Assembly: GCF_000331025.1 (NCBI RefSeq)
Contig: NC_020055.1
Coordinates: forward strand, 3,071,370 to 3,135,369
Length of the DNA: 64,000 nucleotides
Direction of reading: 5' to 3'
From: Maridesulfovibrio hydrothermalis AM13 = DSM 14728
Lineage (GTDB): Bacteria > Desulfobacterota > Desulfovibrionia > Desulfovibrionales > Desulfovibrionaceae
The notes under the pieces were generated by a model. That model was not told the DNA's origin, ran no database searches, and saw only the letters and a list, made by a program, of their open reading frames with translations. Both the position numbers and the translations under genes were made by a program. Positions 1 to 64,000 of the stretch are shown piece by piece. How positions within the stretch are numbered: the first letter of the stretch is position 1; the number at the start of each line of letters is the position of its first letter.

Positions 1-307
1 CGAAAAAATAACCGGATTTATCTTTTTCAAAACGAATTTTATCAATAGCCTTGCGAATAAATAAAATTTTCGCGTCTTCGCCCTCAACTTCTCGAAGCTC
101 TTCACCAAGTGAAGAGGCAATCGTTTTGGTCGCAACTCTGATTTTAGCTTTCTGATCCTCAAGCATGACATTTTGAATTTCATCAACGCCATAATCTGCT
201 ATTTCGCGAATCTGATTTAAAAACATTGCTCCGCTAAAAAGCATAAACAGAACCATGAACACCAGAAGCAGATATACTCTGCCCCCGATTGATAAATTTT
301 TAAGCAT
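1..307 (-). CDS. Methyl-accepting chemotaxis protein, N-terminal part (cut by window edge)
   Basis: The reading frame opens at an ATG on the minus strand (305-307) and runs off the window after about 102 codons. Residues 10-30 form one hydrophobic membrane anchor. A periplasmic helix follows, then the sequence FEKDKSGYFF, which is typical of the start of the sCache_2 sensor fold of chemoreceptors. The missing part should hold the rest of the Cache domain, HAMP and the signalling hairpin. The other complete chemoreceptor in this window (42701-44833) has the same layout at its N-terminus. An sCache histidine kinase or diguanylate cyclase cannot be excluded, because the output domain is outside the window. 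Confidence 0.7.
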   Translation of the reverse strand, partial: MLKNLSIGGRVYLLLVFMVLFMLFSGAMFLNQIREIADYGVDEIQNVMLEDQKAKIRVATKTIASSLGEELREVEGEDAKILFIRKAIDKIRFEKDKSGYFF

Positions 308-519
308 GACACTCTCCCTGTGCGTACCCATTAAGTTTAAGTTGCATTCCTTAAACATTTTTTAATACGAATTAATGTAAGCTGAACGGCTCCATTATGC
401 CTAAAAGCGTAAAAGAAACCATACACATTTGTCAGACTATTAACAATAATTACCAATGATTTTACAGCACAATGCTCAAGCTTCGACTAAATTCAATATA
501 ACTTCTCAAAATCGCCCGT

Positions 520-560
520 TAAAAAGGCTTTTCCATCGGGCGAGCGAATGGAAAAGCCTT
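520..560 (-). terminator. Strong second hairpin downstream of the lactate operon
   Basis: Arms of 13 bp at 524-536 and 548-560 are perfectly complementary and begin with AAGGCTTTTCC. Read on the minus strand the stem is followed by a short T run, as in an intrinsic terminator. GCCCG at 514-518 could also pair with CGGGC at 537-541, inside the loop, so an alternative fold is possible. Confidence 0.65.
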
Positions 561-641
561 ATATTGCGCGGCAGGTAACCGGGGTTTTCAGTTGCGAGGT
601 GAAGGTTCCGGAACTTGGAGGCATATTTACATGCCGCAGTT

Positions 642-684
642 AAAACAATGTCCGGAGCCGGCAAACTATGGCCCCGGACATTGA
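642..684 (-). terminator. Intrinsic terminator of the lactate oxidation operon
   Basis: The arms CAATGTCCGG (646-655) and CCGGACATTG (674-683) pair perfectly. A further GGC/GCC pairing lies in the loop, and on the minus strand TTTT follows. It begins 11 bases after the stop codon of the last operon gene. Confidence 0.8.
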
Positions 685-694
685 GATTGACTGA

Positions 695-2851
695 TTATTT
701 CCTGCGTTCTGCCATAAGCTCTGCTATATGGCGAACCTCAAGATCCATGCCTTTCTTCTTAGCACCACCGCGAATCTGCATCACACAGCCCGGGCAGTCA
801 GTGAGCAGGATTTTAGCTCCGGTCTCTTCGGCATTCTTAACTTTATTGGAAAGAAGCTGTTCAGATATTTTAGGAAACTTAACAGAGTAAGTTCCACCAA
901 ATCCGCAACAAACTTCTTCTTCAGCACTTTCTTTGTAATCCAGACCAGCTTTAACCATTAGCTCTCTGGGAGCAGATTTAACATCCAGCCCACGGCAAAG
1001 ATGACAGGGAGCATGATAGGTAACCTTTTCACCTGCGGAATCAAGGAAATCGCTTTCTTCGACTCCAAGCACATCGTTCATGAAAGAGCTGTAGTCGATG
1101 ACTTTGTCAGCAAATTCCTGAACCTTGATGGCGTATTTTGGATCATGGCCAAGCATTTTCACATAGTTGTGTTTCAAGTGTGAAGCACAGGATGCACACA
1201 TGGTCAGAATATAATCGCAATCAGTTTCCTCGAATGCTTTCATATTCTGAATCGCGACATCTCTGCCGGCTTCTTTCTCACCCATCATCTGCAACGGCAG
1301 ACCGCAGCAGGACTGATCCATCGGATAAGAAAGTTCAACATCCATACCACGCATACTTTCAACGGTAGCCACTGACTGCTCAGGATAAACAAAGTCCTGA
1401 ACACAGCCTGAGAATATTGCTACCTTATGCTTGGGATTAGCGACCTTAGCCGGTTTAACTTTGGCCCACATATCCCTGAAAGGAACTTCTGCCACAACAG
1501 GCAGTGCGCGGAAATCATGATCGGGAACAAAAATCATAGGCAGATGACGCATAAAACCGTCTTTGCCCTTCACAGGCTTCTGGGCATGCTTGGCGATGCG
1601 CAGGAACTTGTGGAACAACTTGCGGTTCTTCATCATTTTAGCCAAAAACTGGGAATAGAGAGGATGGCCTTCTTCTTCCAGAATTCTAGCCTGAATATCT
1701 TTAATCAGACCGGGAAGATCAATTCCCCCGGCACAGATCTCCTTACAGGCACCACAGTTAATGCAGTTCTGAACAAGGTTTTTGGCCTTGTCGGTGCCAT
1801 GAAAGAAGTAAGTGAGAATGAGGCCGATAGCCCCAATGTATATATGGCCCATCTTGTGACCGCCAACCATGCGGTATACAGGACAGACGTTGGCACATGC
1901 ACCGCATCTTACGCAGCGCAGTACCTGGGAGAACACCGGATCCTTTGCGAGGGCGCGTCTTCCATTGTCCAAAAACACGAAGTGCACTTTCTTCCTGTCA
2001 TCCTCAGCCGCAGCGCACTCGTTGGACCCGGTGATCCAGGTAACATAGGAGGTGATAGCCTGCCCTGTAGCATTACGGGGCAAAGCTTTCAGCACGCGCA
2101 ATGCGTCGTGCAGTTTGTGGGTAAGCTTATCAAGACCCATCAGAGCAACATGTACTCTGGGCAGGGTGGTTACCAGACGGGCGTTACCTTCATTGGTAAC
2201 CAGACCGATGGAACCTGTTTCAGCGATAGCAAAGTTACCGCCGGAAACACCCATATCAGCTTCAACAAATTTCTGGCGAAGCTCACGGCGGGCAACCTTA
2301 ACGAGCTTCTGAATATCATCATCCTGTTTCTTTCCGGTCACGTCAGAGAAGAGATCGCTTACCTGATGACGGGAAAGGTGAATTGCAGGCATAACCATAT
2401 GGCTCGGCCCTTCGTGCCGAAGCTGAATAATCCATTCACCGAGGTCCGTTTCAATTACATTGTAATTAAGGTCTTCAAGATGATGATTAAGCAGAGTCTC
2501 TTCAGCAGTCATGGATTTAGACTTAACAATAGTCTTGCAGTTCTCATCCTTGGCAATCTGAGCGATAATTTCATTGGCTTCCTGCGCATCTTTGGCAAGA
2601 TGAACAACAGCCCCGCGCTTCTCAGCCTCTTCTTTGAACTTTGCATAAAGTTCATCAAGGTTGGCTGCGGCGCAGTCTTTAGCATCAGCAATATCTTGAA
2701 TAAGGGATTTATCATCCATTCCTTTGAACGCATTGGCACGGCTAGCACGGTAAGCGACAGCAAAATTATCCATTGCAGTTCTGAGGAAGTCGTTATCCAG
2801 TGATTCCCTGATTTCTTTTCTGTATTCTTTTAAATTTTTAGCGTCCTGCAT
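695..2851 (-). CDS. L-lactate dehydrogenase iron-sulfur protein, LutB-LutA-like fusion
   Basis: This 718-aa protein is the last gene of the lactate operon. Residues about 60-300 form a LUD domain with the AETGSIG and TLPRVHVAL motifs of LutB. Two ferredoxin-type clusters follow (CVRCGACANVCP and CINCGACKEIC). The C-terminal 270 residues carry two cysteine-rich CCG domains (SCCGLPLQ, CCGFGG), which in Bacillus form the separate LutA protein. It is therefore LutB with a LutA-like tail, close in layout to the product of DVU3033 in D. vulgaris. The likely role is oxidation of L-lactate to pyruvate together with LutC. Its ATG overlaps the LutC stop codon as TAATG, which indicates translational coupling. 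Confidence 0.9.
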   Translation of the reverse strand: MQDAKNLKEYRKEIRESLDNDFLRTAMDNFAVAYRASRANAFKGMDDKSLIQDIADAKDCAAANLDELYAKFKEEAEKRGAVVHLAKDAQEANEIIAQIAKDENCKTIVKSKSMTAEETLLNHHLEDLNYNVIETDLGEWIIQLRHEGPSHMVMPAIHLSRHQVSDLFSDVTGKKQDDDIQKLVKVARRELRQKFVEADMGVSGGNFAIAETGSIGLVTNEGNARLVTTLPRVHVALMGLDKLTHKLHDALRVLKALPRNATGQAITSYVTWITGSNECAAAEDDRKKVHFVFLDNGRRALAKDPVFSQVLRCVRCGACANVCPVYRMVGGHKMGHIYIGAIGLILTYFFHGTDKAKNLVQNCINCGACKEICAGGIDLPGLIKDIQARILEEEGHPLYSQFLAKMMKNRKLFHKFLRIAKHAQKPVKGKDGFMRHLPMIFVPDHDFRALPVVAEVPFRDMWAKVKPAKVANPKHKVAIFSGCVQDFVYPEQSVATVESMRGMDVELSYPMDQSCCGLPLQMMGEKEAGRDVAIQNMKAFEETDCDYILTMCASCASHLKHNYVKMLGHDPKYAIKVQEFADKVIDYSSFMNDVLGVEESDFLDSAGEKVTYHAPCHLCRGLDVKSAPRELMVKAGLDYKESAEEEVCCGFGGTYSVKFPKISEQLLSNKVKNAEETGAKILLTDCPGCVMQIRGGAKKKGMDLEVRHIAELMAERRK

Positions 2852-3477
2852 TATGCGTCCTCCAGAAGAAGAATATGAAGTTCAAGCGGACCGTGAACGC
2901 CGATTGCAAGTACACGCTCAATGTCAGCTGTACGGCTTGGTCCGGTGATGAATGCTGTGTAGTCGCCTTGCATCATGTTTCCTTCCATCCATGATTCCAG
3001 ATCGTATGAATTATCCACGATTCTGGACTTAGGGAGAACCGCCACATGAACTTCACTGATCATGGTGGCAAGTCTCAACTCTTCGCCGGGACATTTAAGG
3101 ACGAGAGATCCAGTTTCCGCAATGCCGTAATCTGCATAAGTGAAACCGATATCGATACCACCTAAGTGGTTGCGAACGCTGTCTTTGAGGAGGGTAAATC
3201 CGTTTTCTTCACACTGTTTTTCAAGTGCGGCAAATTCATCTTCTGCAAGAGCTGGAGCAGAAATGGTTTTACCGACCTTAGTTGCACAAAGGGCGTCAGC
3301 TTTATTTGAAAGCCCTTCTTCACAACCTGAAACAAGCAATTTACAAGCTTCTTTTTTCCCGCAGAGATCCATCGTGTACTTGATAGCTTCGTCCAGAGAA
3401 GAAATCTCTGTAACAACAGCAGATACAAGCTCAGCCTTATCTGTGAACAGTTTCAAACTTTCAGCTTTGACTGTCAT
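2851..3477 (-). CDS. lutC: LutC-like LUD domain protein, lactate utilization
   Basis: The protein is 208 aa and consists of one LUD domain; AETGSLVL and ISEVHVAVLP are its recognisable core motifs. I chose the ATG at 3475-3477 because a GGGGGA ribosome-binding site lies just upstream. An upstream GTG at 3504 would leave that site inside the gene. LutC is a small partner of LutB in the non-flavin L-lactate oxidation complex of Bacillus, and homologues sit at this operon position in Desulfovibrio. The stop overlaps the lutB start by one base. The 220-bp gap to ackA upstream holds a strong hairpin. Confidence 0.85.
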   Translation of the reverse strand: MTVKAESLKLFTDKAELVSAVVTEISSLDEAIKYTMDLCGKKEACKLLVSGCEEGLSNKADALCATKVGKTISAPALAEDEFAALEKQCEENGFTLLKDSVRNHLGGIDIGFTYADYGIAETGSLVLKCPGEELRLATMISEVHVAVLPKSRIVDNSYDLESWMEGNMMQGDYTAFITGPSRTADIERVLAIGVHGPLELHILLLEDA

Positions 3478-3649
3478 TTTTCCCCCGATTGAATGAGTAA
3501 TCACTTACGTGATTGCCGTTATTAACCCCGTCGATCACCGTAAATTCCCTTCCACAAGAATTTCGCGATGTCAGCCTCTTCCTAAAAGCTGATGCGGGCC
3601 GTTTCCTTCAGGGCCGTTCCGCAAAGGAGCGACCATTACCATCCTTGTA

Positions 3650-3682
3650 ATCCGGGTGAAGGCTTCCATCCTTCACCCGGAT
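3650..3682 (-). other. Intra-operon hairpin after ackA
   Basis: The 13-bp arms ATCCGGGTGAAGG (3650-3662) and CCTTCACCCGGAT (3670-3682) are perfect complements with a 7-base loop. No T run follows on the minus strand, so an RNA stability or processing element fits better than a full terminator. Confidence 0.7.
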
Positions 3683-3698
3683 AATATTTCAACAAATA

Positions 3699-4892
3699 CT
3701 ATTTCAGTCCAAGAACCGCTACAGTATCATTTGCAATTTCAAGTTCTTCATTAGTTGCGATAATGGCAACCTTTACATCAGCATCGTCATCACTGATATA
3801 AGAAGGAGTTCTATCCCAGTTCAAGTTTTTCTCTTGATTAATCGTGATGCCGAAGTTTTCAAGCCCGGAAAGAGACCTTGCACGGTACTCCGGATCATTT
3901 TCGCCGATTCCGGCAGTGAATACTATAGCATCAACACGTCCCAGTTCAAATGCATAAGAACCGATAAACTGACGAACCCGATGACAAGCCATATCCAGAG
4001 CCAGCTCTGCACGTTTATCACCTTTCTCAATACGGGCATGAATATCACGCAGATCGTTAGAACCGCAGATACCTTTAAGCCCGCTCTCATGAGTAAGCGT
4101 GGAAACTACTTCAGCAGCAGACTGATCCTTTCTTTCAGCGATAAAGCCAACAATTGCAGGGTCGATATCGCCGCAGCGTGTTCCCATAATAATGCCGCCC
4201 AGAGGGGTCAGGCCCATGGAAGTGTCGTAGCATTTTCCATTCTTTACAGCAGAGATGGAAGCACCGTTGCCGAGGTGAACAGTTATGATATTACACTCTT
4301 CAAGAGGTTTACCCATCAGTTTAGCGGTTTCACGGGCCACATATTTATGGGATGTGCCATGCATGCCGTATTTTCTGATGCCGTACTCTTCATAGTATTC
4401 GTATGGAATACCATACATGTAGGCTTTAGGCTCCATAGTCTGGTGAAAAGAGGTATCGAAAACAGCAACCTGTCTTACACCGGGAAAAAGTTCCATTGCT
4501 GTTTCAATGCCGGTAACGTGACCGGGGTTGTGCAGTGGAGCTAGAGGAATACAATCCTTGATTCCTTTCAAAACTTTCTCGTTGATTTCAACAGGTTCAA
4601 AGAAAAGTTCACCACCGTGAACGACTCTGTGACCGATAGCTGCAATCTCAGATTTATCTTTAACTACGCCCTTAGCGTCATCGGTCAGCAGATTAATAAT
4701 CTCAACCATACCCTCTCTATGTGTAGGGAAAGGCTGCTCAATAACTTCTTTGGTATCGGTTTTATAGGTAAGTTTACCCATTTCTTCGCCGATACGCTCA
4801 ACAATACCGGAAGCGAGATCATCACCGGAAGTCATATCAAGAAGCTGGTATTTAATTGATGAACTTCCTGCATTAATTACTAATACTTTCAT
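3699..4892 (-). CDS. ackA: Acetate kinase
   Basis: The 397-aa protein has the full acetokinase length. It shows the N-terminal phosphate loop NAGSSSIKY, the HRVVHGG motif, HLGNGAS, and GGIIMGTRCGDIDP around the catalytic arginine. It converts acetyl phosphate plus ADP to acetate plus ATP, the substrate-level ATP step of incomplete lactate oxidation. Its start codon directly abuts the stop of pta, so the two enzymes of the pathway are tightly coupled. Confidence 0.97.
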   Translation of the reverse strand: MKVLVINAGSSSIKYQLLDMTSGDDLASGIVERIGEEMGKLTYKTDTKEVIEQPFPTHREGMVEIINLLTDDAKGVVKDKSEIAAIGHRVVHGGELFFEPVEINEKVLKGIKDCIPLAPLHNPGHVTGIETAMELFPGVRQVAVFDTSFHQTMEPKAYMYGIPYEYYEEYGIRKYGMHGTSHKYVARETAKLMGKPLEECNIITVHLGNGASISAVKNGKCYDTSMGLTPLGGIIMGTRCGDIDPAIVGFIAERKDQSAAEVVSTLTHESGLKGICGSNDLRDIHARIEKGDKRAELALDMACHRVRQFIGSYAFELGRVDAIVFTAGIGENDPEYRARSLSGLENFGITINQEKNLNWDRTPSYISDDDADVKVAIIATNEELEIANDTVAVLGLK

Positions 4893-7010
4893 TTAAATAA
4901 GTCCTTTTTCCGCTTGAGCCTGAATTGCGGTAATAGCAACAGTGTTAACAATATCTGGAACAGTACAGCCTCTGGAAAGGTCATTAACAGGCTTATTAAG
5001 ACCCTGAAGAACCGGGCCGATTGCCACAGACTGTTCCGCAGAACGCTGTACAGCTTTGTATGTATTATTACCAGTATTAAGATCAGGGAAAATAAAAACG
5101 GTGGCCCGTCCGGCAACCTGACTGTCAGGCAGTTTGGTTTTGGCAACGGAAGGATCAATTGCAGCGTCATACTGCAAAGGCCCTTCAATGAGCAGTTCCG
5201 GAGCACGTTCTTTAGCGATGCGCGCGGCCTCTTTCACCTTTTCGACATCAGCCCCTTTACCGGACTGTCCTGTTGAGTAGGACAGAAGCGCCACGCGAGG
5301 CTCAACACCGAAGATCTTTGCAGTCTGGGCGGAGCTTAATGCGATTTCAGCAAGCTGCTCAGCATTCGGATTGGGGTTGACAGCACAGTCACCGAAAACA
5401 AGGATACGATCCTTGAGGCACATCAGGAATACACTGGAAACAATGGATGCTGTGGGCTTGGTCTTGATGAACTCAAAAGCAGGACGAATGGTCTGCTGAG
5501 TTGTGGTGACAGAACCGGAAACCATACCATCCGCATGACCTTTATAAACCATCATGGATGCAAAATAAGTGGGATCCATCATTCTGTCTTTAGCATCAGA
5601 CATGCGGATACCCTTATGCTCACGGAGCTTAAAGTAGGTTTCACAATAATCGTCGAATTCAGGAGAAGCGACGGGGTCCATGATTCTTACATCATGCATA
5701 TCAAGTCCGAGTGAAGAAACCTTAACTCCGACTTCATCGCCTTTACCGAGTAGAATGATGTCTGCAACTCCGCGACGGGTAAGCATATCTGCTGCGCGCA
5801 ACACTCTTTCGCTGGTTCCTTCAGGCAGTACGATAGTCTGCTTGTTGGCTTTAGCTTTCTGTACGAGTTTATACTCAAACATCTTAGGAGTAACTTTAAT
5901 GGACTTGCTGGTGACCAGCCTGTGTCTCAGTTCATTAATATTAACGTGAGATTCAAATGTCCCGAGAGCAGATGCGGTTTTGCGCTGATCTTCAGGATCG
6001 ATTCTTCCGTAAAGTTCACTCAGAAGCTGAGTGGTACGGTAGGTGTTTGTATCAACGGAAAGAATCGGAATAGGCACACCGGTCCACCCTTCAATAAGCC
6101 TGTGGACGCTGGCACTGGGTTGCAGTCCACCGGTCAGGAGGATACCGGAAATGTCAGGAAAGGAACTGGACAATCTGGAAGCAAGGCTGCTCAAAATAAT
6201 ATCGGAGCGGTCACCGGGGGTGATAATAAGGCTTGCTGTCTCAATATATTCAAGGAAATTTCCAATACGCATAGCTGCGATAACATAGTCATCAACGAGG
6301 GTATCAAGTCTTCCGTGCCCGTAAAGGACAGAAGCATCGAGCCATTTACGCACATCGTTCATGCTGGGATTACCCAGTGATTCATCTTCGGCAATGCCAT
6401 ATACGAGGAGATCTTCGGTGCATCTGGCTTTACACTTGATACTGGAAAGAATCCCATCCATTTCGGCTTTAGATGCGGTAATTCTGTTGATGATAGCAGC
6501 AACAGTGTCCACACCTTTATCTTCGAGTGCATCTATAACAAGCTGAGTAGAGGCTATAATATCTTCAGAGGTCTTTCCACGCCCGTTGGCAACGAGGAGA
6601 ACCGGACAACTGAGGTTTGCGGCAATTTCAGCATTGATATCGAACTCGAAGTTCTGATCTTTTCCCTGAAAATCTGTTCCTTCACAGAGAACGAAATCGT
6701 ATTTCTCTTCAAGCTGGCTGTACTTGTTGAGAATATTTTCCAGCAGCAGTGAATGTTTGCCGCTGTTGATCAGCTCCCTTGCTTCTTTTAAGGTGTAAGC
6801 ATAGGTGTCCTCATAATTAATGTCCAGATTGAAGTAACTCATGATCAGGTTGATATCGTGATCGCGGGAACCGGTCTGGTTGTCATTAATAATGGGTCGG
6901 AAGATGGCTACGTGCTGCAGATCTCTGAGCAGCAACTGCATCACGCCCAGAGCTATTGCAGATTTTCCGCTCTTCTCTTCTGTGGCTGTGATGTATAGAT
7001 TCTTGGACAC
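4893..7010 (-). CDS. pta: Phosphate acetyltransferase (long form)
   Basis: The protein is about 705 aa. A P-loop NTPase-like N-terminus resembles dethiobiotin synthetase (ATEEKSGKSAIALG), a DRTGG-type middle domain follows, and the C-terminal 330 residues are the catalytic PTA domain (IVLPEGTSERVLRAAD, GMVSGS, FPDLNTGN). It converts acetyl-CoA and phosphate to acetyl phosphate. I place the start at the GTG at 7008-7010 because AGGAG lies 9 bases upstream; the longer frame to 7076 would bury that site. A candidate promoter (TTGGAA, 18 bases, TAGGAT) is visible between the preceding hairpin and this start, but it is weak. Confidence 0.93.
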   Translation of the reverse strand: MSKNLYITATEEKSGKSAIALGVMQLLLRDLQHVAIFRPIINDNQTGSRDHDINLIMSYFNLDINYEDTYAYTLKEARELINSGKHSLLLENILNKYSQLEEKYDFVLCEGTDFQGKDQNFEFDINAEIAANLSCPVLLVANGRGKTSEDIIASTQLVIDALEDKGVDTVAAIINRITASKAEMDGILSSIKCKARCTEDLLVYGIAEDESLGNPSMNDVRKWLDASVLYGHGRLDTLVDDYVIAAMRIGNFLEYIETASLIITPGDRSDIILSSLASRLSSSFPDISGILLTGGLQPSASVHRLIEGWTGVPIPILSVDTNTYRTTQLLSELYGRIDPEDQRKTASALGTFESHVNINELRHRLVTSKSIKVTPKMFEYKLVQKAKANKQTIVLPEGTSERVLRAADMLTRRGVADIILLGKGDEVGVKVSSLGLDMHDVRIMDPVASPEFDDYCETYFKLREHKGIRMSDAKDRMMDPTYFASMMVYKGHADGMVSGSVTTTQQTIRPAFEFIKTKPTASIVSSVFLMCLKDRILVFGDCAVNPNPNAEQLAEIALSSAQTAKIFGVEPRVALLSYSTGQSGKGADVEKVKEAARIAKERAPELLIEGPLQYDAAIDPSVAKTKLPDSQVAGRATVFIFPDLNTGNNTYKAVQRSAEQSVAIGPVLQGLNKPVNDLSRGCTVPDIVNTVAITAIQAQAEKGLI

Positions 7011-7174
7011 TGGGATTATCTCCTGTGTAATGCGTGAACGGCTGGAAGATTCAGAGCCGCAAAATGAATTGTTCACGCAATGTCATGTAATGAGAAACGG
7101 GCCGGATGTAACTTGAACTATCCTACAAACCCATGAAAACTTTTTCCAACCATCCCTATAAAAACGGTTTTTGT

Positions 7175-7213
7175 AAAAGTAGTCCAGAATGAAATCCATT
7201 CTGGACTACTTTT
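7175..7213 (-). terminator. Intra-operon hairpin before pta, possible attenuator
   Basis: A very strong stem lies between the D-lactate dehydrogenase Fe-S gene and pta. The core arms GTAGTCCAGAATG (7179-7191) and CATTCTGGACTAC (7197-7209) extend by an AAAA/TTTT pairing. TTTTA follows on the minus strand, and a longer T run follows on the plus strand. It could partly terminate transcription inside the operon. Confidence 0.75.
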
Positions 7214-7220
7214 TTTATAA

Positions 7221-8513
7221 CTACTTAAGAGAATCAGCGTAGATTTCGAGTACGTGCTTCACTTCAACCCCGCCGCCGGACTGGGAAAGCATGTCGCCGA
7301 GCTGCATCATACATGCAGGACAAGCGGTTGCCGCCACTTCTGCACCGACTGCGCGGACGTTGTCTTTTTTACGTTCACCGATCTTTTTGGACAGATCGTA
7401 ATGGTAAAGGTTGAAACTACCACCGCTGCCGCAGCAACGGTTGGCTTCGTTCATTTCTTTGAACTCGTAATCAGCGTTCTTCTTTAAAAGAGTACGAGGC
7501 TGAGCTGTTACGCCAAGCGATTTAGAAAGATGGCAAGGATCGTGATAAGTCACAACTTTACCGCCCTTCTTAGATTCGACAGCTTTAACACCAACGATAT
7601 CAACGAGGAATGCAGTGATATCCATAGTCTTATCTGCGATATCCTTAACTTTTTCGATGAAGATAGGATCTTCGTCTTCAATCATCTTAAGCCATATTTC
7701 GTGGATGGTGGCGGTGCAGGTTGCGCACGGTGTCACCAGATAATCAAAAGAGCCGTCTTCAAAAGCTTTGATATTCTGCTTCATAAGCGTCACGAAAGTA
7801 TCGGCATCACCGGAAGCAAGTGTGGGGATACCGCAACAAGCCTGTCCTTTGGGCAGGAATACACCTACGCCGTGATGTTCGAAAATTTTCATGGCTGCAT
7901 GTCCCACTTTGGGGAACATTTTATCAACAACGCATCCGGGGAAAAAAGCAACCTTAAGCCCGCTTAATCCACGCGGACTGTCCACTTGCGGATAATCTTT
8001 ACGGAAAGGACGCGTTGTCAGCGGCATGAAATGACGCTTACCAAGCAATGGATTCAGCATGGCACAACTTGCGGTTCCGGCAGCCTGATCGGCCTCGCGG
8101 GCAAACGGACCCTGAAACTTGGCACTCATATCAGTCAAGAAGTTGAACAATTTAGGACGATTAAGAAGTCCTTTAAAGATCAGCTTTTTGGCTGGAGAAA
8201 GTCCTTTATAGGAAGTAACGATAACACGGGCTTTAATAAAAATGTCCATGATCTTTACGCCGCTGGGACAATTTACAGCACAGGAACCGCAAAGGAGACA
8301 TCTATTAAGCTTATCGTTAACCTGATCTGCATCTGTAACCATTTCATGGGCGAGTTTCTCTAGAAGAGCAATCTTGCCGCGGGTCACATCTGCTTCCTGC
8401 ATGGTTTCAGCAAAGACAGGACAGACAGCCTGACACATACCGCACTTCATACAGGCGACCATCTGGTCGTCAAGCTCCATAAGACTTTGAGCTAATTTAC
8501 TAAGATCGTTCAT
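7221..8513 (-). CDS. D-lactate dehydrogenase, iron-sulfur subunit (GlcF-like)
   Basis: The protein is 430 aa from the ATG at 8511-8513, chosen because GGAGAG lies 7 bases upstream. Two 4Fe-4S motifs occur near the N-terminus (CMKCGMCQAVCP and CLLCGSCAVNCP). Two CCG domains follow (FFPGCVVDK with QACCGIP, and RCCGSGGSFN with ACPACMMQL). This is the GlcF / heterodisulfide-reductase-D-like electron-transfer subunit that accepts electrons from the FAD subunit encoded just upstream. It corresponds in order and type to the second subunit of the D-lactate dehydrogenase in the D. vulgaris operon. The electron acceptor cannot be told from sequence. Confidence 0.92.
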   Translation of the reverse strand: MNDLSKLAQSLMELDDQMVACMKCGMCQAVCPVFAETMQEADVTRGKIALLEKLAHEMVTDADQVNDKLNRCLLCGSCAVNCPSGVKIMDIFIKARVIVTSYKGLSPAKKLIFKGLLNRPKLFNFLTDMSAKFQGPFAREADQAAGTASCAMLNPLLGKRHFMPLTTRPFRKDYPQVDSPRGLSGLKVAFFPGCVVDKMFPKVGHAAMKIFEHHGVGVFLPKGQACCGIPTLASGDADTFVTLMKQNIKAFEDGSFDYLVTPCATCTATIHEIWLKMIEDEDPIFIEKVKDIADKTMDITAFLVDIVGVKAVESKKGGKVVTYHDPCHLSKSLGVTAQPRTLLKKNADYEFKEMNEANRCCGSGGSFNLYHYDLSKKIGERKKDNVRAVGAEVAATACPACMMQLGDMLSQSGGGVEVKHVLEIYADSLK

Positions 8514-8517
8514 CTGA

Positions 8518-9900
8518 TTACTCTCCAATAATCTTGCCGGGGTTCAAAATCCCCTTGGGGTCAATTGCTTTCTTCATTTTCAGTGAGTAATCAAGAGTAG
8601 CTCTGGAAGTTTCTTTTTCCATCCACTTAGATTTAGCCATTCCTATGCCGTGCTCGCCGGAAAGTGTTCCTTTGAGAGAAAGAGCTACATCGAAGATTTC
8701 GTCAACAGCTTCTTCTACGCGATGGAATTCTTCTTTGTTTCTGTTATCACAAAGAATTGTGGGGTGAAGGTTACCATCACCTGCGTGACCGAATGTTCCG
8801 ATATCGAGCTTATACTTAGCAGCGATTCGTTTAAGACCAGCCATCATTGCAGGAATCTGAGAGCGGGGAACTGTCGCATCTTCAAGAACGGTAGTCGGTT
8901 TAGCGCGGGCAAGAGCAGGCAGAGCATTACGGCGTGCAGTCCAGAGAGCTTCGCGCTCCTCAGCTGTTTCAGCCATTTTAACTTCACCAGCGCCGCATTT
9001 CTTACAAATATTAACAACCTTCTCTGCATCTTCAATGACTTCAGCCATGTGACCATCAACTTCGATGAGCAGAATTGCTCCTGCATCAGTAGGAAGACCG
9101 GCTTTAGTGAAATCTTCAACATAACGGATAGTCGCATTATCAAGAAACTCAAGAGTACAAGGTACAATATGGTTTGCGATGATAGCAGCAACCGTTTCAC
9201 AAGCTGTCTCTACATCAGAAAAAACAGCCATCATTGCCTTGGAAGCCTTCGGCGGTGGAACGAGCTTGAGAATAATATTTGAAAATACGCCCAGAGTTCC
9301 TTCGGAGGCAACCATGAGGCCGGCAAGATTGTAACCGGTTACACATTTTACTGTGCGGGAACCTGATTTAATGAGGTCTCCGTTTACATCATAAAAATCC
9401 ATGCCCATGACATAATCTTTGGTTACGCCATACTTAAGGCCGCGCAGTCCGCCTGCGTTTTCAGCCACGTTACCACCGAGAGTGGAAACAGTCTGGCTGC
9501 CTGGATCTGGAGGATAGAAAAGTCCGCGCTGAGCCACTTGAGCTGCAAACTGAGCTGTTACAACGCCCGGCTCAACTACTGCATAAAGGTCTTCTTCGTT
9601 GATTTCGATAATTTTATTAAGACCGTTAGTCAGAACAACAACACCGCCGGGATGAGGAATGGTTCCACCGGAAAGGTTGGTACCGGCACCGCGGACAGTC
9701 ATAGGCAAGCCGTGTTCGTTACAGAGCTTTGTGACAGGACCGAGCTGTTCAGTACTTACGGGCTTGACCACAAATGCAGGCACGGCAGGATCAAGAACAG
9801 CAGAGTCATAAGAGTAGGCATGACGATCGCTTTCACTGGACATGACATTCTCGGCACCTACAATGGCCTGGAAATCCTTGATGAGCTTTTCAGCACCCAT
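8518..9900 (-). CDS. D-lactate dehydrogenase, FAD-binding subunit (GlcD-like)
   Basis: The 460-aa protein has a FAD_binding_4 domain (residues about 35-175; RGAGTNLSGG and PPDPGS motifs) and a FAD-oxidase C domain (residues about 210-455; FGHAGDGNLHP, SGEHGIG and NPGKI at the end). Members oxidise D-lactate or glycolate. The lactate permease and pyruvate oxidoreductase beside it favour D-lactate. The stop lies 4 bases before the start of the Fe-S subunit. The start has an AAGGAG-type site. Confidence 0.92.
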   Translation of the reverse strand: MGAEKLIKDFQAIVGAENVMSSESDRHAYSYDSAVLDPAVPAFVVKPVSTEQLGPVTKLCNEHGLPMTVRGAGTNLSGGTIPHPGGVVVLTNGLNKIIEINEEDLYAVVEPGVVTAQFAAQVAQRGLFYPPDPGSQTVSTLGGNVAENAGGLRGLKYGVTKDYVMGMDFYDVNGDLIKSGSRTVKCVTGYNLAGLMVASEGTLGVFSNIILKLVPPPKASKAMMAVFSDVETACETVAAIIANHIVPCTLEFLDNATIRYVEDFTKAGLPTDAGAILLIEVDGHMAEVIEDAEKVVNICKKCGAGEVKMAETAEEREALWTARRNALPALARAKPTTVLEDATVPRSQIPAMMAGLKRIAAKYKLDIGTFGHAGDGNLHPTILCDNRNKEEFHRVEEAVDEIFDVALSLKGTLSGEHGIGMAKSKWMEKETSRATLDYSLKMKKAIDPKGILNPGKIIGE

Positions 9901-9932
9901 TATCTATTCTCCTTGAAAAATTTTTTTTAAGA

Positions 9933-9964
9933 TCAGGGCGGAGAGTACATTCTCTCCGCCCTGA
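9933..9964 (-). other. Intra-operon hairpin after lactate permease
   Basis: Arms TCAGGGCGGAGAG (9933-9945) and CTCTCCGCCCTGA (9952-9964) form a 13-bp GC-rich stem with a 6-base loop. It lies in the 92-base gap between the permease and the D-lactate dehydrogenase. On the minus strand it is followed by ATCTTAAAAAAAA, not a T run, so processing or 3'-end protection is more likely than termination. Confidence 0.7.
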
Positions 9965-9992
9965 AGGTTTAACGACTTATATACTTATTCTA

Positions 9993-11666
9993 CTAAGAAA
10001 GAACTGTTCCCCATCCGATGTTTACCAGAGTTATGCCGATGATTGCAGCAAAAATCAGGTAATAGGACAGAGGAATCAGGGTCTTACGAATGATTTCACC
10101 TTCACGGTCCATGAGACCCACAACTGCTGCGGCTGCAACAACGTTATGAACGGTGATCATGTTACCGGCAGCACCACCGACAGCTTGAAGTGCGACAATG
10201 ATGGACTGAGGCACGTCAATCTGTGAAGCAACGCCGAACTGGAAGAGAGAAAACATCATGTTAGAGACAGTGTTTGAACCGGCAATGAATGCACCCATAG
10301 CACCAATTACCCCGGCAAAACCTGTCCAAGCGGAACCGGCGAGTTCTGCAACACCGTTAGCCAACTCCAAAGGCATGGAAGCAAGGCCGGAAGTGTTGAA
10401 TTTTTCACCGGAGTTGATGAATACGCGAACCATAGGAATCGCAAATCCGAGAGCGAAGGAAGCCTGTACAGTAGTCTTAAAAGACTGTCCTGCTGCTGCC
10501 TTAAGATCGGAGAATTTCATTCTCTGGATAAAGAATGCACATGCAACCGCGCATATAAAGATGAAACCGGGAACGTACAAAGGCTTAATGGAGTAGCCGA
10601 TACCGGTACCGAACAAGTCAGTAACGGGGATAGAAACGGAAACCAGCATACCTTTGATGAATGCAACTTTACGGGAAAGTACAAGGAAGATACCAACCAG
10701 AACATAAGGCGCCCATGCTTTCATGAGAGTCATATGTTCAGGAGCTTTTGCGAACTTGGGTTCCCAGGTACCCATCCAGTGAGCAGGCCATTCAGCGCGA
10801 TCAGCAAAATCCCAGCTGTTTTTAGGAGTAAGGAAGTTATTTTTAGCAGCGAAAACTACGATAACAAGACCAATGAGACCACCGATGATAGAAGGAAACT
10901 CAGGTCCGAGGAACCATGCAACCAAAACGTAGGGAACGGTTACAGCAAGACCGGCAAAGATACCGAAAGGCAGAGCTTCGAGGCCTCTTTTGATTGATTT
11001 CTCTTTACCGAAGAAACGGGTCAACATAACGGACAGAAATACGGGAATCAAAACACCGATGATACCGTGAATGAGGGCAACATTGCGACCGATTTCAAAG
11101 ATGTAATCCATGAAAGCGATATTGTTGTTGGCCAGAATTCCGTGAACCATAGGGTTATCAAGACCGGTTTTAACACCGAGCAGGATGGGAGTACCGACAG
11201 CACCGAAAGATACGGGTGTGGACTGGATGATCAGTGCAACAGTAACCGCGCCCATGGCAGGAAAACCAAGAGCCATAAGAAGCGGGGCGCAAACAGCGGC
11301 AGGAGTACCGAAGCCGGCTGCACCTTCAATGAATGCACCGAAGCACCATGCTACGATGATTGCCTGAATTCTGCGGTCAGGAGTAATATCCATGAATCCC
11401 GCACGAATGGTGGCAATAGCTCCACTGTTCGTCAGCGTGTTAAGCATCAGCAGTGCACCGAAAACGATCCACAAAATAGCGAGACATATTGATACACCCT
11501 GAATGATGGATGCAGCGATAACAGTGCTGTTAACCTGCCAGACAGTGAAAGCAAGCGTTGTAGCAACGATCAGTGCCAGAGGCATAGCCTTTTTAGCAGG
11601 CCACCGTAGAATTACCAGAAAGAAGAACACCGTGAGGATCGGTGCCAGTGCCATTAATGTGTACAT
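9993..11666 (-). CDS. L-lactate permease family transporter
   Basis: The 557-aa integral membrane protein has at least 12 hydrophobic segments and matches the LctP family across its length ([43 protein letters not shown]). It would import lactate with protons. It lies second in the operon, after the pyruvate oxidoreductase gene and a 335-bp hairpin-rich gap. LctP family members also carry glycolate; the operon makes lactate the likely substrate. Confidence 0.93.
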
Positions 11667-12001
11667 CTTACCATTCTCCTAATTACAGTTTTCGGACTTT
11701 TGACAGCTAAGGAAAACTTCTCACCCACTATAACCGCATGCAGGTTGAGACAATCAGGAAAAAATGAATTTGAGGACAAACCACCTTCAAACATGTTTCC
11801 TTCCTTAAGCGTACAAAAAATACCGGAGTTTACATCAGCACTATGGTGGACCGCTTCCACCATACCACAATTGTAACTGATGGTTTCATCTTTTTTCAGA
11901 GTCAGATGCAAGACTCCCCTCCCCTGTTCTATTCGACACACCTTGAGCCGAAAGGGGTGTCGGTGGACGAGCTTACGCCCGTCCACCGACGGCGGGTGGT
12001 G
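11667..12001. other. Hairpin-rich gap between por and lactate permease
   Basis: I find no convincing gene. Two stem-loops are clear: CGGTGGACG (11961-11969) with CGTCCACCG (11980-11988), directly after the por stop, and TATGGTGG (11842-11849) with CCACCATA (11857-11864). Neither has a T run on the minus strand. The open frame at 11654-11986 resembles no family I know, lacks a ribosome site and spans both hairpins. Confidence 0.6.
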
Positions 12002-15538
<3,537 letters not shown>

Positions 15539-15636
15539 TTAAGAGATTTTGAGAAATAACCTCACCGAGTAAAAAAACCTTGCTGAAACAATCGGAACCC
15601 CAGCGCAAGGTTGAACACTCATACAAGCCCCCATTA

Positions 15637-15653
15637 TCCAATTTACGTGCCAA
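15637..15653 (-). promoter_or_regulatory. Sigma-54-type promoter of the lactate operon
   Basis: On the minus strand the site reads TTGGCACGTAAATTGGA. It matches the consensus TGGCAC-N5-TTGCA with correct spacing, except that the -12 element has GG where GC is usual. It lies about 110 bases upstream of the por ATG, and an NtrC-type activator gene is adjacent, as expected for this promoter class. Confidence 0.7.
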
Positions 15654-15720
15654 CAATTTTAAAGCAAATTAAATCAAACTTATTCAGGAGGTTACAGCAA
15701 TTATTAGGATTCAAAAATAA

Positions 15721-15752
15721 GTAAGCACTTCTTACAGTCTGAAAATTCAGAC
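15721..15752. promoter_or_regulatory. Candidate enhancer (activator binding) sites upstream of por
   Basis: A 16-bp inverted repeat GTCTGAA-AA-TTCAGAC spans 15737-15752. A second inverted repeat GTAAG-N5-CTTAC lies next to it at 15721-15735. They are 70-115 bases upstream of the sigma-54-type promoter, a normal distance for an NtrC-family activator site. A further GTCTGA half-site starts at 15791. Binding by the adjacent regulator is inferred. Confidence 0.5.
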
Positions 15753-15841
15753 AGATTAAATTCATAAAAAAAGACGCCATCTTATTACCGGTCTGACACA
15801 AACCCAAAAAGTCCCGCCCACCAACAACTTCATATATATAG

Positions 15842-15884
15842 AGACAAAAAAACCCTGTCCTAAAAAACGGACAGGGTTTTGTCT
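15842..15884 (-). terminator. Terminator of the two-component regulator operon
   Basis: The stem CCCTGTCC / GGACAGGG extends by AAA/TTT and AGAC/GTCT pairing around an 8-base loop. On the minus strand a run of seven T follows. It sits between the regulator stop (15980) and the lactate operon promoter, insulating the two units. Confidence 0.85.
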
Positions 15885-15979
15885 TAAAAACCGGACTGGC
15901 AACTTAATCAATTATTATCAGCTGATAATATACACAGAATAAGTACCCGCTTACATAGAATGAGCCGGTAAATAACTGC

Positions 15980-17437
15980 TTAATCATTGATCCCGTGCTT
16001 CTTGAGAAGTGCATAAAAATGGGAACGGGATAATCCGGAAATTTTCAAGATTGTAGCTATATCTCCATGATATCTGACCAGCAGTTCTTCTAAATACCGT
16101 TTTTCCGCCATGCCTTTGAAGAGCTTTAGTGGCGGCAGGTCGTCACTGAGCAGATTTGCAACGGTGGCCGAAAAAGCGGACTGAGGTTGCGGGGCTTCCT
16201 CTTCAGATTCAGCTGCTACAGATTTATTAAGCATATCGGCTGCCAGATCGTTGCTTTTCTTTAAGTTGGACTTTGCCATCTTGATACGCAAAGCATCAGA
16301 AAGATGCATGGCGTAAATTGTATTTCCAGTACCGGAAGCAACAAAAGCCTGCTCAACAATATTAAAGAGCTGACGCACATTACCGGGCCAGTCATAATTG
16401 TTAAGCACGTCATAAAAATCAGAGTTGGCAACTTTAGGCGGAACACCGTACTGACTGCTCAGTCGCGACAGGTGAAAGGTTGTCAGCTCCCGAATATCCC
16501 CTTCGCGATCCCGCAAAGGAGGGAGATAAATATGAATAGTCTGGAGACGGTAAAGCAAATCCTGCCTGAAATCGCCTTTGGCGGCCATTGCTTCAAGGTC
16601 TCTATTCGTAGCACCTATCAACCTGAAATCACTCTTAAATTCCTTATTTTCACCGACTGGGCGATATGTTCTTTCCTGCAAAACACGCAGGAAAGACTTC
16701 TGAACAGCAAGCGGCATCTCGCCGATTTCATCAAGAAACAGAGTTCCTTTATCAGCAAGAGGAATAAGCCCTTTACGGTCCGACTGCGCGCCGGTAAAAG
16801 CCCCGCGCTTGTGGCCGAATAAAGTGCTCTCAACCAAGGTTTCTGTAAGTGAGGCACAGTCCACAACTACAAAATTCTTATCAGCCCGTTTAGAATTTTT
16901 ATGAATGGTGTGGGCAAAAAGCTCTTTACCTGTTCCGGTTTCGCCGTTCACCAATACGTTGGCATCCGAGCCGGAAGCATGGGCAATAAGATCGTAACAG
17001 CTTTTTATTTCACTGCTTTTACCGACAATATTATCAAGGTTCAGCGCAACACAGTGAGCTGTACTCTGTTTTTCAGTATGAAAATCCAAAGCCCTGCTCA
17101 TTGTCAGAGAGATCTGCTTCACCGAAGAGGGTTTTACCAGAAAATCCCACGCCCCCCCCTGAATAGCAAGCTCCGCCCCGTCAGCATCCCCTTTTCCGGT
17201 AAGGATAATTACTTCCGGTTCACCGTGCGAATCTTTCACCTGCTGCAAATAATCAAGGCCATTGCCATCAGGCAGAGATATATCTAGAAAAACCAGATCA
17301 AAATCACTTTCATGAACCTTTGCAATGCCATCTTTCAGATTATAGGCACTGACTGAGTCATGCCCTGCACGTGCGATAAGGCTTTCAATTGTTTCACAAA
17401 CCTGAACATCATCATCAATTATCAGGATTCTACCCAT
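15980..17437 (-). CDS. lurR: Sigma-54-dependent response regulator, LurR-like
   Basis: The 485-aa protein has an NtrC layout: receiver domain (residues 1-120, phosphoacceptor in LVFLDISLPDGNG), AAA+ sigma-54 activator domain (about 140-375; Walker A GETGTGKE, GAFTGA loop intact), and a C-terminal Fis-type helix-turn-helix (ILKISGLSRSHFYALLKKHG). The gene overlaps the kinase gene by 8 bases. Place and type match the LurR regulator of central lactate oxidation in Desulfovibrio vulgaris (DVU3023), so activation of the por promoter is the expected job. The intact GAFTGA loop supports a working sigma-54 activator. Confidence 0.88.
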   Translation of the reverse strand: MGRILIIDDDVQVCETIESLIARAGHDSVSAYNLKDGIAKVHESDFDLVFLDISLPDGNGLDYLQQVKDSHGEPEVIILTGKGDADGAELAIQGGAWDFLVKPSSVKQISLTMSRALDFHTEKQSTAHCVALNLDNIVGKSSEIKSCYDLIAHASGSDANVLVNGETGTGKELFAHTIHKNSKRADKNFVVVDCASLTETLVESTLFGHKRGAFTGAQSDRKGLIPLADKGTLFLDEIGEMPLAVQKSFLRVLQERTYRPVGENKEFKSDFRLIGATNRDLEAMAAKGDFRQDLLYRLQTIHIYLPPLRDREGDIRELTTFHLSRLSSQYGVPPKVANSDFYDVLNNYDWPGNVRQLFNIVEQAFVASGTGNTIYAMHLSDALRIKMAKSNLKKSNDLAADMLNKSVAAESEEEAPQPQSAFSATVANLLSDDLPPLKLFKGMAEKRYLEELLVRYHGDIATILKISGLSRSHFYALLKKHGIND

Positions 17438-20090
17438 CTATATTCTCCGTGGAAGAAAACACTTCCCTGATTGCGTCAGCGATTATAGTTTTATTGTAAG
17501 GTTTCATCAGTACTTTCCTGACATTTTTAATATCGTCTTTAGACTCGGCAACATAACTTAATACATTCCGTCTGCCGGACACGACCAGCACAGGAATATC
17601 CGGAGCCACGGCCTGAACTTCTTTTGCCAATTCAAGCCCGTTGGTTTTAGGCATATCATAATCAGTTATCATGAGGTCGAACCGCTTCGGATCCTCCAAA
17701 ATAACCCTGAGAGCCTGCTCAGGATTACCAAGAGCTGTAACCTGATAGCCGAGGCTTTCAAGGATACGGGGAGTAGTTTCAAGCTGGTCCTCATCATCTT
17801 CAACAAAAAGAATATTCTCCTGACCTAAAGGCAATGATCCGTAACTTTTACGGACAACATCTCTAAGCTGTCCTTTGACTGGAAGATAGATATCAAAGCT
17901 GGTCTTCACATAAGGAGTACTGTTAACGGAAATGCCTCCGCCGTGCCCCTTGATAAGCCCGTGCACAACGGCCAGCCCCAGTCCGGTTCCTTCAGCCTTG
18001 CCTTTGGTTGTAAAAAACGGATCAAAAATTTTATCACGTATTTCAACGGGAATCCCCGGCCCGTTATCCGAAATTTCGAGACGCATATAGAGACCGGGCG
18101 AAACCCTCATAAACTGAGCCTGCTCATCGCCGACCTCGACAGTTGTCAGAGCTACAACTATCTGCCCTCCCAGCCCTCTAAGCGATTGAAACGAGTTGGT
18201 GCATAAGTTCATAATTACCTGATGAATCTGCGTAGGATCGGCCATAACCAATGACGCGCCTTCAGGTACGTTTGCAGTAACTTCTATATTTCTAGGCAGC
18301 GAAGCTTTAATAAAATCAACAGTCTCACGTACAACTTCACCGATATCAGTGGGCTTGAACCCCTCCTGCGAAGGACGGCTGAAAGTAAGAATCTGCTTAA
18401 CCACCCGACTTCCGCGCTGGGCGGCCTTGATTGCGCGATCCAGATCTTTCCATGTAATTGTCCCCTCATCCACATCGCTGATAGCAAGCTCTACAGAGTT
18501 CATAATAGATGTCAAAATGTTATTGAAATCATGTGAAATACCACCGGCAAGAGTTCCGATGGCCTCCATCTTCTGAGACTGAAGCAACTGCTTCTCAAGA
18601 TTAACCTTGCGGGTGACATCCTGCGCGGTGGAGAGAGTTCCCACAACCTGCCCGCGTTCATTGTAAAGCGGTACTTTATTGATCTCCAGCCAGACCGGTT
18701 CCTGCCCGTTTCTGCTGAGCGCCCAGCTGATACGCAGCATAGGCTTTCCCGTATCAATAACTTCTTTATCCCATCTGGCGGCCTGCTCCGCGAAAGCGTG
18801 ATCAGGCTTTAATTCTGAATCCCTGCGCCCGATAATGGCAAGGGGCGATCCCATTCCGAAAAAATTGGTAAAAGAACGGTTCGCACCCAGATAACGCTGT
18901 AATTTATCCTTCCAGCAAATCTGCAAGGGAATAGTATCCATGAGAATTTCCTGAAATGACAACTGAGCCTTGATACGCTTTTCAACCTTGCGACGCTGCA
19001 AAATTGAAATAACCAGCATAATCAAAATCAAACTCAAAACCAAAAGAGATATAATAATGTTCCAGAACACATTCTTATCAAGTCGATAAAAATAATCCGG
19101 TGCATTGATGATAACACTGCCTTCGGGCAGAAGAGACTCATCAATTTTAAACTTTTCCAGCACATTGTAATCAAACAAATTGTTTTCATCGCCGGGTTTT
19201 ATAACTCGGATCAAAGGCATTCGTCCGGTACGCAGTATGTCCACGGCCATCTCGGCAGCCTGCCGGCCCTGCTCGAAACCGGAAAGCAGCTTTCCACCGA
19301 CAATACCATGACCCAGCAAAAACTCCCAGATGCTGAAAATCATCACCTGAGAATTATCATAGATAATTTCGAGAACCTCCTCCGCGGAGTAAAGCTCTCC
19401 GTGCGCACCTTTATAAAACGGAGTGAACAAAAGGATCTCATCCTTCCCCATCTTACGGGCTTTGGATAAAAGTTCAGCCAGTGGAAAATCGTTCCAATAT
19501 TCAAAAGTTATGCTTTCTTTAAATTCCGGTTCAACCTTTCTGATCTGTTCCATAATAGCCCGTGATGTTACAGACTTATCACCTATAACAACCACCTTCT
19601 TAAGCCCCGGAATCAATCTGGATGCAATATTGATATTCGCCCTGATATCAGGGTTCTCGACCACACCGGCGTAGTGTGCTCTTTCAGAAATAAATTTTGG
19701 CTTAAAATCATTAACACCGCAGAAGACAACAGGAACACCCGGGAAAAAACTGTCCTCATAGCGGATCATAAAATTCAGGGCATTGTTATCAGAAACAATG
19801 ATGGCGGAGAAATCATAATCTTTATACTTATATGCATAGTAAGTATGCAAAGTATCCATGAATTCCTCACTCTTAAAACGCTTGGTATCCATGTACTCAA
19901 TATGAAGGTCAACGGCGAGTCCGCTAGTGCTGATAACCTCCCTGACTCCCTCAAGAATATCATCAGACCACGCATACCCGTTCTGGTATGAGTTAAGGAA
20001 AAGTACGTTCTCCTTCTCACTTTCCGCAAAAGCGGCGGTGGTCATGAATAAGCCTAAAATCAGGGCTGTAATCGTGAATAATTGTCTCAC
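17430..20090 (-). CDS. lurS: Hybrid sensor histidine kinase with periplasmic ABC-substrate-binding-like domain, LurS-like
   Basis: The protein is 886 aa. A signal peptide (1-22) is followed by an ABC_sub_bind-type periplasmic domain (about 25-330), one membrane helix (about 345-367), a PAS domain (about 380-495), HisKA with the H box [11 protein letters not shown], HATPase_c ([28 protein letters not shown]), and a C-terminal receiver ([12 protein letters not shown]). It should sense a small ligand outside the cytoplasm and phosphorylate the adjacent regulator. Lactate or a related acid is the natural guess, but the ligand is not proven. Its start lies 189 bases from the divergent phytase-like gene. 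Confidence 0.85.
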
Positions 20091-20278
20091 TTAAAAATAT
20101 CTCCGGGTTCCATAGACTTAAAAGCCGTTTGAAACTTTATTATCATAGAATTAGCAAGCAGAAAAAATGCCGCCTGCATGTTTTTACCACATACAAGAAT
20201 TGTACCGTACATTCTCTCTATATACAGCGTTAAAGCTTGCATGCTAACATTAGGCTTATCACATTGACTGGAGAAAAA

Positions 20279-21307
20279 ATGAAAAAAAATATCATCTTTG
20301 TCATTATATTGTGCTTCGCTCCGATTACCCTGCTCTTCGGAGCATCAACAAAACTTAAAGACTCAAAGCAGCCTATTGAAAATCCCATAACGGTAAAGCT
20401 TGTTTCAAATCAGGTCGGGCCACATGAAAATGACCGGTTTGATTCAGATTCCCCTTTGCTCAAGTACAAAGGAACCCTGCTTCTGCACAGCCCGCATCCC
20501 GCCTTCGGAGGATTCTCGGACCTGTTGATCAGCAATGACCGCAAGTCTTTTCTGGCGATAACCGACATGGGGTTCTGGCTTAAAGCAGACCTGAACTACA
20601 CTTCATCCGGATTCCTTGAAGGAGTCTCACCAGAAGCAAAGCTTGGACAACTTTTAAACACCAGAGGTGAGACATTTGCAATCAAATACAGTTCTGACGC
20701 AGAAGGGTTGAGCCGTGCAGCAGGATCAGGATTCCTTGTTTCATATGAAAGAGTGCATCGTATCAACTATTACAACAATGCGGGAAAATTTGATCTGTCC
20801 GGCACAGCATCTAAGTTCAAAACTTCTGCCCAGATAAAAGAATTACCTGAAAACGGCGGAATTGAAACCCTGTTATTGCTCGCGGATGAAAGACTTTTCG
20901 TAATGGCTGAGGGAGACCCTGAATTCGGTTCTCTCTCCTACGCCGCAGTTACAGAAAAAAATCACTGGACCCATTTCAACTACCAGCGGACTCAAGGATT
21001 TCGCCCCACCTCAGCAGGCAATCTTCCTGACGGGGAAATCTTAGTGCTTGAACGCAGATACAACGGCCCCGGCACTCTGGGCATCCGATTCAGAAAATTC
21101 AAAGCAGACGCAATCAAATCCGGAGCGACAATTGTACCGGAAACTTTTTTTGAGCTGAAGCCCCCTCTTCCGCGGGACAATTTCGAAGGACTGGACACAG
21201 TGATAACTGAAGACGGCCGAACATACATTTATATCATTTCAGATGACAATTTCTCACCGGTGCAGCGCACAATTATAACTATGTTTGAATTGCTCCCGAA
21301 AGCCTAA
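20279..21307 (+). CDS. Secreted esterase-like protein of the phytase family (PF13449-like)
   Basis: The protein is 342 aa from the ATG at 20279-20281, supported by GGAG seven bases upstream. Residues 1-22 are a signal peptide. The mature part shows the repeated beta-propeller pattern of the phytase-like esterase family: GGFSDLLISND early, then NFEGLDTVITEDGR and a near-terminal SDDNFSPVQRTIITMFEL. Family members are usually periplasmic or secreted and mostly without known substrate. No neighbour suggests a role. It is transcribed away from the lurS-like kinase. Confidence 0.75.
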   Translation: MKKNIIFVIILCFAPITLLFGASTKLKDSKQPIENPITVKLVSNQVGPHENDRFDSDSPLLKYKGTLLLHSPHPAFGGFSDLLISNDRKSFLAITDMGFWLKADLNYTSSGFLEGVSPEAKLGQLLNTRGETFAIKYSSDAEGLSRAAGSGFLVSYERVHRINYYNNAGKFDLSGTASKFKTSAQIKELPENGGIETLLLLADERLFVMAEGDPEFGSLSYAAVTEKNHWTHFNYQRTQGFRPTSAGNLPDGEILVLERRYNGPGTLGIRFRKFKADAIKSGATIVPETFFELKPPLPRDNFEGLDTVITEDGRTYIYIISDDNFSPVQRTIITMFELLPKA

Positions 21308-21324
21308 AAATGATCGTAATCAAT

Positions 21325-21355
21325 TCCGCATGTTGCGGGATATATATTTTTTTAA
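21325..21355 (+). terminator. Probable terminator of the phytase-like gene
   Basis: A short stem CCGCA-TGT-TGCGG (21326-21338) is followed by an AT-rich tract ending in seven T. The T run starts some bases after the stem, so strength is uncertain. Confidence 0.45.
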
Positions 21356-21445
21356 TCCTGTAATTTCGATATATTATCAAAAAATAAATTTAGCTATTGA
21401 TTACAATGGGATTCAAATTTTTATCACTTTTTATTGAAAGAGGCA

Positions 21446-21474
21446 TTGTTTTATTCCCCTCAAAGAGTTATATT
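21446..21474 (+). promoter_or_regulatory. Sigma-70-type promoter of the 59-aa gene
   Basis: TTGTTT (21446-21451) and TATATT (21469-21474) are separated by exactly 17 bases. Transcription would begin about 30 bases upstream of the small gene's start codon. Confidence 0.5.
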
Positions 21475-21514
21475 AGGAGTATCTGATGCAACCCTATAAA
21501 ATTAGGAGGAAGTC

Positions 21515-21694
21515 ATGAAACAAGTGAAACGCACGGAAAAAAAGCAAGAACACCCAGCCTGCATGATTAATAGTGTAAAAAACAAAAATGAGCTGTACTT
21601 GATTACCAATGATAACTGGAACACTCAAGACAGCCGCACTTTCATCATGAATGCAGACTTTCGTCAGATGGATTCAGCAAGGAATAAGAAGTAG
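21515..21694 (+). CDS. Small protein of 59 aa, unknown
   Basis: The frame runs from an ATG preceded by a near-ideal TTAGGAGGAAGTC ribosome site to TAG at 21692-21694. The product is basic and soluble (begins MKQVKRTEKKQEHP, ends DSARNKK), with no membrane helix and one cysteine. I recognise no family. Support for it being real is the strong ribosome site, a well-spaced upstream promoter and the inverted repeat about 60 bases downstream. It stands alone between the phytase-like gene and a convergent kinase gene. Confidence 0.6.
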   Translation: MKQVKRTEKKQEHPACMINSVKNKNELYLITNDNWNTQDSRTFIMNADFRQMDSARNKK

Positions 21695-21751
21695 CAATGC
21701 AGGTAAATCCAGAAAAAAAAGAGAAAAATATGAACCGGAGATCAGTATAAT

Positions 21752-21782
21752 CCCCCCTTTAAATTGAATCCTTAAAGGGGGG
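21752..21782. terminator. Inverted repeat between convergent genes
   Basis: Arms CCCCCCTTTAA (21752-21762) and TTAAAGGGGGG (21772-21782) form an 11-bp stem. It ends five bases before the stop of the minus-strand kinase and lies after the small plus-strand gene, so it probably serves both. There is no long T run on either side. Confidence 0.6.
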
Positions 21783-21786
21783 ATGC

Positions 21787-23784
21787 TTATTTCAGCTTAA
21801 AAACTAATTCGAACCTCGCGCCATTTCCAGATGAAATTTTCATAGTACCGTCTATCTGCTGCACCAGTGTTTCCACCAGAATATGCCCCAGACTTCCAGT
21901 ACGCTCCAGCCCTCCGCTGATGCCGATTCCATTATCAGCCACGGTCATAGTCACCCTGCCATCATCAAGAACAAGATCAACTGAAATCTTATTTTCCTCC
22001 CTTGACGAGCCGTCCGGAAAAGCATGAGTGATAGCATTGGTAATTAATTCGTTCACAATCAGGCCGCACGGAAGAGCTTGCTCAACTGGTAGCCCGACAC
22101 TGTCCAGTTCAGTTAAGAAACTGACTCTATCTGCGGCTCCATAAGAGCTTATCAATGATCTGCCAAGCCCGGAAATATACTGGCCGAAATCAATACTGCT
22201 CAAATCGTCAGAGCGATAAAGCTGCTCATGCACGTAAGCCATAGAGCGTACACGATCTATGCTGTGCTTGATCAGCAGCAAATCCTGCGGATCTTTTATG
22301 TAGTCAGTTTGCAGATTCAGTAAGCTGCAAATAACCTGCATATTATTTTTGACCCTGTGGTGAACTTCCTTAAGCAGCGTTTCTTTTTCACGCAGGGAAT
22401 TCCTGATCTGCAATTCAGCCTTTCTCCTGCAGACCATATTCCACATGCCGTCAACGAGCAAACCGATATTCCTGATACAATCCTCAGCATATCCGCTGCG
22501 ATTATTTGCAAGCAGCGCGACCATGACCACCTTGCCGCCATCAAGCACTGGAATAGCCAAATAATTTGAAATTCGGCCGTCAGGAAAAGGATACATGCAG
22601 TCCTGCGGCGCGATATCATTATCAAAAACAGCTCTGCGCTGCGTAACAGCACCTGCCCACAAACCACATGATGATAATTTCCGAGGCTGAAGAACAGTAT
22701 CAAGTGTCCCGCCTCTGTCCATACTGGTCCAGTTATTGAAACCGCTTTCACTGCCTGAACCTTCAAGCTCAGCAATGAATCCTAATTCACTGCCGCTAAG
22801 CTCAATACATTTACGGATCGCATATTCAAAAAAAGCAGGAATTGATGTCTCATTCATATGGGACATTTCATATAATGCCCTGAGTCTCTTGCGATAAAGT
22901 TCAGAACGGTTATCAGCTTGAACGCGTTCAGAAATATCACGGGCAATAGTCAAAATTTTATTTTCGCCATTAACGCAAACTTTACGGGAATTTATCTCAA
23001 CCTCAAAATGTTCACCGTCTTTAATACAATGAACGGTTTCAACAAACGGCTCCCCGTCACATGCGCGCTTGGAAATTATGTTAAAGATATTGCAGGAGTT
23101 AGCAGCTCTTATATCATCTGAGTTAAGTTTCAAAAACTGTTCACGGGTATACCCCAGACGGTCACACGCGGCTTTATTGGCATCAATAAAAACACCGCTT
23201 GAGTCCTGAATAAAAATGGCATCACCCGCACCATCAAAAAGAGCCTGATATAATTTCTCTGAACGCTCCAAAGTCTGCCTGAGCACAGTCACATCAGTAA
23301 CGTCAGTTATCAGAATTTGAACGCCGTTGTATTTCGATTCAGCATCAAAAACAGGTATACATTTAAACAGAATTTTTTTTACCAGACCGGAACCGAGCAT
23401 AAATTCGCATTTAAAACTTTCAATGCCTTCCAAATGCCCCTGTTCCAGTACTCCTGCTTTAAGCTCCTCCTGCATTGAAGCCGGCATAGACTCGAAAAAA
23501 CTATATGCGTCAAAATCATCCTGATCACATTGAAGCAGACAACGCGCGCTTTGATTAATAAAATTAATATCTAGATTACGATCAAAAACCAGCACACCCT
23601 GATCAATATTTTCAACAATTTCTGTAAAATCGTTAAATGGGGTGTATGCTATTTCTTTTCCAGCTGCCCCGTTCTCAGCTCCGGAAAAGGAGCATAATTG
23701 AGTTTCCAGCGCAGCAACCTTGGCACGGGCAGTTGCCAGCTCGTTTTCAAGGCTTCCTTTAGTGAAGCCGTATGTGGTATTCAT
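21787..23784 (-). CDS. PAS-PAS-GAF sensor histidine kinase (HisKA_2 type)
   Basis: The 665-aa cytoplasmic kinase has no membrane helix. It has an N-terminal coiled coil (about 8-35), two PAS domains (about 45-165 and 170-290), a GAF domain (about 300-450), a HisKA_2 dimerisation domain with LKEVHHRVKNNMQVICSLLNL, and an HATPase domain (ELITNAITHAFPDG, VADNGIGISG). HisKA_2 kinases often signal to stand-alone receivers. The nearest such receiver is at 24468-24863, but it has its own terminator and no link is shown. The lipoprotein gene lies 92 bases upstream on the same strand. Confidence 0.88.
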   Translation of the reverse strand: MNTTYGFTKGSLENELATARAKVAALETQLCSFSGAENGAAGKEIAYTPFNDFTEIVENIDQGVLVFDRNLDINFINQSARCLLQCDQDDFDAYSFFESMPASMQEELKAGVLEQGHLEGIESFKCEFMLGSGLVKKILFKCIPVFDAESKYNGVQILITDVTDVTVLRQTLERSEKLYQALFDGAGDAIFIQDSSGVFIDANKAACDRLGYTREQFLKLNSDDIRAANSCNIFNIISKRACDGEPFVETVHCIKDGEHFEVEINSRKVCVNGENKILTIARDISERVQADNRSELYRKRLRALYEMSHMNETSIPAFFEYAIRKCIELSGSELGFIAELEGSGSESGFNNWTSMDRGGTLDTVLQPRKLSSCGLWAGAVTQRRAVFDNDIAPQDCMYPFPDGRISNYLAIPVLDGGKVVMVALLANNRSGYAEDCIRNIGLLVDGMWNMVCRRKAELQIRNSLREKETLLKEVHHRVKNNMQVICSLLNLQTDYIKDPQDLLLIKHSIDRVRSMAYVHEQLYRSDDLSSIDFGQYISGLGRSLISSYGAADRVSFLTELDSVGLPVEQALPCGLIVNELITNAITHAFPDGSSREENKISVDLVLDDGRVTMTVADNGIGISGGLERTGSLGHILVETLVQQIDGTMKISSGNGARFELVFKLK

Positions 23785-23876
23785 TGCAACCTCAAAGCCA
23801 GTTAGTACTCATAATCAAAAACACACACTATTAGATGATCATTGCATTTCTCAGCAATCAGTTCTCAACTTTCGTG

Positions 23877-24263
23877 TTACAAATTCTTTGCGATTGCAGA
23901 AAGAATCCTTGAGGCAGCCTGCTCATCACCGAGTATTCCATACCTTACGGAGACCTCGGTAATTTTTGAAGAAACACTGGTCAAATTAATATAGATAGCA
24001 ACATCCACATCAGTTGCTTTTACAGAAGCGTCACTAAGTCTTTTTTTACCGTCGTCAATTTTAAGTTTCAAATCCTGACATGCTTTAAGCGTTGCCTTAT
24101 AAACTTTTCCAAGATCAGCATTATATTTCTGCTGAGCCTGTCCGGCAACGTAGACATAGGTTCCCCCCGCAACAGCACTGCCAAGGATAACAGCTCCACA
24201 ACCTGAAACAGAAAAACCGAGAAAAGCAATCAGAACGAGCGAAAAAATCCGGTTAGCTAACAT
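23877..24263 (-). CDS. DUF3568-like lipoprotein
   Basis: The product is about 128 aa. I prefer the second ATG (24261-24263) because GAGGGTGA precedes it; an earlier in-frame ATG exists at 24278. A signal peptide ends in the lipobox VSGC, so the mature protein should be lipid-anchored. The glycine-rich stretch after the cysteine (VILGSAVAGGTYVYVAG) and the later VDVAIYINLTSVSSK / VSVRYGILGD segment match the small DUF3568 family common in Desulfovibrio. Function is unknown. Confidence 0.75.
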   Translation of the reverse strand: MLANRIFSLVLIAFLGFSVSGCGAVILGSAVAGGTYVYVAGQAQQKYNADLGKVYKATLKACQDLKLKIDDGKKRLSDASVKATDVDVAIYINLTSVSSKITEVSVRYGILGDEQAASRILSAIAKNL

Positions 24264-24407
24264 TATATTCACCCTCATTTTTTTAAGAGTTAGATTAAAC
24301 AGTCTTTAGTTCGAAAAATATGTACTATGACCGAAAACTAGTCAACACGAAACGTACAGCATCCATTTCAAGGGAATCGAATTTTTTAAGTAGAATATAA
24401 TTTCCCC

Positions 24408-24436
24408 CAAAAAAAAGCGGTCAGGAGTCTGACCGC
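24408..24436 (-). terminator. Terminator of the receiver gene
   Basis: Arms GCGGTCAG and CTGACCGC (24417-24436) with a 4-base loop are followed on the minus strand by eight T. It lies about 30 bases downstream of the receiver-protein stop codon. Confidence 0.85.
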
Positions 24437-24467
24437 ATTAGAAAAATCAAAAACGAATTCATGCAAG

Positions 24468-24863
24468 CTATAAGATACTGTTCTCGCGAAGTTCGCTCAT
24501 CACCTGTACCTTATTGAAAGGCTTGACTATATAACAGCTGGCATACCCTTTAAAAAAAGCCTGACTGACATTTTTGGTATCTTTAAGCGAAGTTATCATG
24601 ACCAGCTTAAATTCCTCGGGACCGTCCACCTGCAACTCCTTTTCGAGGTCACGCAGTTTTTGGGTGACTTCATGACCGTCCATTTCAGGCATAAGGATAT
24701 CCATAAAAACAGTATCAAACGGATCTTTAGCCTCATACGCTTCTTTGTATCGGTCAATAGCCTCTTTCCCGTTAAAAACGGCCTCACAACGAGCATAAGG
24801 AGACAAAAGCTTTGTCAGATACATATGGACGGTTTCGTCATCATCAATAATAAGAAACCTCAT
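24468..24863 (-). CDS. Stand-alone response regulator receiver protein
   Basis: The 131-aa protein is a single CheY-like domain. The acidic pocket is DDD at residues 7-9, the phosphoacceptor is Asp55 in FMDILMPEMDG, and the conserved lysine lies in YIVKPFNK. There is no output domain. A GAGGGG site precedes the ATG. It is monocistronic, with a clear terminator. Partner and target cannot be told; it is distinct from the flagellar CheY at 39426-39809. Confidence 0.88.
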   Translation of the reverse strand: MRFLIIDDDETVHMYLTKLLSPYARCEAVFNGKEAIDRYKEAYEAKDPFDTVFMDILMPEMDGHEVTQKLRDLEKELQVDGPEEFKLVMITSLKDTKNVSQAFFKGYASCYIVKPFNKVQVMSELRENSIL

Positions 24864-25052
24864 ATCCCCTCACTCCATGGTAGCTTGAATTTATAAATGA
24901 TTAGAAAATTAAAAAAAATGCTTTTCGCTTAATAAAAACAATAGAATAAATATAACGGCATAGCAATACCAAAAACAAAAAAATGAACGCTAATACAAAC
25001 TCATAATTTTTATTCTATCAAAAACACATTATAATATGGCCCTAAACAAAAA

Positions 25053-25085
25053 TAAAAAGCCACCTCTTAAAAAAGAGGCGGCTTT
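25053..25085 (-). terminator. Terminator of the CoA-disulfide reductase-like gene
   Basis: Arms AAAGCCACCTCTT and AAGAGGCGGCTTT pair with one mismatch around a short A-rich loop. On the minus strand TTTTT follows. It starts 20 bases after the stop codon. Confidence 0.85.
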
Positions 25086-25104
25086 AAAAATAAAACTTTA
25101 AAAA

Positions 25105-26811
25105 CTAAATATCAACGCCGAAGGCTTTAAGAACAGCCATTCCACCTTGAGTATTAAGGACTTCTTTAAATCCAAGCGCATCAAGCATAATCTGCGCTTC
25201 ATAAGAACGTCCGCCGGTATTGCATATCAGAACCAGCTTTTTATCTTTAGGAAGCTCTTCGAAGCGTTTTGGAATCTCACCCTGAGGGATATTGCGCCAA
25301 TGCTCAGGATACTTCGTGAGGAAAGGCTCGGCATCAGCATATTCGCGAACATCGAGGAAGCAGTAGTCGCCGCTTTCACGATCAGCCCAATACTCAGCAA
25401 AAACATCGGGACCATGCCCATGATTCATACCTGCAAGAGCATTATCCGCCATATTGGCAATAGCGTTAAGAACGTCCATTGCAGATGCAAACGGCGGGGA
25501 ATATGCAACTTCAAGATTGCTGACATCCTCGATTACAGGCTTGTATTTCATGATACCGGCAACGGCGTTGATACGCCCGACCATAGCATCACCGCTTCCA
25601 GCGTAACCCTGGAGACCGAGAACCCGGCGAGTGGCTTTATCAACGACCATTTCCAAAGTCATCATATCCTTCACAGGATAAAAATGCGCTCTGTCCGCCA
25701 TAATAAGCATCACGCTTACAGCATCAAATCCGGCCTGCTTTGCTGCGCCGAGACTCATACCTGTACCGGCCATTGATTTTTCAAAAAGTTTTACAACCCA
25801 TGAACCTGCTGCTGCTGGAAATGTTTCATTGCGCCCTGCAAGGTTGCCGCCGATAACGCGGCCCTGTCTGTTAGCCATGGACCCCATAGGCAGAAACATG
25901 GGAGAATCGTCAACTGCATTTTTAATAATGACGCAGTCACCACCTGAATAAATCAAAGGGTCGGAAGTACGCATGAATTCATCAACAATAATGCCGCCGC
26001 GTTCGCTACATTCAAGCCCGCACTCTCTGGCAAGCTTGTCGTTAGGGATAACTCCGGCGGAGATAATAACAATATCAGCTTCTATTTCACCGTCAGAAGT
26101 TACAACACGCTCAACTTTGCCATTCCCTTCGATCCGGGAGACGGTCTGACCGAGCTTAAATGCAACTCCCTGCTCTTCCATATGAGTCTGGCCCATCTTC
26201 GCCAGCACAGGAGTACACATACGAGGCAGAATCTGTTCAAAAATTTCAACTACAGTGGTTTCTATCCCCCACATATCAGCGAAAGCTTCAGCCATTTCAA
26301 GACCGATAAAACCAGCCCCGACAACAACGGCTTTTCCATACTTCCCGGAAGTAACACCTGCTTTAATCTTCTCAGCATCATGCATATTACCGACGTAGAA
26401 AACATTTTCAAGCTCTTCACCGGGGAGATTCAGTTTACGCGGAGTAGCACCTGTACCGATTACAAGCTGATCATAATCGATCACACTTTTCTTGCCGGTT
26501 TTCAGATCAGTGACGTGAACCTGCTTGTTCTCGCGATCAATCTTGGTAGCTTCTGTAGAAGAAAGAACATCTACGCCTTTAATGTCCTGAAAAAAAGGCT
26601 CATCTCTCACCATATGAAAAGCAGTGGTGCGGAGCTGATTTGCATCCGTAACATCGCCGGAAACAAAATAAGGTATTCCGCAACCGCCATATGAAAAAAT
26701 TTCATCTCTATCAATAAGAGTAACTTTGGCGTCCTGTCTAATTCTCTTAAAACGGCAGGCAGCTTTAGGGCCGAGTGCAACAGCACCGATGACAACTACA
26801 TGTTCTGACAT
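25105..26811 (-). CDS. CoA-disulfide reductase / NADH oxidase-like flavoprotein fused to rhodanese
   Basis: The 568-aa protein has an FAD/NAD(P) disulfide oxidoreductase part (about 1-330), a dimerisation domain (about 335-450), and a C-terminal rhodanese domain (about 465-568). The redox-active cysteine is Cys44 in YGGCGIPYF, the single-cysteine arrangement of CoA-disulfide reductases and NADH-dependent polysulfide reductases. The rhodanese active site is intact (CNTGGRS, Cys530). Known proteins of this layout reduce CoA disulfide, CoA persulfide or polysulfide with NAD(P)H. A role in sulfur or thiol redox balance fits a sulfate reducer. It appears monocistronic; a hairpin lies in its leader. 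Confidence 0.85.
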   Translation of the reverse strand: MSEHVVVIGAVALGPKAACRFKRIRQDAKVTLIDRDEIFSYGGCGIPYFVSGDVTDANQLRTTAFHMVRDEPFFQDIKGVDVLSSTEATKIDRENKQVHVTDLKTGKKSVIDYDQLVIGTGATPRKLNLPGEELENVFYVGNMHDAEKIKAGVTSGKYGKAVVVGAGFIGLEMAEAFADMWGIETTVVEIFEQILPRMCTPVLAKMGQTHMEEQGVAFKLGQTVSRIEGNGKVERVVTSDGEIEADIVIISAGVIPNDKLARECGLECSERGGIIVDEFMRTSDPLIYSGGDCVIIKNAVDDSPMFLPMGSMANRQGRVIGGNLAGRNETFPAAAGSWVVKLFEKSMAGTGMSLGAAKQAGFDAVSVMLIMADRAHFYPVKDMMTLEMVVDKATRRVLGLQGYAGSGDAMVGRINAVAGIMKYKPVIEDVSNLEVAYSPPFASAMDVLNAIANMADNALAGMNHGHGPDVFAEYWADRESGDYCFLDVREYADAEPFLTKYPEHWRNIPQGEIPKRFEELPKDKKLVLICNTGGRSYEAQIMLDALGFKEVLNTQGGMAVLKAFGVDI

Positions 26812-27299
26812 GAACCAAACCTCTGTTTGAAATTAATACAAATTTAAAAACCCCCTTATCGAAAGGGGATTTGTCTTTGGTTTAGCAACTAATCATTTTA
26901 CAAAATAAACGCAAGGGGCTGTTTTAAAAAAAATGCATCCGGCAGCTCAAAAAAAGTAAACGCTTTTCATAAATAAAAATATTTTAATGCATCTTTCAGA
27001 CTCCCCTTCCCTTTAAAAAAGCCTAAAAACGCTATCATCCTGTTTTAATACCAAGGCTTATCTACAGTAAATATTTCACGTACATATGAAATTTAATTCA
27101 ATGTGCAGAAAATGAAAAAATACCAATACGAAACAATAAACAAAAAAAGGAACCGACTTAAAGTCGGTTCCTTTTAAAATACTAAAAGCAATCCTTTTTA
27201 TCCAAAGCAATATTCCTGAACGGCTTAAAGTTCTGGAAAATCTTAAACCCCTTTTTCCCAAAAAAGATTCATCTCCGGATGATCGTCAAAGACTTCTTT
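26812..27299. other. Gene-free interval with leader hairpin and moaC terminator
   Basis: No supported gene. CCCCTT (26852-26857) pairs with AAGGGG (26863-26868). On the minus strand this stem is followed by TTTTTAA, 35-40 bases before the start of the flavoprotein gene, so it may act as a leader attenuator. The rest is AT-rich and should hold the promoter of that gene. Confidence 0.5.
27141..27175 (-). terminator. Terminator of the rpoZ-dnaJ-moaC group
   Basis: Arms AAAAGGAACCGACTT (27145-27159) and AAGTCGGTTCCTTTT (27161-27175) are perfect complements. On the minus strand a T run of seven follows. It lies 125 bases after the moaC stop. Confidence 0.8.
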
Positions 27300-27776
27300 T
27301 TACTCAGCCTGAAATACTCCGGACTTGCCGCCTTCTTTGTAGACAAGCCGCACGTCTGAGATAATTACGTCTTTCTGCACAGCTTTACACATATCATAAA
27401 TAGTTGCGGCAGCTACCTGAACGGCAATAAGTGCTTCCATTTCTACTCCGGTTTTACCGGTAGAACGTGCTTCTGCTTCGACTTCAATAATGTTCTTTTT
27501 GTCATCAATGAAGAAACGTACATCAACATAACTGAGTGCAATAGGATGACAGAGCGGGATGAGCCTGTGAGTTTCCTTGGCCCCCATGATACCAGCCAGC
27601 TTTGCTGCGGTTAAAGCATCCCCTTTGGGCAGTGCTTTTTGCTGCAACAGATCAAAGGTCTTCTGATTTAGAATTACTTTACCTTTGGCGATGGCCTTGC
27701 GAACGGTATCTGCCTTAATTGATACGTCAACCATGACGGCATTTCCGTCGGCATCGATATGGGAGAACTCACTCAT
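27300..27776 (-). CDS. moaC: Cyclic pyranopterin monophosphate synthase MoaC
   Basis: The protein is 158 aa from the ATG at 27774-27776; an upstream in-frame GTG at 27785 overlaps the dnaJ stop. Motifs are HIDADGNAVMVDVS, KETHRLIPLCHPI around the catalytic region, and GVEMEALIAVQVAAATIYDMCK. It acts with MoaA to turn GTP into cyclic pyranopterin in molybdenum cofactor synthesis, which supplies formate dehydrogenases. It is the third gene of a tight group after rpoZ and dnaJ, an uncommon company for moaC. Confidence 0.96.
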   Translation of the reverse strand: MSEFSHIDADGNAVMVDVSIKADTVRKAIAKGKVILNQKTFDLLQQKALPKGDALTAAKLAGIMGAKETHRLIPLCHPIALSYVDVRFFIDDKKNIIEVEAEARSTGKTGVEMEALIAVQVAAATIYDMCKAVQKDVIISDVRLVYKEGGKSGVFQAE

Positions 27777-27777
27777 C

Positions 27778-28887
27778 TTAATCACCCATCACTTTATCTT
27801 TTGCTTTTTTAAAAAGCTTTTTAACTTTCTTCATAGGTTTCTTTTCATCAAGAGCAGCAAACTCCTCAAGAAGCTCTTCCTGCTTACGACTGAGGCCGGT
27901 CGGAGTTTTTACTTTCACTTCGATGAGCAGATCTCCCTTGTGTGAGCTGCCGAGGTATGGAAGTCCAAGACCTCTGAGCTGAAACACTTCACCGCTCTGA
28001 GTCCCTTTAGGAATATCCATTTCAACGGGTTCATCAAGGGTCGGAATTTCCATTTTGTATCCGAGAGCAGCTTGAACGAAAGTAATCTCGCTGGTCAGAA
28101 CTATGTCCTGCCCCTGACGTCTGAAAACTTTATCAGGCTCTACAGTAATCACTACATAGAGATCACCGTGCGGCCCGCCGTTCTTTCCGGCTTCACCCTC
28201 TCCGCGCAGGCGCAGACGTGATCCGTTATCAACCCCCGCAGGGATGCGGACATTGAGATCTTTCTGCTTGCGAACGGAACCGGTTCCACGACAGTTGGGA
28301 CAAGGGTTCGTAATAACCTGCCCACGCCCCTGACAGGAAGGACATGGCACGGAAATACGGAAAAAACCTTGATTCTGTTCTATAGAGCCTCTGCCACCGC
28401 AATGGGAGCAGGTCTCAGGAGATGATCCGGGAGCAGCTCCGCTACCTTCACACTCATCACAAGTCTCGGTTACCGGAAGATTAAGCTCAACTTCAGTTCC
28501 CTTGGCTGCTTCCCGAAACGAGACGGTAAGGTTATACCTGAGATCAGAGCCGGGCTGCATACGGCTTCCGCCACGCCCCTGACTGAACCCGAAAATGTCT
28601 CCGAAAATATCTCCGAAAGCTCCGAAAATATCCTCAGATGACTGGAATCCATTAAACCCGCCATTCATACCCTCATGACCGAAACGGTCATAACGGCTTC
28701 TTTTCTCGGGATCCCGCAGCACTTCATAGGCTTCTGCAGCTTCTTTAAACTTAGATTCAGCTTCAGCGTTCCCGGGATTACGGTCAGGATGAAACTCAAA
28801 AGCCATCTTACGATAGGCCCTTTTGATCTCCCCTTCCTGAGAGTCCTTAGAAACGTTTAAAACTTCGTAATAGCATCGTTTTGACAT
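27778..28887 (-). CDS. dnaJ: Chaperone DnaJ
   Basis: The 369-aa protein has a J domain (1-70, HPD motif in FHPDRNPGN), a Gly/Phe-rich linker, the zinc domain with four CxxCxGxG repeats (CDECEGSG, CSHCGGRG, CPSCQGRG, CPNCRGTG), and the C-terminal substrate-binding domains. It is type I DnaJ, stimulating DnaK ATPase and delivering unfolded clients. The start lies 3 bases after the rpoZ stop. Confidence 0.97.
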   Translation of the reverse strand: MSKRCYYEVLNVSKDSQEGEIKRAYRKMAFEFHPDRNPGNAEAESKFKEAAEAYEVLRDPEKRSRYDRFGHEGMNGGFNGFQSSEDIFGAFGDIFGDIFGFSQGRGGSRMQPGSDLRYNLTVSFREAAKGTEVELNLPVTETCDECEGSGAAPGSSPETCSHCGGRGSIEQNQGFFRISVPCPSCQGRGQVITNPCPNCRGTGSVRKQKDLNVRIPAGVDNGSRLRLRGEGEAGKNGGPHGDLYVVITVEPDKVFRRQGQDIVLTSEITFVQAALGYKMEIPTLDEPVEMDIPKGTQSGEVFQLRGLGLPYLGSSHKGDLLIEVKVKTPTGLSRKQEELLEEFAALDEKKPMKKVKKLFKKAKDKVMGD

Positions 28888-28890
28888 GAC

Positions 28891-29112
28891 TTATTCGGTA
28901 CCGGGCTTCTTACCTGAAGGTGTATGATAGTCCTCTGGAAGAACCTTGCATGCTGCAATTTCTCTGAGGGCTGTTACAATTTCTTTATTCTTGGATTCAA
29001 CAAGAGGAGAGTAACCTTCACGGTACTGTTTAACTCTTTTAATGGCCATCTGGACAATCAGGAATCTGTTACCGACCTCTGCCAGACAATCTTCTACTGT
29101 GATTCTTGCCAT
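28891..29112 (-). CDS. rpoZ: RNA polymerase omega subunit
   Basis: The 73-aa product begins [17 protein letters not shown] and carries [15 protein letters not shown], the standard omega signature. Omega supports RNA polymerase assembly. A GGAGATAAC ribosome site precedes the ATG. The gene leads the rpoZ-dnaJ-moaC group and lies 44 bases after the DUF4340 gene. Confidence 0.95.
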
Positions 29113-29156
29113 GTTATCTCCAAACCTATGGTTTTACCGGAAAAAAATATTCCCGG

Positions 29157-30476
29157 TTATTTTCTGAGAGGAATCTGACCCTGCAAATCTTCAAGCAGTT
29201 TATTGGATACAGGATAATATCCGCTGCCATCTTCAAGTGAAAGCCAGCATTGCCCGGCTGGAAGCTCAGGATCAGAAAAAAAAGCAACGTAAGCAACCTT
29301 GCCGCCTTCACTGTCCATTAATTCAAGCTCCATGACTTTTTCAGCTGTATCTGAAAGAGACTCTTCCGGTTCCGCCTCGAATTTTAATTCATTAAGTCGC
29401 CATAAGGACATGTCAATGCCCAACAACGGCTTTTTATCCTCGAAATTTACCCATGATTTATCAGATTTAGTTCCGATAAAAGTCTGATTACCCTGCAAAA
29501 CCCGCATGGAATATGCCTTCCCGGTCTCAACCGAAAGGACATTTCTCCTGCGCATCTGAAATGCTTTTTTATTGAGCTGTTTAAAGTGTTCCTTGGTAAT
29601 AATGAAATTACCTTTTTGCTCCGTGGAGTTTACCAGATAAAAATCTTTATCATCCGCAAGCTCAAATATTTCCACTTTTGCTGTTTTCTTATCCGAAAAA
29701 GTAACTTCAATATTCAGAACAGCCTTGCCCGTTTCGCAAGTACCGGCAGGAACAAGAGCTTTAGCCGGCGCTTCTAGCAATGAATGGAGCAAAATATCTA
29801 ACTCACCAGAACTGGCAGGTTTACCACTCAAAGGAGCAGGAAATGAAAAAGACAACTCATTCTCGGCGCGGGTAAGCGTCCATATAAATGCGCCTCCCCT
29901 GCCTAGAGAAATAGATGATATCTTATCAGAACGCCCCGGAACCAAAAAAAGATTATAATAATACTCAGCAGGAAATTCACACTGCTTTACCAGAACTTTA
30001 TCCAGAAGGAAAAGATCCTTTTTTTCAAGTGAATTAAGAGCAAAAACACCTTCACCGGAAGGACTCTCCGCTCCGAGAAGCATAGTCAATTCCTGCCCGC
30101 CGCCAGTGGTTATGCGTATACGGGGCTTATCTAAACCGTACCCGCTAAACGACTTCTCGGAAATCTGCCCGATATAACGTAACGCCTTCCCCTGAGAAAG
30201 AGCATTTAAAAGGAATTCAACTTTCTTTACCTCTGCTTCCGGGGCACTCGCCCAGCCATGCTGGACAACATCCCATCCGTCAGTTCTGCGCACCAAAGAG
30301 AAGCAATCCTGATCCAGAAGACACACGTCAACCCTGTCCACCTGCCTGTAATCAACAGCAGGCCAAACAGGTTCAGCACGTTCAACCTTCTTCTCAGGAG
30401 AACTTAAATAAAAGGCTCCGCAAACAATGGAGACAAGAGCCAGAAAAATTAAGAACCTTTTCAGCACAAACAGCAC
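29157..30476 (-). CDS. DUF4340 domain-containing membrane-anchored protein
   Basis: The product is about 439 aa. I place the start at a GTG (30474-30476) because the N-terminal membrane helix (FLIFLALVSIVCGAFYLSS) follows at once. An ATG at 30557 would add 27 residues of unlikely sequence, and neither start has a strong ribosome site. The body shows repeated DUF4340 features: VDYRQVDRVDVCL with GWDVV, then GYGLDKPRIRITTGGGQELTMLLG and a second similar half. Proteins of this kind often sit near gliding-type ABC transporter genes, but none are next to this one. Function is unknown. Confidence 0.75.
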   Translation of the reverse strand: MLFVLKRFLIFLALVSIVCGAFYLSSPEKKVERAEPVWPAVDYRQVDRVDVCLLDQDCFSLVRRTDGWDVVQHGWASAPEAEVKKVEFLLNALSQGKALRYIGQISEKSFSGYGLDKPRIRITTGGGQELTMLLGAESPSGEGVFALNSLEKKDLFLLDKVLVKQCEFPAEYYYNLFLVPGRSDKISSISLGRGGAFIWTLTRAENELSFSFPAPLSGKPASSGELDILLHSLLEAPAKALVPAGTCETGKAVLNIEVTFSDKKTAKVEIFELADDKDFYLVNSTEQKGNFIITKEHFKQLNKKAFQMRRRNVLSVETGKAYSMRVLQGNQTFIGTKSDKSWVNFEDKKPLLGIDMSLWRLNELKFEAEPEESLSDTAEKVMELELMDSEGGKVAYVAFFSDPELPAGQCWLSLEDGSGYYPVSNKLLEDLQGQIPLRK

Positions 30477-30686
30477 CTTGGGATTAATAGACTCACCACT
30501 TTCTTCATCAACGGAGCAATTTGCTAAAATAAACGCACTAGGCTTGCATGTCAACAACTTTTAAGGCAGAATACCCTATTCTCTTAGTGGGAATTACATT
30601 TACAGAAATCAACTGAATATCATTTAAAATATAAATCCGATTTTTTCCACACATTATTGAAATTGAATCGGCGCGGAGTTTTAAAA

Positions 30687-31436
30687 ATGGCAAAATGGGG
30701 TAAACTGAGCTATGCCCAGAAAAAATGTGTATCGACAGTCGGCATGCTTATGCAAAAAACTGAAATGGTTAAAGAAGGCTCACGCATTGGAATTGCGGTA
30801 TCAGGAGGTGTAGATAGCTTTGTATTGATCCGCACCATGCTGATCAGGCAAGCCATCCTGCCGTTTAATATAGAACTCATAGTCCTGCACGTTAACCCCG
30901 GCTTTGAACCGGAAAGCCACTCACCACTGACAAAATGGTGCAGCGAAAACGGCGTAGCCTCTCATATAGAATTGACACAATACGGACCTAGAGCGCACAG
31001 CCCTGAAAATAAGAACAAATCTGCATGCTTTTATTGCAGCAGACTACGCCGCAAAAGATTATTTGAACTGTGCGAGCAGTATGATCTGACCCACCTCGCA
31101 CTGGGACACACGGCAGACGATCTGGTTATAACTTTTCATATGAATATGATGCAAAATGGCCGCATTCAAGGGCTTTCCGCCAGCGAACCTTTTTTTAAAG
31201 GTAAATTGCAATTAATCCGGCCTACACTGATGCTTGAAAAAAAATACATCAAAGCCGCTGCACGCCAGTGGGAACTTCCCGTCTGGGCCAATAACTGCCC
31301 CTCCAACGATAACACTAAGCGCAGTGAAACTTTGCAATGGCTTGAAGAAGAATGGAGAAGAAACCCGCGTACCAGAAATAATACTTTTAACGCTTTAAGA
31401 CGCTGGCAGCTTGACTTAAATATGAAAACAACTTAA
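30687..31436 (+). CDS. TtcA-like tRNA 2-thiolation protein (PP-loop ATPase)
   Basis: The protein is 249 aa from the ATG at 30687, with GGAG about 10 bases upstream. The PP-loop SGGVDS, the central CFYC pair and a later cysteine in NNCPSN match the three cysteines that hold the 4Fe-4S cluster in TtcA, which thiolates C32 of some tRNAs. GHTADDLVITFHMNM is also typical. Homologues in sulfate reducers are often annotated only as tRNA 2-thiocytidine biosynthesis TtcA family, so the exact target is uncertain. Confidence 0.82.
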   Translation: MAKWGKLSYAQKKCVSTVGMLMQKTEMVKEGSRIGIAVSGGVDSFVLIRTMLIRQAILPFNIELIVLHVNPGFEPESHSPLTKWCSENGVASHIELTQYGPRAHSPENKNKSACFYCSRLRRKRLFELCEQYDLTHLALGHTADDLVITFHMNMMQNGRIQGLSASEPFFKGKLQLIRPTLMLEKKYIKAAARQWELPVWANNCPSNDNTKRSETLQWLEEEWRRNPRTRNNTFNALRRWQLDLNMKTT

Positions 31437-31510
31437 AAATTCTTCAAATATATTGTGCCTGTTAGTCGGAGCAAAATACAACTTCATAGCAAACAAGGCC
31501 TACACAAACT

Positions 31511-32416
31511 ATGCTTTTCAAAAAATACCATATAGTCATATTTAAAAACCCTTGTGATAGCGCTCGCAAATTCCAGGTCCGTGGATGGATTTTTTTCTTT
31601 ATATTCTCTCTGGTTGCGGGATTAGTCGGCGGCAATTTATTCCTCTGGAAATATTACGAAAACTATGCCAGTCTTGAGAAAAATCTTGTCCATGCTGAAA
31701 AAGCTGTTCAGGAACAGAAAGCACAATTACTTTCACTTTCTCAAAAAATGCAAAATATTTCACAGGATCTTGACCGGGTCAGAAATTTCGATTCAAAATT
31801 GAGAGTAATGATAAACCTCGATCAGGGTAACGTGCAAAACGTAACCCCGAAAGGAGGCTCGCCCGGAGCTGATTTTTCAAAAAACTATCTGCCTCTCTAC
31901 AGGCAGGAGCTGCTTGTGCGCAAAATGCATGACTTCCTTGCCCAGCTGAGCACAGAAGCCAAACTTGAAGAAGTAAGGCAGCAGGAGATAATTCACTCCA
32001 TGCGCTCCAAGCAGGACGCACTTGATGCCACTCCTTCAATCTGGCCATTAGAAGGATGGGTAACCTCCCCCTTCGGCTGGAGAAGTTCACCGTTCACAGG
32101 TAAGCGTGAATACCATAAAGGCATTGATATTTCCTGCCCGTCAGGAACTCCTATTTACGCTCCGGCGCAAGGGACAGTCTCCTTCGTAGGCACTCAAGGC
32201 GGCTACGGAAAAATGATCAAAGTCAGCCACGGCGCAAACCTTTCCACCCGCTATGCACATATGAAGCAGCAGGCTGTAAAGAAAGGGCAGGTTGTCACCC
32301 GAGGCGAGCTTATCGGATACGCAGGTAATACAGGCCGCTCCACAGGCCCCCACCTTCACTATGAAGTAAGACTTGGCGGAGTACCAGTTAACCCCATGCG
32401 TTATATCCTGAACTAA
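31511..32416 (+). CDS. M23 family metallopeptidase, membrane-anchored with coiled coil
   Basis: The 301-aa protein has a short cytoplasmic tail, one membrane helix (about 27-48), a coiled coil (about 50-100) and a C-terminal LytM/M23 domain (about 185-295). The zinc ligands are visible: HKGIDI, YAHM, and HLHYEV. Such proteins cut peptide cross-links in peptidoglycan or regulate amidases. It is monocistronic with a strong terminator, and precedes the flagellar cluster. Confidence 0.9.
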   Translation: MLFKKYHIVIFKNPCDSARKFQVRGWIFFFIFSLVAGLVGGNLFLWKYYENYASLEKNLVHAEKAVQEQKAQLLSLSQKMQNISQDLDRVRNFDSKLRVMINLDQGNVQNVTPKGGSPGADFSKNYLPLYRQELLVRKMHDFLAQLSTEAKLEEVRQQEIIHSMRSKQDALDATPSIWPLEGWVTSPFGWRSSPFTGKREYHKGIDISCPSGTPIYAPAQGTVSFVGTQGGYGKMIKVSHGANLSTRYAHMKQQAVKKGQVVTRGELIGYAGNTGRSTGPHLHYEVRLGGVPVNPMRYILN

Positions 32417-32439
32417 ACCTAGATACTTTTCAAACACGT

Positions 32440-32474
32440 AAAGCCCGTAAGGATCTTGATCCCTGCGGGCTTTT
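32440..32474 (+). terminator. Terminator of the M23 peptidase gene
   Basis: Outer arms AAGCCCG / CGGGCTT and inner arms GGATC / GATCC form a long stem, followed by TTTTCTT. It starts 24 bases after the stop. Confidence 0.88.
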
Positions 32475-32560
32475 CTTATCTTTTTTCCACTTCAAAAGAG
32501 ATATAACCACCTGTCAACCTTTGCTCTATTGAAAGCTTGGTGATAATAGAATCCTAAGAG

Positions 32561-32576
32561 TGGGTCTTTTTTTGCA
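32561..32576 (+). promoter_or_regulatory. Sigma-54-like promoter of the flagellar cluster
   Basis: TGGGTC-N5-TTGCA has the correct spacing, with GG at -24 and GC at -12. Start of transcription would be near 32587, just upstream of the GAGGAT ribosome site of fliR. Two bases of the -24 block differ from TGGCAC. Confidence 0.45.
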
Positions 32577-32599
32577 AGACCAGCCAAAACGAGGATAGC

Positions 32600-33403
32600 A
32601 TGAACCTTTTTAATTTTAGCCCCAGCGATCTGATGAGCTTTTATCTTACCTTCTTCAGGGTAAGCATCGTATTGTTTTTACTGCCTTTTTTTGGAGGGAG
32701 GTCTATCCCTAATCTGGTAAAAGCTGCGCTGACTATAGTTTTGACATTAGGTATCTGGCCTCATGTTTCTTTTGACGGAAGTCTCATGCCTTCCAGCCCT
32801 TACAACATAGCGCTCATGATTCTCGGAGAAGTTGTGCTTGGACTTGTTCTTGGCGTGGCTGTTCACGTTATGTTTTCAGCCATTCAAACAGGTGGTAACT
32901 TCATAGGTGTGCAAATGGGGTTTTCCATGGTTAACGTTCTCGACCCGGTTACCGGGGTTAACGAAGCCGTTACTGCCCACTTTTTATATATGACAGCAAT
33001 TCTGGTATTTCTATGCCTCAACGGACACCTATACTTGATGTCGGCAATGATCGAGAGCTTTAAATATATTCCTCCCGGACAAATATTTATATCATCAAAG
33101 CTCACAACTCAAATAATGACTATTTCTAGAGACCTGTTCATTCTGGCTGTTAAGGTGGCCTCACCTATCATCGCATCAATTTTTGTCGTTGACCTCGCAC
33201 TGGCCTTGATCAGTAAAATGGCTCCCCAGATGAACGTGCTTATGCTTGGATTTCCATTAAAAATAATGGTCGGTTTTTTCTTCCTGAGTATGGTTTTTTC
33301 CGTTCTGGGACTTTACGTAAGCGAATATGTCACAACCATGCCGGCCCTTCTCCTAAACATTATTAAAGCGGGCAGTCCCCCTCCCCCTTTAATAGGAAAT
33401 TAG
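32600..33403 (+). CDS. fliR: Flagellar biosynthesis protein FliR
   Basis: The 267-aa polytopic membrane protein has about six hydrophobic segments. LVLGVAVHVMFSAIQTGGNFIGVQMGF and KMAPQMNVLMLGFPLKI are the FliR family core. It is part of the type III export gate with FliP and FliQ. It is the first gene of the cluster; flhB starts 9 bases after its stop. Confidence 0.95.
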   Translation: MNLFNFSPSDLMSFYLTFFRVSIVLFLLPFFGGRSIPNLVKAALTIVLTLGIWPHVSFDGSLMPSSPYNIALMILGEVVLGLVLGVAVHVMFSAIQTGGNFIGVQMGFSMVNVLDPVTGVNEAVTAHFLYMTAILVFLCLNGHLYLMSAMIESFKYIPPGQIFISSKLTTQIMTISRDLFILAVKVASPIIASIFVVDLALALISKMAPQMNVLMLGFPLKIMVGFFFLSMVFSVLGLYVSEYVTTMPALLLNIIKAGSPPPPLIGN

Positions 33404-33412
33404 GAGTCAGTC

Positions 33413-34474
33413 GTGGCAAAAGATCCTAGTAAAACGGAGAAGGCGACCTCCAAACGTGTAAATAAAGCACGGAAAGACGGCAGTGTCGCTAAAGGTGAGG
33501 AAATGGGAAAAATAATGACCCTTATTGCCGGAGTTATCGGTTTAAGAGTCATTATAGAAACATATTACGATCAATTTTATGAAATATTCCACTGGTTTTT
33601 TACAAAAGGAATTTTCACTAAGCTAGACAAAAACTCTGTGTACTTACTCTTCATATGGTGCTCCGAAAAACTTGCTCTACTCCTGCTCCCGCTTTTCCTT
33701 TTCATTGCATTTATCGCTTATCTAATCCTCCGCCTGCAAGTTGGTAAACTCTGGACAACGAAAGTCTTTAAACCCAAATTTTCTAAGATTTTCAATATTT
33801 TTGCCGGCCTTAAAAGACTGATGTTCGATATTAAAATCTTTATCAGGCTTGGTAAAAGTGTTTTGCTGGCCAGCGTTGTTGCTATTGCGCCCTACATCGT
33901 TATTCAACAGGAAAAAGAAAATTTTATTCCGCTTTTTTATTCTAACGCACATCAACTCGCCATCTACATCTTGCAGGTCGGATATAAAATGGTTACTTAC
34001 GCCATGGTCCCGATGATTGTAATCGCTATTGCAGACTTATGGTACGCACGGTGGAATTATCAGGATGAACTGAAAATGAGCAAGGACGAAGTAAAAGACG
34101 AGCGCAAAGCAGCTGAAGGTGACCCGCAGGTTAAGCAGCAACAGCAGCAGAAAAGAATAGCTATGATGCAGCAGAGAATGATGGCAGATGTCCCAAAAGC
34201 TGATGTGGTTATTACCAACCCGACGCACTATGCGATTGCCCTTAGATACGATGCTATGCTGGCTCCCGCCCCTCAGGTTCTGGCTAAAGGTACTAATAAA
34301 GTTGCAGAACGGATTAAAGCTGTTGCCCGGGAAAACAATATTCCAATCCGGGAAAACAAACCTTTGGCACAGGCTTTGTATAAACAGGTTGAGATCGGTG
34401 ACATCATTCCGGAAGAACTTTATCAGGCTGTTGCAGCCATACTTGCCAAGTTGAACAATTTCACGCGCAGGTAA
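33413..34474 (+). CDS. flhB: Flagellar biosynthesis protein FlhB
   Basis: The 353-aa protein begins with the usual KTEKATSKRVNKARKDG tail, has four membrane helices, and a cytoplasmic domain with the autocleavage site NPTH (in VVITNPTHYAIAL). FlhB controls the substrate switch from hook to filament during export. The glutamine run QQQQQQK before the cleavage domain is a small local oddity. The start appears to be GTG with a TAGGAG site. Confidence 0.96.
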   Translation: MAKDPSKTEKATSKRVNKARKDGSVAKGEEMGKIMTLIAGVIGLRVIIETYYDQFYEIFHWFFTKGIFTKLDKNSVYLLFIWCSEKLALLLLPLFLFIAFIAYLILRLQVGKLWTTKVFKPKFSKIFNIFAGLKRLMFDIKIFIRLGKSVLLASVVAIAPYIVIQQEKENFIPLFYSNAHQLAIYILQVGYKMVTYAMVPMIVIAIADLWYARWNYQDELKMSKDEVKDERKAAEGDPQVKQQQQQKRIAMMQQRMMADVPKADVVITNPTHYAIALRYDAMLAPAPQVLAKGTNKVAERIKAVARENNIPIRENKPLAQALYKQVEIGDIIPEELYQAVAAILAKLNNFTRR

Positions 34475-34542
34475 AGGGGTAAACCGCCTCTTCCGGATCA
34501 AAAAGTCGCTTTAATATATGATCAGAAAGGGGTGTCAAAATC

Positions 34543-36639
34543 ATGGCCGGTAAATCAAAAGCAATCAATATGAATTATGAGCAGTTCGCCAAACAAGGTG
34601 ATATTCTGCTTGCAGCAGGCGTTGTTATCATTTTGTTCGTTATGCTTATTCCGCTGCCTACCATGTTCATTGACTTCATGCTTACCGTCAGTATCTCTCT
34701 TGGGCTGATCATCCTTGTCACCTCTATGTTCATGCAGTCCCCTCTTGAATTTTCCATATTTCCTTCCCTTTTACTGGTCACGACCCTGCTCAGGCTGGCA
34801 CTTAACGTTGCCACCACGCGAGCTATCTTGCTGCACGGAGATGAAGGTACGTCGGCGGCCGGTAGTGTTATTCAAAGTTTCGGTGAATTTGTTGTCGGCG
34901 GTAACTATATAGTCGGTGTTGTTATCTTTCTTATTCTCTTTATTCTTAATAAAAATGTTATTGTCGCAGGTACAACACGTATTGCTGAAGTTGCTGCAAG
35001 ATTTACTCTGGACGCCATGCCAGGTAAACAGATGGCAATTGAAGCTGATCTCAACTCCGGCCTTATTGATGAGATTGAAGCCAAAACCCAACGTGAAATG
35101 ATCCGCCGCGAGGCAGACTTTTACGGCTCTATGGATGGTGCCGGTAAGTTCGTACAGGGAGATGTAACCGCGGGCATGATCATCACAGGCGTGAACATCA
35201 TCGGTGGAATCCTGATCGGTGTCCTGCAAAAAGGAATGCACTGGTCAGACGCAGCACAGACCTACACCCTGCTGACTATCGGTGATGGACTGGTTTCCAC
35301 CATCCCCTCTCTTATCATCTCTACTTCTGCCGGTATTATCGTTTCACGCGCAGCAGCAGAAGCTAAGATGGGCGAAGAATTTCTCGGTCAGCTTACATAC
35401 CATTCGCGCGCACTTAAACTTGTATCCATCATCCTTACGGTCTTCGGTATTGTCCCGGGAATGCCTACCATTCCTTTTCTTCTCCTTGCAGTTCTGGTCT
35501 ATGGACTCTCCACTCTTAATCGCGACGGCGAAGCGGAGAAAGAAAAGCAGGAAGCTCTGGACCAGAAAGCCAAGGACGAGGCTCCGTCACTGGACAGCCC
35601 CGAAGAAGTGCAAGCCCTGCTGCCTCTGGATCAACTGGAGCTGGAAGTCGGGTACGGACTCATCCCGCTGGTGGACGAAGAACAAAGCGGAAACCTGCTC
35701 TCACGCATCCGTTCCATTCGTCGTCAATTCGCTCTGGACATGGGTGTCATTATTCCATCACTGCACCTGCGTGACAACTTGCAGCTCAAACCCGGTGAAT
35801 ACCGTGTACTCGTAAAGGGTAACGCCATCACCTCTGCTGAAATACTTATTGACCACCAGCTTGCTATGGACCCGGGCGATGCCAAGCACAGAATCAAAGG
35901 CATTGAAACAGTCGAGCCAGCCTTCAACCTTCCGGCTATCTGGATTCCTGACAGTCAGAAAGAAGAAGCCATGCTTGCAGGTTACACAGTTGTCGATCCC
36001 TCGACGGTTATTGCTACGCACCTTACTGAAGTGTTCCGCCGCAACCTTGGAGAATTTCTGGGTCGTCAGGAAACACAGGAACTGCTGGACAACCTTGCCA
36101 AGCGCGCTCCTAAAGCTGTTGAAGACCTCGTGCCAAATATTCTCTCACTTGGTGTCGTTCAGAAAGTTTTACAAAACCTTGTCCGCGAAAACGTATCCAT
36201 ACGTGACCTGCTGACAATTGTTGAAGCTCTGGCTGACTACGGACCTTCCATACAAGACCCCGTTCAGCTGACAGAGTACGTCCGCTCCCATATGAGCAGG
36301 ACTATCATCAAACCCTACCTTGCAAGCGATGGAAGCCTGCCTATCCTGACCTTTGGACCCAATGTGGATGCCAAGCTCAACGATGCAGTCAGACAGGCTG
36401 AAGGAGGAGGCTTTCTGGCCCTTGACCCGGGGTCTGCTCAGCAGATAATCCAAAGTATTAATACTGCTGCTGAAAATGTACTGAACACTGACGGTCAACC
36501 CGTCCTGTTGTGTGCTCCTCAACTGAGAAGCCACTTGTCCCAACTGCTGGTACGCTTCTTGCCTACTATACCTGTGATATCGCAGGCCGAAATTCCAGCA
36601 AGCGTGAAAATCATGTCTGCAGGTACTGTAGAGATTTAA
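34543..36639 (+). CDS. flhA: Flagellar biosynthesis protein FlhA
   Basis: The 698-aa protein has eight membrane helices in the N-terminal half and a cytoplasmic domain from about residue 355. The FHIPEP region is clear: TRIAEVAARFTLDAMPGKQMAIEADL. It is the largest export gate component and docks chaperone-substrate complexes. AAAGGGG precedes the ATG. The flhF gene follows after 13 bases. Confidence 0.97.
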   Translation: MAGKSKAINMNYEQFAKQGDILLAAGVVIILFVMLIPLPTMFIDFMLTVSISLGLIILVTSMFMQSPLEFSIFPSLLLVTTLLRLALNVATTRAILLHGDEGTSAAGSVIQSFGEFVVGGNYIVGVVIFLILFILNKNVIVAGTTRIAEVAARFTLDAMPGKQMAIEADLNSGLIDEIEAKTQREMIRREADFYGSMDGAGKFVQGDVTAGMIITGVNIIGGILIGVLQKGMHWSDAAQTYTLLTIGDGLVSTIPSLIISTSAGIIVSRAAAEAKMGEEFLGQLTYHSRALKLVSIILTVFGIVPGMPTIPFLLLAVLVYGLSTLNRDGEAEKEKQEALDQKAKDEAPSLDSPEEVQALLPLDQLELEVGYGLIPLVDEEQSGNLLSRIRSIRRQFALDMGVIIPSLHLRDNLQLKPGEYRVLVKGNAITSAEILIDHQLAMDPGDAKHRIKGIETVEPAFNLPAIWIPDSQKEEAMLAGYTVVDPSTVIATHLTEVFRRNLGEFLGRQETQELLDNLAKRAPKAVEDLVPNILSLGVVQKVLQNLVRENVSIRDLLTIVEALADYGPSIQDPVQLTEYVRSHMSRTIIKPYLASDGSLPILTFGPNVDAKLNDAVRQAEGGGFLALDPGSAQQIIQSINTAAENVLNTDGQPVLLCAPQLRSHLSQLLVRFLPTIPVISQAEIPASVKIMSAGTVEI

Positions 36640-36652
36640 AAAGGTTGGTAAT

Positions 36653-37741
36653 ATGCGGGTAAAAACATTCAGAGGAAGCAGTACAGCAGCGGTCTTCGCC
36701 GAAATTAAAGCAGAATTCGGCGACAATGCCGTGATCCTCAGCAATAAGACGACTGAAGAGCTTGGCCGTAAGATTCACGAGATCATGGTTGGTGTTGATA
36801 ACCAGAAAGAAACTGCATCTATTCCAGAAACCAGAGAGGATGTCATCGGCGATGCCATGAACAGCATACCTGACTGGAATCAGGAATGGAACCAGATCAA
36901 AGGCCATATGATGGCCCTCCTAAAGCCGCAGATGAACATGAACCTGCTGGCCCCGCGCCAACGCCTTGCACTTGAATACCTTGAACGTGAAGGGGTTGAA
37001 AGCAACGTCATACTCGACCTGTTCCAGCAGCTCAGAGGAGACAAGTCCAAAGCAATCCTTCCCGAACTTGAAAAGATTGCCCCTGTACGCCCTTTTGAAA
37101 AAGACATCTGGAAAGAAAAATTTCATGCAATGAGCGGCCCTCACGGCGCGGGCAAGACCTCAACAATTATCAGGCTGGCCCTAAAAGAAAAAAAAGAAAA
37201 TCCGACCACCCGTATCTGTCTGGTGTCCGCTGATCAGGGACAGGGGAAAGGACGTCTGGTACTACGCCACTATGCTGATCTTTCAGGAATTGAGTTCAAA
37301 GAAATTGCGTCAAGAGAAGATTTTGCAAGACTTATCGGTGAATGCCACAATTTTGACAGAATCTTTCTAGACCTGCCCGGCATGTCCGCCAATGCAGAAC
37401 TTGAAGGCTGGATGGCAGCCTGCGGGATGCACGGTCCTTGCGATATAGCCGTGCATCTGGTGCTGAACCCGTACTATGCCCCGGCCCAATACAATGCATT
37501 CCTGAAAAAGTATAAATCTCCAAAGCTCAAAAGTCTGATCTGGACCAAACTAGATGAATCCTGCAACTACGGAGCACTGGTCAACACAGCTTATGAAAGC
37601 GGCCTGCCCGTATCTCTGCTCTCCTACGGTTCAGGGCTTAGAAACACTATGAAACCTGCAACCGAAAGAGATTTCTGGAGACTGATCTTCAAGCATCAGC
37701 TTCCGGCAAAAGACAAAGTAGAATTTGCAAAAGCCATTTAG
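36653..37741 (+). CDS. flhF: Flagellar GTPase FlhF
   Basis: The 362-aa SRP-type GTPase has an N-terminal basic region (MRVKTFRGSSTAAVFAEIK), then an NG domain with P-loop GPHGAGKTST, the DQGQGKG region and KLDESCNYGA near the guanine site. FlhF sets flagellum place and number, usually polar, together with FlhG downstream. The presence of both suggests polar flagella. Confidence 0.93.
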   Translation: MRVKTFRGSSTAAVFAEIKAEFGDNAVILSNKTTEELGRKIHEIMVGVDNQKETASIPETREDVIGDAMNSIPDWNQEWNQIKGHMMALLKPQMNMNLLAPRQRLALEYLEREGVESNVILDLFQQLRGDKSKAILPELEKIAPVRPFEKDIWKEKFHAMSGPHGAGKTSTIIRLALKEKKENPTTRICLVSADQGQGKGRLVLRHYADLSGIEFKEIASREDFARLIGECHNFDRIFLDLPGMSANAELEGWMAACGMHGPCDIAVHLVLNPYYAPAQYNAFLKKYKSPKLKSLIWTKLDESCNYGALVNTAYESGLPVSLLSYGSGLRNTMKPATERDFWRLIFKHQLPAKDKVEFAKAI

Positions 37742-37854
37742 TCGCAGCTTTTCAAATTAATCTATATTTTTAAGAAAATTATGGCTCATTACTCGTTGCA
37801 TAAATGTCGCTAGCAACGTAAACAGTAGAGATAAATAAGAACAGGGTGATACAA

Positions 37855-38682
37855 ATGAATTCCAATCTTCCCATGGTATTTTCCGTTACCTCCGGCAAGG
37901 GGGGCGTAGGCAAAACAAATGTTTCTGTGAACCTAGCCTACAACCTCAGTCGAATGGGCAAGAAAGTTTTGCTGCTGGATGCGGACCTAGGTCTGGCAAA
38001 CGTTGATGTGCTTCTCGGGATTGCCCCCAAGTACAATCTCTTTCACTTGTTTCATGAAGACACAAGCATCAGAGAAGTAATTTACAAAACTGATTATGGA
38101 TTTGATATTCTCCCTGCCTCCTCAGGGGTAAGCGACATGGTCTCTCTTGATACAGGTCAGAAGCTGGACCTGCTGGAAGCTATGGATCTCCTTGAAGAAG
38201 AAATTGATTATCTTATTGTTGATACCGGAGCCGGAATCAACGATAATGTACTCTACTTTAACTTAGCAGTGCAGGAACGCCTTTTGGTCCTGACTCCGGA
38301 ACCTACTTCGCTGACCGATGCCTACGCTCTAATCAAAGTGATGAAGCTGCACCACGGAGTTGATAAATTTAAAGTTCTGGTAAACATGGCCCCGGATATG
38401 AAAACCGCCAAGGAAGTTTTCAAAAAACTTTATATGGCCTGCGATCATTTTCTCAGCGGCGTTTCGCTGGATCTTGTGGGCGTAATTCCCCATGATCCTA
38501 ATATGCGTGCAGCAGTTATTAAACAGACACCGCTTTGCAAACTGGCACCGTCAAGTCCTGCATGTGTCCAGCTTGCTGAAGCTGCCAAAAAAATTACCAA
38601 CTGGAAAGCAACATCCGAGCTAGATGGAAATATCAAGTTCTTCTGGAAAAAACTTCTCTTCCAAGAGCAGTCCGTGGCTTGA
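37855..38682 (+). CDS. flhG: MinD-like ATPase FlhG (FleN)
   Basis: The product is about 275 aa. The deviant Walker A SGKGGVGKTN lies near the N-terminus, followed by LLLDADLGLANVDVLLG and VDTGAGI. I prefer the ATG at 37855, with AGGGTGAT upstream, over the GTG at 37846. FlhG limits flagellar number by acting on FlhF. Its 3' end overlaps the apparent fliA start by 59 bases. Confidence 0.93.
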   Translation: MNSNLPMVFSVTSGKGGVGKTNVSVNLAYNLSRMGKKVLLLDADLGLANVDVLLGIAPKYNLFHLFHEDTSIREVIYKTDYGFDILPASSGVSDMVSLDTGQKLDLLEAMDLLEEEIDYLIVDTGAGINDNVLYFNLAVQERLLVLTPEPTSLTDAYALIKVMKLHHGVDKFKVLVNMAPDMKTAKEVFKKLYMACDHFLSGVSLDLVGVIPHDPNMRAAVIKQTPLCKLAPSSPACVQLAEAAKKITNWKATSELDGNIKFFWKKLLFQEQSVA

Positions 38683-39415
38683 CCTTGAGTCAGGGACTAC
38701 CAGCTGGGAAGATTTTTCGCCCGCAAATCAAGAGGCGATTGTACGGCATTATTCACCGAAAATACGTATGATCGCTCTCAGAATGAAATCCAAGCTCCCG
38801 CAAAGCGTAGAACTTGGAGAGCTTATCAGTGCCGGAAGTTTAGGACTTGTGGAATCACTGGGCAAATTCCGTGCTGAACTGAAAATAAAATTTGAAACCT
38901 ACGCTGAAAACCGCATAAAAGGAGCCATGCTTGATGAGCTTAGACGCATGGACTGGTTTTCGCGCGGACTGCGCCAGAAAGTCAAAACAATTGAAAGCAG
39001 CATCAGGGAAATTGAGCATCTGACAGGTGAAAAACCAACCAGTGCTCAAATCGAAGAATCCACGGGCTTTTCAGCCAAAGAAGTCCAGCAGGGACTTGAA
39101 GCCCTGCAAAATCAGCTTTGCATAAATTTAGATGCTTTCAATGATAATATTCCCAGCAATAGAGACTCTGAATTTGATGATGAACCATTCAAGGCCGCTG
39201 TTTTTCAAGAAACAGTGGACAAGGTGGCTGATCTAATTGATAATTTGACGCCAAGAGAAAAACTGGTATTATCTCTATATTACGGGGAGGAACTCAACAT
39301 GAAAGAGACCTCGGAAGTTATGGAGATAACAGAAGGCAGAGTGTCTCAACTTCACTCGCAAGCCCTTAAAAAATTAAGACAAATGTTCCAGGATAAATAC
39401 AATTCGGAACCTTAA
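38624..39415 (+). CDS. fliA: RNA polymerase sigma factor for flagellar genes, FliA (sigma-28)
   Basis: The 263-aa sigma-70 family factor has region 2 (LGELISAGSLGLVESLGKF, FETYAENRIKGAMLDELRRMDW), region 3 (EEIEESTG-like segment) and region 4 (LTPREKLVLSLYYGEELNMKE). WFSRGLRQK is typical of FliA. It directs late flagellar and chemotaxis genes. The ATG lies inside flhG and I see no better in-frame start downstream. Confidence 0.93.
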   Translation: MEISSSSGKNFSSKSSPWLDLESGTTSWEDFSPANQEAIVRHYSPKIRMIALRMKSKLPQSVELGELISAGSLGLVESLGKFRAELKIKFETYAENRIKGAMLDELRRMDWFSRGLRQKVKTIESSIREIEHLTGEKPTSAQIEESTGFSAKEVQQGLEALQNQLCINLDAFNDNIPSNRDSEFDDEPFKAAVFQETVDKVADLIDNLTPREKLVLSLYYGEELNMKETSEVMEITEGRVSQLHSQALKKLRQMFQDKYNSEP

Positions 39416-39425
39416 GGAGAAATAA

Positions 39426-39809
39426 ATGGCTATTGATTATTCTATGAAAGTTCTTGTTGTAGATGACTTCGCTACCATGCGCCGTATTATAAAAAACATC
39501 CTTCGTCAGATCGGTTTCACAAATATTATTGAAGCTGATGATGGAACAACCGCCTGGGAAACTATTAATAAAGACGATAGCATTGAATTTATTGTTTCCG
39601 ACTGGAATATGCCTCAAATGACAGGCATTGAGCTTTTACGTAAAGTCAGATCCAGCGAAGAATTCGCAGATCTCCCTTTTCTGATGGTTACAGCTGAAGC
39701 TCAGCAGGAAAATATCATCGAGGCCGTTCAGGCAAAGGTTTCTAACTACATTGTTAAGCCCTTCACCCCTGACACCCTCGGACAGAAAATTAACAAAATT
39801 TTTGAATAA
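39426..39809 (+). CDS. cheY: Chemotaxis response regulator CheY
   Basis: The 127-aa single receiver domain has the acidic pair Asp13-Asp14, the phosphoacceptor Asp59 in VSDWNMPQMTG, and the lysine in YIVKPFTPD. FATMRRIIKNILRQIG and the flagellar location mark it as CheY that binds the motor switch. AAGGAG lies 11 bases after the fliA stop, so the two are cotranscribed. Confidence 0.95.
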   Translation: MAIDYSMKVLVVDDFATMRRIIKNILRQIGFTNIIEADDGTTAWETINKDDSIEFIVSDWNMPQMTGIELLRKVRSSEEFADLPFLMVTAEAQQENIIEAVQAKVSNYIVKPFTPDTLGQKINKIFE

Positions 39810-39826
39810 TAAATTTAGTCAGCGGA

Positions 39827-39849
39827 CATATTCGTTATGCCCGCTGACT
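39827..39849 (+). terminator. Hairpin after cheY
   Basis: Arms AGTCAGCGG and CCGCTGACT form a 9-bp stem. The following tract GATTATACTATTC has few T, so read-through to fliL is likely. Confidence 0.5.
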
Positions 39850-39923
39850 GATTATACTATTCATATTTTTCAGTCAGCAGATAAGGAACAACCTGCCCGG
39901 AATGTTCTCATAAGGTTGCACGC

Positions 39924-40613
39924 ATGATTTTCCTCGCTGTAGATGATTTTGATGATTCCGGGGAGGAAACGTCTCCAGCCCCTGCCAACAAGGCAACCCA
40001 AAAGGTTGAACTTGACCTTGATGACGCTCCTTTTCTTGAAGATGAGGACGAAGAAGATGACCTGCCCGAGGAAGAACCCGAAGAGCTGGAATCTATTGAA
40101 GACGCCCCTGCTGAAAAAAAATCCAAATCCAAGCTACTCATCTTTGGCGGAATCGGAGTCATTATACTCCTGCTGTCTGCTATTCTCTTAAAACTTTTTC
40201 TATTCAGTGATGCACCTGCTCCGGAACCGGAACCTCAGGCTATTGAGGAAACAACGGCAGAGATCCCTGAGACACCCGAAGAAGTGCCACCTCCACCGGA
40301 AGAGCCGGGAATTTCACTCCTTCGAATGGACCCGTTCTGGATTGAGCAGGAGGATGACAAAGGTAACACAAGATTCCTCATAGCCCGCTTTGCCATGACA
40401 ACTAAAGATGAGCGAGTCGTAGCCGAATACGGGCGCAAAACTCTTACCCTGCGGGACGCTGTCTACTTCTACCTCAAAAATAAAGATTTACAGTTTTTAG
40501 CCGATAAGAAGAATGTAGACAGACTGAAAAAAGACCTGCTCATGGTTATAAACCAATACATTGTTGCAGGCCAGTTCGATGAAATCCTGTTTGAGGAATA
40601 TCTTGTGAGGTAA
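39924..40613 (+). CDS. fliL: FliL-like flagellar basal-body-associated protein
   Basis: The 229-aa protein has a very acidic N-terminal tail (about 1-70, rich in Asp/Glu), one membrane helix (about 72-95), a Pro/Glu-rich linker, and a C-terminal FliL domain (about 130-229) ending QFDEILFEEYLVR. FliL supports stator function. The long acidic cytoplasmic tail is unlike short enterobacterial FliL and is seen in Desulfovibrio-type proteins. Confidence 0.8.
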   Translation: MIFLAVDDFDDSGEETSPAPANKATQKVELDLDDAPFLEDEDEEDDLPEEEPEELESIEDAPAEKKSKSKLLIFGGIGVIILLLSAILLKLFLFSDAPAPEPEPQAIEETTAEIPETPEEVPPPPEEPGISLLRMDPFWIEQEDDKGNTRFLIARFAMTTKDERVVAEYGRKTLTLRDAVYFYLKNKDLQFLADKKNVDRLKKDLLMVINQYIVAGQFDEILFEEYLVR

Positions 40614-40618
40614 AAATC

Positions 40619-40942
40619 ATGCCCGGCCCTGTGGATATGCCAATAATCATATCGCAGCTTGCTAACGTTCAGAAAATCTCAAATTCTGAAATTACAAAAG
40701 CACAAATGCAACAGACCCTCATGATCAATCCTGCGGAACAGGAAAAGAACAAAGAGGCTCAGAAGCAGATCCAGAAAATTGACAAAGAAGAAGGGCCGAA
40801 TACTGTTCAGGATGAAGGCAGTAGTAATACACAGCAACACGCTTCTTCACGCAGAAAAAAGAAAGAAGAAAAGGAGCAGGATGAAGGACACGAAACCAAA
40901 CCTTCACCCTGGTCCGGAAATATTATTAATGTAAAAATTTAA
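40619..40942 (+). CDS. Small hydrophilic protein in flagellar cluster, unknown
   Basis: The 107-aa protein starts 5 bases after fliL with a GAGG site. It has a conserved-looking N-terminus (MPGPVDMPIIISQLANV), then a Lys/Glu/Gln-rich, probably coiled or disordered segment with KKKEEKEQDE, and ends WSGNIINVKI. No membrane helix or signal is seen. Position within the operon suggests a flagellar role. I do not know a function. Confidence 0.65.
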   Translation: MPGPVDMPIIISQLANVQKISNSEITKAQMQQTLMINPAEQEKNKEAQKQIQKIDKEEGPNTVQDEGSSNTQQHASSRRKKKEEKEQDEGHETKPSPWSGNIINVKI

Positions 40943-41031
40943 AACAGTTTGCTTATTGCTCTATTACCTCAAAAAAGGCAAAATACGTTTAGTTCACCAA
41001 CCCTCTACTCCTACACCGGAACTGGTTAGCC

Positions 41032-41442
41032 ATGACTGAATTCCTGTTAATATTCTTTTCTGTTACAGAAATCATACTGCTTATAGCTATAATCTTTTTC
41101 TTTATCAGACTGAAAAAATCAGAAGAACTGGTCACGCAACTGCAATCAAAGCAACAGGAGTTCATTAACAAGCTGCACTTTAATGCTCAGCTTGAAAACG
41201 AACTTATGAATACGTTTGAACAGCGGCAGCAGGAACTTGCGCAACTCGACAAGGTACTTGATCAGAAATCCCGAAAGCTTAAGAAAATTCTTTCTCAGGC
41301 CGAAGAATTCAGCCGGTCACCTCAATTTCTGCGCCAGATAATCATTACCGGTCATAAAGAAGGTAAGCCCGTAAACCGTCTGGCAAAAGCAACCGGCTTA
41401 TCAACAGATGAAGTCGAGCTTATCATTGACCAGTACAACTAA
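41032..41442 (+). CDS. Membrane-anchored coiled-coil protein with C-terminal helix-turn-helix-like tail (DUF2802-like)
   Basis: The 136-aa protein has one N-terminal membrane helix (about 5-28), a long coiled coil (about 30-95), and a C-terminal GHKEGKPVNRLAKATGLSTDEVELIIDQYN segment that looks like a winged or helix-turn-helix fold. This is the layout of DUF2802/DUF6115 proteins found at the end of flagellar or chemotaxis operons in other bacteria. Its role is unknown; assignment rests on layout. Confidence 0.6.
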   Translation: MTEFLLIFFSVTEIILLIAIIFFFIRLKKSEELVTQLQSKQQEFINKLHFNAQLENELMNTFEQRQQELAQLDKVLDQKSRKLKKILSQAEEFSRSPQFLRQIIITGHKEGKPVNRLAKATGLSTDEVELIIDQYN

Positions 41443-41688
41443 CGAAACTGTCTAACAAATCAAAAATTACTTGATTGCAATTCTCTCCAGCCCCGTTTTT
41501 TTACTATTTATATATTAGCAGCTTTGTATCTCTGAACAGCCGGTTACGATTATTATTAAGGGGATTCACTGCTCCACTGTCAAAATTAATTTATTCAAGT
41601 AATTAATTCTCACTTTAAGGTTATTGACTTATAATCGCCAAAGACGAGATCACCATTGAAAATATCTTACACATCAAATCCATAAAAA

Positions 41689-42525
41689 ATGAAAATATCC
41701 AGATACGGCGGCAGACAATTTAAAGGCGGAAGCGGTGACTCGTCAGAACGTTCTGCGATATTTCGCAAAAGCTACAAAGTAGGGGAAATAATTCAAGGCA
41801 TCCTGCTGAAATGGGAGCACGAAAAGCTGGGCTGGGTCCAAATCGAAGATCAAAAACTGCTCGCTAACATCCAAACTTCACCGTCACCCGGCGATACACT
41901 TATTTTTTTAGTCCAGCAGCTTTATCCGGATATTATTCTCAAAGAACTCAGCCGCGATGATTTAAATGCGAACGGGGTCTACCTTAACCCCACAGACGTA
42001 ACAAGACAATTTGTCACCAAAAGAGCGGCCTTCGAATCTGAAGCCAGATCTGTTTTTAATGATATTCAAAAGAACAAAATTGCATCAGCAGCTGAAAGGC
42101 TGAAATTATTTATGGTTCTTTTAGATCAAAAACCTGAATATTTAAAAATGTTCTTAGAAACGCTTAAATGCGTGACCGACCTTAATTCCATACTAAAATC
42201 AACGAAACTATTTTATATGCCGTGGCTGGTCCCCTCTGCCCATAATCAGGAAATAGTGCTGAAGGTAAAAGAGGATACAGACAATCCGGATAATTCTTTT
42301 TATGAATTGCTATACGCGCTGGACCTGCCACCCTCCAGACCAGCAAGATTTAGAATCATGTACAAAAAGCCGCAATGCGGATTCAAACTCCTTGCCGATG
42401 ACCAAAATCTTAAAGCTCTGCTCGCTGGAAATTTCGAGGAAAACTTTCCAGAATTTATAGGTGTAGAAAGAATCCCGCAACAAAGTGCCGGTGGATTTCT
42501 ATCAGAATTGCTTAATGCGTCATAA
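41689..42525 (+). CDS. Hypothetical protein downstream of flagellar cluster
   Basis: The 278-aa protein has no signal peptide or membrane helix. Residues about 28-90 (KVGEIIQGILLKWEHEKLGWVQ, then DTLIFLVQQLYPDIILKEL) look like a small beta-barrel of the kind seen in flagellar hook-length or PilZ-like proteins, but I cannot assign a family. The rest is mostly helical. A 246-bp gap separates it from the upstream gene, so it may have its own promoter. The start codon lacks a clear ribosome site. Confidence 0.6.
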   Translation: MKISRYGGRQFKGGSGDSSERSAIFRKSYKVGEIIQGILLKWEHEKLGWVQIEDQKLLANIQTSPSPGDTLIFLVQQLYPDIILKELSRDDLNANGVYLNPTDVTRQFVTKRAAFESEARSVFNDIQKNKIASAAERLKLFMVLLDQKPEYLKMFLETLKCVTDLNSILKSTKLFYMPWLVPSAHNQEIVLKVKEDTDNPDNSFYELLYALDLPPSRPARFRIMYKKPQCGFKLLADDQNLKALLAGNFEENFPEFIGVERIPQQSAGGFLSELLNAS

Positions 42526-42625
42526 AAGCTCTGGCGGTCATTTAAAGAACCAAATTCTTTTTCAAAGATTTTTTTTAACCCGTTAAAAACGAATTCAATC
42601 TAAATATATTCATAGCAAAACAAGA

Positions 42626-42659
42626 AAATCCCCTGCTGAAATATCTTCCGGCAGAGGAT
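42626..42659 (-). terminator. Terminator of chemoreceptor gene
   Basis: ATCCCCTGC (42628-42636) pairs with GCAGAGGAT (42651-42659), with one wobble pair. On the minus strand TTTTC follows. It lies about 40 bases after the chemoreceptor stop. Confidence 0.6.
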
Positions 42660-42700
42660 CTGTTAATCAAATTAAATAATGCACTTAGCGAACGAATAAA

Positions 42701-44833
42701 TTAATCTTTTTCCACCTGAAAAACTGCTACTTCTTCTTCAAGGCTTGATACCGAAGCTGAGAGTTGTTCAGTAATAGACTTAAATTCAGTCAAAGCATCC
42801 TTTGTCTGGATTGAAGTTTCGGTAAGCTGAAACATGGCTTTGCTGATCTGGGCCGCACCTTCACTCTGATTCTGCATCCCTTCATTAACAGACTCAAATT
42901 GCGGGGTAAGAGAACTGATTTGACTTACCACGCCGGATATTCCGCTGCCGAGAGCGTCAACATTGCTGACCCCGTTCTCAACCTGCTGCCGGAACTTATC
43001 CATCTCCATGACCCCGGAAGAAACAGCTGAAAGCATCTCAGCGACGATCTTCTCAATATCAAGGGTGGACATTGCAGTCTGATCCGCAAGTTTTCGAATT
43101 TCACGAGCTACAACAGAAAAGCCCTGACCAAACTCGCCGGCCTTTTCAGCCTCAATAGCAGCATTCAGCGAGAGCAGATTGATCTGCTCAGATATTTTAG
43201 AAATGGATGTAACAACAGTGCTTATATTTGCAGCTTTGGAATTTATCACGGAAAGTTTGGAGAAAATTCCTCCCGAAGCATCACGCATGGCATCCATAGT
43301 CTGGCTCATCACACCAAGATCCTGCACCCCCTGAGCTGCCAGTTTCCCAGTTGAGACTGCAACCTCGGTCGACTCATTCATGGTGCGGGCCAGCTCTTGA
43401 GATGTAGCTGAAATTTCGCGAGAAGTGCTGCCGAGTTCCTGAGTGGCGGTAGCCTGACTTTCCACAGCAATTTCGAGCTGCCCTATTGCCGTACCAAGTT
43501 TCAACGCCGATCGAGTAACCTGATCACCGGACTTTTGAACCTGACTGACCAGTGAATTCAAGGTTTGAAGCATCGTGTGAATAGATACTACCAGATAGTC
43601 AACTTCATCAAATTTCTTTTCACCTTCAGTATCAAAGGAATCCACAACCTGCTTCAAATGCCCTTTATCCGTTGCCATTGAAAAAACTTTCTTAGCCTGC
43701 CGCAAATCTCCGCGTGAAACATGAAATGCCGCCTTTGACACACTGCGAATGGGCAGACAAATGCGCCTTACAGCATAATAAATAACACCAATGGTAAGCA
43801 GCAGAATAATGAAACTGATCGCCCCCTGCTTCATTATCAATGCATCAACCGGGGCATAGATCTCCTCCATAGGAACGGTGGAAGCTACATACCAACCCAT
43901 TGGAGCAAAATAACGTACAAATGACTGCCTTTGCACTTCCGACCCGTCGCGGCGGCGTACTTTGTAATCAAGCCGCCATTCTCCAAGCTTTCCGACCTCC
44001 TTAAGGTCGTGAATTACGGTTTTGCCAGTATCAAGATTGATAGTCTGGGCGAAATCAGGCCCAGCCCCCACCGGAGGAACCAGCACGTTTTTTTCATTGT
44101 CAAAGATGAAAAGCCTGCCAGTTTCAGCAAGACGGATCTGAGAAAACCCTTTACGCATATCCATAACCAGACTCTGCCTCTGCTTATCGACAGCGGCTTC
44201 AATGTCATCGGCATATGCTCCTGTCCCGATAATCCAACCCCACTTGGGATAACCTTTCACATACAAAATCTTCGGAATGGGGACCGTATCGCCAAGCCTC
44301 GTCCACCAGATCTTTACATACCCACCACCTTCACGGGTAGCCTTCCTGATCATATCAGGACCATAAGCATACCCTCTCTTATCTACCCCCTTGGAAAGGT
44401 CGCGCCCCTCAAGGCTGCGATCAGGGTGGGCCAGATTGAACATCTTATCCGTATAAATAAAAAAATAGTCATTATTAAAAAAGCGGGTTTCACGGGCAAG
44501 CTTATAAGCAGCCTCTTTCGCATCCTGCTCAGTTAACTTCCCTGAACGGTATAAGCCATAGAGTGAATCAATCTGAGAAATAAACACGTCCATGACATCT
44601 TTAATAGCCTGCCTGCGATCTTTATAGGCATGCTCGCGATACCTTTCAATCGCCTGCTTCCCCTCCTGCAGATAAAGCAGTCCCATACGAATCGTATTGC
44701 GGGCAGTACGTCCTTGTGCGTGAGTCATGTCTTTCTCAAGAGTGCTGCCGGTAAAAAGCAGCGTAACCAGAGTTGAAGCAATAACTACAATCGCAACAAT
44801 ATATGAGATTCTTGTACTGATGGACCGGAACAT
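42701..44833 (-). CDS. Methyl-accepting chemotaxis protein with tandem Cache domains
   Basis: The 710-aa protein has an N-terminal membrane helix (about 10-32), a periplasmic region with two sCache_2-like units (about 45-335; NDYFFIYTD and WGWIIGTGAY, then RLFIFDNEKN and GWYVASTVP), a second helix (about 345-365), HAMP, and the signalling domain. The hairpin tip is QINLLSLNAAIEAEKAGEFGQGF, with Glu-Lys where motility receptors usually have Ala-Arg. This variant tip hints that it may feed a non-flagellar chemosensory pathway. Ligands of such Cache domains are often small organic acids. Confidence 0.9.
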   Translation of the reverse strand: MFRSISTRISYIVAIVVIASTLVTLLFTGSTLEKDMTHAQGRTARNTIRMGLLYLQEGKQAIERYREHAYKDRRQAIKDVMDVFISQIDSLYGLYRSGKLTEQDAKEAAYKLARETRFFNNDYFFIYTDKMFNLAHPDRSLEGRDLSKGVDKRGYAYGPDMIRKATREGGGYVKIWWTRLGDTVPIPKILYVKGYPKWGWIIGTGAYADDIEAAVDKQRQSLVMDMRKGFSQIRLAETGRLFIFDNEKNVLVPPVGAGPDFAQTINLDTGKTVIHDLKEVGKLGEWRLDYKVRRRDGSEVQRQSFVRYFAPMGWYVASTVPMEEIYAPVDALIMKQGAISFIILLLTIGVIYYAVRRICLPIRSVSKAAFHVSRGDLRQAKKVFSMATDKGHLKQVVDSFDTEGEKKFDEVDYLVVSIHTMLQTLNSLVSQVQKSGDQVTRSALKLGTAIGQLEIAVESQATATQELGSTSREISATSQELARTMNESTEVAVSTGKLAAQGVQDLGVMSQTMDAMRDASGGIFSKLSVINSKAANISTVVTSISKISEQINLLSLNAAIEAEKAGEFGQGFSVVAREIRKLADQTAMSTLDIEKIVAEMLSAVSSGVMEMDKFRQQVENGVSNVDALGSGISGVVSQISSLTPQFESVNEGMQNQSEGAAQISKAMFQLTETSIQTKDALTEFKSITEQLSASVSSLEEEVAVFQVEKD

Positions 44834-45036
44834 AAAGGACTCCTTACAATTATAAAACCCGCCAAAACTATATAAATTCTACAGGACGGCAAAAGACCGT
44901 ACAATCAGATGAATATTTTAAAATTTATTAAGTCTTAATCGCTGATTATATTTACTCTTACACACGGTAGAGTCAAGCCCACCCTACAGATATTAAGCCT
45001 CTCATCATAAAATTTTTCAGGCCTGGCTAAATGCAT

Positions 45037-45066
45037 AAAAAAAGCCCGCCTATAAAGACGGGCTTT
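45037..45066 (-). terminator. Terminator of lpxC
   Basis: AAAGCCCG (45041-45048) pairs with CGGGCTTT (45059-45066); seven T follow on the minus strand. It is 25 bases after the lpxC stop. Confidence 0.88.
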
Positions 45067-45090
45067 CAATATCAGCTTTTGAAAAAGACC

Positions 45091-46017
45091 TTATACTGAA
45101 GCAGGAGCAGCTTCCGGCGCAACCGGAGAAAATCCCTTTTCTGCAACCTTGCCAGCCAGAGGAGCAAGAGACCGCTCTTCGAGATAATCCTCTGCATTGG
45201 CATAAAGGTATCTAAGGAAAGAATTATTAAGGGCATGCCCAGAAGCGTATACTTCAAAACGCCCTTGAAGCGGTTTACCAATAACGGCCATATCACCGAC
45301 AAAATCCAGAATTTTGTGCCTGACAAATTCATCAGCAAAACGCAATCCGCCGTCATTCAGGATGCCGTAATCATCAAGAACAACTGCATTATCAAGTGAC
45401 CCGCCAAGAGCAAGCCCGTTAGCATGCAGGTATTCTACTTCTTTAAGGAAGCCGAATGTTCTGGCCTTGGCCAGCTCATCAGTAAAAATCTCAGGGGTAA
45501 TTTCAAGAGAGAGAGTTTGCTTACCAATCTGAGGATGTTCAAAATCAATAGTGTAATCTACAGCAAAACCATCATGAGGATAGGCTCTGATATATTTCCC
45601 GTCCTGCTCAAAGTTTATAGACTTGGTAATAGCCATAACTTCACGAGCCTTGGAAAGCTCCTGTACCCCGGCCTGACGAAGCAGATATACGAAAGGACCT
45701 GCACTACCATCCATTATAGGAAGTTCATTTCCTCTTACCTCTATATGTATATTGTCGATGCCCATGCCGCGAACAGCAGCAAGAAGATGCTCGACAGTGG
45801 AAACAGAATCCTGTCCGTTGCCGAGAGTGGTAGCAAGTCCGCTAGCTACAACCAGATCAGGGTTAGGAGTTATAAAAGAACTCCCGGATCCGGTATGAAG
45901 TGAAAAAAGAATACCCGTATCTACACCAGCCGGACGCAATACGATTTCCACCTGCTTACCGCTGTGAAGCCCGATACCTTTGCATCTCACTGTATTATGG
46001 ATAGTTGTTTGTAGCAT
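45091..46017 (-). CDS. lpxC: UDP-3-O-acyl-N-acetylglucosamine deacetylase LpxC
   Basis: The protein is 308 aa from the ATG at 46015-46017, chosen because AGGAG lies 8 bases upstream; the frame runs on to 46101. Zinc ligands are seen in TVEHLLAAVRGMG and in RHKILDFVGDM. It catalyses the first committed step of lipid A synthesis. It is the last gene on this strand before a terminator, 174 bases after prmC. Confidence 0.95.
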   Translation of the reverse strand: MLQTTIHNTVRCKGIGLHSGKQVEIVLRPAGVDTGILFSLHTGSGSSFITPNPDLVVASGLATTLGNGQDSVSTVEHLLAAVRGMGIDNIHIEVRGNELPIMDGSAGPFVYLLRQAGVQELSKAREVMAITKSINFEQDGKYIRAYPHDGFAVDYTIDFEHPQIGKQTLSLEITPEIFTDELAKARTFGFLKEVEYLHANGLALGGSLDNAVVLDDYGILNDGGLRFADEFVRHKILDFVGDMAVIGKPLQGRFEVYASGHALNNSFLRYLYANAEDYLEERSLAPLAGKVAEKGFSPVAPEAAPASV

Positions 46018-46191
46018 ATTATCTCCTCTTACCCCAAACAAGCAAAAAGCGTGCCCCTTTTTAGAACATCTGCAACCACCTGTATTCACGGACTTTTTCA
46101 TTTTAATTTATTATAAATATAAGTAAGTAGTTGTATTTTTACAACAAGATCAAACATGCACTGTGGTTTTTTTGCAACTATGCCACACAAC

Positions 46192-47055
46192 TCATTTCTT
46201 TTGGGCAACAACGAACCTATCGTGCCCGGAAATATCGGCCTGAATATCGACCTGTCCTGAAAAAGATGTACAAGATTCAAAGATCTGTAACGCAGCAGAT
46301 CCCTGTAGATAACCAATCTCCATAAACATCGTCGCCCCGCTCTTTAATGCAGTTGCAATATGAGGTGCACAGCCACGTATATCTTCATCTCCTGCGGCTC
46401 CGCTCACCAGAGCAGAAACTGGCTCAAACCCGGCAACCTCGAAACTTATCTCATCAAGTTCTGATTCACATAAGTAAGGCGGATTAGCCAGAACAAGGTC
46501 AAGAACATCGTCACCAAACAGCGGCTCTTTGAAATCAGCACATACAAACAAAATACGATCATCCACACCATGAATGCGTGCATTATCCTGCGCGATCTTA
46601 AGCGCGGCCGGACTTAAATCAAGTGCCACGCCGCGCGAGCCGGGAAATAATTTTGCAACTGTAACAGCCAAAACCCCCGATCCTGTTCCAAAATCGGCAA
46701 ACAAAAATTCATCAGATTCACAAAACAACTGTTGAACCTTCTCAACTATCTCTTCAGTCTCAGGACGCGGAATCAGAACTCCAGGCCCCACCCTGAATTC
46801 CAGACCGAAAAACTCCTTCTCCCCCAGAATATAGGCCGCAGGCTCTCCCGTAGCACGACGGGCAACCAACTCATCAAATTCCAGCACAAGATTCGAGTCC
46901 ATCGTCTTGTTCATATCCATAATAAGCCGCAATCTATCAAGGCCGAAAACCTTTTCCGCCAACAACTGAGCTGAAAATGCAGGAGAGTCGACACCTGCTT
47001 CTGAGAGAACAGATGCTGCACTGGATAATATATCTTTTAAAGTGAGATTAGACAT
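46192..47055 (-). CDS. prmC: Peptide chain release factor N5-glutamine methyltransferase PrmC (HemK)
   Basis: The 287-aa protein has an N-terminal helical domain (1-80) and a Rossmann methyltransferase domain with FADFGTGSGVLAV and the catalytic NPPYLCESE. It methylates the glutamine of the GGQ motif in release factors. The substrate gene prfA lies upstream on the same strand, but 375 bases away. Confidence 0.95.
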   Translation of the reverse strand: MSNLTLKDILSSAASVLSEAGVDSPAFSAQLLAEKVFGLDRLRLIMDMNKTMDSNLVLEFDELVARRATGEPAAYILGEKEFFGLEFRVGPGVLIPRPETEEIVEKVQQLFCESDEFLFADFGTGSGVLAVTVAKLFPGSRGVALDLSPAALKIAQDNARIHGVDDRILFVCADFKEPLFGDDVLDLVLANPPYLCESELDEISFEVAGFEPVSALVSGAAGDEDIRGCAPHIATALKSGATMFMEIGYLQGSAALQIFESCTSFSGQVDIQADISGHDRFVVAQKK

Positions 47056-47429
47056 TTTGCTGGCCTCCGCCGAAACTGCAATACTATGAGGCTTACTGCT
47101 CTAAACATTTTTCAGGGATTAAATTTTTAACCTGATTCCTTAGTGCTAAGCCGGAACACAAAAATTATACCTTAAATTTCAGACTGACTATATAAAACGA
47201 AACATGAAAAATTCACGGACAGAATTGTATTTTTGCGGACCAGAAGCTTCCCCAAACAACAAAGTTGGTAGACCCTGTTTCGATTGTCAGGATCTACCAA
47301 CTATTATTTCAAATTCATCTCGCCAAAACATTATAGAATTGGGGGGACACGGAGAATCCAAAGGGGAACGTAAATACTTTTGGACTTAGGCAAAAGGGTT
47401 TCCCTTCCCTTTTGACCGCCCTTTGCATT
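47056..47429. other. Long gap between prfA and prmC with large inverted repeat
   Basis: No convincing gene. A long inverted repeat has outer arms GTTGGTAGA (47264-47272) and TCTACCAAC (47293-47301), with inner CCTG/CAGG pairing. A second one, CAAAAGGG / CCCTTTTG with an 8-base loop, lies close to the prfA stop near 47392-47416. The first could be a terminator on either strand or part of a small RNA. A 61-codon frame at 47204-47389 spans it and lacks a ribosome site. Confidence 0.5.
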
Positions 47430-48500
47430 TTAGTCTTCAGCTTGTTTTTTTAAAGCTTCGGACTGGTAATGACTGACAAGAGCATCCACAAGCTCACCCA
47501 TATCACCTTCGATTACAGAATCGAGCTTATAAAGAGTCAGATTAATCCTGTGATCTGTAACTCTGCCCTGAGGAAAGTTGTAAGTGCGAATACGTTCTGA
47601 ACGATCACCGGACCCGACTTGCGCACGACGCTGTTCAGCCATTTCCTCATGCTGTTTGTCCTGCTCCTGCTGGAGAAGACGCGAACAGAGAACCTTCATA
47701 GCCTTGGCTTTGTTTTTGTGCTGGGATTTTTCATCCTGACAAATAACGACCAGACCAGTAGGAATATGAGTGATGCGGATGGCTGAGTCAGTTGTATTAA
47801 CAGACTGACCTCCGGGACCGGATGCGCGGAACACGTCTACACGAAGATCTTCGTTGCGCACCTGCACATCGATTTCCTCAGCCTCAGGCATAATTGCAAC
47901 TGTTGCAGCAGAAGTGTGGATACGCCCCTGAGTCTCGGTGGCAGGAACGCGTTGAACGCGATGAGTACCGGATTCGTACTTCATTCTTGAATAAATTCTA
48001 CTGCCGCTTACCGCAGCAATGATTTCCTTGAACCCGCCTGTTCCAGTGGGGTTGGAACTCAGTACTTCGACTTTCCAGCCATTTTGCTCAGCGTAACGGG
48101 AATACATACGAAAAAGGTCTGCACCAAAAAGAGCAGCCTCTTCACCGCCGGTACCGGCTCTGATTTCGAGGATGATATTTTTGCCGTCCATAGGATCTTT
48201 GGGCAGCAGCAGAAATTTTAGCTCATCTTCAAGCCGGGGCAGGCGTTCCTTGATTTCCGCGATTTCCATTTCGGCCATCTCGCGAATCTCAGGATCAGAA
48301 TCTTTAGCCATTTCCTTATTATCTTCAAGGTCGGATGCGAGCTGCTTGTATTCTCTGAAGGCATTAACAACTTCACCCAGTTCAGAGTGAGCTATAGTTA
48401 CTTTTTTATATCGTTCCTGATTATTGTATACTTCAGGATCAGCAAGCTCCTGCTCAAGGTCCATAAAAGAACGTTCAATTTCTTCAAGCTTGGCAAACAT
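47430..48500 (-). CDS. prfA: Peptide chain release factor 1
   Basis: The 356-aa protein has the codon-recognition tripeptide PAT (in [14 protein letters not shown]), which marks RF1 (UAA and UAG), and the catalytic GGQ in [31 protein letters not shown] is also standard. Its start lies 3 bases after the stop of the DUF1385 gene, so they are cotranscribed. Confidence 0.97.
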
Positions 48501-48503
48501 CAG

Positions 48504-49448
48504 CTATTCTCCTTCATCTGAATCAGCTGCAACCGCTTTATTCAGAGCGGCCAAAGCAACTTCGATTTGATCTTCATCAGGTTCACGGGTGGTTAAAAGC
48601 TGCATTCCCAGTCCGGGCAGACACATGGCCTTGCATAACGGGCTGCTTTCATATTTACCGGAAGCCTTGATCATCTCATAGGCCACGCAACTGACAGGAG
48701 CCATCAGCAGCAATTTGACCCCGACTATATATAAATGCTTCAAAATAAAACTTTCAGGCGCCCAGATCGCAACGATCATAGGAACCAGTACGGTAAAAAG
48801 AACAATACTTACCACCAGTACGAAAAGCAGAAAAGCTGTTCCGCATCTGGGATGAAGTCTGCTGTGCTCTTTGATTTTACACGCAGTCATTTTGCCGTCA
48901 GTTTCATATGCCCAGATAACTTTATGCTCGGCTCCATGATACTGGAAAACCCGCTTGATATCCGGCACAAAAGAGATAGAAATAATATATCCCAGAAACA
49001 TGACCATTTTGAAAAAGCCGTCCCATACATGAAAACTAAGGCTGTCTACGCCACCGGAGACACCCCACCATTTCATAGCAACAGAAAAGAAATGCGGCAA
49101 AACCACAAAAAGACCAAGGGCAGCGCCAAGAGCGATAACCATGGTCAAAATAAGATGAAAGCTGGTGAGTTCGCCATCTTCCTCTTCATCAAGAGCCTGT
49201 GTTGCAGAATAGTTAAGAGCTTTAACTCCGTTAACCATTGTCTCCATAAAAATAGGAAAACCGCGCAAAAAAGGCTTTTTCATAAACTGCGGAGTCATGG
49301 AGAACCAGGGACGAAGTTCGACGGTAATTTCACCATCGGGGCGGCGTACGGCAATGGCAAGATTATTCTTTGCACGCATCATAACGCCTTCAATAACGGC
49401 CTGCCCGCCTACTGTTTTAGCGGCTGACATAAGAAGAGATGATTTCAA
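48504..49448 (-). CDS. DUF1385 membrane protein
   Basis: The 314-aa protein begins with the family signature GGQAVIEGVMMRAKN, has four to five membrane helices, and contains FQYHGAEHKVIWAYE and HPRCGTAFLLFV. DUF1385 proteins are widespread, often next to prfA and rpmE as here. I know of no settled function; the HGAEHK and HPRCGT motifs suggest a metal or catalytic site. Confidence 0.88.
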   Translation of the reverse strand: MKSSLLMSAAKTVGGQAVIEGVMMRAKNNLAIAVRRPDGEITVELRPWFSMTPQFMKKPFLRGFPIFMETMVNGVKALNYSATQALDEEEDGELTSFHLILTMVIALGAALGLFVVLPHFFSVAMKWWGVSGGVDSLSFHVWDGFFKMVMFLGYIISISFVPDIKRVFQYHGAEHKVIWAYETDGKMTACKIKEHSRLHPRCGTAFLLFVLVVSIVLFTVLVPMIVAIWAPESFILKHLYIVGVKLLLMAPVSCVAYEMIKASGKYESSPLCKAMCLPGLGMQLLTTREPDEDQIEVALAALNKAVAADSDEGE

Positions 49449-49620
49449 ATCCGTTTCCTCGCTAGAAAGGACACATAGGTCCTAATGAGTAATATAGTAC
49501 TGATTCTCAGGTAGGATAATCATTCAAACCCGTCAAGCAAGACTAAGCAGTATAATAATTACCTGACAAGTATAAGCGGGGGGATTTAAAACAGTCCCAC
49601 CCGGCTACGATGCAGGACAT

Positions 49621-49680
49621 TGAAATAATAAAAAAGCAACATGCCTCTGCCATAAAATTACAGCAGAGGCATGTTCACGC
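49621..49680 (-). terminator. Terminator of rpmE
   Basis: Arms AACATGCCTCTGC (49638-49650) and GCAGAGGCATGTT (49663-49675) are perfect. On the minus strand GCTTTTTTATTATT follows. It makes rpmE a separate unit from the DUF1385-prfA operon. Confidence 0.88.
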
Positions 49681-49701
49681 GGCAAAACCGCAAAAAATGA
49701 G

Positions 49702-49932
49702 CTAGTTGCCCTTAACTTTGCTGGCTGCGTCGAAGCTACCGAACTTCTTCTTGAAGCGGTCAATACGACCGGCGGTATCAACAAAACGCTGCTTGCCAGT
49801 GTAGAAAGGATGGCAATTGGAACAAATTTCAGTACTTACTTCTTCACCCAGTGTAGAGACCAGATTTGACTCATAACCGCAGTGACAGCGAACTGTCGCA
49901 TTGTGAAGTTTAGGATGGATATCTTTTTTCAT
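49702..49932 (-). CDS. rpmE: 50S ribosomal protein L31, zinc-binding form
   Basis: The 76-aa protein is the C+ type: Cys16 and Cys18 (RCHCG) with Cys37 and Cys40 ([14 protein letters not shown]) can bind zinc. It sits on the 50S central protuberance. AGGAG lies 8 bases before the ATG. Confidence 0.97.
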
Positions 49933-50019
49933 GACTTTCTCCTGTCTTTGTTAACCGTGGAAACAAAGCCCAATACCTCCCCTGTTTATAATATGCAAGA
50001 GATATTTGGCTAGATCAAA

Positions 50020-50048
50020 AAAATAATTATAAAATGCCCATAAGTCAA
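50020..50048 (-). promoter_or_regulatory. Promoter of rpmE
   Basis: On the minus strand TTGACT (50043-50048) and TATTTT (50020-50025) are separated by 17 bases. It lies about 90 bases upstream of the rpmE ATG. The rest of the interval 49933-50207 shows no gene. Confidence 0.5.
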
Positions 50049-50207
50049 CCTGAATAGAATACAGGAGATAAATAGGCTCTGGCAGACTGCTGATAAAAGT
50101 TCGAGAACGCGGCACAGAAAGTCAGAATAATAAAACATCGCATAAGATGCAGGGATCTGACTTTTTACAGGATCTAGTAATCGGACCTCTAATTACAGCC
50201 TGCGAAC

Positions 50208-50236
50208 AAAAAAAGCGGGACCGCAAGGATCCCGCC
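50208..50236 (-). terminator. Terminator of dsrC
   Basis: GCGGGACC pairs with GGATCCCGC (50215-50235) across a GCAA loop, with one bulged base. Seven T follow on the minus strand. Confidence 0.88.
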
Positions 50237-50261
50237 TAAATATTCTGCTAGCAGTCTGGAG

Positions 50262-50579
50262 CTATACGCAACCAGTAGGCTTAGGCAGACCAGCCATCTT
50301 ACAAGCTCCTTTACCGGGACCGGAAGGAAACAGTTCGTAGATGTGCTTCAGTTTGAAACCAGTTACTTTAGAAAGGATACGAACCATAGGAGCGATACCA
50401 TTCTTTTTGTAGTAGTCCTGCAGAAAGTCGATTACTTTCTGGTGCTCTTCGTTAAGTTCTTTAATGCCTTCGCCTTCTTTACAGAAGTCAACCCACTCAG
50501 GGCACCATTCTTCAAACTTAAGGAGGAAACCATCTTCATCAACGTCAAAGCTTTTGCCCATGAATTCTACGAGAGCCAT
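50262..50579 (-). CDS. dsrC: DsrC, sulfur-carrier protein of dissimilatory sulfite reduction
   Basis: The 105-aa protein of the DsrC/TusE family carries both conserved cysteines on its C-terminal arm: Cys93 (GKGACKMAG) and Cys104 (PTGCV, the penultimate residue). Both are required in true DsrC, which carries sulfur from DsrAB sulfite reductase as a trisulfide that the DsrMKJOP complex reduces. TusE-type relatives lack Cys93. It has its own promoter and terminator and a leader with two hairpins, and it lies downstream of a YcaO-methyltransferase pair on the same strand. dsrAB and dsrMKJOP are not in this window. Confidence 0.96.
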   Translation of the reverse strand: MALVEFMGKSFDVDEDGFLLKFEEWCPEWVDFCKEGEGIKELNEEHQKVIDFLQDYYKKNGIAPMVRILSKVTGFKLKHIYELFPSGPGKGACKMAGLPKPTGCV

Positions 50580-50615
50580 AATAATACTCCTAGGAATATA
50601 TAATTTACTAAATTA

Positions 50616-50666
50616 GGTTTCGACTGGGTCGAACCTGCCATATCCAAAAACAGCGATCCGCTGTTT
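50616..50666 (-). other. Two hairpins in the dsrC leader
   Basis: AAACAGCG / CGCTGTTT (50648-50666, 3-base loop) is followed on the minus strand by extra T. GGTTTCGAC / GTCGAACC (50616-50635) lies nearer the start codon. Both would be in the 5' untranslated RNA of dsrC if transcription starts at the promoter at 50717-50745. Confidence 0.6.
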
Positions 50667-50716
50667 CACGACTAATTTTTAAGTGCAAAAACCTCTATGC
50701 GTTTTTGCTCATAAAG

Positions 50717-50745
50717 CGATAATCTTTAAAACGCTTTCTTGTCAA
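50717..50745 (-). promoter_or_regulatory. Promoter of dsrC
   Basis: On the minus strand a perfect -35 TTGACA (50740-50745) is followed after 17 bases by TTATCG (50717-50722). The -10 is poor, so the exact position could shift by a base. It implies a leader of about 130 bases. Confidence 0.5.
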
Positions 50746-50782
50746 TGCAGTTCTTAATAAAGAAGCTTATAAAACTGCGTTT

Positions 50783-52510
50783 TTATTTACCAAGCAACTC
50801 TTCCAGATGATTACGGGCAAATTCAAGAGACGGGTCTAGCTCCAAAGCTGTGCTAAGGTATTCAATCGCGTCATCATTTTCGCCCATAAATTTATGGCAA
50901 AGTCCAAGATTGGCAAGGTCGGAGGCAGAGCCGCTGTCAAGCGCAAGCGCACTCTTGAAATCTACAGCTGCAAGAGCATATTCACCATTTTTGAATTTTG
51001 CCACGCCGCGCAGATTAAAGAATTCCTTAGCCTCATCATCAAACTCTATGGCCCGGTCGAGATAAGGAATAGCTTCAGACCACCTTTCTTCAAGGGACAT
51101 GGCATAAGCTGTATAAAAGGCAGATAAAGCCTTCTCCTCATCGGCAGGCTGCAACTCGGTGGCAACGGCGAACATATCAACCGCGCGGGAAGTATCACCG
51201 GCGCGCAGAGCTAGCATGCCTTCAAAAAAAGGAATAAAATAAGGTTCACCGTAAATATCTGAAATTACGTCAAGCCCATCTCCGGCAATATCAAGAGCTA
51301 CTTTCTCCGAAAGAATACGGCCGACAAAAAGCCCCAGACTTGCGTGCGGGGTACGCTCTCTGAAATGAAAACCGGGTACAAAATTATAGTTGGCAGGAAC
51401 GCCTAGTTCCGGATGCGTAGTATCTACGGAATACAGAGTATACCCCTGCTCCTCAAGTCTGGACGCAAAGAGCTTAAGCTCTTCATAAATATCATTGTGC
51501 TCCACTGAAGGCAGATTATCAAGCTTTACACAGCCGCCAGCCCCAAGCCAGCCAGTCTGCTCAATCTCAGTGAATTTCGGAAGTCCGGACGCCTCATAGA
51601 CACGGCCTGTTTCAAAATCACCGGCAAGCTGCGCCACTTCGGTAAAGGCCCTGATGGCCGCTTTACACGGAGAGGCAGAAGTACCGGCCGTGAAAACTAT
51701 TTCACTCATACCTGGAAAAGTAGACGGATCCCATGCGGTAACAGCAACGGTAGGCAGAGGCATCCCGAAGGAGAAGTCATTAATTATGTATTTGATCCCG
51801 TTATCGTCAAAACATTTGCAAAGTTCAGAAAGCACTTCATCTTCACATGAAGCAGGATCAATAACCGGAACCTCAGGGCGATCACGGTCAATTACAGCAC
51901 AGACATGTCTTTCCACAAGCTCACAGCCGCCCTGCAAAACAGACTCTTCCGGAGTATTTCCCGCAGAGGAGCCGTTGAATTCATTAAGGATCTTAAACCA
52001 GTCCAGCGGAATATACTCCGCCTCTCCGGTATGAACATTCAAGGCCGGATGAAAATGCCAGCGTACAAGGTCAAGAATAACCCGAGCCTTATCAGGCTCC
52101 ATCTCTTCACCCACGGATTGCAGAATTTTTTCAATAGAGATAACCTTTCCGGGCCAGAGCTGTTCTGCTTCACTGTAAGTAGCAAGGGTGAAATTTTCAG
52201 GAGTGTTCCAGAAACTGAAAAAACTGAACCTTTCAACAAGCTCCATAAGTGCAGAAGCTTCAGCCTGAGCAACGGAAGCACCTTTGCCCATCTGCTTGCG
52301 AGTCGGCATAATGTCTCGGGCAACATCTCCGCATTCACTGATAAATACGGGAATCCCCAAACGGCCGGTATCAATTTTTCTGGTGCATTTCAGAACACCG
52401 TTACACTTTTCATCAAGCAGCGCCTTAACTTTTGCAACAGTCTGCTCAGGGGATACAGCTTTGTCCTGATCCTTGGAATACGCTTTGGGACATGTTTTAA
52501 GCTTAAGCAT
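50783..52510 (-). CDS. YcaO-domain protein with C-terminal TPR repeats
   Basis: The 575-aa protein has the YcaO ATP-binding residues: GKGAS (75-79), the first ExxxxxExxER series (Glu84, Glu90, Glu93, Arg94), the second (CELVER, 196-201) and AIRAFTEVAQ (285-294). From about residue 425 to the end it has four TPR units. It lacks the C-terminal PxPxP of azoline-forming YcaO enzymes, and the layout is that of E. coli YcaO, linked to methylthiolation of ribosomal protein S12. YcaO enzymes use ATP to activate peptide-backbone amides. Its ATG overlaps the stop of the methyltransferase gene by one base, and dsrC follows 203 bases downstream. The substrate is unknown; S12 or a Dsr-related protein are candidates. 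Confidence 0.85.
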   Translation of the reverse strand: MLKLKTCPKAYSKDQDKAVSPEQTVAKVKALLDEKCNGVLKCTRKIDTGRLGIPVFISECGDVARDIMPTRKQMGKGASVAQAEASALMELVERFSFFSFWNTPENFTLATYSEAEQLWPGKVISIEKILQSVGEEMEPDKARVILDLVRWHFHPALNVHTGEAEYIPLDWFKILNEFNGSSAGNTPEESVLQGGCELVERHVCAVIDRDRPEVPVIDPASCEDEVLSELCKCFDDNGIKYIINDFSFGMPLPTVAVTAWDPSTFPGMSEIVFTAGTSASPCKAAIRAFTEVAQLAGDFETGRVYEASGLPKFTEIEQTGWLGAGGCVKLDNLPSVEHNDIYEELKLFASRLEEQGYTLYSVDTTHPELGVPANYNFVPGFHFRERTPHASLGLFVGRILSEKVALDIAGDGLDVISDIYGEPYFIPFFEGMLALRAGDTSRAVDMFAVATELQPADEEKALSAFYTAYAMSLEERWSEAIPYLDRAIEFDDEAKEFFNLRGVAKFKNGEYALAAVDFKSALALDSGSASDLANLGLCHKFMGENDDAIEYLSTALELDPSLEFARNHLEELLGK

Positions 52511-53229
52511 TACTTAGCCCCCATCCTGATGAGTGAAACAATGCTCTGGCCTTCTCCGTTATTTCCGACAAAAGGCACTTCCTGCTTCATCAGGCGATAA
52601 TTTTCCTTGGTCCCGTCAAAAAACTTTCTTCCGCTGCGTTTCTTGTCCATTGCCAAAAGCACTTCGGACTGCTTCCCTCCGGCAAGGTGCTTACCAAGAA
52701 ACACCGGAAGGGACTCAGCAACATCGTCACGGTGAAGTATTTCACAGCCCAGAATATAATTGAACTTTTCCGAAAGGTCAGTCTCTGAAAAACTAATTTT
52801 GCAAACCTTGATTTTATCTTCAAGATTGTTCCGCATGACATTAAGCCGTGCAAAAAGAAGAGCATCATCATCAGTATCAGCCAGAGTGACATTGAAACCT
52901 CTGCCAGCTGCAAGCATCCCGCACAGACCGCCATCAGTCCCAACCTCAAGAAATGAAGCATCCTCGACAGCCTTGAATTTCAATACGTAAAACCCGAGAA
53001 CAAGGCAGGAAGGCCATATTTTAGCCCAGAGAGGAAGATCAACCTTTTTTCCGCCTCTGGCTTTATCAACAAGACGATCAAGGTAAGCAGGCATATCGGC
53101 AACCTGTGCAAGCTCAAGCACATTATCGCCGACTTTTACTTCTTCAAATTTAATTGCGCCGAATTTATTACGCGCCGCCGCGAGAAGTTCATCAAACGTG
53201 GCATCAGATTTCAAGGCTATATTACTCAA
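52510..53229 (-). CDS. Class I SAM-dependent methyltransferase, Methyltransf_16-like
   Basis: The 239-aa protein has DLPLWAKIWPSCLVLG (about 64-79), the SAM-binding motif FLEVGTDGGLCGML (93-106), the acidic loop LADTDDDAL, and ILGCEILHRDD (159-169) at the motif IV position. The W-A-K-I-W-P start and this order are typical of the METTL21/EEF2KMT-type protein lysine methyltransferase family. The GTDGG loop is a variant of GxGxG. A one-base TAATG overlap with ycaO signals a joint job. Substrate unknown; a protein substrate is an inference from the family. Confidence 0.75.
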   Translation of the reverse strand: MSNIALKSDATFDELLAAARNKFGAIKFEEVKVGDNVLELAQVADMPAYLDRLVDKARGGKKVDLPLWAKIWPSCLVLGFYVLKFKAVEDASFLEVGTDGGLCGMLAAGRGFNVTLADTDDDALLFARLNVMRNNLEDKIKVCKISFSETDLSEKFNYILGCEILHRDDVAESLPVFLGKHLAGGKQSEVLLAMDKKRSGRKFFDGTKENYRLMKQEVPFVGNNGEGQSIVSLIRMGAK

Positions 53230-53412
53230 GAAATTCCTCCTTAGGGGTGTCCAAGGCTTAATTATATACAGTATAGATAAGAGTTATGAATAATTTCATC
53301 CCAAATTAGTATAGAACAAAACTCTCTATGCCGATGAGGAATAATCATTAACACTCAAGCGGTCAACACCCTTTGCAACAGATATAGCGTTGTCCGCTTA
53401 AATATAAGGAAT

Positions 53413-53446
53413 AAAAAAAAGGGCCGATCATTTGCTGATCGGCCCT
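53413..53446 (-). terminator. Terminator of the tRNA cluster
   Basis: Arms GGGCCGATCA (53421-53430) and TGATCGGCCC (53436-53445) are perfect with a 5-base loop. Eight T follow on the minus strand. It lies just after the last tRNA-Gly. Confidence 0.92.
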
Positions 53447-53456
53447 GAATATACAA

Positions 53457-53531
53457 TGGAGCGGGAAACGAGATTTGAACTCGCGACTCCAACCTTGGCA
53501 AGGTTGTACTCTACCACTGAGTTATTCCCGC
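53457..53531 (-). tRNA. tRNA-Gly (GCC), copy distal to promoter
   Basis: The 75-nt minus-strand cloverleaf starts GCGGGAATAACTC and ends with an encoded CCA. The anticodon loop CTTGCCAA gives GCC, and the T arm has GAGTTCGAATCTC. Identical in sequence to the other two tRNA-Gly copies here. Confidence 0.97.
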
Positions 53532-53578
53532 GGATTGAAAATATTAAAAAGAACTCACTTCGATTCTGACCGAAGAAA

Positions 53579-53602
53579 GGGCCGATCATTACTGATCGAC
53601 CC
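53579..53602 (-). terminator. Internal, weakened copy of the tRNA terminator
   Basis: GGGCCGATCA / TGATCGACCC repeats the cluster's end terminator with one changed base (now a wobble pair). The T run on the minus strand is only TTTC, so read-through to the last tRNA-Gly is likely. Confidence 0.6.
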
Positions 53603-53612
53603 TGAAAATACA

Positions 53613-53687
53613 TGGAGCGGGAAACGAGATTTGAACTCGCGACTCCAACCTTGGCAAGGTTGTACTCTACCACTGAGTTATTCCCGC
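53613..53687 (-). tRNA. tRNA-Gly (GCC), middle copy
   Basis: A 75-nt copy identical to the neighbouring tRNA-Gly genes, with anticodon GCC and encoded CCA. The following hairpin is a decayed copy of the cluster terminator. Confidence 0.97.
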
Positions 53688-53691
53688 AATG

Positions 53692-53766
<75 letters not shown>

Positions 53767-53781
53767 TCAGAAAATTTTTGA

Positions 53782-53856
53782 TGGAGCGGGAAACGAGATT
53801 TGAACTCGCGACTCCAACCTTGGCAAGGTTGTACTCTACCACTGAGTTATTCCCGC
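53782..53856 (-). tRNA. tRNA-Gly (GCC), first copy
   Basis: A 75-nt copy identical to the other two, anticodon GCC, encoded CCA. It is first in the cluster, 18 bases after a consensus-like promoter. Confidence 0.97.
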
Positions 53857-53874
53857 TCATCGAAAGCGAAGCAG

Positions 53875-53903
53875 TTTGTAACTTTACAGCTTCAAACTGT
53901 CAA
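53875..53903 (-). promoter_or_regulatory. Proximal promoter of the tRNA cluster
   Basis: On the minus strand TTGACA (53898-53903) and TACAAA (53875-53880) have the ideal 17-base spacer. Transcription would start a few bases before the first tRNA-Gly. Confidence 0.7.
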
Positions 53904-54020
53904 CAACTTTCTTCATTTTATTTACTTCTTTCAAGTCGCGACCATAAAATATATGGTTACGCTCTGACCTGAATTTAAATAACTATTTCAAAGACCCGAC
54001 TCGTTCAGCCGGTGAAAGAG

Positions 54021-54049
54021 TGTCTATGGCAGCCCCAAGCTTTTGTCAA
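54021..54049 (-). promoter_or_regulatory. Distal promoter of the tRNA cluster
   Basis: TTGACA (54044-54049), 17 bases, TAGACA (54021-54026) on the minus strand. Upstream of the -35 (54051-54090) lies an A/T-only tract that could act as an UP element. The remaining bases to the dksA-like start at 54204 show no gene; that gene's own promoter is not obvious. Confidence 0.6.
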
Positions 54050-54203
54050 CCGTTTTATTTTTTTATATTTTTATTTTTTTTTATCACACCCTTTACTTTC
54101 ACACCTTATTTAGGCTAATACCACTCATCTTAAAATACTGATAGAGTTGTTTTGTAAATTTCGTAACCCCACCTTCTCATCGATTAAACGAGAGGTTATT
54201 AAT

Positions 54204-54566
54204 ATGGATCAAAAAGAACTCGAATATTTCCGTGAAGCTCTGAACAAAATGCTTAACGACATTTTACAAAAGGGTAAGGAAACAATTGAAGACATGACTG
54301 AATCAGGTGAAACTTACGCCGACCCGGCTGACCGTGCCACAGCAGAATCTGACCGTGCGTTTACCTTAAGGCTCCGTGACAGGGAGCGTAAGCTTATTAA
54401 AAAGATTCAAAAGGCTATTAAACGCCTTGAAGACGGTGATTTTGGTATCTGCCACGCTTGCGGGGATGACATTTCCATTGCACGGCTTAAAGCACGCCCG
54501 GTTACGACTCTCTGTATCGCTTGCAAAAACTCGCAGGAAGAAGAGGAGCAAAACCGAGGAGATTAA
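54204..54566 (+). CDS. DksA/TraR family zinc-finger transcription factor
   Basis: The 120-aa protein starts at the ATG at 54204, preceded by AGAGG; the open frame extends 19 codons upstream without a ribosome site. It has a coiled coil (about 5-75), with DPADRATAES at the tip, and a C-terminal C4 zinc finger (CHACGDDI with CIACK). This is the DksA layout: binding in the RNA polymerase secondary channel with ppGpp. The full coiled coil favours DksA over short TraR. The next gene follows after 18 bases. Confidence 0.88.
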   Translation: MDQKELEYFREALNKMLNDILQKGKETIEDMTESGETYADPADRATAESDRAFTLRLRDRERKLIKKIQKAIKRLEDGDFGICHACGDDISIARLKARPVTTLCIACKNSQEEEEQNRGD

Positions 54567-54584
54567 TCTTCCGGATTCACTTAA

Positions 54585-56096
54585 ATGGACGCACACTTCT
54601 TTCACGCTTTGACGCTTGAACTTGAGGATAACCTCAAAGGGCGCAGAGTGGAAAAAATATTTGCCCCCGCTGATGGAGTATGGACTTTTGCGCTCCAATC
54701 AAAAGGCGGCAAGGAATATCTTCTTTTCAGGCCCGCCAAATCGGTGGGCCTGCTTTTCCTTTCACGGGTAAAACCGGTCAATCCCCCCAGTCCTCCTGCG
54801 CAGGTTATGTGGCTGCGCAAACGTCTTGCCGGCCGCCGGATTTTTGAATCACATTATGACTGGATTAATTTAAGGATCGCCTACACCCTTTCCCCGGGAA
54901 AAGAACCGGGAAAATACCGTTACCTGCTGCTGGACATGAAAAAGGGAGTCTCTCTTCTTCACGACCTGCCCGCAGACTTCTCACTCCCCGTTGCATGGCC
55001 CTCATACGCCGACATAGAAGCTGATCCCGAGATATGGAAAAACTATCCTCAAATATCTCCGCCCCTGCGTAAAGCCCTGAGCCGACTTTCTGAAACTGAC
55101 GGACAAAAACTGCTTTCAAATCTCGAAAAAGCAGAAAACCAATCATTCTACCTTGCCGAAAACAGTAAAGGTGAACTTACACCCCCCAGAGTCTGGGACG
55201 ATGGAAAAGGTGAGACGCAAAGGTTTGACTCTGCAATTGAGGCTTCCTCGATATACGGGGAAAAAGTTCTCTTTCCAGTCATGGAGCAAATGGAGCATTC
55301 TGAGCAACGCAGTACTCTAAAATCAGGCAGGAAAAAGTTCAAAAAGATTTTCAAGCGCATTGAGCAGGAAGAAGAAAGACTGCAAGCCCTTCTGGACCGC
55401 AAAATTGAAGCTGAAGCCCTGCAGGCTGAAATGTACCGGCTGAAAGATCTGAGGGAGCTGGATAAAGTAACCGTCACACACCCAGAACATGGTGAGATGA
55501 AAGTTTTGCTAGACCCGGCTTTAACTCCTACTGAAAACATGCAGCGAATTTTCAGATTCGCCGCCAAGGCTCAGCGCGGTTTTAAACATATGGAACGCCG
55601 AAAACGTGAAGTTGAAGCAGAACACGAAACATTCTTGCAATCCAACCTCATGCCGGCCTCCAGTGCTGATCAAAAAAAGAAGATTGAAATTCCAAAGAAA
55701 TACAAGAACATTGCGGCAGCATTATTTGTATCATCTGACGGTTTTTTAATGATAAGAGGCAAAAACAGCAAAGCCAACCACGAAATTTTAAGTAAAGTAT
55801 CATCTGTCTTTGACTACTGGTTTCACGTACAAGGCGGACCGGGTTCTCATGTTATCTTAAAAAGAGATCATCCCGGACAGGAAGTCCCGGAAAGAACATT
55901 CGAAGAAGCCGCAACACTGGCAGCTCTTAAAAGCTACCGCTGCAACGACTCAAAAGCAGACGTTATGTGCGCGCTGGTCAAAGACGTACGCAAAGTCAAG
56001 GGATATGCCCACGGGCAGGTAGCCGTAGATAACGTACTCAGAAACCTGCATGTAAATGTGGACCAGACGCTAGAAAAGAGTCTTGCAAAGAAATAG
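54585..56096 (+). CDS. NFACT / RqcH-like ribosome quality control protein
   Basis: The 503-aa protein has an NFACT-N domain (about 1-200), a long coiled coil (about 230-370), and the C-terminal NFACT-R (DUF814) domain with FLMIRGKNSKANHEILSK and FHVQGGPGSHVILK. In Bacillus, RqcH adds alanine tails to stalled nascent chains on 50S subunits. Proteins once named fibronectin-binding belong here. The length is slightly below the usual 550-570 aa. Cotranscription with the dksA-like gene is likely. Confidence 0.85.
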   Translation: MDAHFFHALTLELEDNLKGRRVEKIFAPADGVWTFALQSKGGKEYLLFRPAKSVGLLFLSRVKPVNPPSPPAQVMWLRKRLAGRRIFESHYDWINLRIAYTLSPGKEPGKYRYLLLDMKKGVSLLHDLPADFSLPVAWPSYADIEADPEIWKNYPQISPPLRKALSRLSETDGQKLLSNLEKAENQSFYLAENSKGELTPPRVWDDGKGETQRFDSAIEASSIYGEKVLFPVMEQMEHSEQRSTLKSGRKKFKKIFKRIEQEEERLQALLDRKIEAEALQAEMYRLKDLRELDKVTVTHPEHGEMKVLLDPALTPTENMQRIFRFAAKAQRGFKHMERRKREVEAEHETFLQSNLMPASSADQKKKIEIPKKYKNIAAALFVSSDGFLMIRGKNSKANHEILSKVSSVFDYWFHVQGGPGSHVILKRDHPGQEVPERTFEEAATLAALKSYRCNDSKADVMCALVKDVRKVKGYAHGQVAVDNVLRNLHVNVDQTLEKSLAKK

Positions 56097-56112
56097 GATA
56101 AAGCCCCTCCCT

Positions 56113-57114
56113 TTAAACAGTCTTTAATATCGAAGACTCACCGAGCATTGACAGTACGAGGTTTTGTTCTCTGGTCAGCCGGCCGGCGACGCTTTTCTGC
56201 ACAGCTCCCGTAGATGAGGTAAACTGCCCCTGACGTTCTCCGTATATCTCTTTAACGAGTTCAATTGGAAAACCTTTACTCTCGGCATTGCTTGCCAGCT
56301 TATCCATAGCCCTTGCGATCAGCCGTGAAGCACCAGTCGGGCCGTGCTGCACCGATGTGGACCATAAAACTTCGCGAATGGGTTTCGGCAGTGAATTTAT
56401 ATCCACTCCGGTTTGTTCAAGAATCATTTTGGCAGCAGGATCATAGTGAGTGCCCTGAATAAAGTCATGCTGCAACTTTTCAAACCCTTCCGGATCCTTA
56501 CTTGCTATACTTTTCCACAAGTCAGGCATTCTACCATTCTTTGAGCCTGTGTTTGCAGGGCCGGCATTTAAAAGTTTATCAGCTATTTCAGGAGCTTTGT
56601 CTTTCAAAAACTCAATAAACCTGTCCATTGTACCGGTCTTGGAAGCTATTTGATATTTACCATAAGAAGTACCGCCGATTCGATCATAACCGATGGCTGC
56701 AACTCCTTTACTTCCTGATTCGAACTGCGCCGAAAGATCGCCGGAAACTTGCGGGATAGACATTTTTTTGACAGGACTGTTCACGGAAGCGGCTGCTCTT
56801 TGCTGATATGCGTCAACCGCAAAATTACTCTGCCCTGCGCCAGCCCCTTTTAGTCCTTTTATGGAATTAAGTGCAGTAAGAGCTTCCAGCATCAGGACAC
56901 CACTCATAACCCCCATGTCCATGTCGCCGGCAGAATAGCCGTTGTTTTCTCCCGATTCAGAAAAAAACTTCTGGGCCATCATAAGCTCCATATCAAAAGC
57001 CCCTTCCTCCCCTTTCCGGGCAGCAAGGTTAGGCGCAATACTACCGGCCCCTGCTCCGGGGGCGGCTCCCAGCATCTTCATTACCGTAGCAATATCTGTA
57101 TTCATATTGGACAT
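56113..57114 (-). CDS. Protein with VgrG3-type muramidase-like domain, no signal peptide
   Basis: The 333-aa protein has a low-complexity N-terminus rich in Gly, Ala and Met (1-115) and a lysozyme-like domain (about 123-295). FESGSKG (putative catalytic Glu132), IGGTSYGKYQIASKTGTM, and HDFIQGTHYDP recall the C-terminal peptidoglycan-cutting domain of VgrG3 and of some phage tail proteins. It has no signal peptide or lipobox, so export would need a special route such as flagellar type III or type VI secretion. A flagellar FlgJ-like role is possible but the rod-binding domain is not seen. No type VI or phage genes are next to it. Confidence 0.6.
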   Translation of the reverse strand: MSNMNTDIATVMKMLGAAPGAGAGSIAPNLAARKGEEGAFDMELMMAQKFFSESGENNGYSAGDMDMGVMSGVLMLEALTALNSIKGLKGAGAGQSNFAVDAYQQRAAASVNSPVKKMSIPQVSGDLSAQFESGSKGVAAIGYDRIGGTSYGKYQIASKTGTMDRFIEFLKDKAPEIADKLLNAGPANTGSKNGRMPDLWKSIASKDPEGFEKLQHDFIQGTHYDPAAKMILEQTGVDINSLPKPIREVLWSTSVQHGPTGASRLIARAMDKLASNAESKGFPIELVKEIYGERQGQFTSSTGAVQKSVAGRLTREQNLVLSMLGESSILKTV

Positions 57115-57212
57115 AACTTTCCTCTGTCAAAAAAGATATTTTCATAACTAGTAATGCATCATACATACCAACAAACACATCACCCTGTTTTAACGGCAAA
57201 TTTAATCAAAAA

Positions 57213-57262
57213 AAAAGCCCTTCTGCGCCGTAGCGTCAAAAAGGCTTTAAAAAAAGGGCTTC
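57213..57262 (-). terminator. Terminator of the TPR zinc-knuckle gene
   Basis: AAGCCCTT (57215-57222) pairs with AAGGGCTT (57254-57261) around a 31-base loop that has a further AAAGCC-type repeat. On the minus strand nine T follow. Confidence 0.7.
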
Positions 57263-57275
57263 GTAAATAATCAAA

Positions 57276-59915
57276 TCATTTTTTGCTTTCTTTTTCTTCA
57301 TCCAGAAGAAACAACTCCCGTTTTCGTTTTTCAAACACCACAGCTGCTCTGAACGCCGAAATAGCCAGAGCCAAAATACTTAAAATTAAAATAAGACCCT
57401 GCTGAAATTCCCACTTCTGCCTGATGATCATATCTATCAGGAAATTAGACTGGAAATTGTTAGAATAATAAATAAGCAGTGGAATGCAAAGCAACGCCGC
57501 CCCCAGGAAAACAACTTCCAGCCAGATAAAGCTTCTACCAAGGAGCATAATAAATAAAGTTGAATCACGTACAACCCGAAGCGTGACCAGCCTGCTTTTA
57601 AGCTTTTTAAGCCGATCATCAATCTGATTCAAATATTGCTGGCTCTTACGGAAATTTTCTGCCTGATTCAACGGGGCCGTTTTAATCCAATAAATTTTGT
57701 CCGCACAATAATTAAAGTCTGCATTAAACTCGGTAAGCAATTTGGGGAAAGGAAACCATGAGGCTTCACGCTGAATATCCTTCAACTCTTCCCTGTAAAT
57801 ATCTAATTTTTTATTAATTACCTTAATTTCATATTCAACCCGCTTATCAATCTCCTGTGTGAGTCTGGAAATTCCGGAAATAAGATGCTGGAAAGCCACA
57901 TAGTTTTTTATTTTTGATAACTTCCCCATCCTCTCCATGAACTTTCCAGCTTCTTCAGCAAATTCATGTCCCTCTTCAAACCACTGGGAAATATCGGCAG
58001 CCAAAGTATCCATCCCTGCTGCAACTTCTTTTGCCTCGACCTCGGCAACGTCCCAAAGCTCTCCCATAGCCTGCAAAACAGTAAGTCTTCCACGGTCAAG
58101 CTCAGGGTCAATTGCTATCCTGTTAAAATAGTGCGGATCTTTAGATATGATCTCCTCAAAATTGCCTACAGCCTGCTCGGCAAAGCCCATTTTCACCATA
58201 CATACAGCCCGGCGATATTGTGGTTCAAGCCACTCTGGACATGCACCTATTGCGCGATTATATATAGTGCTTGCCTCGGAAAATTCACCTGAAACCTCCT
58301 GCATCCGGCCTTGTAAATATATAAAATAGGCCCGTTGCAAAGGTGAAAAACTAAGCCTCTCTGCTTCCTGCCAGTAAAAAAAGGCCTGCTCAGGATTACC
58401 CGTTTCAAGCTCAAGAAATCCCATCAGCGATCTAGGCTGATAACTGCGGCTGAACCTGATCATGGCATTTTTAATAAGAACATCAGCATCACTTAAAGAA
58501 CCACCGACCAAAGATTCATATGCAGACCAGATAAGCTCCCCTTCTTCCGGCCCCTGCTCCCGAATACCGTCCGGCCACTCTTTTCCACGACAACGCCAGA
58601 CCATATAAAGAGTTCTTAACTGTGATATAGCGTTAATGGAAAACAAAGCACGGGAAATAATCTCCTCATAGCTCTTTCCGTTAAGAAGCAGGTTTGAAAA
58701 TTCGCTTACAACATCATCCTTACCCTGCATTCTGATATCAATATTTTGAAAACCTTCATTAAATCTTTCGCTATCGATGGCAGCAAGTTGTTTCCAGACT
58801 TTCGGATCAAGCCCTTTCAGAACATGGCTCGGACAATTAGCGGGCAGATGATTTTTCATACCACAGTAAAAACAATCCTCATGCTCACCGATAGAAACTC
58901 TGCGGGAGATCGTAACTTCCATTGCATCGGAATGGCTCTCCTCCACCCCGTTTTTCAAACTGACATGACACCAGCCGTCAACAGTTTCCTGTTCGCTGCC
59001 GAAACGAACTTCATTAATGGCAAATTCATCACCCAGCAAATAAGCATCACGGTAACGCAGATGCGGGCAGTCAGGAGTAAGCTTATCCCAGTCCAGATGA
59101 ACCTTGCGCAAAATATCGTCATTAAAACTCATATCCAGCTGAGGAACTAAAGCCATAACTGACGGCCAGTATGTAACCTCCCCCCCTTCGCTGCTTCTGA
59201 TCTTACTGGTCAAAGAAAGCAGGTCTTTCAGAAATGTACGCAAAAGTGAAAATGACCCGATCGGAAGAATAACTTTTACTTCAGAGGTAATGTACTGAAT
59301 CCCCAGCCGCTGCATCAGAACCTGAACCTCAGAAAAAAACGATCTCCATCCTTTGATAAACTCTTTGTCAGAAGGATTGCCCACAGGAATCATGATAAAA
59401 TACCAGCTTTGCAGGGAATCATAACCAAGCCCCTGATCCGGAACCAGCAGCTTCCAGCCGGATTTTGAAATCCCTGTGGGGGGCCTCATATCTTCAAGAT
59501 TAAGCCCGCCGATAGCTTTTACATCATCACCTAATTGAGGATGGACTAAGACTTCAAATTCCTTGGGAACAGCGACTTCCTGATTTGTAAATTCATCTGC
59601 GACATTAAGGGAAAGGTCTAAATTGTAATCAACAAGGAGGGTTGCCGGCATAATCTGAACAAAAACGGGCATAGGATTAAGTCTGGCCCATATTTCAAGA
59701 CGTGCAACGACTCTAAAGACATCATCACTGAAGAAAAACCAATAAGACTGATTTCTTTCCCCACTCATGAGCATGCCGCCAAAATCACGCATACTGCGCA
59801 CTATGGACTCATCAAGAGTTTCCCCCCAAGCCATCCAGACACCATAACCGCGATTTACCATACGAGAATGGCTGACAACAGGGAAATTTTCAAATAAGCT
59901 TGCAACCTGATACAA
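57276..59915 (-). CDS. Large TPR membrane protein with CCHC zinc knuckle, unknown
   Basis: The 879-aa protein starts at TTG (59913-59915), supported by AAGGAG 8 bases upstream. Residues 1-330 form an unrecognised alpha/beta region. Residues 348-361 are CFYCGMKNHLPANC, an exact CX2CX4HX4C zinc knuckle, rare in bacteria. TPR-like repeats follow (about 430-620), then a long coiled coil (about 650-770) and two membrane helices near the C-terminus (about 793-815 and 838-859), with a short charged tail. It may be a membrane-tethered scaffold that binds nucleic acid or protein through the knuckle. I do not know its function. Its start lies 29 bases from the divergent MoaE-like gene. Confidence 0.7.
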   Translation of the reverse strand: MYQVASLFENFPVVSHSRMVNRGYGVWMAWGETLDESIVRSMRDFGGMLMSGERNQSYWFFFSDDVFRVVARLEIWARLNPMPVFVQIMPATLLVDYNLDLSLNVADEFTNQEVAVPKEFEVLVHPQLGDDVKAIGGLNLEDMRPPTGISKSGWKLLVPDQGLGYDSLQSWYFIMIPVGNPSDKEFIKGWRSFFSEVQVLMQRLGIQYITSEVKVILPIGSFSLLRTFLKDLLSLTSKIRSSEGGEVTYWPSVMALVPQLDMSFNDDILRKVHLDWDKLTPDCPHLRYRDAYLLGDEFAINEVRFGSEQETVDGWCHVSLKNGVEESHSDAMEVTISRRVSIGEHEDCFYCGMKNHLPANCPSHVLKGLDPKVWKQLAAIDSERFNEGFQNIDIRMQGKDDVVSEFSNLLLNGKSYEEIISRALFSINAISQLRTLYMVWRCRGKEWPDGIREQGPEEGELIWSAYESLVGGSLSDADVLIKNAMIRFSRSYQPRSLMGFLELETGNPEQAFFYWQEAERLSFSPLQRAYFIYLQGRMQEVSGEFSEASTIYNRAIGACPEWLEPQYRRAVCMVKMGFAEQAVGNFEEIISKDPHYFNRIAIDPELDRGRLTVLQAMGELWDVAEVEAKEVAAGMDTLAADISQWFEEGHEFAEEAGKFMERMGKLSKIKNYVAFQHLISGISRLTQEIDKRVEYEIKVINKKLDIYREELKDIQREASWFPFPKLLTEFNADFNYCADKIYWIKTAPLNQAENFRKSQQYLNQIDDRLKKLKSRLVTLRVVRDSTLFIMLLGRSFIWLEVVFLGAALLCIPLLIYYSNNFQSNFLIDMIIRQKWEFQQGLILILSILALAISAFRAAVVFEKRKRELFLLDEEKESKK

Positions 59916-59944
59916 AACAATAACTCCTTACTTACGGAGGGATT

Positions 59945-60307
59945 ATGGACATTTCAAAAAAAATCGCAGAACTAAAACAAGATCCTGAATTTGCAAACAA
60001 TGTTGGCATGATCCTGATACATAACGGAATCGTCCGTGGATGGTCACGGGGAACCCGCGAGGAAGTATCAGGAATCGAAATCAAGGCGGATCATGAAAAA
60101 ATCGAAGAACTCCGTCAGGAACATGAACAATTCTCAGGAATTTATAAAATAGTTGTTCATGCCAACGAAGGTACATTTAAACCCGGAGACGATGTTCTTT
60201 TTCTCATCGTTGCCGGCGACATCCGCGAAAATGTCAAAGCCTGCCTTTCAAGCCTGCTTGACCGGGTCAAGGCCGAAGCATTCAGCAAAAAAGAAATATT
60301 CGCCTAA
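59945..60307 (+). CDS. moaE: Molybdopterin synthase catalytic subunit MoaE-like
   Basis: The 120-aa protein begins with a strong GGAGGG site. GMILIHNGIVRGWSRGTREEVSGIEI and the later FKPGDDVLFLIVAGDIRENVKACLSSLLDRVK match the MoaE fold. The usual C-terminal lysine motif is altered: the end is SKKEIFA instead of the longer VPIWKKE-type tail. It is shorter than E. coli MoaE (150 aa). MoaE with MoaD adds the dithiolene sulfurs to make molybdopterin. moaC also lies in this window at 27300. Confidence 0.8.
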   Translation: MDISKKIAELKQDPEFANNVGMILIHNGIVRGWSRGTREEVSGIEIKADHEKIEELRQEHEQFSGIYKIVVHANEGTFKPGDDVLFLIVAGDIRENVKACLSSLLDRVKAEAFSKKEIFA

Positions 60308-60348
60308 CCCCCAGTTGAACCAAAGGTTCGGGATTGCGCCATAAAAGC

Positions 60349-61242
60349 CTATCCCGGACCGTTTTCAACTCCAAGAATTTCAGCAGGATTAATTTTGTGA
60401 CCTTCCATAGCAGCCTTTACAAGCTGCTCAATTTTCTGCGCCTGATCGTCTTTGCCTCTTTTCCTGCAACCTCCGGCAAAATACCCTGCTTTACGCTCTA
60501 ATTCTTTAAGCGCGAGCTTACGGCTGTCTGCATTTAATTCTCCACCGGCAAGCAATTTAAGAATAGCGTACATCCGGTATAAATCCAAACAGCTTACGCT
60601 ATTGGAAAGCTGATCAGGTCGTCCACCGTATTTAATGGTCAGTCTATCCTTTAGCAGACCGATGGGAAACCTGAGTCCAGCCCTGATCCAGAGGTCATAA
60701 TCCTCGCAGGCAGGCATATTTTCATCAAAAGGCCCGACCGCATCCCAGAACTCTCGGCTGAACATAACACAAGAAGGACTGACCATACACATGGACAGAG
60801 AACGCTCAAAGAAAAACCCTTCCGGCTTCTCATGTTTTTTACACTGATTAACCCGCTTACCTTTTCTCATCCATATTTCATCAGTCTGACTGATTTCAAG
60901 CCCTTTGGATTTCATGAAAACCAATTGCCTTTCAAGCTTGGTTTCAACCCACTGATCATCAGAATCAAGCAGAGCTATATAATCGCCCCCCGCCTCGGAA
61001 ATAGCAACATTACGGGCCGCTGATACACCTTTGTTTTCCTGATAAAGCAACTTGAGACGATTATCGTCAATAAGCCCTAACTGCCGCAAAGTATCATCAG
61101 TTGAACCGTCATCAACGACAATGCATTCAAAATTCTTAAAACTCTGCTTAAGAACGGAACTTACGGCCAAAGCGACCATATCTGCCCTGTTAAATGTCGG
61201 AATGATTACTGACACTTCCGGTTTATGATTTAATTTATACAC
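60349..61242 (-). CDS. Family 2 glycosyltransferase
   Basis: The 297-aa protein has a GT-A fold start (VSVIIPTFNRADMVALAVSS), VVDDGSTDDT, and the DSD metal site in YIALLDSDDQW. ACEDYDLWIRAGLRFPIGLL is the usual ED-Y-W acceptor-side motif. No membrane helix is seen. It probably adds a sugar to lipopolysaccharide or another surface glycan, next to a divergent GT4 gene. Confidence 0.9.
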   Translation of the reverse strand: MYKLNHKPEVSVIIPTFNRADMVALAVSSVLKQSFKNFECIVVDDGSTDDTLRQLGLIDDNRLKLLYQENKGVSAARNVAISEAGGDYIALLDSDDQWVETKLERQLVFMKSKGLEISQTDEIWMRKGKRVNQCKKHEKPEGFFFERSLSMCMVSPSCVMFSREFWDAVGPFDENMPACEDYDLWIRAGLRFPIGLLKDRLTIKYGGRPDQLSNSVSCLDLYRMYAILKLLAGGELNADSRKLALKELERKAGYFAGGCRKRGKDDQAQKIEQLVKAAMEGHKINPAEILGVENGPG

Positions 61243-61415
61243 ATGTCTGCCTATATTTTTCCAGCCTGTTTGTTATAATCAAAAAGTTGTTCTGTCCATG
61301 ATAGTAAAAAAACATATGGACTGTATAGCTGTATGAATCCATTAATTTTACTGATATTGTCTGTTATCGGCTCTTTTTACTTGACTCTTTAATTAACGGG
61401 TTGTCATTTATTCAC

Positions 61416-62522
61416 ATGCGAATTTTTCAAGTCATTAACGTACGCTGGTTCAATGCCACATCCTGGTATGCCCTTTACCTCAGCAAACTGCTTCAGGATG
61501 CCGGGCACGAAGTGCTGGTCATCACAGTTCCTGATACTGAAACAGAAGAAAAAGCCATTGCAATGGGCCTTAAAGTTGAAACTATCGACCTTAATTCAAC
61601 CCGCCCTTTAAAACTGATCAAAGCCTGCGCAAAAGTGCTTTCACTGGTAAGATTACATAACCCTCATATTGTGAACTGCCATCGGGGTGAAGCTTTTTTC
61701 TGGTGGGGAATCCTAAGAAAATTACGCCTTGGATATAAGCTTATCAGAACCAGAGGTGACCAGCGGTTGCCGCGCAATGATTTCATCAACCGCCACCTGC
61801 ATTCCGATATTGCCGACGGAGTTGTGGTGACCAACAAACGAATGGCTGAACATTTTTTAAAAAAAATGCGCCTTGCTGAAAACCGTTTGTGGCTCATTCA
61901 TGGCGGAGTTGATACCGACCGCTTTAAATTTGACCCCGAAGGCCGAAATAAAATCAGAGAAAAATTCGGATTTTCTCCAGACGATACCGTTGTCGGTATG
62001 CTTGGAAGGTTCGACAGAGTGAAAGGGCAGCGAGAACTTATTGAAGCAATTGCTGAAACCCGCATGAAGATCAAAGATAAGAGTATCAAACTCTTTTTGA
62101 TCGGTTTCCCGACCGCTACAAGCAAGCATGAAGTGGACACATGGCTCAGCGACAACAATCTGACTGGCATTACCGCAATCAGTGGCAAGTGCGAAGATGT
62201 CACCGCCTGTATTTCAGCGATAGATATCGGAGTAATCGCCTCGTTGTGGTCTGAGACAATTGCCCGGGCCGCCCTTGAAATTATGGCCTGCCAAAGACCG
62301 CTTATTTCAACAACAGTTGGCGTAATGCCTGACCTGCTGCCGCAGGAGGCACTTGTTCCACCGGAAGATGTAACCCAGCTTTCCCTCAAACTGACCGAAG
62401 TGATCAGTAATCCAGACCTGCGTCAAAAATTAATAGAAGAACATGCACTAACCATGTCTCAACTATCTGGAGAAGACTTTCTCAAACGGACGCTGACCCT
62501 GTATCAAGGTGTTCTGGACTAA
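61416..62522 (+). CDS. Family 4 glycosyltransferase (GT-B)
   Basis: The product is about 368 aa from the ATG at 61416 (MRIFQVINVRWFNATSWYA). An upstream TTG at 61401 is possible, and neither has a strong ribosome site. VHGGVDTDRF-like HGGVDTDRFKFDPEGR and GMLGRFDRVKGQRELIEA are GT4 signatures, and ASLWSETIARAALEIMACQRPLI holds the donor-binding glutamate region. Likely a lipopolysaccharide or surface glycan enzyme. The methyltransferase follows 35 bases downstream. Confidence 0.88.
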   Translation: MRIFQVINVRWFNATSWYALYLSKLLQDAGHEVLVITVPDTETEEKAIAMGLKVETIDLNSTRPLKLIKACAKVLSLVRLHNPHIVNCHRGEAFFWWGILRKLRLGYKLIRTRGDQRLPRNDFINRHLHSDIADGVVVTNKRMAEHFLKKMRLAENRLWLIHGGVDTDRFKFDPEGRNKIREKFGFSPDDTVVGMLGRFDRVKGQRELIEAIAETRMKIKDKSIKLFLIGFPTATSKHEVDTWLSDNNLTGITAISGKCEDVTACISAIDIGVIASLWSETIARAALEIMACQRPLISTTVGVMPDLLPQEALVPPEDVTQLSLKLTEVISNPDLRQKLIEEHALTMSQLSGEDFLKRTLTLYQGVLD

Positions 62523-62557
62523 TAAAATTTATGCTTTTTTAAAAACAGGAATCAGTC

Positions 62558-63406
62558 ATGGCATCAAAAGAGACAGAGTCCGCAGCGCACGATGACGTGT
62601 ACACCCGGGTGTACAAGGATAGTGTCGCTGATCTTTATGCCGCTGACGGCATCGATTCTTATCTCAGAATTTTTGAAAGTACCAGAACCGCTCCATTCTT
62701 TCAGGGCGGTAATACCAAAGGATACGTAAAACAACTGGCTTTCGCTAAACTGCTTGAGTCCGCAAAGAGAAAAAATATCCCTTTAAATAGAATCACCGTG
62801 CTTGACGCCGGATGCGGTCAAGGAGAACTCTCGGTATACTTGGCTGCAAAGGGATTTAATGTCATCGGAGTTGATCTTTCAGCAGAAGCCTGCAAAACAG
62901 CAGAATGCTTAGCAGATAAAGTCGGGGTTGGTTCGCAGTGCAGATTTGTTGCTGAAAGCCTTGAAAAAATCCCAGTACCTGACCGCTCTGTTGATTTTAT
63001 CATCGGCTTTGCTTCATTTCACCATTTCATTAAATACAAATGCGTAGCAAACGAACTGCACCGGATATTAAAAACTGGCGGTCAGAGCTTCTTTGCTGAC
63101 TCCTTCGGAGAAAATAAAGCCTATCACATCTTTCACGACAAAGAAAAAATGAAAAGACTTGGTGATGTTATTTTGACCAGCCAATTGATACAGGAATTTT
63201 TTGATGGAACTGGCAAGGTTGAGCTTTTTCCATCAGACTGGTTTGTAATGCTGGATAAACTTTTTTTATACTTTGCTCCGAAAGCAGAAAAAAGAGCACG
63301 AAAAATATCAAAACTGTGGTTTTTACTGGACCGAATGATTCCAAACACAAGGGCCACACTATTTTTAGCAGGGTCAGTGGTCACCAAGGTCACCAAAATT
63401 GACTGA
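62558..63406 (+). CDS. Class I SAM-dependent methyltransferase (Methyltransf_11 type)
   Basis: The 282-aa protein has the SAM motif VLDAGCGQGELSVYLA (about 76-91), GVDLSAEA, and a post-motif DFIIGFASFHHF. It has a C-terminal extension of about 90 residues with hydrophobic stretches. Similar enzymes methylate small molecules, quinones or glycans. The GT4 gene just upstream favours a glycan or surface polymer substrate, but this is inference. Confidence 0.82.
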   Translation: MASKETESAAHDDVYTRVYKDSVADLYAADGIDSYLRIFESTRTAPFFQGGNTKGYVKQLAFAKLLESAKRKNIPLNRITVLDAGCGQGELSVYLAAKGFNVIGVDLSAEACKTAECLADKVGVGSQCRFVAESLEKIPVPDRSVDFIIGFASFHHFIKYKCVANELHRILKTGGQSFFADSFGENKAYHIFHDKEKMKRLGDVILTSQLIQEFFDGTGKVELFPSDWFVMLDKLFLYFAPKAEKRARKISKLWFLLDRMIPNTRATLFLAGSVVTKVTKID

Positions 63407-63458
63407 GAAAAAAGATCTTGAGTTCAATCTACTCCACATTTTTTTGTAGATAATTCAC

Positions 63459-64000
63459 TCAAGTCGGCCCAAAAGTTGAACGGATGCGGTCCAACTGTTT
63501 AGCAACCTCATAAATGGTGCGCGCGTACACCATAGAATGGTTGTAACGATAGATAACTTTCAGCTTCTTCGCCTTGCTGAGTGAATTCTTCCAGCCATGC
63601 TTTTTCATAAAATTAGCCATACTTACAAGAGCATCCTCACGCTTAAAAAGGTCTATCTGCCCGTCTTTATCACCATCAACAGCATAACTTAAAGCGGTAG
63701 TAGGCATAAACTGACAAATTCCGAATGCTCCGTATGGTGAACCGGGGATTTCCGCAGGATTAATTGAATTGGCTGACGAAAAAGTCAGTAAAGCTGCAAG
63801 CTCTCTATAAGCCCAGTCAGCTTTTTTCTTTGTCCTTTTCTTAAGCCACTTAAGATCATTATCTTCAAGCTTCTCATACCCGAGATCATCAAAAAACAGC
63901 AAAGGATCTGAGCTTGCTGCCATATTGGCAAGGTTGTTGAAAGCAGGGGCCTTACCAAGTGTAAAACCGAGTTTGGTCTCAACTAACAGCAAAGCAACAA
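63459..64000 (-). CDS. MltB-like lytic murein transglycosylase, C-terminal part (cut by window edge)
   Basis: The frame is open to the window end, so the N-terminus is missing. LLLVETKLGFTLGK holds the catalytic glutamate of the SLT_2/MltB family. SPYGAFGICQFMPTT, DGDKDGQIDLF and MANFMKKHGWK follow in the expected order. The enzyme cleaves peptidoglycan glycan strands. A signal peptide or lipobox should lie outside the window. Confidence 0.85.
   Translation of the reverse strand, partial: VALLLVETKLGFTLGKAPAFNNLANMAASSDPLLFFDDLGYEKLEDNDLKWLKKRTKKKADWAYRELAALLTFSSANSINPAEIPGSPYGAFGICQFMPTTALSYAVDGDKDGQIDLFKREDALVSMANFMKKHGWKNSLSKAKKLKVIYRYNHSMVYARTIYEVAKQLDRIRSTFGPT

Follow-up and report, generated by a model that had tools for sequence, protein, structure and literature searches.

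A YcaO-TPR protein encoded beside dsrC in Maridesulfovibrio hydrothermalis and its link to sulfate respiration

Background

Why do a methyltransferase gene and a ycaO gene lie directly upstream of dsrC in Maridesulfovibrio hydrothermalis AM13, and on which protein might their products act? The window analysed here is a stretch of 64,000 nucleotides, and all positions are given in its numbering. A preliminary description, made from the sequence, had read the trio as a possible system for protein modification connected with sulfate respiration, DsrC being among the candidate substrates. The ycaO gene is not new as such: its D. vulgaris Hildenborough counterpart, DVU2210, is already published as a molybdate-sensitivity gene, its function being unassigned in print (PMC7774982).

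Results and discussion

The locus comprises the following features.

52510..53229 (-): methyltransferase gene, 239 aa, TTG start as listed (ORF list and profile)
50783..52510 (-): ycaO-TPR gene, 575 aa (ORF list and profile)
50262..50579 (-): dsrC, 105 aa (ORF list and profile)
51365..52291 (-): YcaO domain (ATP-dependent amide activation), residues 74-382 (Pfam)
51908..51967 (-): YcaO ATP-site motif SAGNTPEESVLQGGCELVER, residues 182-201
50786..51235 (-): C-terminal helical TPR region of YcaO, about residues 426-575
52732..52743 (-): methyltransferase motif E163xxH166, ExxY in the class consensus
50310..50351 (-): DsrC residues 77-90, LKHIYELFPSGPGK, with Lys78 and Gly89, counterpart of the D. 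vulgaris 'Trimethylation+Oxidation' peptide
50740..50745 (-): TTGACA box between ycaO and dsrC, a possible dsrC promoter (from the sequence only)
53261..53290 (-): promoter-like site TTCATA-18-TATAAT, 5' of the methyltransferase gene (consensus match only)
50213..50237 (-): terminator-like hairpin 3' of dsrC (consensus scan)
53457..53856 (-): tRNA-Gly, tRNA-Gly, tRNA-Cys and tRNA-Gly, 5' of the methyltransferase gene, part of a class-conserved block

The gene order described earlier holds, with the methyltransferase gene overlapping ycaO by one base of the minus strand (AAGTAATGCT) and dsrC following on the same strand, 203 bp separating the ycaO stop from the dsrC start. The scan that lists the hairpin after dsrC (50237-50213) lists no terminator-like hairpin between ycaO and dsrC. 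That dsrC has its own promoter, as had been stated, is plausible in view of the TTGACA box at 50745(-), but the sole consensus-scan site for dsrC is a 9-of-12 match at 50623-50595(-), in a region-wide scan returning 12 sites vs 4.8 in shuffles.

The window YcaO scores 186.2 bits against PF02624 (gathering score 25.7), and TPRs follow at its C-terminus. The preliminary description had noted that the ATP-binding residues are kept and that the PxPxP end of azoline enzymes is missing, and it is borne out on both points. The motif Sx6-7Ex3Qx3ExxER is found in the window protein; 61 sequences all share E189, Q193, E197, E200 and R201, but not S182; and PxPxP occurs nowhere in the window YcaO and in none of the 61 relatives within the last 10 residues. 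The structure model (pLDDT 95.2) has YcaO enzymes as its top Foldseek matches (E 4e-16), the closest being the MJ1094 YcaO (6pe3/6peu). The protein evolves slowly, with 49-75% identity across the class. An apparent in-frame TAG in the ycaO of one genome was rejected, a closed 572-codon gene being found there and the alignment having run past the stop.

The best family match, in 47 of 47 members but always below the cut-off, is the YcaO of McrA-glycine thioamidation (TIGR03266). The window YcaO misses this equivalog cut-off (102 vs 365 bits), as well as that of the azoline-forming profile TIGR03604 (SagD/TOMM; 56 vs 219 bits). Thus closest in family and fold, the methanogen enzyme modifies a protein at the heart of energy metabolism, and some methanogens carry out the reaction without TfuA; the window YcaO differs from it by an added TPR region, the absence of McrA and a methyltransferase partner. 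A TfuA partner encoded elsewhere in the genome had been envisaged, yet tfuA (PF07812) is absent from 79 of 80 YcaO-positive genomes, the source genome among them, and present in one.

As for the methyltransferase, it matches PF10294 with 38.7 bits (cut-off 21), as do all 41 class members, and has the class I SAM fold of that lysine-methyltransferase family with a conserved N-terminal extension. This extension distinguishes it from the METTL21-type lysine methyltransferases (PDB 4lec; profile match 4.8e-21), as does the ExxH of the window protein. D/ExxY is a mark of the family; E163 is invariant in 41 methyltransferases, and the class has ExxY where the window has ExxH. The ortholog is found in 10 of 10 controls, in none of 41 YcaO-negative class genomes and in none of 11 YcaO-positive genomes without a methyltransferase beside ycaO; the methyltransferase depends on YcaO for its presence. 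Outside the class it lies near ycaO at 0 of 23 loci, and at 0 of 80 in a second scan of contigs (the best 80 of 537; one phylum accounts for almost all of them, with one contig titled Coriobacteriia besides).

YcaO follows the sulfite reductase

In a sample of 257 genomes of the phylum, all 97 genomes with YcaO have dsrA, and none of the 128 genomes lacking dsrA has YcaO, presence tests that, like those for aprA, take no account of phylogeny. YcaO is full-length in 95 of the 97, the other two carrying a TPR-less form only. Conversely, 32 of 129 dsrA-positive genomes lack YcaO, and 10 of these have aprA. The link had earlier been held to be one of neighbourhood only; class synteny is indeed weak support by itself, because the trio forms part of a longer stretch that is conserved together with tRNA-Gly/Cys genes, but the co-occurrence with dsrA adds a second link, and the tie to sulfate respiration extends far past close relatives. 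Since, among the genomes compared, YcaO is found only with the sulfite reductase of sulfate breathing, it probably modifies some protein of the sulfate-respiration pathway, with DsrC as the leading suspect.

The two enzymes might instead modify another protein of the pathway, most likely AprA/AprB (or Sat), dsrC lying nearby through loose clustering. Within the class, YcaO tracks aprA (38/39 YcaO-positive vs 13/41 YcaO-negative genomes) better than it tracks dsrC, whose product is nearly universal, which would allow a substrate in the part of the pathway that leads from sulfate to sulfite. A case in point is genus g189, in which genome G533 lacks both aprA and YcaO despite having dsrA and DsrC, while two others (G514 and G552) have all of them. 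Moreover, trimethyl-lysine is given for D. vulgaris AprA and AprB in PMC3125180, and DVU2210 interacts genetically with sat in molybdate resistance (PMC7774982). Yet 6 of the 97 YcaO-positive genomes have no aprA over the cut-off while none is without dsrA, and neither aprA nor sat is a recurrent neighbour in 40 loci, among which dsrC recurs; a substrate of this kind is regarded as unlikely.

The neighbourhood of ycaO

Of 60 class genomes with ycaO, 49 have the methyltransferase gene immediately before it and 42 have dsrC immediately after it (a contig end cuts two of the 42), always on the same strand; the synteny control within the class gives no rates, as the ORF caller saw YcaO in just 31 of 40 loci. 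The three-gene order is a class trait; at the loci covered outside the class, no methyltransferase gene was found near ycaO. Adjacency to dsrC does reach beyond close relatives, in both orders: outside the class, dsrC lies less than 500 bp away on the same strand, upstream of ycaO in one family (six genomes) and downstream in four others, and the second scan (best 80 of 537), which shares some genomes with the first, has it at 18 of 80 loci, on the downstream side in 13 and on the upstream side in 5. DsrC also heads the neighbour families of ycaO found outside the class (at least 10 of 40 loci, 27 families; next family 6), the count being a lower bound as the ORF caller left 3 of the 40 loci unparsed and missed genes.

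It is quite unlikely that adjacency to dsrC has no functional meaning, the synteny being simply inherited in a block of dksA, tRNA-Gly/Cys/Gly, methyltransferase, ycaO and dsrC. Of 33 class loci, 23 do have a tRNA-Gly/Cys cluster upstream, but none is present at the 17 non-class loci scanned; outside the class, adjacency to dsrC recurs without tRNAs, also in reversed order. The methyltransferase gene, for its part, stays with ycaO at five loci (L050, L059, L061, L064 and L065) from which both tRNAs and dsrC are gone.

Comparison with known YcaO proteins

A ribosomal substrate had also been considered, on the precedent of E. coli YcaO aiding S12 methylthiolation. That precedent is outdated: according to PMC13063428, E. 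coli YcaO thioamidates uL16 (Met82), needing sulfide, ATP and Mg and no TfuA, whereas S12 is methylthiolated by RimO. S12 was accordingly rejected as a substrate. E. coli YcaO (PDB 4q84-4q86) resembles the window protein, itself fairly acidic, in its C-terminal TPRs, in its ATP motif and in doing without TfuA, and its substrate is a folded protein, as is proposed for the window YcaO. Nevertheless, thioamidation of uL16 or another ribosomal protein is very unlikely here: identity is about 21%, the equivalog cut-off of the E. coli-type profile NF040716 is missed (43.5 vs 700 bits), the window family is less acidic (median pI 5.2, window YcaO 4.6, vs 4.38 for E. coli YcaO, elsewhere rounded to 4.4), and uL16 is universal, yet YcaO is confined to dsrA-positive genomes in the sample.

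DVU2210 is likewise a YcaO-TPR protein; it is taken here as the ortholog, and its quoted ATP motif is 17/20 identical by eye to that of the window. By locus tags it lies far from dsrC (DVU2776), which the window ycaO adjoins. A sat/DVU2210 double deletion and an S195R change in the ATP site lead to molybdate resistance, and an adenosine 5'-molybdophosphate futile cycle has been hypothesised (PMC7774982). An action on molybdate or a small molecule is nonetheless extremely unlikely, as DVU2210 in E. coli gave no molybdate sensitivity (PMC7774982) and known YcaO enzymes have peptide backbones as substrates. Least probable of all is the modification of a short precursor peptide encoded nearby, the RiPP role described for most characterised YcaO enzymes, given a slow-evolving protein and no conserved small-gene neighbour that stands out among the families recurring at four or more of 40 loci (counting ORFs from 70 aa upwards).

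DsrC as a candidate substrate

The best reading, held tentatively and at somewhat less than even chances, is that DsrC receives a thioamide from YcaO and methyl groups from the methyltransferase. What is observed are the domains, the ATP residues, the fold, the strict co-occurrence with dsrA in the sample, the recurrent position beside dsrC, a methyltransferase that depends on YcaO, and the absence of tfuA; from these I infer the chemistry, which protein is modified and where, and on what the methyltransferase acts. YcaO-TPR would activate backbone amides with ATP and be dedicated to dissimilatory sulfate respiration; most likely it would form a thioamide in DsrC by exchanging one backbone oxygen for sulfur, with Gly89 of SGPGKGACK as a possible site, the sulfur coming from sulfide made by respiration and TfuA not being needed. 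The methyltransferase would be a tailoring enzyme specific to the class and serving that pathway; most likely it would methylate protein lysines, with DsrC (Lys78) or AprA/AprB as its target.

The dsrC product scores 118 bits against PF04358 and 114.3 against the DsrC/TusE profile TIGR03342 (cut-off 53.5), with the C-terminal pair Cys93 and Cys104. Gly89 sits at the base of the arm by which DsrC carries sulfur to sulfite reductase. With a pI of 5.4, DsrC is acidic like the window YcaO; in E. coli, by contrast, YcaO and uL16 complement each other in charge, and the lack of such a match here counts against DsrC as substrate. So does the growth of the DVU2210 deletion on sulfate, which is like that of the wild type, its authors doubting a direct role in sulfate reduction (PMC7774982).

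A D. vulgaris DsrC peptide, LK*EVYELFPSGPGK, is listed as 'Trimethylation+Oxidation' with three baits in Table 1 of a 2011 study (PMC3125180). The peptide contains no Met and contains the counterpart of Gly89. Its shift is published as a nominal +16, assigned as oxidation, under a Mascot precursor tolerance of 100 ppm (PMC3125180). A nominal +16 also fits a thioamide (+15.977, vs +15.995 for oxidation); for LKEVYELFPSGPGK the computed masses are 1621.866 with trimethyl and thioamide and 1621.884 with trimethyl and O, 10.9 ppm apart. The shift could also stem from genuine oxidation, from acetyl plus oxygen, from carboxymethyl or from some other artefact. It is possible, though on the doubtful side, that this peptide records thioglycine at Gly89, made by YcaO-TPR from respiratory sulfide, together with trimethyl-Lys78 made by the methyltransferase.

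Position 89 is Gly in 82 of 82 YcaO-positive sequences, plus 10 further YcaO-positive genomes, a count that left out several YcaO-positive genera without adjacency (e.g. g18, g24 and g12). It is Gly in 34 of 39 YcaO-negative class genomes, and Ala in 21 and Gly in 3 of 24 dsrA-positive YcaO-negative genomes outside the class. The signal within the class is 5/39 vs 0/51 (p 0.013, 105 positions, uncorrected); about 40 well-finished class genomes carry DsrC without YcaO, mostly keeping Gly89 and Lys78, a further point against DsrC as substrate, and no clear mark of YcaO loss is seen on the DsrC C-terminus within the class. The contrast at Gly89 is strong only between DsrC types, and the Ala89 genomes simply carry another type of DsrC. 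Calling the latter 'oxidative' was dropped, dsrD being present in one such operon.

Conclusions

The tie to sulfate respiration proposed earlier, with DsrC as a candidate, is strengthened by the dsrA profile, by recurrent independent adjacency to dsrC outside the class and by the published peptide, modification of DsrC itself staying at the level of a proposal. Never without dsrA in the sample and repeatedly beside dsrC, YcaO looks like an overlooked accessory component of sulfate respiration, a major route in the sulfur and carbon cycles whose protein list is thought largely complete. The proposal also bears on two unexplained matters, the phenotypes of DVU2210 in molybdate sensitivity and in syntrophy evolution, and the DsrC peptide of D. 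vulgaris. If DsrC is thioamidated, the protein thioamides known so far, those of McrA and uL16, would gain a third; sulfide, the product of the pathway, would then return to the protein that acts as the pathway's carrier, in parallel to thioglycine in methanogenesis.

The methyltransferase-ycaO-dsrC locus within the class

Re-reading of the coordinates confirmed the three minus-strand genes of the preliminary description, downstream of a tRNA cluster:

53457-53856: tRNA-Gly/tRNA-Cys/tRNA-Gly cluster, upstream of the methyltransferase gene
52510-53229, minus strand: methyltransferase gene, a PF10294 member
50783-52510, minus strand: ycaO, whose product has an ATP site and, at its C-terminus, a TPR region
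50262-50579, minus strand: dsrC, starting 203 bp past the end of ycaO

The one-base overlap of the first two genes is seen in the window sequence, and the ATP site of YcaO is intact, both as previously described. The closest solved structure to the methyltransferase is METTL21A; the AlphaFold2 model of YcaO (mean pLDDT 95.2, pTM 0.91) is closest, in structure comparison, to a methanogen YcaO, followed by a cyanobactin heterocyclase and E. coli YcaO. A hairpin (AACAGCG-GAT-CGCTGTT, then T's) was noticed by eye in the ycaO/dsrC gap at about 50643-50664 on the minus strand, and is absent from the terminator-scan list. A second YcaO-domain protein (L002; 565-602 aa, PF02624 143.8 bits, long N-terminal region) is encoded about 26 kb outside the window, at G000:C2:3161506-3162378.

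Window-type YcaO is present in 273/348 genomes of the Desulfovibrionia, in 205 of the 246 well-finished ones and in 49/59 genera. Among 60 YcaO-bearing class genomes representing six families, the methyltransferase gene is immediately 5' of ycaO in 49 and dsrC immediately 3' in 42; 39 loci keep both neighbours, 10 the methyltransferase only, three dsrC only and eight neither. Caution is called for, as the tRNA-Gly/tRNA-Cys cluster lies immediately upstream in 23 of 33 scanned class loci, which assigns the trio to an old block; against this, five loci (L050, L059, L061, L064, L065) hold the methyltransferase gene and ycaO together, without dsrC or the tRNAs.

The three-gene order is a trait of the class (39/60) and was not seen outside it, the methyltransferase gene being near ycaO in none of 23 loci and, in a second scan, in none of the best 80 of 537. 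Methyltransferase matches above 270 bits occur in all 10 control genomes having the adjacent gene, in 0/41 well-finished class genomes lacking YcaO and in 0/11 YcaO-bearing genomes lacking an adjoining methyltransferase gene, all remaining matches being at or below 94 bits. Its occurrence depends on YcaO and, since it is found only with YcaO and never near ycaO in the non-class loci scanned, it is a later addition to an older YcaO.

Linkage of ycaO and dsrC outside the class

Linkage beyond close relatives, which the preliminary description had set as a test, was found for ycaO and dsrC in both gene orders. Across 27 non-class families, DsrC is the most frequent neighbour family (10/40 loci, runner-up 6), a lower bound because three loci were unparsed. 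On the same strand and within 500 bp, dsrC is upstream of ycaO in six genomes of family f21 and downstream in f35, f60, f66 and f87; it lies about 1 kb downstream in f96 and is divergent, on the opposite strand, in f23. In the YcaO tree (f66 left out), f21 falls in one part, the group of f35, f60, f87 and f96 in another, and the class of the window in a third. The second scan, partly of genomes already counted above, has dsrC adjoining ycaO in 18 of the best 80 of 537 loci, 13 downstream and five upstream, the latter being Desulfarculaceae or Desulfarculus by title. In the majority of non-class YcaO-bearing loci dsrC is not adjacent, and the tRNA block accompanies none of 17 scanned non-class loci with dsrC beside ycaO. 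The sole other-phylum title noticed among those best 80 of 537 loci is that of L302, a Coriobacteriia-titled contig with a MAG name of termite type; it encodes a full YcaO-TPR relative and may be misbinned.

Co-occurrence with dsrA and aprA

In 257 evenly drawn Desulfobacterota genomes (≥90% complete; YcaO called at E 1e-40 or better), YcaO was found in 97, dsrA in 129 and aprA, above cut-off, in 101. All 97 YcaO-bearing genomes have dsrA and 91 have aprA, while none of the 128 genomes without dsrA has YcaO; 32 genomes have dsrA without YcaO, 10 of them with aprA. Fisher p values for co-occurrence are 5e-43 and 7e-50, phylogeny being ignored; YcaO-bearing genomes span 34 families, 14 families have dsrA without YcaO, and a single family, f80, is mixed, G533 lacking aprA and YcaO and G514 and G552 having both. 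YcaO-domain relatives in G438, G441, G445, G420, G454 and G351 cover no more of the profile than its first 378-470 positions; this type, largely without the TPR region, is the sole relative in two of the 97, G385 and G469.

Within the class, aprA is present in 38 of 39 tested YcaO-bearing genomes versus 13 of 41 without YcaO, and DsrC is near-universal (244/246 well-finished genomes), so that YcaO tracks full sulfate respiration and not the mere presence of DsrC.

A candidate site on DsrC

In D. vulgaris, ApsA, ApsB and DsrC are reported to carry methylated lysine, and LK*EVYELFPSGPGK, from DsrC, is recorded as 'Trimethylation+Oxidation' with the baits ApsA, CooH and RoO (ProtScore 1.7, 1.7 and 1.5; PMC3125180). 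This peptide, residues 77-90 (2v4j_C numbering), is free of Met, Cys, Trp and His. The mass gain is 15.977 Da for a thioamide versus 15.995 for oxygen, 10.9 ppm apart here; on those authors' own account, their accuracy was too low to tell trimethyl and acetyl apart (PMC3125180). An operon of a lysine-methyltransferase-like gene and ycaO would yield a trimethyl group and a thioamide on the peptide. It is possible that the +16 is a true oxidation, as assigned in PMC3125180. The masses may also represent acetyl plus oxygen, or possibly carboxymethyl, iodoacetic acid having been allowed in the search (PMC3125180).

Gly89 lies within the peptide. It is Gly in 82/82 DsrC sequences from YcaO-bearing genomes (41 class, 23 phylum and 18 contig sequences, partly overlapping) and in 10 further such genomes. 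Class genomes without YcaO have Gly in 34/39 (the rest being Ala in two, Ser in two and Cys in one; of the seven genomes added later, several are <90% complete), and non-class dsrA-bearing genomes without YcaO have Ala in 21 of the 24 examined out of 32. This contrast is confounded with ancestry and is not simply one of reductive versus oxidative types, for at least one genome of the Ala89 group (G505, locus L236) has dsrD in the same operon as dsrC. Thioamidation of McrA falls on Gly, and the residue pattern makes Gly89 of DsrC a candidate site. In the same operon of G505 (dsrAB-dsrD-cobB-like-dsrC), a genome without YcaO, an OsmC-family gene (L236:4581-4970) is immediately 3' of dsrC; OsmC-YcaO fusions are known as NCBIfam TIGR03549.

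Function of the YcaO protein

DVU2210, the D. vulgaris counterpart and presumed ortholog, has the YcaO-TPR architecture, and its ATP motif as quoted departs from that of the window YcaO at 3/20 positions; its deletion together with sat, and likewise its ATP-site change S195R, give molybdate resistance, whereas growth on sulfate is like that of the wild type when DVU2210 alone is deleted (PMC7774982). It was also mutated repeatedly in one syntrophy-evolved line (PMC8319347); neither text connects DVU2210 with DsrC. The S12 precedent formerly cited for E. coli YcaO has given way to uL16 Met82, thioamidated with ATP and sulfide without TfuA, a role in S12 being doubted (PMC13063428). The proposed search for a tfuA partner came out negative in 79/80 YcaO-bearing genomes, the window's own included; the sole exception, G064, has two TfuA-family genes (on C14 and C16).

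That the window-type YcaO forms a thioamide is fairly likely; whether its substrate is DsrC stands about even, and DsrC as the methyltransferase target, rather than AprAB or something else, is a doubtful proposition. The mild deletion phenotype on sulfate counts against a strong role and resembles that of the McrA thioamide, dispensable on some substrates (PMC5589413). That YcaO works for sulfate respiration is likely.
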